DNA of 21,036 nucleotides from a virus. Positions 1 through 21,036 of this stretch are shown here, one piece after another. The position numbers and the translations under genes were made by a program. Within the stretch, counting starts at the first letter, position 1. The number at the start of each line of letters is the position of its first letter. The notes below the pieces were generated by a model. That model searched no databases. It saw only the letters and a list, made by a program, of their open reading frames with translations, and was not told the origin of the DNA. The stretch is taken from IMG/VR virus record IMGVR_UViG_3300048921_000454, positions 1-21,036 of that record. One strand, 5' to 3'.

Positions 1-4
1 CCTT

Positions 5-613
5 TCAGGTAGTGAGGTTGCCGGCGTCGGCGTCGGTCAGGACGGCGCCGTCCTCGGTGACGAGGGTCGACCAGCCGCGATTGGCGAAGCCGGTGGCGCT
101 GTTGGTGTCGTGGCCGGTGATGAGCTCGATCGGCTCGCCGTCGGGCGGATCGAAGTCCTCGCCCGATTCGAAGAATTCGACGTCGAGATCGAGCTGGATG
201 CCGGCGAGATGGGTGGCGCCTTCGGCGTCGAAGGCGAATTGCGCGCGCATCGTCGTGATCTGCTGGATGCTGCGCCAGAGCTCGGCGCTGTTCATCACCG
301 CGACCTCGACCTGGCGCTTGATGCGCCAGAGCTTCGCCTCGATCTGGGTGCGGCCGAGATCCTCGATCGAGGCGGCCTCGGACACCTCCGCGATCAGCCT
401 GATCGCGGCCGTCGTGGTAAATTGCAGGTTGCCGCGCGCGCCGGAGACGCGCTGCTCGCCGATCAGCCGTGCCTTGATGATCGGATATTGCCCGGGCTGC
501 GTTGGCCAGTCGCCGGGTGCATAGACGCGGTCGCCCGCGTCGGTTGGGTAGACGTCCGGCGCGCTCGGGCCCAGTGCGGCGAGCACCAGGCCGAAGATCG
601 CCGGCGACGTCAT
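5..613 (-). CDS. tail terminator-like / minor tail protein
   Basis: This 202-residue protein is the last complete gene of the head-tail operon and follows the FII-like connector, the slot where lambda-like phages carry gpU/tail-terminator genes. Its ATG overlaps the connector stop codon (ATGA), which fixes the start and suggests translational coupling. Residues about 45-160 alternate beta-strand and helix-like stretches with a positively charged segment (EAKLWRIKRQVEVAV), ending in an acidic EFFESGEDFDPPDGE patch and a Gly/Asn/Thr-rich tail. No family motif is diagnostic, so the role rests mainly on position; it may cap the tail tube or join tail to head. Directly after its TGA the minus strand reads GAAAGG, a ribosome binding site for a further tail gene lying beyond the window edge. 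Confidence 0.6.
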   Translation of the reverse strand: MTSPAIFGLVLAALGPSAPDVYPTDAGDRVYAPGDWPTQPGQYPIIKARLIGEQRVSGARGNLQFTTTAAIRLIAEVSEAASIEDLGRTQIEAKLWRIKRQVEVAVMNSAELWRSIQQITTMRAQFAFDAEGATHLAGIQLDLDVEFFESGEDFDPPDGEPIELITGHDTNSATGFANRGWSTLVTEDGAVLTDADAGNLTT

Positions 614-942
614 ACGGCGGCCTCGTTCATCATCAGCTTGGCATGGCCGTGCCCGTCCGGACGGACGTCGCGGACGACATAGGTCTTGCCGGTGCGCGGG
701 ATGTAGACGATGCCGCCCTGCGCTGGCGGATCGCAGAACAGCACCGTGCGCACGCCCAGCGCCGGGCCCACCGTGGTCGTTGTCGACCCGTCGGCGAGCT
801 CGGTGACCGAGGCATAGGCTTCGTCGAAGACGGCGTCGTCGACGTAGAAAGGTATCCCGCCCGGCGGAGTGTAGAGCGGTCGCTGGTCCTCGCCGAATAT
901 CCCCATAACGGGGCCGAGGACCTCGCGATCCCAGTCGATCAC
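610..942 (-). CDS. head-tail connector, FII-like
   Basis: A 110-residue protein starting with GTG six bases after the major capsid stop codon. It is a small beta-rich protein (residues 60-105 include VGPALGVRTVLFCDP and GKTYVVRDVRPDGHG), resembling the lambda gpFII/head-tail joining family, which forms the ring to which the tail attaches on top of the gpW-bound portal. The length is close to that of lambda gpFII (117 residues). Its position between capsid and tail terminator fits exactly. Its stop overlaps the next ATG. The family call is made from size, order and the C-terminal beta-hairpin pattern, not from a catalytic motif. Confidence 0.65.
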   Translation of the reverse strand: MIDWDREVLGPVMGIFGEDQRPLYTPPGGIPFYVDDAVFDEAYASVTELADGSTTTTVGPALGVRTVLFCDPPAQGGIVYIPRTGKTYVVRDVRPDGHGHAKLMMNEAAV

Positions 943-948
943 GGCGGA

Positions 949-1980
949 TCAGCTGCCCTGGCGACCGGTGCGCAGGACTTCCGGGCGCTTGCAGATGAAG
1001 AGCGGATACTCGTAGGCCTCCATGCGCCACCACGAGTTGCGGTCGCGGTCGAAGATCGGAACGACGTAACGTTCCTTCCCCGGCGTGTTGATCCACTCGA
1101 AGCTCTCGCCCGGCGCCATCGCCTTTTCGAAGATGCCCGGCGCGTTCTTCGGGAAGAACTTCACCTTGTCGTTCGGGATCTTGATGGTCGAGTTGTCGTC
1201 GGAGCCGCGGTAGTTGACCCACTCGACGCCGCCGAAGCTGAAATTGGCGAAGGCGCCATTTTCGCGGAGCTGCGCGGCATCCGACCAGTTCTTATAAGTC
1301 TTCTGGACGTCGACGTGGTTCGTGAACTTGTCGAAGAACGAGTCGCCGCAGAGGCCGACCACCGAGGTCATGGTCGTGAACGCGCCCTGCGAAGAGCGCG
1401 CCATCGAGCGCGTCATGTCGTTGATGATCGGGAGGAGCGTGTATTCGGTGTTGGCGTCGAGGTTGAACGCGATCTCGGCCGCGGCCGTGATCTCGAACTC
1501 GTCGAACCAGTTATACCAGACGCTCCCGTCGGCATCGAGGAGGTAGCCCTGCACCGCGGCGAGACGCTGATACTCCTCGGTATAGTCGAGATGGGTCAGG
1601 ATGCCCGTGGGGCCGGCGAGACGACGCGCGACCTCGGTCTGCACCTGCATCAGCACCGATTCCTGGCCGAATTCGCGGACGTTCTGCAGCTCGTGGCTGT
1701 GGATGGTGTCGCCCTTGAAGATGCGCGGCACGTCGAAATAGCGCATCTTGCGGCGCTCGGTGGTGCGCTCGGCATTGGTCGGCTGACCGCGCTGGCTCAT
1801 CGGCACCAGACTGAGCACGCCGTTCCGCTCCTCGACCGCCAGCGCGGTGGTGCGGATCGGGTTCGGCGTGAACAGATCCATCACGCTGAGGGTCTGCGGA
1901 AGGTGCGGGATCCGCTCGACTTGCGAGGTCAACGCGATCTCGGAGAACGCGTCGTTGCGGAAGATGTTGATCATGGACAT
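949..1980 (-). CDS. major capsid protein, lambda gpE family
   Basis: A 343-residue protein, almost the length of lambda gpE (341), forming the hexamers and pentamers of the HK97-fold head shell. The start chosen is the ATG of MSMINIFRNDAF at 1980, because GGAG lies eight bases upstream; the open frame continues upstream without start support. Family features visible are an N-terminal F-S-x-x-x-L-T segment, the early VMDLFTPNPIRTT stretch, an E-loop-like region around residues 60-110 (RYFDVPRIFKGDTI), the GLCGDSFFDKFTNH segment in the P-domain and a C-terminal RPEVL. It follows the decoration gene after a 122-base gap with a GC hairpin, the usual D-E order of lambda. Confidence 0.92.
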   Translation of the reverse strand: MSMINIFRNDAFSEIALTSQVERIPHLPQTLSVMDLFTPNPIRTTALAVEERNGVLSLVPMSQRGQPTNAERTTERRKMRYFDVPRIFKGDTIHSHELQNVREFGQESVLMQVQTEVARRLAGPTGILTHLDYTEEYQRLAAVQGYLLDADGSVWYNWFDEFEITAAAEIAFNLDANTEYTLLPIINDMTRSMARSSQGAFTTMTSVVGLCGDSFFDKFTNHVDVQKTYKNWSDAAQLRENGAFANFSFGGVEWVNYRGSDDNSTIKIPNDKVKFFPKNAPGIFEKAMAPGESFEWINTPGKERYVVPIFDRDRNSWWRMEAYEYPLFICKRPEVLRTGRQGS

Positions 1981-2077
1981 CGGGTCGGCTCCATCGATGG
2001 GGCTGCGCGATGGGGCGCAACCGGACGGGCCTGGGGCGGCGCGGCCGCTCCAGACTGAGAACTGGTGGGGGGTGGGC

Positions 2078-2098
2078 GGCGCGGCCGACGGCCGCGCC
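2078..2098 (-). terminator. GC-rich hairpin between decoration and capsid genes
   Basis: GGCGCGGCCG and CGGCCGCGCC form a perfect 10-base inverted repeat around one base, giving a practical hairpin of eight pairs with a five-base loop, four bases past the decoration gene stop. No T run follows on the minus strand, so it is more likely an mRNA-stabilising or attenuating stem than a full terminator; the capsid gene downstream has no other obvious promoter. Confidence 0.45.
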
Positions 2099-2102
2099 GA
2101 GG

Positions 2103-2774
2103 TCAGACGCTGAGGATGCCGCGGGCGGTGAGCTGGGCGAGCGCGGTGGTCTTGTGCTGATTCGTGGTGACGTTCGGGCCCCATTCCAGCTCAGCGGCCT
2201 GCACCTTGATCTGACCACGCACGACGGCGACCGCACGGCGGTCGGCGGAGGTCGCATCGCGCCAGCCGCTCCACAGGATGACGGAGGCGTACTGGCGCCC
2301 GTCGGTGGCGGTGGGATCGTAGGCGGCGTACTTCGTCGTGCCGGTCACGGTGATGTTGAAGCTGTCGCCCGAGACGAAGTCGGTCGAGCCATCGGCCAGC
2401 GTGAAGCTGAGGCCGCCGGCGGTGAACACCGAGCCGACATTGCCATGACCGATTTCGACGCCGCTGGGGTCCTCGACGATGAAGACACCGGCATTGGTCG
2501 CCGGCTCGACCATGATCAGCTTGTAGTCGCCGGCGCGTGCCGCGGCCGAGACGGTGATGGCACCCATGGTGCCATTGCCGACATTCGCGCCGAACGGGGC
2601 GGCGGTGGCGGTACCGGTGAAGATCGCGGCCAGCACCAGGCCGGCGATGCAGACGCCGGCGCCGGAGGCGAGGATGATCGCCTCGCGCGTGATCATGCCG
2701 TCGCTGGGATCCCAGACGACGAAGCCGCCTTCGCGGCGGTTCTCGACGAGCGGCGTGACGGTGGGATTGCCCAT
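2103..2774 (-). CDS. head decoration protein, lambda gpD family with insert
   Basis: A 223-residue decoration protein, about twice the size of lambda gpD (110 residues), expected to sit as trimers on the three-fold axes and stabilise the expanded head. The gpD-like fold is split: residues about 10-50 (REGGFVVWDPSDGMITRE then ILASGAGV) and 149-223 (KYAAYDPTATDGRQ, SVILWSGWRDATSADRR, ending TARGILSV). Residues about 52-146 form an inserted Gly/Thr-rich beta domain (GANVGNGTMGAITV, VFIVEDPSGVEIG, FTLADGSTDFVSGDSFNITV). The ATG is preceded by AAGGAG at eight bases, a strong ribosome binding site suited to a protein made in hundreds of copies. It lies between scaffold and capsid genes as in lambda. 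Confidence 0.85.
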   Translation of the reverse strand: MGNPTVTPLVENRREGGFVVWDPSDGMITREAIILASGAGVCIAGLVLAAIFTGTATAAPFGANVGNGTMGAITVSAAARAGDYKLIMVEPATNAGVFIVEDPSGVEIGHGNVGSVFTAGGLSFTLADGSTDFVSGDSFNITVTGTTKYAAYDPTATDGRQYASVILWSGWRDATSADRRAVAVVRGQIKVQAAELEWGPNVTTNQHKTTALAQLTARGILSV

Positions 2775-2856
2775 TTGCGGGCTCCTTTCTTTGAATGAAC
2801 CGGCGGCGCCTCAGCAGCTGCCGGTGGAGATCGGGAGGAGGTCGGCGTCCCGCGCG

Positions 2857-3531
2857 TCAGCGCGTCTTGATGCCGGCTTTCTCGAAGGCGGCGCCCCAGC
2901 TCGCGGCGACGGCCTGCTTGCCCGAGGGCGGCTGCGCATCGCTGCCGAGCTGGGTGTTGCGAGACTGGCGATCCTGGCGGGCATGGCGATTGCTGCGGCG
3001 GTCGTCGCGATCGTCGTCGTCGCAATCAGGCTCCTGCATCAGCACGGTGACCGCCTCCTGGCGGGTCATGCGCGTGGTGCAGGCAAGCGACACGGCGAGG
3101 CGCGGATTGCGGGCGGCCGCCTTGTGACCGAGGATGTGCGAGATGCGGGCCTGCTCGCGCCGACGCGCTTGGGCGGCCGCGCTCTTCCCCTTCATCTCGT
3201 CCTCGTCGTCGTCCTCGGCATCCTTGTCGTCGTCATCCTCGGCGGCGCGACGCGAGCGCTTGCCCTTGGGCTCGTCCTGGTCGTTGTCATCGTCGCCTTC
3301 GGAAGCATCCTTGTCGTCGTCATCCTCCGCGGCGCGGCGCGAACGCTTGCCCTTGGGCTCGTCCTGGTCGTCGCCGTCATCCTCCGACGCGTCCTTGTCG
3401 TCGTCGTCCTCGACCGCGCTCTTGTCGTCATCATCTTCGGCGGCGCGCTGGGGGGACTTCTTGGGGCGGGCGAGGCCGGCGAAATGCGCAAAGCGGCTCG
3501 CGCCCGCCATCATCAGGCTGGTCGTTTTCAT
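2857..3531 (-). CDS. probable capsid scaffolding protein with acidic repeats
   Basis: A 224-residue protein lying between the prohead protease and the decoration gene, the place for a scaffold (lambda Nu3 is nested in the protease gene; here it is separate). Residues about 32-115 carry repeated AEDDDDKD-A and DEPKGKRSRRAA blocks, two near-identical 28-29-residue units plus partial units, alternating very acidic and basic patches. The C-terminal half has ARISHILGHKAAARNPRLAV and SLACTTRMTRQEAVTVLMQ, the helical pattern I associate with scaffold domains of phage S49 protease-scaffold fusions, and ends SWGAAFEKAGIKTR. The ATG at 3531 is preferred over the GTG two codons upstream because GAGG lies at the right distance. 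Low complexity suggests disorder and removal from the mature head. Confidence 0.65.
   Translation of the reverse strand: MKTTSLMMAGASRFAHFAGLARPKKSPQRAAEDDDDKSAVEDDDDKDASEDDGDDQDEPKGKRSRRAAEDDDDKDASEGDDDNDQDEPKGKRSRRAAEDDDDKDAEDDDEDEMKGKSAAAQARRREQARISHILGHKAAARNPRLAVSLACTTRMTRQEAVTVLMQEPDCDDDDRDDRRSNRHARQDRQSRNTQLGSDAQPPSGKQAVAASWGAAFEKAGIKTR
3222..3440 (-). repeat. in-frame tandem repeat of 84-87 bp
   Basis: Two near-identical units begin at 3222 and 3309 (87 bases apart) and a partial third at 3393 (84 bases on). All begin with CCTTGTCGTCGTC on the plus strand, encoding the DDDDK block on the minus strand. The units differ by whole codons, so the reading frame is kept. This is a coding repeat, not a CRISPR or iteron array. 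Confidence 0.85.
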
Positions 3532-3573
3532 GGTCACCTCTGTCGTGGGTAGGCGCGAAGCCTGCTGCCGGGC

Positions 3574-3585
3574 CCGGGTACCCGG
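3574..3585. repeat. perfect 12-bp palindrome in protease-scaffold gap
   Basis: CCGGGTACCCGG lies in the 61-base gap between the S49 protease stop (3593-3595) and the scaffold start on the complementary side, within a longer GC-rich block able to fold. It could shape mRNA decay or the protease to scaffold ratio. No T tract follows, and it may be chance in such GC-rich DNA. Confidence 0.3.
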
Positions 3586-3592
3586 CCGGGGA

Positions 3593-4477
3593 TCAGTCGA
3601 GCTGCTTCAGCAGCGCCCGGAAGGCTGCGTCGGGCGCGGCAACCGCGTCGGCGAAGCCGATGTCGACGCCGGCGGCGCCGAGAAACGTTCCGGCCTCGGT
3701 CTTCGCGACATCGGCGGCCGAGATGCCGCGGTTGCGCGCGACCGTTGCGTCGAAGAGCTTGCCGACCGCCGTGACGTCGGCCTGCAGGCGATCGCGCGCG
3801 CCGTCGGAGAGTTCGAGCATCTCGCTACCCTCGCCCTTGAAGGCACCCTTGGTGACGAGCGTCGGCTGAATGCCGGTCTTCGACAGCCATTCGGCGATGG
3901 ACAAGTGGACGTAGATCACGCCGACTGATCCGGTACCGCCGGTCCGTGGTACCCAGAGGCGCCCCGGATCCACGGCCGAAGCGATCGCGTAGGCCGCGGA
4001 ATAGGCGCTCTCGCCCAGGATCGCCGCGATCGGCTTGATCCCGCGCGCCGCATAGATGGTGTCGACCAAGTCGAAGCAGCCGGCGACCTCGCCGCCTGGG
4101 CTGTCGATGTCGAACGCGATCGCGTCGACCTCAGGGTCCTGGAGGGCCTGCAGTAGCTGCAGGCGGATGCGGTCGTATCCGGAAACCCCGAATAGATCTC
4201 CGTAATGCCACAGCCAGCCCAGGCGCTGGATCAGAACGCCATGGATGCGGATGACGGCAACGCCGGCGACGACGTCGTACGGTCGGTTGCGCTCGTCGCG
4301 AGCTCCGCGCGGTAGACCCCATTCATCGCCAGCACCGTTATCGCTCGCCGCGCCGCCGTCTGCGGCCATGCCGACCGAACGCTCGAGCAGCTGCAGGGCA
4401 AGCGAGGCGGCCGATGGCAACAATGCCAGGGTCGAGTTAAAAAGCCCGGTCGCGATGTGGCGGGGGAACTGCGTCAC
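3593..4477 (-). CDS. S49-family prohead protease (lambda gpC-like)
   Basis: A 294-residue serine protease of the SppA/S49 ClpP-like fold that matures the phage prohead, probably degrading the scaffold. Residues 69-82 (VVAGVAVIRIHGVL) are the family's first strand; IDSPGGEVAG at 124-133 builds the oxyanion region; ESAYSAAYAIASA at 156-168 holds the likely catalytic Ser160; GTGSVGVI at 181-188 is the conserved following loop; a Lys in the SKTGIQPTLVTKG region (200-211) is the probable partner of the Ser-Lys dyad. The GTG start overlaps the stop of the 76-residue gene (GTGA) and removes 133 upstream codons that have arginine-rich shadow character. Unlike many phage S49 proteases it has no fused scaffold; that appears as the next gene. 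Confidence 0.88.
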   Translation of the reverse strand: MTQFPRHIATGLFNSTLALLPSAASLALQLLERSVGMAADGGAASDNGAGDEWGLPRGARDERNRPYDVVAGVAVIRIHGVLIQRLGWLWHYGDLFGVSGYDRIRLQLLQALQDPEVDAIAFDIDSPGGEVAGCFDLVDTIYAARGIKPIAAILGESAYSAAYAIASAVDPGRLWVPRTGGTGSVGVIYVHLSIAEWLSKTGIQPTLVTKGAFKGEGSEMLELSDGARDRLQADVTAVGKLFDATVARNRGISAADVAKTEAGTFLGAAGVDIGFADAVAAPDAAFRALLKQLD

Positions 4478-4704
4478 CGACGCTTGCTCCGCGGCGTTGT
4501 CGACGTCTCGATGGCGATCGGCGCGAGCACGATCGCGGCGTCCACACGACGCTCGATCACGGCGGGCGCTTCGACGATGTGCAGGCTCTCGCCGCCAATG
4601 AGCCGCACGGCGCTGCCGCCGGGTGCCTCGTCGAGATAGGCGATCGCGGCCACGGCGAGGCGCAAGGCGCGGGCCCCGCCAACGCGGGTGACATCGATGA
4701 ACAT
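4474..4704 (-). CDS. small conserved-looking protein between portal and protease
   Basis: A 76-residue protein with GGAG nine bases before its ATG and a GTGA overlap with the protease. Its pattern, MFIDVTR then a Gly turn, AVAAIAYLDEAPGGSAVRLIGG and LHIVEAP followed by a helix, recalls the small beta-sheet FlbD-like fold (I-x-V/L-TR, I-x-x-I-E, L-x-x-G, V-x-E), although I would not claim a flagellar role. The C-terminus is basic (TPRSKRR). No such gene sits here in lambda. Function unknown; its tight coupling to portal and protease suggests a head-assembly or structural accessory role. Confidence 0.6.
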   Translation of the reverse strand: MFIDVTRVGGARALRLAVAAIAYLDEAPGGSAVRLIGGESLHIVEAPAVIERRVDAAIVLAPIAIETSTTPRSKRR

Positions 4705-4716
4705 GAATCGGTGCTC

Positions 4717-6420
4717 CTAGCGGATGCGGCCGCGCATCGACTGCGCGCTGGGCTTGGCTGGGCTCTGCGCCGCCTCGGTCGCGCTCATGTCGACGCCGAA
4801 CCATTGCGGGCGGGGGAGCCCCAGCTCTTCCATCCGGTGATATTCTATCGCGCGCTGTTCGAGCGTCTCTTCCCAATCCAGGCCCTGCTTCGCCGATTCC
4901 TCCTCGAGGGTGGAAAGGCCGGCATCAAGGCCGAGGACGACGCCCTGCCGCTCGGCGACCGGATCGACCCATCCCCGGGCGACGCCCAGCCATCGGCCGC
5001 GGGCATAGGCGGTCCGCATCTCAAGATAGGAAGGCGCGTTGCGCGGAAGCGGCAGCTCGTTGCGTTCGAACGGCTCCTCGAGCCAGGTCGCGATCACCGG
5101 CGTGGCCGTGTTGGTGTCGAATTCGTCGCAGCGACGATTATAGGTTTTCTCGGATTGCACGATGCCGGCGCGGGCGCTCGACCAGCTCGCCTCGGAATAG
5201 TCGTTGGTTACCTCCTCGGCCGAGGTGCCGAGGCAGATCGAGAAGGCGCGCAGCATCTCGTGCGCGAAGGGGGTAACTTCCTGCTGACTGCTGCCCGGGC
5301 TGACACTTTCGATCTTCTCGCCGGGTGCCAGCGTGGCGAACTTGAACCCCGTGATGCCGACATCGCGCTCGCGGTGGAAATCCATCCGCATGTCCTGGTA
5401 CCAGCCCATGCCGGCTTCCTCGTCCTCGCTTTCGAGGGCGTTGCGGACCATTTCCGTGTCGAAGGGCGACGTGACGTAGAGGCCAAAAGCAGTGGCGACG
5501 GTCTCCGCCTGCAGCTTCACGCCATAGAGCCGCGACAGCATTTTCAGGTACCGAAGCGCGGGGGCGAATATCGAGACCCCACGGCTCTGGCCGAAACGAT
5601 CGGCGTCGAAGTCGTGATAGACCCGCCGCCAGCCATCGGGATCTTCCGCAGCGACGCGGTCCCAGGTCATGCTCTCGACGGCATTGTACCAGTCGAACTG
5701 ATGCGCCTTGCGGATGTGGTAGGCGACGGCGACACCATCGTCGTCGAGCTCGACGCCGCCGCGCATGTAACGGGTGTCGGGGCCCATGTTCGGGGTGGAC
5801 AGGCGGTCGGGATCGATGCCCTGAAAGGCGGTGGCGTAGGCGGCGGCGCCGGCGCCGATGCGGTCCTCACGCCACTGCGCGACCAGCAGCGATTCTCCGT
5901 CGACCAGCTTGTGGCCCAGGCAGAGGCGAAACTGCTGGGAGATCGTCAGGCGGCGATTGACGTCGTTGTAGTGCCCGAGATCCTCGGAATAGGTGCGCCA
6001 CAGCGCTTCGAGCGCTTGCCGGTACTCGTTGGCCCAGACTGCGTCGAAGCCCTTGGCGTATCGCGAAAGTGCACGATAATCCGCCTTCGACACGAAGCGA
6101 TATGACGCGCCGATGGTCGAATCGAGGATCCGCGCGATCGCGCCGGACGCCCACGGATCGTTACGACGAAGATCTCGCGCCCGCCCCGCGATCCGATCGC
6201 GGTGGATGTTGATTTCGCTGTCCGGCGAGCGGACCTGCGGCATCCAGGTCCCGAGTTCCTGCGATGTCCAATCGGCGGCATCGTAGGGGAAGAAATTCTG
6301 CATCGGCCCGCTGAGCGAGCCCTGCAGACGACCGCGGCGGCCGCCCTCACGGATGCGCGCGATCGCCGCCGGCGGGATGACCGCGCCGCGGCTATCGAAC
6401 ACCGCCGGGGGCTGGTTCAT
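4717..6420 (-). CDS. portal protein, lambda gpB family
   Basis: A 567-residue portal (lambda gpB has 533) that forms the dodecameric ring at one head vertex through which terminase drives DNA. Family signs are the N-terminal PQVRSPDSEINIHRDRIAGR, RRNDPWASGAIARILDSTIG, the DGESLLVAQW segment with Q-x-IDPDRLSTP, GGVELDDDGVAVAYHIR, and the long helical region RGVSIFAPALRYLKMLSRLYG. The LAPGEKIESVSPGSSQQEV stretch precedes a helix with SICLGTSAEEVTNDYSEASWSSAR, also typical. Its ATG overlaps the gpW stop (ATGA). The C-terminus (AKPSAQSMRGRIR) is basic. The gene is complete and in the lambda W-B-C order. Confidence 0.93.
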   Translation of the reverse strand: MNQPPAVFDSRGAVIPPAAIARIREGGRRGRLQGSLSGPMQNFFPYDAADWTSQELGTWMPQVRSPDSEINIHRDRIAGRARDLRRNDPWASGAIARILDSTIGASYRFVSKADYRALSRYAKGFDAVWANEYRQALEALWRTYSEDLGHYNDVNRRLTISQQFRLCLGHKLVDGESLLVAQWREDRIGAGAAAYATAFQGIDPDRLSTPNMGPDTRYMRGGVELDDDGVAVAYHIRKAHQFDWYNAVESMTWDRVAAEDPDGWRRVYHDFDADRFGQSRGVSIFAPALRYLKMLSRLYGVKLQAETVATAFGLYVTSPFDTEMVRNALESEDEEAGMGWYQDMRMDFHRERDVGITGFKFATLAPGEKIESVSPGSSQQEVTPFAHEMLRAFSICLGTSAEEVTNDYSEASWSSARAGIVQSEKTYNRRCDEFDTNTATPVIATWLEEPFERNELPLPRNAPSYLEMRTAYARGRWLGVARGWVDPVAERQGVVLGLDAGLSTLEEESAKQGLDWEETLEQRAIEYHRMEELGLPRPQWFGVDMSATEAAQSPAKPSAQSMRGRIR

Positions 6421-6683
6421 GCGAACCGCACGCCGATCGCACGCCGCGGCGCCGAGATCAGGCCAAGCTGTGCCTGCAGCTGGCGGATCGCCTGCTGCAG
6501 GGCCGGGATATCCGCGGTCGAATAAGTGACGGACTTGGCGCCGTCACCCTGCGCGTAATTGGCCGACTGGATCTTTCGCCCGGCGACCAGGTCGAGATAG
6601 TCCAGCTGCATCTGCTGCAGTCGTTGCTCGAGGATCGAGCGGTCGAGGCCGGCGAGGATGCTCCGGCTCGGATCGTAGCGCAT
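6417..6683 (-). CDS. gpW-like head-tail joining protein
   Basis: An 88-residue protein (lambda gpW 68) between terminase/methyltransferase and portal. Family features are a helical first half (LDRSILEQRLQQMQLDYLDLVAG) followed by a central beta-hairpin (GAKSVTYSTADIPALQQAIRQLQAQLG), the typical gpW layout of two helices around a short hairpin with the SVTYS-x-AD-x-x-x-L motif. It plugs the portal after packaging and provides the platform for FII. The ATG at 6683 shares one base with the methyltransferase TGA, and its stop overlaps the portal ATG, so all three are coupled. Confidence 0.85.
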   Translation of the reverse strand: MRYDPSRSILAGLDRSILEQRLQQMQLDYLDLVAGRKIQSANYAQGDGAKSVTYSTADIPALQQAIRQLQAQLGLISAPRRAIGVRFA

Positions 6684-7432
6684 CACGCCGCGAGCTCCGT
6701 GCGCGCACGATGCGCTGCTTCGATGCGACGGCACGACGTATCGAAGTGCCCTTCATCGATTTCGATCCCGATGAACTCGCGACCGGTCTGCACCGCGGCA
6801 ACGCCGGTCGTTCCCGATCCCATAAAGGGATCGAGCACGGTCGTGCCGCAGATCTTGAGCATTTGTTCGAGGAGAGGAACCGGCTTGCCGGCTATATGGT
6901 GCTTGTCTTTCGCGGCGAGGCCCACCCGAAATACGCCCGGCGCAACGACGCCTTCCAGCGGCATTCGTCCGTTGCTGCCCCAAAGCAAGTATTCGCACTG
7001 GTTTCGGTACCGGCCGAGCTGCGGACGAACGCCCTCCGTCTTGTCCCAGACCGCGATCCCGCGCCAGATCCAGCCACCGGACTGCAAGGCATCGCTCGTC
7101 GTCGGGAGTTGGCGCCAGTCGGTGAAGACGCCGACCACCGCGCCTTCGCGAGCAACGTTGCGGCAGGCGCCGAGCCAGAGGGCTGACCAATAGCCGAAGG
7201 ACCGCTGATCGCGGTTGTCGCCGCTGAATTCGCCATGTGGGCCATTGCGCCCATTGCCTTGGTATTTCGCGGTGGGGGCAGCAACGCGGTCACTGCGGAA
7301 GAGGCCGCCTGAACTATACGGCGGATCTGTCACGACGGCGTCTACCGTACAATCCAGCTGCCGCAGCACGTCCAGACTGTCGCCAAGGTAGAGCGTTGCG
7401 CTGCCGATCTTCTCGACGCGAAACTGGGTCAT
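6683..7432 (-). CDS. orphan DNA methyltransferase, beta class (N6-A or N4-C)
   Basis: A 249-residue S-adenosylmethionine-dependent DNA methyltransferase of the N6_N4 Mtase family. The catalytic motif IV DPPY is at residues 36-39 and precedes the SAM-binding motif I DPFMGSGTT at 201-209, the order of the beta class (CcrM, Mbo/RsrI group). HIAGKPVPLLEQML at 179-192 is the conserved helix before motif I and GIEID at 222-226 is motif II. No restriction enzyme is nearby, so it most likely modifies phage DNA to evade host restriction or mimics a host regulatory methylation; the target site cannot be read. AAAGG lies seven bases before the ATG. The slot between large terminase and gpW is unusual for a modification gene. 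Confidence 0.9.
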   Translation of the reverse strand: MTQFRVEKIGSATLYLGDSLDVLRQLDCTVDAVVTDPPYSSGGLFRSDRVAAPTAKYQGNGRNGPHGEFSGDNRDQRSFGYWSALWLGACRNVAREGAVVGVFTDWRQLPTTSDALQSGGWIWRGIAVWDKTEGVRPQLGRYRNQCEYLLWGSNGRMPLEGVVAPGVFRVGLAAKDKHHIAGKPVPLLEQMLKICGTTVLDPFMGSGTTGVAAVQTGREFIGIEIDEGHFDTSCRRIEAAHRARTELAA

Positions 7433-7442
7433 GTCTTACCTT

Positions 7443-9635
7443 TCAGGCGAGGCGGCCGCCGAAGCGGCTCGTGCTGGATCGACTTCGCTTCGCTGCCGGG
7501 GCCGGCACGATCGGCGCCGCCGGCGGGGCTGAGACTGCGGGCACGGAGGGAACATGGGTGGGGGCGGGCCGCGGCGCCGGCGTCGGCTCGCGGGCAGCGT
7601 CGGCCGCAGGTGGATGGGGCGTGACGGTCATCTGGGCGCCCACCTTTTCCGCTTCGCGGTTGAGCTTGAACCCGCGGTGCATCAGGCCGTGGAGCGCGGC
7701 GTAGGCGTAGACGCGGCAGTCGAGAGCCTCGTTGGCGCGACCGGCTGGGAGCACCCAGACGCGGAATTTCTGCCCGCCCTGTTCCTTGATCTCGATCTGC
7801 TCGGCGGTGAGCTGGGCGAAGTAGCCGGCGTCGCGATCGACGCTGAAATGCATGTACCCGTGCCCGGGGCGCTCCTTCTGCAGGTAGCCCCGGATCGTGT
7901 CCTTCGCGGCGTTCACGCCGATGATAACCGGGCGATAGGTCTTCTTCGACCGCGCGCTGGGGCGCTTGGTCGGCCAGACCGGATTGCGCTGGCCTGACCG
8001 TGCGCTCTCTCCCTTGACGCCCCAGATCGAGCGGCCGAGGCGCGCCTTCGCGAAGTCGTACACGGCGTTCGTGTGATGACCGCCGGTGTCGATACAGGCC
8101 GCGCTGATCGCAAACGGCCGACCGTCAGCGCGAAGCCACCGCCGCATCAAGAACTCGTCGAGCGCGGCCTGCGTCTTCGGGTCGTCGAATTCGCCGTCGA
8201 TCACCTCATAGGCGATCGACCAGCTTTCCTCGTCCCGCCCCCAGCCGACGATCTCGATCTCGACGCGGAAGTCCTGGACGTCGATGCCGGCGGTCAGCAT
8301 CGCGACGCCGTCGGGGATCTCGGCGGCCCATAGTTGCCGCCGCTCGAGGAGGGCGTCGGCGGTGAGCGCCTTGCCCATGTTCTTGCGATAGGTCAGCGCC
8401 AGCTGGGTATTGTAGAACGTCTGCTTGCCGTCTTCATCGACAGCGGCGAGGAATTTGGCGGCAATCTTCGGCGGGGCATCGTTTGCCCACGGGCTGAACA
8501 GCTTCGAAGCCTGAAAGCCGGCGTGCTCGTTGGGCACCGCCCAGGTCGCGCAATGGCGGCACTTCGCCCGGTAGACGCCCCACCGGTTTGACGACCACCA
8601 ATCCCACACGCGGGCGGCAGGATCGAGGCCGTTGGCCTCGTCGATCTCCCAGGCCGCCGCATAGGCGTCGAGCGGGCGCTGCAACTCACCGCAGCATTCG
8701 AAAGGCCGCGTCTGATGCCAGCGGATCGTACCGAGCGCGCGCAGCCGCTGCCCTTCCGACCAGCCGGCGGCGCAGGCCTCGCAATAGACCCGCGCCGTCT
8801 CCGGCCGGTGGGTCTTGCCGTCCTGGCCCTTCTCCCAGTGGACGTGCTTGAAGAAATCCAGGAACTGCCGGTGGCCGCAATGCGGACAGGCGGCCGAGGC
8901 GCGGCGCTGGTCGGACTGGCCGTAGCGGACCTCGATCTTGCTCTCGCCGGTGATCGTCGGCGAGCAGACCGCGACATTCAACGAATTCGATTCGAAGGTG
9001 GCCTGGCGCTCCTCGACGATATCGAGGGGGTTGCCTTCCTTCAGCGGCAGGTACTTGTCGACCTCGTCGCACATGACGAGGCGAACCGGGCGACGCGCCA
9101 GATTGTCCGGGCTGCCTGCGCCCACGATGCCGAGGAAGCCGCCGGGGAAAGCCTTGTAGTCGACGGTCTCGCCGGCGGCGCGGGACTTCGTCGAACCGAC
9201 CAGGCCGCGCAGGACCGGCGTGGCCTTGATGAAGGGTCCGATTCGTTCCTTCGAAAACTGCAGCGCGGCCGCGTCCTTCGGCTGCGTGATCAGCATTGGA
9301 CAGGGATCGAGATGGGCGTGGTAGCCCGTGAGGTTCTCGATCAGGGTGGTCTTGAGCAGCTGCGTCGCGACCATCGCCGAGATCTTGCGGACGCCGGGCT
9401 CGGTAGCGGACAGCATGGGGCCGCGGGCGATCTCGACCCGGGCGGTGCGGTATTTGCCGGAGGTGCTTCCGGCCTCCTTTGCCAGCACGCGAAAGCGGTC
9501 GGCCCACTCGGGCACGCTTATCCGCGGGGGTGGCGTCCAGCCGCGACGCGCAGCGCGCCGCAGTCGTTCAGTCTTCGGCGGTACCGCTGAAGTCGAGGTC
9601 CGGTTCGCCGAGCTCGTCGAGCTGCTGGTGGACAT
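7443..9635 (-). CDS. terminase large subunit, lambda gpA family
   Basis: A 730-residue packaging motor and nuclease (lambda gpA 641). A deviant Walker A lies at about 89-97 (VATQLLKTT), Walker B at 186-191 (RLVMCDE, acidic D190/E191) and the coupling motif follows at CSPTITGES. Two cysteine pairs, C250/C253 and C285/C288, may bind zinc, with a further CC pair at 313-314 and CRHC at 359-362. The nuclease half has LTAGIDVQ (D452) and CIDTGGHH (D516) as metal ligands. The C-terminus from about 660 is a Pro/Ala-rich tail, probably for portal contact. The ATG lies inside the small subunit gene (68-base overlap); the Shine-Dalgarno match is poor, so the exact start is less sure. Confidence 0.93.
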   Translation of the reverse strand: MSTSSSTSSANRTSTSAVPPKTERLRRAARRGWTPPPRISVPEWADRFRVLAKEAGSTSGKYRTARVEIARGPMLSATEPGVRKISAMVATQLLKTTLIENLTGYHAHLDPCPMLITQPKDAAALQFSKERIGPFIKATPVLRGLVGSTKSRAAGETVDYKAFPGGFLGIVGAGSPDNLARRPVRLVMCDEVDKYLPLKEGNPLDIVEERQATFESNSLNVAVCSPTITGESKIEVRYGQSDQRRASAACPHCGHRQFLDFFKHVHWEKGQDGKTHRPETARVYCEACAAGWSEGQRLRALGTIRWHQTRPFECCGELQRPLDAYAAAWEIDEANGLDPAARVWDWWSSNRWGVYRAKCRHCATWAVPNEHAGFQASKLFSPWANDAPPKIAAKFLAAVDEDGKQTFYNTQLALTYRKNMGKALTADALLERRQLWAAEIPDGVAMLTAGIDVQDFRVEIEIVGWGRDEESWSIAYEVIDGEFDDPKTQAALDEFLMRRWLRADGRPFAISAACIDTGGHHTNAVYDFAKARLGRSIWGVKGESARSGQRNPVWPTKRPSARSKKTYRPVIIGVNAAKDTIRGYLQKERPGHGYMHFSVDRDAGYFAQLTAEQIEIKEQGGQKFRVWVLPAGRANEALDCRVYAYAALHGLMHRGFKLNREAEKVGAQMTVTPHPPAADAAREPTPAPRPAPTHVPSVPAVSAPPAAPIVPAPAAKRSRSSTSRFGGRLA

Positions 9636-10212
9636 AGGGCTTCAGCGCCTCCGCCAGCTTCACGCCGTCGATATCGAGATCGGCGGCGAGCAGCGGGGCG
9701 AAGCGGCCAGGCCAGGCCGACCAGGCATCACGGGCGGCACGACGATCGTCGAAGATGACCCGCTCGGCCTCCTCGATCTCGACCAGCTTGCCGGCTTCCT
9801 TCTGCGCGACGAGCAGGTGCTTCAGCGCGAGGGCGTTCTCCTTGATCGCGGCCGCCTCGACCTTCGACCGGAACTGGCCGGCGAGCAGCTGCTCGATAAA
9901 GCCGCCGGCGATCTCCTCGTCGATCTCCTCGTCCGCCACGGCGGCCTTGAAATCGGTGACGACCTCGTCAACCGCGGCGGCGACTTCAGGCGCAACCTTG
10001 CGCCGGTTGCGGGTTGCGGTTGCGGGGGCCGGTTGCGCGGTTGCGGCCTCGGCCTTGAACCTGCCTGCGCCAGCGTCGCGCATGCGCTGGTCAGACGCGA
10101 CAGCATCGACGAGATCGCCGGAAAATACGAGAATACCGCGGCTTTTCCATTTCGTCGCGGCTTGGCGGGAGGCGCCGTGCGTCGCCGCGTAAGCGGTCAG
10201 CGATAGCAGCAT
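9568..10212 (-). CDS. terminase small subunit, Nu1-like
   Basis: A 214-residue DNA-recognition subunit (lambda Nu1 181). Residues 1-40 (SLTAYAATHGASRQAATKWKSRGI) look like the Nu1 winged-helix that binds the cos site, followed by an Ala/Pro linker and a long helical region (about 75-150) for self-assembly; the C-terminal part (ALKPYVHQQLDELGEPDLDF) would contact the large subunit, whose gene it overlaps. GGGAGG precedes the ATG at an ideal distance. A cos site would be expected near the small subunit gene, but I could not recognise a 10-12 base cohesive end or repeated R sites by eye. Confidence 0.82.
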   Translation of the reverse strand: MLLSLTAYAATHGASRQAATKWKSRGILVFSGDLVDAVASDQRMRDAGAGRFKAEAATAQPAPATATRNRRKVAPEVAAAVDEVVTDFKAAVADEEIDEEIAGGFIEQLLAGQFRSKVEAAAIKENALALKHLLVAQKEAGKLVEIEEAERVIFDDRRAARDAWSAWPGRFAPLLAADLDIDGVKLAEALKPYVHQQLDELGEPDLDFSGTAED

Positions 10213-10221
10213 TGCCCTCCC

Positions 10222-10503
10222 CTACCCGCTACCGGTTGTACCCCCGCAACCAACTTTTCGACCTCGTAGCTGGCCAAGCATCGAGCGCGCGCAATACCCA
10301 CATTGCGGTGAGGGCGTGGAAGGACCCATGACCGGGGGGGGTGGGGGTGAGACGGGCGGGCTGACCGCGGCGGACGAGCCGGCGAGGTCAGGGCCAAAGT
10401 GGCCGGAGGCCATCTCGATGGCCGTACCGAGGATCAGACCGAAGACGGCGCCGGCGGCGGCGATGACGAGACGGATCTGCGCTCTCGTCGCCAGCAACGC
10501 CAT
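10222..10503 (-). CDS. small single-helix membrane protein
   Basis: A 93-residue protein whose ATG is three bases after the spike-base-like gene stop. Residues 10-30 (IRLVIAAAGAVFGLILGTAI) form one transmembrane helix after a short basic N-terminus; a Ser/Pro-rich linker (PPVSPPPPPVMGP) and a Cys-containing basic tail (QCGYCARSMLGQLRGRK) follow. The linker is encoded over an eight-base homopolymer (10334-10341), beyond which codon choice loses the strong GC third-position bias of the neighbours, so the true C-terminus may lie in another frame. It could be a lysis-related or virion membrane protein; no family is recognised. Confidence 0.45.
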   Translation of the reverse strand: MALLATRAQIRLVIAAAGAVFGLILGTAIEMASGHFGPDLAGSSAAVSPPVSPPPPPVMGPSTPSPQCGYCARSMLGQLRGRKVGCGGTTGSG

Positions 10504-10506
10504 AGA

Positions 10507-10764
10507 TCAGTGGCCGAGCGCGACGATGTCCGCAGCCGTGGTACCGCTGGCGCGGACGTACTCGGGACGGATCGGTAGCAGCGTGCCGTTGGGCACGTTC
10601 TTGAGGATGACGTCGGCGGTGGAGTTGGCACCTTGGAATTTGAGGTCGCCGCCGGTGCCGACCCATACCGCGAAGGGAATGACGTCGAGCTTCGTGTCGC
10701 TGGGTGTGATCGCCCATGCCGATGCGCAGGGGGCGGCCTGGTCGGCTGTAACCGGGATGGTCAT
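10507..10764 (-). CDS. spike base protein-like virion protein
   Basis: An 85-residue protein. The sequence pattern, ITPSDTKLDVIPFAVWVGTGGDL in the first half, then VILKNVPNGTLLPIRPEYVRASGTTAADIVAL, matches my memory of a small phage protein family also seen in gene transfer agents and annotated as spike base protein (RCAP_rcc01079 family): a beta-rich protein with the signature PxGTxLPxR and GTTAxxIxAL. It probably decorates or anchors a spike on the virion. It lies between a gpZ-like protein and the membrane protein, all on one transcript. The family assignment is from recall and should be confirmed by profile search. Confidence 0.6.
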   Translation of the reverse strand: MTIPVTADQAAPCASAWAITPSDTKLDVIPFAVWVGTGGDLKFQGANSTADVILKNVPNGTLLPIRPEYVRASGTTAADIVALGH

Positions 10765-10772
10765 GGCGGTTC

Positions 10773-11465
10773 CTATCGTCTTGGCTGCAGCGCCTTGCGC
10801 ATCGCGGCGTCGAATTCGCGGGCGGCGTTGAGGGCGAGGTAGCGCTGGGCGCGGCCGCGAAAGTCGATGCGCTTCGGCGCCAGCGTCGTGTCCTCGAAGC
10901 GGATCAGCAGGCTTAGGCCGGTGCGAACCCCGTCGACCTTACCCTGCGTGTTCCCCTTGGTGCCCCGATCGCCATCGCGTCGAATGCCGCGTTTCGGCCG
11001 TTGCCAGACGCCCGAGATCTTGCCGCCCTTCCTGAAATTCACCGTGCCGACGAAGACGTCGGGCTTGCGCTTGAGCCGCGCCAGAGTGCCTTTCGTCAGG
11101 TTGCCGTACTGGTTCAGCCCGATATTCTTCGGCGCCAGCATGCCGCGCTTTTTCCCGAGCGAGCGCGGGCCACCGACGAAATACGGAGCGAGGTAGCTCT
11201 CCGGCGCCCCGGTGTCGGTGCCATCCTTGGGGTAGACGATCGCGATCGGCTTCGTCTTCGTCGCCGACTGCAGCGTCCAGGCCGAATTGGTGAAAGGTGT
11301 CGGGCTGTCGAAGGTGTCCGCCAGCAGCTCGTTCTCGACCGCCTTCACACCTTGCGCGAGGCGGGTCAGCGCGAGGGCCATGGCGAAAGGCGCCTGCTTA
11401 GCGCGGAGGTCGACGAAGGCTTTCTGGACGGGCTTGAGGTCGCCGCGGATGCTGATTGCCAGCAC
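10773..11465 (-). CDS. gpZ-like / minor tail-type phage protein
   Basis: A 230-residue basic protein starting with GTG. It begins with a helical segment (KAFVDLRAKQAPFAMALALTRLAQGVKAVENELL), then DSPTPFTNSAWTLQSATKTK, a SYLAPYFVGGPRSLGKK block, NQYGNLTKGTLARL, and ends with RFDF-like IDFRGRAQRY and a long helix. This order (PTPFT, YLxPxxxGGxR, YGNLxxG) is a recurrent phage protein I place near the lambda gpZ/gp10-like tail-completion proteins. It would be an internal or joining virion protein. Unusually it lies upstream of the terminase genes and not with the tail genes. The start has only a weak AGGA upstream, but the preceding gene ends six bases away. Confidence 0.6.
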   Translation of the reverse strand: MLAISIRGDLKPVQKAFVDLRAKQAPFAMALALTRLAQGVKAVENELLADTFDSPTPFTNSAWTLQSATKTKPIAIVYPKDGTDTGAPESYLAPYFVGGPRSLGKKRGMLAPKNIGLNQYGNLTKGTLARLKRKPDVFVGTVNFRKGGKISGVWQRPKRGIRRDGDRGTKGNTQGKVDGVRTGLSLLIRFEDTTLAPKRIDFRGRAQRYLALNAAREFDAAMRKALQPRR

Positions 11466-11471
11466 TGGCGC

Positions 11472-11651
11472 TTATCGTGTCCTGCCGCGCGCGATGAGGC
11501 GGAGATCTCGGCCCAGCACGTCCAGCTGGTCGAGCAGTTGCTCGGTCGCTTGATGGGTCCGGCGATCGTTGCCGGCGATCCGGCGCAGACGATCAAGTTC
11601 GTCGCTCGCTCTTTCGAGGAGCACGGGGAGCGGCGTCGGAGCGGTCGTCAC
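11472..11651 (-). CDS. 59-residue coiled-coil protein
   Basis: A short gene of 59 codons plus stop, reading MTTAPTPLPVLLERASDELD then RLRRIAGNDRRTHQATEQLL and a last helix DQLDVLGRDLRLIARGRTR. The GTG start overlaps the Gam stop codon (GTGA) and its TAA lies six bases before the next GTG, exactly the junction style of this operon. Leu spacing (LLERASDELDRL, LLDQLDVLGRDL) suggests a helical hairpin or coiled coil; net charge is balanced. No family is recognised; candidates are a chaperone or cofactor of the Gam-like or gpZ-like neighbour. Confidence 0.6.
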   Translation of the reverse strand: MTTAPTPLPVLLERASDELDRLRRIAGNDRRTHQATEQLLDQLDVLGRDLRLIARGRTR

Positions 11652-12211
11652 GCGCCTGCATCCTCGCGCATGCGGTCGACGAAGAAAACCTCGGTCTGCT
11701 TGACCGAGAAGCCGAGCGACCCGAGTCGCGCGGTCAGTGCGGCCTTGGCAACGTCGTCGGCGCCGGCCTCGGCCGGCAGCACGAAATCGAGCTGCGTGAG
11801 CAGCGCCGGTTTGTCGGGCGAGTGCTTCACCCGCACGAAATCGGCGAGGGTCGCGGCCAGCAGCGTGGCGGCGGCCGCCTCGTCATTGCCGTGCGCGAAT
11901 TCCACCTTGGGAGGATTGATGCGGTAGCCGATATGGCACCCGCCAAGCTCGATCGACTTGCGCTTGCCGTCGGTCAGCGCCTCGAAATTGGCCGCGAACC
12001 ACGGCTTGAGCTGCTTGGCGATGTCCTTCAGCTCGGCGTCGATCGGCACCAGCAGCGCATCGGCGGCGGCGTTGATCTTCTGCAGCTCGGCATCGCGATC
12101 GGCGATGATCTTCTCGGCCTCGCGCGCCTGGGCGGCGTAGCGATCGGCGAGGACGAGCGCATGCTCTTTCGTCTGCGGCGCGCGCTGGGCGGCCGACCGG
12201 GTTCGGGCCAT
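11648..12211 (-). CDS. gam: Mu Gam-like host-nuclease inhibitor
   Basis: A 187-residue protein of the Mu Gam family, which binds double-stranded DNA ends like a Ku homologue and shields linear DNA from RecBCD/AddAB-type exonucleases. Residues about 18-66 form the long antiparallel helix (ALVLADRYAAQAREAEKII and on), the core KSIELGGCHIGYRINPP at 85-101 is the beta segment of the DNA-binding ring, and the C-terminal SLGFSVKQTEVFFVDRM is the usual closing motif. The ATG at 12211 has AGGA five bases upstream. It is the first gene after the late-type promoter and terminator at 12280-12366, so it probably heads the packaging operon; in Mu this gene is early. Confidence 0.85.
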   Translation of the reverse strand: MARTRSAAQRAPQTKEHALVLADRYAAQAREAEKIIADRDAELQKINAAADALLVPIDAELKDIAKQLKPWFAANFEALTDGKRKSIELGGCHIGYRINPPKVEFAHGNDEAAAATLLAATLADFVRVKHSPDKPALLTQLDFVLPAEAGADDVAKAALTARLGSLGFSVKQTEVFFVDRMREDAGA

Positions 12212-12281
12212 GGGGATCCTGCGGAGAGGCTCGACGCACGGGATCGCCGCGATGGCGAGAGGCGGAGCTGGCTGGAATGAA

Positions 12282-12308
12282 AAAGCCCGCCGGGGGGAGG
12301 CGGGCTTT
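12282..12308 (-). terminator. promoter-proximal intrinsic terminator
   Basis: AAAGCCCGCC and GGCGGGCTTT form a perfect 10-pair stem with a seven-base loop. On the minus strand the stem ends in a TTTTT run (12284-12280), the mark of a Rho-independent terminator; in the plus direction only TTT follows. It stands between the minus-strand promoter (12338-12366) and the Gam start, so transcripts should stop after about 50 bases unless antiterminated. Confidence 0.75.
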
Positions 12309-12337
12309 AGCGGTCGCAATTCGACACAATGGCAATT

Positions 12338-12366
12338 TGAATAGGGAAAATGCCGGTCCCAGTCAA
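12338..12366 (-). promoter_or_regulatory. sigma70-type promoter for the Gam-packaging operon
   Basis: On the minus strand TTGACT (12366-12361) and TATTCA (12343-12338) are separated by exactly 17 bases, a near-consensus promoter. Predicted start is about 12330, followed by the terminator at +22 to +49 and the Gam gene at +120. The only other minus-strand control signals seen in the operon are hairpins, so this may drive all head genes. Confidence 0.7.
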
Positions 12367-12380
12367 CTCGGATGAAGCAT

Positions 12381-12394
12381 CGGTCCGAAACGGA
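12381..12394. promoter_or_regulatory. candidate operator, copy 1 of shared 14-mer
   Basis: CGGTCCGAAACGGA lies in the divergent promoter region, centred near -58 of the minus promoter and 22 bases upstream of the plus -35 box. Its inner part TCCG-AAA-CGGA is an inverted repeat. The same 14-mer with one mismatch recurs at 16543-16556 in the immunity region. Confidence 0.45.
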
Positions 12395-12416
12395 TCGATC
12401 GCGAAGGCGGTAGCGC

Positions 12417-12445
12417 TTGCCGATCATAGTTTCAGTGTGTATAGA
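12417..12445 (+). promoter_or_regulatory. promoter for the plus-strand cassette
   Basis: TTGCCG (12417-12422) and TATAGA (12440-12445) are spaced by 17 bases. The predicted start near 12452 leaves about 50 bases of leader before the ATG at 12505, which has AGGAG seven bases upstream. The rest of the 293-base intergenic region holds the divergent promoter, terminator and candidate operator already listed. Confidence 0.6.
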
Positions 12446-12504
12446 AAATCCATCAGCCGCGGCTGATCGGGCGCCCCGCCGGACGGATGGGCAGGAGATT
12501 TGAA

Positions 12505-12873
12505 ATGCGGACCTACATCCAACTCGCTCAGACGGTCGCTGGCGAAATCGGCCATAACGGCTGGATGATGACCCTGAACTGGAGCCAAGCGCAGCAGGAC
12601 GCCCGCGGCAACTTCAACGTTCCCGTCGTCCACCGGCTCGATCGCGTCACCTCCTATATCGGTGACGAGCGAGGCATCCTTTTAGCGCCATTCGGCGGCG
12701 CCGCTATCGATGGTCTCGACTTCGCAACCGTCGCGGAGATCGAGGCGCGCGGCAACGCTCATCGCCGCGCCTGCGATGCCGCGCTGGGCTACGATCCCTC
12801 GAAGGTCGTGGTTCGAGGCACCGGCTTCGGCCCCGGAGAGGCCATTGACCGTGCCGAATGGACGTGGGGCTGA
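12505..12873 (+). CDS. hypothetical protein, first gene of plus-strand cassette
   Basis: A 122-residue soluble protein starting MRTYIQLAQTVAGEIGHNGW; the ATG is fixed by AGGAG seven bases before it. Visible features are an aromatic N-terminal region (WMMTLNWSQAQ), a VPVVHRLDRVTSYIGDERG strand-turn stretch and a helical segment VAEIEARGNAHRRACDAAL, then GTGFGPGEAIDRAEWTWG. No enzymatic or DNA-binding motif is recognised. It has its own promoter, is followed by two coupled genes, and runs opposite to both flanking phage blocks, which suggests an accessory (moron-type) gene expressed from the prophage. Confidence 0.75.
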   Translation: MRTYIQLAQTVAGEIGHNGWMMTLNWSQAQQDARGNFNVPVVHRLDRVTSYIGDERGILLAPFGGAAIDGLDFATVAEIEARGNAHRRACDAALGYDPSKVVVRGTGFGPGEAIDRAEWTWG

Positions 12874-12901
12874 TGGACATCTCATCGCGCAGGTCGGTGC
12901 T

Positions 12902-13414
12902 TTGACCTACATCACGCAGATCGTGCTCAACGATGGTCGTCGCTATCGTATCGACGCAGCGGCGATCCCCACCCCTGTCCTCGCAGCCACGCGAGAGATC
13001 TTGCCCGTCGCACTCGAGCATGGGCGGGCACCCATGTCTGCCCTCCATCCGGAGTTGTCCCTCCACGCTGAAAAGCGCGGGCCGACGCTCCTCGCCACCG
13101 TTCACGGACCGGTTCGCGCACCTTTCGATCTCGTCGCTCAAGCGCCCATGATGCCGCTGATCAGCATCGGCGTTGCACCAAAGTCGCGCGGCGCGAGTGA
13201 CCTGTGGCGGGCGCTGGTCAATGTCACCGTCACCCTTGATGACCACGGCAATCCGGTCCCGATCGCGCTGGACGCTCCCGAAATCGCGGACGGCCCGCCC
13301 GGGGCGCCGTGGCTCGGCGTCGCCGTCCATCTCGGCTTCGGCGTGTATCCCGAGACGCACGCCTGGATGGCGCGGTTCGAACAGGCGATTGCGGTGCTAT
13401 GGGCAGGGCGATGA
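12902..13414 (+). CDS. hypothetical protein, second gene of plus-strand cassette
   Basis: A 170-residue protein of unknown family. The frame is open well upstream inside the previous gene, but the best start is the TTG at 12902 (MTYITQIVLNDGRRYRIDAA), which has AGG eight bases upstream and overlaps the stop of a ten-residue mini-ORF (12873-12905). Beta-rich segments dominate (ITQIVLNDGRRYRI, WRALVNVTVTLDDHGNPVPI) and a central GPVRAPFDLVAQAPMMPLIS stretch is hydrophobic. The C-terminus WLGVAVHLGFGVYPETHAWM ends in a helix. Its stop overlaps the RHH gene ATG (ATGA). The start is uncertain: an ATG at 13034 would give a shorter form. Confidence 0.65.
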   Translation: MTYITQIVLNDGRRYRIDAAAIPTPVLAATREILPVALEHGRAPMSALHPELSLHAEKRGPTLLATVHGPVRAPFDLVAQAPMMPLISIGVAPKSRGASDLWRALVNVTVTLDDHGNPVPIALDAPEIADGPPGAPWLGVAVHLGFGVYPETHAWMARFEQAIAVLWAGR

Positions 13415-13575
13415 CACTGAAGCGCTCACCTGGTCGACCTCTCAAGTCCAGGGACGAAAAGAGCGTTCGGATCAACATTACGCTGTCCCCCGCGGCGATC
13501 GCCGTGCTCGATGCGAGTGAAGAGCCGCGATCGACACTGATCGAGCGCCTGATCATGGCGCACGCCCCAGCCTGA
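13411..13575 (+). CDS. small ribbon-helix-helix-like protein
   Basis: A 54-residue basic protein with ATGA overlap to the previous gene. KSVRINITLSPAAIAVLDAS followed by EEPRSTLIERLIMAHA fits the CopG/Arc ribbon-helix-helix layout: a strand (RINITL), helix one (AAIAVLDAS) and a turn with R-S-x-LIERL for helix two. The N-terminus KRSPGRPLKSRDEK is a basic arm with an AT-hook-like GRP. It probably binds DNA as a dimer and may autoregulate the cassette in the manner of an antitoxin; whether the upstream genes encode a toxin cannot be told. Confidence 0.7.
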   Translation: MTLKRSPGRPLKSRDEKSVRINITLSPAAIAVLDASEEPRSTLIERLIMAHAPA

Positions 13576-13587
13576 TTGCGATCAGGC
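13570..13587. repeat. inverted repeat spanning convergent stop codons
   Basis: GCCTGAT-TGCG-ATCAGGC is a perfect seven-pair hairpin. The TGA of the plus-strand RHH gene lies in the left arm and the TGA of the minus-strand 354-residue gene in the right arm, six bases apart. There is no T run, so it may be a weak bidirectional terminator. Confidence 0.5.
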
Positions 13588-14646
13588 AGCTTGCTCGCCG
13601 AGCAGCAGCCCCCAGTTCCATTTCTCCCGGATCTCGATCGCGAGGCCGTCGAACTCGGCGCCGGCGGCGGCGAGATCCTCGCCCATTTCGCGGCCGAGCG
13701 CCCGGAGCGTCATCGGCGCGATGAACAGGTGGGTCGGGATGATGGCGCCCTCGCGCGCACGCGCGATCGCGGCGCGGAGTTGCGGGACGAGCAGCTCGGC
13801 GGCGGCCGTGGGCCGGGCTTCCGGAGCCTTCGGCGCACTGGGCCGCGCCGGCACCGCCAGCTCGGGCACGTTCAGCAGCGGGGCGATGCGGCCGTAGAGC
13901 AGGTTGGCGCAGAGCTTCACCGCGCTGCGAACCTTGCTCTCCCCCTGGCTGCGCTTAGCATCGAAGGCGGCGGCGGCGACGCTCGCCAGCGTCTCGTTCC
14001 GGCAGACGACGGCCTCGAAGATCCCGCGGTACTGCGCCGGCACATGTTCGCATGCCATTCGATAATCCTCGCGCGCATGAGCTTGCGCCGCATGGCGGGC
14101 GAGGAGATCCATCGCGCCGAAGCCGCCGCCGCTGCGCCCCTCGTAATTGGCGGTGCAGCCGATCGTATCGAAAGCAAGCGCGTGGACGCCGGCATACCAT
14201 TCGCAGGCGGCCGCCTCGTGCGCCTCGAGCACGCCGGAGCGCTGCAGGACCTCGACACGGGTCAGCTTGCGCACGGTCTCCGCGATCGGCGTGGCCTGCC
14301 CGGGCAGCCGCGGTACCGCGACGACGTCGAGGATGGCAGGATCGCGCTGGATCTCCGGCACGCCGGCGACGGCCGCGGCCTGCTCGAGGCGGGCTGCCTT
14401 AGGGTTGGCGCGCCGGCGCGCCTGGGCTCGGCCCCGATCGGCCTTCTCCTGCGTGATCCGCGTCCGCCGCTCGGCCGACGTCTCCTTGATCCATCCAGCC
14501 GTCGACGCTGCCGTCCGCGACGCCTTCCGAGCGGCCTCGGCCTCGCGCCGATCGGCGGCAATCTGCCGCTCCGCCTGTATCGCCGCCGCACGCAGCGCCT
14601 TGTCCGCGGCGCGCGTGGCGCGCGCCTCCTCGCTCAACCTGACCAT
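13582..14646 (-). CDS. 354-residue phage protein, DUF6456-like, possible late regulator
   Basis: GGAGG lies six bases before the ATG. Residues 1-90 are Ala/Arg/Glu-rich and helical, probably a coiled coil. The middle (about 130-265) has RVEVLQRSGVLEAHEAAACEWYAG, then YEGRSGGGFGAMDLLARHAAQAH, YRGIFEAVVCRNETLASVAAA and VRSAVKLCANLLYGRI. This order (L-x-x-G-x-L...A-x-x-W/Y, a variable loop, then a helix-turn-helix-like cysteine/ASVAAAAF stretch and a last helix) resembles DUF6456-type domains of alphaproteobacteria and their phages. The C-terminal 90 residues carry LVPQLRAAIARAREG and EIREKWNWGLLLGE. Position at the end of the repressor-side block, behind an SOS box and next to the late promoter, invites a Q-like role, which is inference only. 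Confidence 0.6.
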   Translation of the reverse strand: MVRLSEEARATRAADKALRAAAIQAERQIAADRREAEAARKASRTAASTAGWIKETSAERRTRITQEKADRGRAQARRRANPKAARLEQAAAVAGVPEIQRDPAILDVVAVPRLPGQATPIAETVRKLTRVEVLQRSGVLEAHEAAACEWYAGVHALAFDTIGCTANYEGRSGGGFGAMDLLARHAAQAHAREDYRMACEHVPAQYRGIFEAVVCRNETLASVAAAAFDAKRSQGESKVRSAVKLCANLLYGRIAPLLNVPELAVPARPSAPKAPEARPTAAAELLVPQLRAAIARAREGAIIPTHLFIAPMTLRALGREMGEDLAAAGAEFDGLAIEIREKWNWGLLLGEQAA

Positions 14647-14679
14647 GATGCCCTCCGCCCAGATCTCGATAATGGTGTG

Positions 14680-14697
14680 TGCTCAGATGCTTGAGCA
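14680..14697. repeat. short inverted repeat in gap before the 354-residue gene
   Basis: TGCTCA-GATGCT-TGAGCA is a perfect six-pair inverted repeat in the 72-base gap between the zinc-ribbon gene and the 354-residue gene. It could be an operator or a small mRNA stem. No sigma70 promoter is clear around it. Confidence 0.3.
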
Positions 14698-14718
14698 GTG
14701 TCGTTTCCGTCCGGCGGA

Positions 14719-15135
14719 TCAGCCGCGCGCCTCGCGCACCATCCGCTTGCGTTCGGATGCGCTGGCATAGGCCCAACGAACGGCATCGATGCCCGGCGGA
14801 CAGGGCGGCGCCGGCGGCGGCAGATCTGTCCGCGGCGGGCCGAGCTCGGCCGGCGTCGCGTGCCGCGCAAGGCCGGCCTTCGTCCGGAGCAGGCGCGACG
14901 GCGTGGTTTGTCCCGGCGACGCGAAAAACCAGCCGCGGCCGCGGCAGTCGATGATCTTGCACCGGCCAGGCCGGTCGACCAGCGAGTAATCGCGACCGCG
15001 CAGCGCGGCGATCGCCGCCAGGTCGACATCGAGGAAGGTGTTACAGCGCGCGCACCGAAACATGACGATCGAACCATGGTCGATCATGCCGCCGACCGTT
15101 GCCGCCCAGGTCGGCCAGAGGTGAGTCACGGACAT
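14719..15135 (-). CDS. zinc-ribbon-like protein
   Basis: A 138-residue protein with four cysteines placed as a zinc ribbon: C28-x2-C31 (MFRCARCNTFLDVDL) and C59/C64 (RPGRCKIIDCRGRGWFF). The linker GRDYSLVDRPGRC is a pattern I know from small alphaproteobacterial and phage zinc proteins. The C-terminus is Pro-rich (DLPPPAPPCPPGIDAVRW) and ends in a helix with basic residues. The ATG at 15135 is eight bases after a TATGTT -10-like hexamer and lacks a Shine-Dalgarno sequence, so the mRNA may be leaderless; starts at 15084 or 15066 are alternatives. The gene lies directly behind the SOS box at 15143-15157. Role unknown, perhaps DNA or protein binding. Confidence 0.65.
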   Translation of the reverse strand: MSVTHLWPTWAATVGGMIDHGSIVMFRCARCNTFLDVDLAAIAALRGRDYSLVDRPGRCKIIDCRGRGWFFASPGQTTPSRLLRTKAGLARHATPAELGPPRTDLPPPAPPCPPGIDAVRWAYASASERKRMVREARG

Positions 15136-15142
15136 GGCGACG

Positions 15143-15157
15143 GAACATAGAGGGAAC
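15143..15157 (-). promoter_or_regulatory. candidate LexA (SOS) box
   Basis: On the minus strand GTTC-CCTCTAT-GTTC matches exactly the alphaproteobacterial LexA site GTTC-N7-GTTC. It sits seven bases before the zinc-ribbon ATG and overlaps the -10-like TATGTT, an ideal repression position. Host LexA or the phage LexA-like protein encoded immediately upstream could bind it. Confidence 0.6.
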
Positions 15158-15179
15158 GATTGCTGTAGGAAATGGACCG

Positions 15180-15530
15180 CTACGCGTGTCCGCGGATCGG
15201 TACGACGTTGCCCTGGCTGATCACGGTCCAGCCACGGCGCTGCAGGACCTCCAGGACCTCGGTGTCGGACAGCTCGCCGGTACGGTCCGGCAGTCGGATC
15301 GATCGCGCCCGGCCCGGCGTCCACAGGATATCGCCGCGCCGGTAGAGCTCGCGCACGATCGTGCTGGCGCGCTGGGGCGTAAGGTCGAAACTGGCGCCGA
15401 TCTCTCTCAGGCTGGGCGATTGGCCGTAATCGCGAAAATAGCGGCGCACGAATTCGAGGACGAGTACGCGCAGCGACGACGACGTCGAAGAAAGTCGCAG
15501 CTCCCGCTGCCTGAAACTGCCGCCCATCAT
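15180..15530 (-). CDS. LexA-type winged-helix regulator lacking the peptidase domain
   Basis: A 116-residue DNA-binding protein. Residues about 21-81 match the LexA N-terminal winged helix: VLEFVRRYFRDYGQSPSLRE then IGASFDLTPQRASTIVRELY and RRGDILWTPGRARSIRL, including the PSxREI helix and the wing. The remaining 35 residues (LSDTEVLEVLQRRGWTVI) are too short for the S24 autopeptidase domain, so it cannot self-cleave. The ATG at 15530 has GGAGG at seven bases, choosing it over an upstream start. Being in one operon with the CI-like repressor and 23 bases upstream of the SOS box, it may bind that or related sites. Confidence 0.8.
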   Translation of the reverse strand: MMGGSFRQRELRLSSTSSSLRVLVLEFVRRYFRDYGQSPSLREIGASFDLTPQRASTIVRELYRRGDILWTPGRARSIRLPDRTGELSDTEVLEVLQRRGWTVISQGNVVPIRGHA

Positions 15531-15612
15531 GCGCCCGCCTCCGTGCGGAACGTAGCGCAAACGCCGGTGGGGGCAAAGCGTGCCGGTTGTGCGGTCAGTG
15601 GTTTAGCTTCGG

Positions 15613-15978
15613 TTACGCCACCTCCGTCCAGCCCTGTCGCAGGAAATGCCGGCGGACGATGCCGGCCGCGAGGAACGGGTAGATCAGGAAGGGCAACACC
15701 AGCGAAAGCGCCAGCACGACGCCGGCAATCGCTAGCGCGTTCGCGATGTCGTTCGGATTGCTGATGCCGGACGCCTGCAGCATGTACGGGCTGGCCAGTA
15801 TCGCAGACGTCCCGAGGATCGACCATGCGGTCAGCACCAGGCTGTTGACGGCGAAGTAGAGCACAACGTGTCGCCAAACCCCCTTGAGCACGAAATAGAA
15901 GGGGCCGAACAGCAGCGCCCATAGGAACGGCGCCGAGCAGGTTTCGACATACCCATTTCCTGGATGTTGAAAGCGCAT
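15613..15978 (-). CDS. small membrane protein, DUF2628-like
   Basis: A 121-residue integral membrane protein with AGGGG just before its ATG. Hydrophobic segments lie at about 17-32 (FLWALLFGPFYFVLKG), 37-65 (VLYFAVNSLVLTAWSILGTS) and 82-106 (ALAIAGVVLALSLVLPFLIY), so about three helices, and the FGPFYFVLKGxW and IYPFLAAGIxRRHFLRQGW motifs recall DUF2628-type proteins. It is expressed from the repressor operon, so it is a lysogeny gene and could alter the host envelope or block superinfection. That function is inferred from context only. Confidence 0.7.
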   Translation of the reverse strand: MRFQHPGNGYVETCSAPFLWALLFGPFYFVLKGVWRHVVLYFAVNSLVLTAWSILGTSAILASPYMLQASGISNPNDIANALAIAGVVLALSLVLPFLIYPFLAAGIVRRHFLRQGWTEVA

Positions 15979-16015
15979 AATCCCCTACCCCCAAGTCAGA
16001 TGATCAGCCGGCCGA

Positions 16016-16447
16016 TCAGTTTCGATCAGGCTCCTCGCTATCATGCGTCAGCCGGCCGCCCGATCGTTCAGCGCGGTACTCCGCCTGATTTTCACTAAGA
16101 CGGAGACCGGGTCCGGGCAGCTTGCCAGCGAGCGACATCGCAATCCGAAGGACTGACGCGCGGTCGGCCGCGCTGAGCTCTTGGAAGCATTCCACGAGAA
16201 CGCGGGCATCATAACTTAGGTTTGGGGCGGAAGGTGCGCCTGCATCAGGGTCATCCGACTCGCCACTAAGGTACTCAGGCGTCGTACGCAGCTCCCGTGC
16301 TATCTTGTGCAGGTTCTTCGAGCCTGTCTTGTTACGGGTGAGTAAGGCGTAAATCGCTGGTTGTGACAAGTTTACAGCGCGCGCCAGCTGCGATTGGTTG
16401 ATTCCAATCGCCTCCATCCGTTCCCGTACGCGATCGCCTAGTGCCAT
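16016..16447 (-). CDS. CI-like phage repressor, HTH only
   Basis: A 143-residue repressor with an N-terminal XRE/HTH_3 domain at about 5-62: RVRERMEAIGINQSQLARAV, NLSQPAIYALLTRNKTGSKN and LHKIARELRTTPEYLSGE. The C-terminal 80 residues (YDARVLVECFQELSAADRAS and VLRIAMSLAGKLPG) are helical, probably for dimerisation; the S24 peptidase with Ser-Lys dyad found in lambda CI is absent. It is transcribed away from the double-HTH Cro-like gene, with operators between. No Shine-Dalgarno site precedes the ATG; a TATAAC box at 16474-16469 would give a leader of about 15 bases, as for near-leaderless cI mRNAs. Confidence 0.83.
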   Translation of the reverse strand: MALGDRVRERMEAIGINQSQLARAVNLSQPAIYALLTRNKTGSKNLHKIARELRTTPEYLSGESDDPDAGAPSAPNLSYDARVLVECFQELSAADRASVLRIAMSLAGKLPGPGLRLSENQAEYRAERSGGRLTHDSEEPDRN

Positions 16448-16468
16448 GCACGCATGGCTATGACTCTG

Positions 16469-16474
16469 GTTATA
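16469..16474 (-). promoter_or_regulatory. possible -10 box of repressor promoter (PRM-like)
   Basis: TATAAC on the minus strand, 22 bases before the CI ATG. The hexamer 17 bases upstream (AATACC) is a poor -35, as common for maintenance promoters that need activation by repressor bound next to them. Weak evidence. Confidence 0.35.
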
Positions 16475-16521
16475 CCCTTCAACACAAATAGGGTATTGAT
16501 CGGCCTATAAACACAGTTATA
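16472..16521. promoter_or_regulatory. operator-like inverted and direct repeats of the immunity region
   Basis: ATACCC (16472-16477) and GGGTAT (16491-16496) form an inverted repeat 13 bases apart; TATAA (16506-16510) and TTATA (16517-16521) form a second one with a six-base centre. TTATAC also occurs as a direct repeat, next to each CI-side and Cro-side end. The second pair overlaps the spacer and -10 of the plus promoter, as expected for CI/Cro operators. Confidence 0.5.
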
Positions 16522-16523
16522 CA
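16496..16523 (+). promoter_or_regulatory. PR-like early promoter
   Basis: TTGATC (16496-16501) and TATACA (16518-16523) are 16 bases apart, giving a start near 16530. It drives the Cro-like gene and, judging from the unbroken chain of overlapping genes, the early operon to at least 18774. Confidence 0.65.
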
Positions 16524-16542
16524 TCGCGTCGTCGCTGTGATT

Positions 16543-16556
16543 CGGTCCGAATCGGA
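16543..16556. promoter_or_regulatory. candidate operator, copy 2 of shared 14-mer
   Basis: CGGTCCGAATCGGA, one mismatch from the copy at 12381-12394. Here it overlaps a perfect 15-base palindrome GATTCGG-T-CCGAATC (16539-16553) located at about +10 to +24 of the early transcript, so it could be a repressor roadblock or an RNA stem. Confidence 0.5.
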
Positions 16557-16578
16557 GACAGGTCGATGCTGGGGTTGT

Positions 16579-17031
16579 ATGATGCCAGAGGTCGCTGAAC
16601 GCTACGCCTCGCCGGCCGACGCTTTGCGCGCTGGAGTGGAGATCATCGGCGGCCAAGCCGCTACCGCGCGACTTCTCGGCTGCTCCCAGCCAACGGTATG
16701 GCGCTGGCTTGCCAAGGAGAAATCCCTCCCGGCTGAGCATGTCCTCACGTTCGAGAGAGCCACCGGCATCCCGCGTGATCAGATCCGCCCTGACATCTAC
16801 CTGGGCGAACAGGCCGGAAGCGTCGAACCGAACCTGTTCGACCGATTTGGTGGTATCCAGGCCACGGCCGAGGCAGCGAACGAAACCGTGGCGACGGTTC
16901 TGCGCTGGTATCAAGACCGTCGAATTCCGTCGGACCGGCAGCCGCTCATCCTTCGTCGCGCCGCGGAGCTCAAGCTGGGCATCACCGCCGAAGACGTGAT
17001 CTTTCCCTTCCCGGAAGACCGGAACGCCTGA
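16579..17031 (+). CDS. Cro-like regulator with two HTH units
   Basis: A 150-residue protein read divergently from the CI-like gene. Residues about 15-74 (ALRAGVEIIGGQAATARLLG, CSQPTVWRWLAKEKSLPAEH, VLTFERATGIPRDQIRPDIY) are a YdaS/Cro-type HTH. Residues 86-141 (LFDRFGGIQATAEAANETVA, TVLRWYQDRRIPSDRQPLIL, RRAAELKLGITAEDV) form a second unit with the same GGxxAxA...W...IP layout, close to carph-isopro/Cro domains. Most phage Cro proteins have one such unit. The ATG pair at 16579/16582 is preferred, since an upstream GTG lies only seven bases after the predicted transcript start. It likely represses the CI promoter and starts the lytic programme. Confidence 0.8.
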   Translation: MMPEVAERYASPADALRAGVEIIGGQAATARLLGCSQPTVWRWLAKEKSLPAEHVLTFERATGIPRDQIRPDIYLGEQAGSVEPNLFDRFGGIQATAEAANETVATVLRWYQDRRIPSDRQPLILRRAAELKLGITAEDVIFPFPEDRNA

Positions 17032-17032
17032 G

Positions 17033-17305
17033 ATGGTCACCGATCGCGCGCCCCGCCTGCCCGGCACCGACCCTAGCCGCCGCCCAGGTGCGATTTCCGG
17101 CGGAATTGCGCGAATTTCGACGCGGGGCGTCGAACGGTTGATCCGCGCCAGTGCCACCCTCGCCGCCCAGGTCGAGGGGCTGTGCTCGGTTCCCGACGTC
17201 CCGCCATCGACGGCCATGCAGCAACTGCGGCCTGCCGCGCTCGCCGTGCAGCAAGAGCTCGCGCGGATGGGCGTGCTCACGTCGCGTGCGGAGGACCGTC
17301 GGTGA
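17033..17305 (+). CDS. hypothetical protein, early operon
   Basis: A 90-residue protein whose ATG lies one base after the Cro-like stop. It has a Pro/Arg-rich N-terminus (DRAPRLPGTDPSRRPGAIS) and helical segments VERLIRASATLAAQVEGL and MQQLRPAALAVQQELARMG. No family is recognised. Its stop overlaps the next GTG (GTGA), so it is translated with its neighbours. Confidence 0.6.
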   Translation: MVTDRAPRLPGTDPSRRPGAISGGIARISTRGVERLIRASATLAAQVEGLCSVPDVPPSTAMQQLRPAALAVQQELARMGVLTSRAEDRR

Positions 17306-17571
17306 GCACTCCAGCCTACCAAATCGGCCTTAGGCTTTTTCGGCAACGCATGGGCAGGCGGGCGTGGGGTTACGTGGATCGTCGCAAGCGCGAGTTCCAG
17401 TTCTCGGCTGACCTTGCCGAGGAGCTCTATCGGTGGAGCCGCGAGTTGGCTCGCCTTGAGCGCAAGCTCCCCGAATACGAGGCCGACGGCGACCTTTCCC
17501 GGATCGAACGCACCAGATCAGACATTGCGTGGCATCGCAAAATGCTCGGCCTACCGGGCGTCGCATCATGA
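17302..17571 (+). CDS. small charged helical protein, early operon
   Basis: An 89-residue protein starting with the GTG of a GTGA overlap and ending in an ATGA overlap with the next gene. After STPAYQIGLRLFRQRMGRRA it has an amphipathic, highly charged region (FSADLAEELYRWSRELARLE, RKLPEYEADGDLSRIERTRS) likely to form a coiled coil. Upstream codons of the same frame lie over the preceding gene and were not used. Function unknown. Confidence 0.6.
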   Translation: MSTPAYQIGLRLFRQRMGRRAWGYVDRRKREFQFSADLAEELYRWSRELARLERKLPEYEADGDLSRIERTRSDIAWHRKMLGLPGVAS

Positions 17572-18035
17572 CCAAGCTGCGCGATGCCGCCAGCCATCAT
17601 GGCGCGCTGATGACGGTCGCGCGGACGATCGGCTGGCGCCGCGCGGCGCGCATCGCCGGCCGCTCGGAACGCACGCTGCGTGCCTGGTCCGAGCCGGATG
17701 CCGACCGACGCATGCCGTTCGAGGTCGCGCTCCGGCTCGATATCGCCTGCCTCGACGCCGGCGCCGACGTCGCACCGTTCGAAGCCGCCTACCAGGCGCA
17801 GATGGCGATCGCCCGGGCCCGCGCGTCGGTGGCGGTCGCCGGCAACAACGGCGCCGACCATGTCGCGACGGCGATGCGCGAGACCAGCGAGGCGTTCGCC
17901 GCGCACTACGTCGCCGCCCAGCCCGGCGCCATGCCGGCCGCCCTGCAGATCGCCGATCGCGAGACGCGCGAGGCGATCGTCGCGCTCGGCCGCACCCTCT
18001 CCCCTCGATCATCCGGACGAAGGATCCGCCGATGA
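17568..18035 (+). CDS. HTH protein, early regulator
   Basis: A 155-residue protein. Residues about 11-63 (HGALMTVARTIGWRRAARIA, GRSERTLRAWSEPDADRRMP, FEVALRLDIACLDAG) form a helix-turn-helix with the recognition helix at ERTLRAWS. The rest is Ala-rich and helical (YQAQMAIARARASVAV, AAHYVAAQPGAMPAALQIA), perhaps an oligomerisation part. Position two genes behind Cro suggests a CII-type or replication regulator, but no such family can be named from sequence. ATGA overlaps at both ends. Confidence 0.65.
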   Translation: MTKLRDAASHHGALMTVARTIGWRRAARIAGRSERTLRAWSEPDADRRMPFEVALRLDIACLDAGADVAPFEAAYQAQMAIARARASVAVAGNNGADHVATAMRETSEAFAAHYVAAQPGAMPAALQIADRETREAIVALGRTLSPRSSGRRIRR

Positions 18036-18448
18036 CCAGCATCCTGGAATTGCCCGCCGTGCGGCCGACCGCCGGCATGTACCTGCGCAAGCGTCGCGAG
18101 GCCGCCGGCCTGTCGATCGACGAGATCGCGCTCGCGATCACGCGGCAGCCACCGGCCAAAGACCACGCGAGCGCCTATGTTGCCCGCGAACTGGACGCGG
18201 CCGAGCGGGAGGTCTCGATCCTGCCGCCCGGGCTCCTCGTCAACCTGAGGATGACCTTCCCCTTCGATCCCGAGATCTACGGGTTCCTGGTCGCCAACGT
18301 CCCAACCCCCGCGATCTGCCGAGTCTGTGCCTGCAGCTGGCACGACCCATGCACCCATCTCGACGGCACCCCGTGCGCCTGGGCGGAGCCGGATCTCTGT
18401 ACGGCCTGCGCGGTCACCAGCCGATCGCCCGCCGGGGAGATCGGATGA
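18032..18448 (+). CDS. XRE-HTH plus cysteine-cluster protein
   Basis: A 138-residue protein with two parts. Residues 15-60 (GMYLRKRREAAGLSIDEIAL and AITRQPPAKDHASAYVAREL) resemble an XRE-type HTH. Residues 96-126 hold seven cysteines in the order C-x2-C-x-C-x5-C-x7-C-x7-C-x2-C with PCAWAEPDLCTAC at the end, a motif frequent in phage and plasmid proteins (C-x-VC-x-C...PC-x-W...DLC-x-x-C) and presumably metal binding. The two are joined by a predicted helical stretch. ATGA overlaps flank it. Probably a nucleic-acid-binding early protein. Confidence 0.7.
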   Translation: MTSILELPAVRPTAGMYLRKRREAAGLSIDEIALAITRQPPAKDHASAYVARELDAAEREVSILPPGLLVNLRMTFPFDPEIYGFLVANVPTPAICRVCACSWHDPCTHLDGTPCAWAEPDLCTACAVTSRSPAGEIG

Positions 18449-18774
18449 TGGGTACTAAGGCGAACCCGAGCCCGATCGACGCCTACGCCGCGGCGTTGCC
18501 CGACGAGCCCATTTTCACGCTGGCGGCGAGCGATCCGCTGGCATCGCAGATCGTCGGGATCTGGGCGGCTGTCCGTCTCGGTGACCTCGATGCAGCGCGT
18601 CGTGCCTTCGATCGCATGATCGAGCTCTTCGGCCCCGTCTATGCCGCCGAACCCGACTGGTACCGCGGCGAATCGGCCTACCATGTCGCCACCGACATGC
18701 TGGCCTGGGCCAGGCAACACCCGACCGGTGCGGCACGTCCGCAGGATGTCTTCGGTGAGGCGCTGCCGGGATGA
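18445..18774 (+). CDS. hypothetical protein, early operon
   Basis: A 109-residue acidic, helical protein (PIDAYAAALPDEPIFTLAAS, DPLASQIVGIWAAVRLGDLD, AARRAFDRMIELFGPVYAAE) with YRGESAYHVATDMLAWARQH near the end. No family recognised, though the internal pattern of paired helices recalls a TPR-like or small helical-bundle domain. The start is fixed by the ATGA overlap; it is the last gene before the hairpin at 18805-18838. Confidence 0.6.
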   Translation: MMGTKANPSPIDAYAAALPDEPIFTLAASDPLASQIVGIWAAVRLGDLDAARRAFDRMIELFGPVYAAEPDWYRGESAYHVATDMLAWARQHPTGAARPQDVFGEALPG

Positions 18775-18804
18775 CCGCGCGCGCCGCCATCATCATCATC
18801 AACC

Positions 18805-18838
18805 GGCCGAGCATGGGGCTGCCACCCCATGCTCGGCC
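18805..18838 (+). terminator. perfect 14-pair hairpin within the early operon
   Basis: GGCCGAGCATGGGG and CCCCATGCTCGGCC are perfectly complementary around the six-base loop CTGCCA. It lies 30 bases past the stop of the 109-residue gene and 25 bases before the next start. No T run follows (TCGTCC), so it may be a processing or attenuation site, or a terminator of the Rho-assisted type. A (CAT)4 run precedes it. Confidence 0.55.
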
Positions 18839-18863
18839 TCGTCCACGTCACGGGAGGACCCCC

Positions 18864-19109
18864 ATGTCGCGAACTACCCACGTCCCTAGCCGAAGGCGCG
18901 ATCTCGCGCACCCCCGCATGCGGCGCGATCCGTTCGATCGTGCGGCCGTCGACGGGCGCCTCGCCGACCAGCCCGCCTTCTTCCGCGACGAGGCGGGCGA
19001 CCTCTGGCTGAGCCTGCCGGCGTCGCTCGGCTTCATCATGATCGTGCTCGCCGGCTGCGCGCTGGCGGTCGAGGGGTTGGGCATGGCGCTCGATTGGTGG
19101 TTCTCGTGA
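18864..19109 (+). CDS. small protein with C-terminal membrane helix
   Basis: An 81-residue protein. GGAGG six bases before the ATG at 18864 decides the start over the ATG at 18771, which would place the hairpin inside the gene. The N-terminus is basic (RTTHVPSRRRDLAHPRMRRD), and residues about 53-74 (SLGFIMIVLAGCALAVEGLG) form one transmembrane helix, so it is a tail-anchored type membrane protein. Its stop overlaps the GTG of the cupin-like gene (GTGA). Function unknown. Confidence 0.65.
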   Translation: MSRTTHVPSRRRDLAHPRMRRDPFDRAAVDGRLADQPAFFRDEAGDLWLSLPASLGFIMIVLAGCALAVEGLGMALDWWFS

Positions 19110-19813
19110 GCGGGCTCTTTCTTCCCCCGCTGCTGACGCCGCTTCTGGCGTGCTGGGCGAGCAGCATCGTCGAAGCGCGCGCGCCAAACGAGACGATCGA
19201 CCGGCAGGGTCCATACATCGAACGCTGGTACCTCGCCCGCAAGGCGATGGTCCCTCTAATCGGCGGCCCTGCGGCCGAGGACACGATGCTGAGCCGGGCG
19301 CTGATCCCGAGCGAGATCGAGAACGTCTACATCCATCGCTATCTTCGCTCCGACGCCGAGGACGCTCACGATCATCCCTGGGACAACGTGACGATCGTCC
19401 TCGCCGGCGAGGTGGTCGAGGAGACGCCGGCCGGCACCCAGGTCCTGTTGCCGGGTGCGATCGTCCTGCGCGTCGCCGAGCAGCTGCATGCGATCCGGTC
19501 GGTGCGCGCCGATACGCTCACCTTGTTCGTGACGCTGCAGAAGCGCCGGGAATGGGGATTCTTCGGCACGCACGGCTGGGTCGGCTGGCGCCATTACAGA
19601 CCGATGTTCCGGGATCGACCAGGCGCAGGCGATGGCGACGGTCGCCCGAACTTCGTCGACTGGGAGGGCTATGCGAACGCGCGCTACACGCCGTCACCGG
19701 CGCTGACCCGGCTGCCTGAGTGGGATGTCGTCCGTACCGGCTGGGGCGGACAGCCGCATAATTTCGACGACCTCGCTCAAGTCGGAGACCGTGAAGAAGG
19801 TCAGGCGTCATGA
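19106..19813 (+). CDS. cupin-like phage protein
   Basis: A 235-residue protein starting at the GTG of a GTGA overlap. The core from about 75 to 165 has the cupin pattern: YIHRYLRSDAEDAHDHPWDN (the HDHPW metal-binding strand), a LAGEVVEETPAG turn, a PGAIVLRVAEQLHAIRS segment with the second His, and LTLFVTLQKRREWGFFGTHGW. Similar HDHPW...H-x-I...WGF proteins are common in phages and proteobacteria; they are putative metal-binding oxygenase or sugar-binding relatives without proven function. The C-terminus carries FVDWEGYANARYT. It is co-transcribed with the ParB-like gene via an ATGA overlap. Confidence 0.75.
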   Translation: MSGLFLPPLLTPLLACWASSIVEARAPNETIDRQGPYIERWYLARKAMVPLIGGPAAEDTMLSRALIPSEIENVYIHRYLRSDAEDAHDHPWDNVTIVLAGEVVEETPAGTQVLLPGAIVLRVAEQLHAIRSVRADTLTLFVTLQKRREWGFFGTHGWVGWRHYRPMFRDRPGAGDGDGRPNFVDWEGYANARYTPSPALTRLPEWDVVRTGWGGQPHNFDDLAQVGDREEGQAS

Positions 19814-21036
19814 GCCGCCGTCCAACCCGACTCGATCGACTGCAGCGCAATGCCGAGCTGGCCCGGCTGCAGCCCGCGCCGCCCCCGGCCGCCAAGGCAA
19901 CGCGCGTGCGCCGAAAGCCGCCCCAGGCGACCCTGCCGAAGCTGAACCTGCGGATGATCCCGCTCAACCAGCTCCGCATCACGGCGCTGAACGTCAACGT
20001 GACCAACGCCGAGGAAGACATTGCCTCGCTCGCGCGCAGCATCGCGACCCGCGGCCTGAAGCAGAACCTGATCGTGGTCGACGAAGGCGACGGCAGCTTC
20101 GGCGTCATCGCCGGCGGCCGCCGGTACCGCGCGCTCATGCGCAATTGCGGTGAGGGCCTGATCCCCGAGGATCATCCGATCCCCTGCCTGATCGAAGCCG
20201 CCGAGGAGGCGCGGGAGACGAGCCTCGAGGAGAACCTGCAGCGCGTCGCGCTGAACCCCGCCGACGAGGTGACCGCCTACGCGACGATCGTCGCCGAACA
20301 TGCCGAGGAGGTCGACCCGGTCGCCTATACCGCGCGTCGCTTCAACGTCGGCGAGCGCCATGTCGCGCAGCGCCTCAAGTTGGCAGTCCTGGCGCCGGAG
20401 ATCTTCGACGCGCTGCGCGCCGGCACGATCCGGCTCGACGCCGCCGGCGCTTATGCCGGGTTCGACGACCAGGACCTGCAGATGCAGGTGTTCCGCGCCG
20501 AGGAGGCGCGGCAGTTCGGCACCAAGCACGATCCCCGCAACATTCGCGATTCGCTGCGGGGCCGGACCTATCCGGCCTCGATCGACCAGGCGCTCTATGT
20601 CGGGATCGATGCCTATGTCGCCGCCGGCGGCCGCGTCGACCGGGACCTGTTCCTGGGCGAAGCGGAAGGCGAGCGGCTGCTCGACCCGGCGCTGGTCGAC
20701 CGGCTCGCCCGTGAGAAGGCGGAAGCCGAGCTGCCGGCGGCGATCGCCGAATGTGGATTCGGCGACGGCATGCTGGCGACGACCTTCGCCACCCTGCCGA
20801 TCTGGCCGCCGGCACCGGAGGGTTATCGATTCGGTGCGCGGGCAGAGAGTTCGGAGACTGTATGGATCGTCCCGGCGTACGACGTCCGGCCCACTGCGAT
20901 CGGGATCTTCGCGCCGCGCTTCGGCAAGCTGTCGCCGATCGGCTGGTTCGTGCCGATCGCGCCGGCGCCGGCGCCGACGGGGCCGGCCGCCCGACCTGAG
21001 ATCCCTGCGGATCCCGTCGACCTGCAGGATGCAGGT
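19810..21036 (+). CDS. ParB/Spo0J-like protein, 3' end beyond window
   Basis: An open frame of 409 residues that reaches the window edge without a stop. Residues about 44-160 are the ParB N-terminal domain: IPLNQLRITALNVN, box I RGLKQNLIVVDEGDGSFGVI with AGGRRYRALM (102-110, the GxRR CTP/DNA-binding motif) and box II ETSLEENLQRVALNPADEV (136-154). Residues about 166-200 (DPVAYTARRFNVGERHVAQR and LKLAVLAPEI) form the HTH. The basic N-terminus (TRVRRKPPQ) and the long C-terminal part are not typical of chromosomal ParB. In phages such proteins assist replication or partition; no ParA is seen upstream. The ATG overlaps the previous stop (ATGA). Confidence 0.85.
   Translation, partial: MSRRPTRLDRLQRNAELARLQPAPPPAAKATRVRRKPPQATLPKLNLRMIPLNQLRITALNVNVTNAEEDIASLARSIATRGLKQNLIVVDEGDGSFGVIAGGRRYRALMRNCGEGLIPEDHPIPCLIEAAEEARETSLEENLQRVALNPADEVTAYATIVAEHAEEVDPVAYTARRFNVGERHVAQRLKLAVLAPEIFDALRAGTIRLDAAGAYAGFDDQDLQMQVFRAEEARQFGTKHDPRNIRDSLRGRTYPASIDQALYVGIDAYVAAGGRVDRDLFLGEAEGERLLDPALVDRLAREKAEAELPAAIAECGFGDGMLATTFATLPIWPPAPEGYRFGARAESSETVWIVPAYDVRPTAIGIFAPRFGKLSPIGWFVPIAPAPAPTGPAARPEIPADPVDLQDAG

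Follow-up and report, generated by a model that had tools for sequence, protein, structure and literature searches.

A candidate Q-type late promoter-terminator switch and its putative GafZ-related antiterminator in phages of sphingomonads

At the head of the packaging operon in the viral DNA studied here, a predicted promoter is followed almost at once by a hairpin resembling an intrinsic terminator. How are the genes beyond the hairpin transcribed, and which protein could allow RNA polymerase to pass it? The window, i.e. the whole stretch of DNA analysed, is an entire IMG/VR virus record, 21,036 bases in length, and is probably a fragment. Its close relatives come from Sphingomonas, Novosphingobium and other Sphingomonadaceae, as prophages and phage contigs. 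Fold, homology and synteny point, with a probability that we put at roughly three in four, to a late promoter/terminator switch of the Q type, whose antiterminators would form an undescribed phage family related to GafZ and represented in the window by the protein p354.

Gene order around the promoter and hairpin

The minus strand of the window carries, in this order, a repressor-like gene, a LexA-like HTH gene, p354, the promoter and hairpin, gam, a tail protein gene, the small and large terminase genes, and head genes. The main features are as follows.

16447-16016, minus strand: repressor-like gene, first in the minus-strand order
15180-15560, minus strand: LexA-like winged-HTH protein (PF01726, 4.7e-8), upstream of p354
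13582-14646, minus strand: p354, candidate antiterminator, with a Q21-like core at residues about 138-257
12505-13575, plus strand: three-ORF antisense cassette between p354 and its site
11648-12211, minus strand: gam (Mu Gam-like; PF07352, 6e-18; phrog_491, 1.6e-20), first gene past the terminator
7443-11651, minus strand: start of the operon behind gam, with orf59, a minor tail protein, a tail-fibre-like gene and small ORFs, and terminase small and large subunits

Head genes run on from the terminase to the left end of the window, and presumably include those for portal, protease and capsid, as recognised from the ORFs. The LexA-like HTH gene upstream of the regulator is kept in nearly all relatives, in the same slot. 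A DNA search of annotated phages gave no match, and neither did a search of Rfam. When gam alone was used as a query for viral sequences, no relatives were obtained; relatives were reached through Gam with a two-member alignment as the query. In one of the related loci (L059:4623-5405), gam and the tail gene are parted by an HTH protein in reverse orientation and a toxin weakly resembling HigB, which have a terminator of their own and interrupt the operon.

Promoter and leader

The first-pass annotation had described a near-consensus promoter followed by a hairpin with a TTTTT tail. Both are present on the minus strand, exactly where it had placed them, together with three further short motifs:

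12361-12366, minus strand: -35 sequence TTGACT of the putative late promoter
12351-12355, minus strand: CGGCA in the spacer, candidate antiterminator-binding element (QBE/ZBE-like)
12338-12343, minus strand: -10 sequence TATTCA, with no T at -7
12326-12331, minus strand: CATTGT at about -1 to +5, candidate pause sequence resembling a -10
12315-12319, minus strand: TTGCG, candidate pause site at about +12 to +16
12280-12308, minus strand: putative intrinsic terminator (tR'-like) with a 10-bp stem and a U5 tract, from about +23

The promoter elements and their 17-nt spacing (TTGACT-N17-TATTCA, 12366-12338) are thus in place, but the term near-consensus was an overstatement, the agreement being 8/12 (5/6 in the -35 and 3/6 in the -10, which lacks T(-7)). 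A -10 of this kind is weak by the E. coli rule and usual in Alphaproteobacteria: according to transcription start site data, T(-7) is absent from most alphaproteobacterial sigma70 promoters, and from more than 80% of those in Novosphingobium (PMC8407463). A generic scanner based on E. coli-type rules reports neither the promoter nor the hairpin in the window; the hairpin was probably missed because part of its T run pairs within the stem. Transcription is predicted from the promoter elements to start near 12330.

The hairpin is built of the stem arms AAAGCCCGCC (12308-12299) and GGCGGGCTTT (12291-12282), separated by a 7-nt loop, with the U5 tract at 12284-12280. With a folding energy of -22.4 kcal/mol (z = -4.0), the 56-nt leader is matched by none of 200 dinucleotide shuffles. 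The Shine-Dalgarno sequence AGGA (12220-12217) and the ATG (12211-12209) of gam follow past the hairpin. Attenuation by a leader peptide was considered and ruled out, as only about 20 nt lie between the start and the hairpin.

The candidate binding element and pause sites were read by eye from few sequences. CGGCA is located at about -24 to -20, where phage 21 has subsite 1 of its QBE (at -21; PMC6606751). The register of CATTGT matches that of CACGAT, found at -1 to +5 in the AlpA-controlled alpB promoter (PMC9371919); the motif is identical in the related locus L179 and less clear across all homologues. TTGCG is common to the window, L179 and nearly all of the diverged modules described below, in a tally that leaves out loci from the contig scan since these were picked by TGCG. 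Its position can be compared with +14, where polymerase engaged by 21Q arrests. Across TTGCG, the segment GUCG-AAUUG-CGAC (12311-12326) can fold as a small RNA hairpin, as it also can in L179, and many diverged modules have CGC/GCG pairs at this place.

The module at p354 homologues

Seven viral loci with relatives of p354 were found. In L178 (one and the same phage as L082), L179, L181, L182, L183 and L184, TTGAC overlaps the stop codon of the p354 homologue or comes after it, and is succeeded by CGGCA or CGACA, a -10 beginning with TA or CA, and a hairpin. Wherever the module directly follows such a homologue (L178, L179, L181/L182, L183, L184), its TTGAC is no more than about 10 nt from the stop codon, and CGGCA (CGACA in L184) occurs between the -35 and the -10 in every module of the p354 type.

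In addition, three related loci (L178, L179 and L184; about 10-11 kb each) were scanned on both strands, position by position, with the 58-nt module of the window. In each of them, the single best match falls precisely where the p354 homologue has its stop codon (39/58, 37/58 and 35/58; runners-up 31, 29 and 28). The module therefore belongs with p354, although the two are 1.2 kb apart in the window. It is conservation, not score, that rules out a chance origin of the promoter-hairpin module, which is a family trait of sphingomonad phages. No module could be recognised at the homologues L180, L097, L100 and L205-L210, and that of L204 is degenerate.

Diverged relatives with a second regulator subtype

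The first relatives were found through terminase and Gam, i.e. independently of the promoter-hairpin element. These loci contain a GC-rich hairpin after the gene in the p354 slot and before the next genes on the same strand, and the distance from the hairpin to the next Shine-Dalgarno sequence is often just 10-30 nt (e.g. L082, L108, L110). This is too close to accommodate any promoter behind the hairpin; the operon would therefore be reached by read-through, and termination would be conditional. Most such loci carry another subtype of regulator (p233 of L059, p268 of L002), with a site of roughly ACAAAAnnGnCCCTGCCnAAAnGGCCACGnAAnGGCCAAATCGACCCCGCGACAATTGCGTCC ahead of the hairpin.

With the core of this diverged site as the query, a scan of 2.9 million viral contigs revealed 62 loci, about 45 of which have a relative of the p233/p268-type regulator upstream of the site. 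An automatic search disclosed a hairpin of -15 kcal/mol or lower with a T-rich tail in 41/51 regulator loci, compared with 5.6% of shuffles; two of the misses, the window itself and L108, are real hairpins for which the script used a wrong anchor. The subtype of the site tracks that of the regulator, TTGAC..CGGCA occurring with the p354 type and CGACCCCGCG with the p233/p268 type. Sites of the p233 type have no clear -35. Among newly sampled genomes, the five top-scoring p233-type loci (L199-L203) contain both site and hairpin, three of them apparently repeating phage contigs already in the set, while of the weaker loci L204 is degenerate and L205-L210 are without the consensus.

In a Sphingomonas vulcanisoli prophage (L077:5941-6516), an unrelated-looking frame of 191 amino acids occupies the regulator slot, with a hairpin at 6803 and a different site. 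This small protein possibly represents a third specificity.

Insertions between regulator and site

The antisense cassette is absent from L082, in which the p354 homologue abuts its site, and p354 now lies 1.2 kb from its own site because the cassette was inserted between them. GC3 of the cassette is 0.72-0.76, as opposed to 0.83-0.87 in the minus-strand core genes. Antisense ORFs are located in the same spot, the gap between regulator and site, in L084, L112 and L151. Insertions were observed between regulator and site, and not between site and hairpin. As they respect the unit of site and hairpin, we argue that the promoter lies within the module and that the regulator would act in trans.

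The three ORFs of the cassette gave no family match, the last one looking like a ribbon-helix-helix protein, and the ORF at 12511-12873 has no relatives in plasmids or in 200 genomes of the family. A perfect palindrome, ATCAGCCGCGGCTGAT, is found ahead of the cassette at 12452-12467. The gap appears as a hot spot for antisense cassettes (L084:4230-6132, L151:7928-9647, L112:5480-6020), and those of L084 and L151 share related genes, for a protein beginning MTYLNHLTLNTG and for a small HTH protein.

The candidate regulator p354

The first-pass annotation had recognised no known Q family protein nearby and proposed that the antiterminator may be new. The former agrees with Pfam and PHROGs, in which neither p354 nor any member of families A4 (that of p354) and A5 matched a Q family; the latter holds as far as sequence can tell, with p354, encoded upstream, as the candidate. 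Leading members of the p354 and p233/p268 types had no significant match to any Pfam or PHROGs family, and protein searches of annotated phages with p354 and with the p268-type protein gave no match.

AlphaFold models were built from alignments of proteins from the loci (pLDDT 77.8 for p354 and 79.5 for p233). In a comparison of the p354 model with PDB chains by VIA-align 2, phage 21 Q occupies all of ranks 1-5, with Z of 7.7-6.8, values below 8 and between helical proteins. The alignments have an rmsd of 4-5.6 over 95-104 residues, with almost the full length of Q21 placed on model residues 139-256. AlpA (7xyb) follows at Z 5.5, and the other rows for the core region are mostly sigma region 4. 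The independently built p233 model has Q21 at ranks 1, 2 and 4 (Z 7.5 and 6.8 for ranks 1-2, likewise below 8). Foldseek alone found nothing significant.

Profile comparison by hhalign of the p354 family with DUF6456 proteins of alphaproteobacterial genomes gave P 2e-5 and a probability of 77% over 116 columns. The match covers the Q21-like core, and unrelated controls gave P 0.18 and 0.48. The A5 family compared with DUF6456 in the same way gave a weaker P of 0.038. Single members of both subtypes match PF20057 below its gathering cut-off of 26.3 bits (L116 with 19.9 bits, L180 with 13.9 bits), and p354 itself does not match it. Because hhalign between the p354 and p233 families gives a P of only 0.07, kinship of the two rests on the shared slot, the order of helices and the links to DUF6456.

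The C-terminal domain of p354 (residues about 280-354; window 13582-13810) matches pieces of HK97-type capsid and encapsulin proteins (8fqk at Z 6.4, 9bje at 5.9). This capsid-like domain is present in most p354 homologues, an odd fusion for an antiterminator.

Proposed switch and alternative readings

A pR'/tR' layout of the lambda type, its leader compact like that of phage 21, as suggested at first pass, is supported by a module that is conserved, adjoins one gene family and places the hairpin directly before the operon. The mechanism proposed here is modelled on 21Q and AlpA (PMC6606751, PMC9371919). The sigma70 promoter at 12366-12338, constitutive or weakly regulated, would produce an RNA of about 50 nt that normally ends at the hairpin (12308-12280), so that transcription without p354 would stop at about +50. 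After induction, p354 would build up and bind a DNA element within the promoter, probably CGGCA, acting in trans on a site 1.2 kb off. Polymerase may pause near +15, aided by CATTGT and TTGCG, and promoter-bound p354 could then load onto it. The modified polymerase would resist the hairpin and later terminators, and gam, terminase and head genes would be transcribed as one unit.

The main alternative, which we consider unlikely, is that p354 is an activator with a sigma-region-4-like DNA-binding domain, as proposed for GafA, and that the hairpin is a leaky terminator or insulator setting the basal level. Q21 itself has a sigma-region-4-like HTH, and the match of p354 to Q21 could therefore reflect an activator; in the structure lists of both p354 and p233, chains of sigma region 4 come after Q21. 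Furthermore, GafA works at promoters via the omega subunit (PMC9638019), and p233-type promoters without a clear -35 would suit activation. An activator, however, gives no reason for a strong hairpin kept right before the first gene in most relatives, and the match extends beyond the HTH to nearly the entire Q21 chain.

It is very improbable that the conserved stretch before the hairpin acts as RNA, in the manner of nut or put sites, in a transcript from an upstream promoter. Such antitermination would account for the conservation of the transcribed TTGCG, for the 4-bp GUCG/CGAC hairpin that can form before the terminator and for the basic N-terminal tails of the regulators, but at p354-type loci the conserved part takes in the -35, spacer and -10. 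Moreover, antisense genes part the site from upstream sense genes in the window and in L084, L112 and L151, and a promoter in the module is therefore the simpler source of the transcript. Scarcely credible, despite the low promoter score, is a spurious promoter with a hairpin that merely ends some transcript, given a unit conserved at the regulator gene and a hairpin directly before the first gene of the operon; conservation of the promoter part and this position of the hairpin make both this and the RNA-based reading less likely.

Relation to known antiterminators

The proposed antitermination switch resembles that of phage 21 (Q, PR'21 and tR'21; also lambda Q and 82 Q) in its promoter, its candidate element between the -35 and the -10, and a short terminator leader before the late operon. 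As in phage 21, the candidate regulator is encoded upstream, and the core of p354 ranks Q21 first by predicted fold. Unlike phage 21 Q, p354 has no detectable sequence similarity to the Q families of Pfam and PHROGs, is about twice as long and carries an extra C-terminal domain. The candidate site is CGGCA, in contrast to the repeated TGAGCA of phage 21, and the leader here leads into gam and packaging genes. In L178, L179 and L181-L184 the candidate regulator directly adjoins its target promoter, whereas in the window the cassette lies in between.

Experiments support antitermination by GafZ, which is homologous to the C-terminal part of GafA and has a binding element between the -35 and the -10; a resemblance in structure to known antiterminators had not been reported for it (PMC11150451). 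Relatives of GafA are annotated as DUF6456 proteins (PMC9638019). By profile comparison, p354 shares a homologous core with GafZ and the C-terminal domain of GafA (DUF6456, PF20057), which belong to alphaproteobacterial gene transfer agents (GTAs), although its family stays below the Pfam cut-off for DUF6456. Similarities extend to a phage-type packaging and head cluster as the target and to a candidate element between the -35 and the -10. The partner of GafZ encoded upstream is the HTH protein GafY; by analogy of position, the LexA-like protein could be its counterpart here. GafZ of Caulobacter needs GafY and IHF, and its terminator, formed by three 150-bp repeats, is located behind the first gene, whereas the phage module has a single hairpin at about +23.

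AlpA of Pseudomonas aeruginosa is likewise associated with an element between the -35 and the -10, a -10-like sequence at -1 to +5 and a downstream intrinsic terminator. It differs in that no sequence similarity was found and in controlling a chromosomal cell-lysis operon.

In a large group of sphingomonad phages, the late genes are probably governed by this switch, with its regulator named and its site defined here in two subtypes. Late control in phages is thereby linked to GafZ, the antiterminator of GTAs, and to the Q21 fold. We hold the chances to be evenly balanced that a single large and fast-diverging family of alphaproteobacterial antiterminators with the Q21 fold unites p354, the p233/p268 family and GafZ, each subtype having its own promoter-embedded site and leader terminator. 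The GTA antiterminator would then have been inherited from such phages, and GafZ would share the nozzle mechanism of the Q21 type. The small and compact phage modules make polymerase modification of the GafZ type testable.
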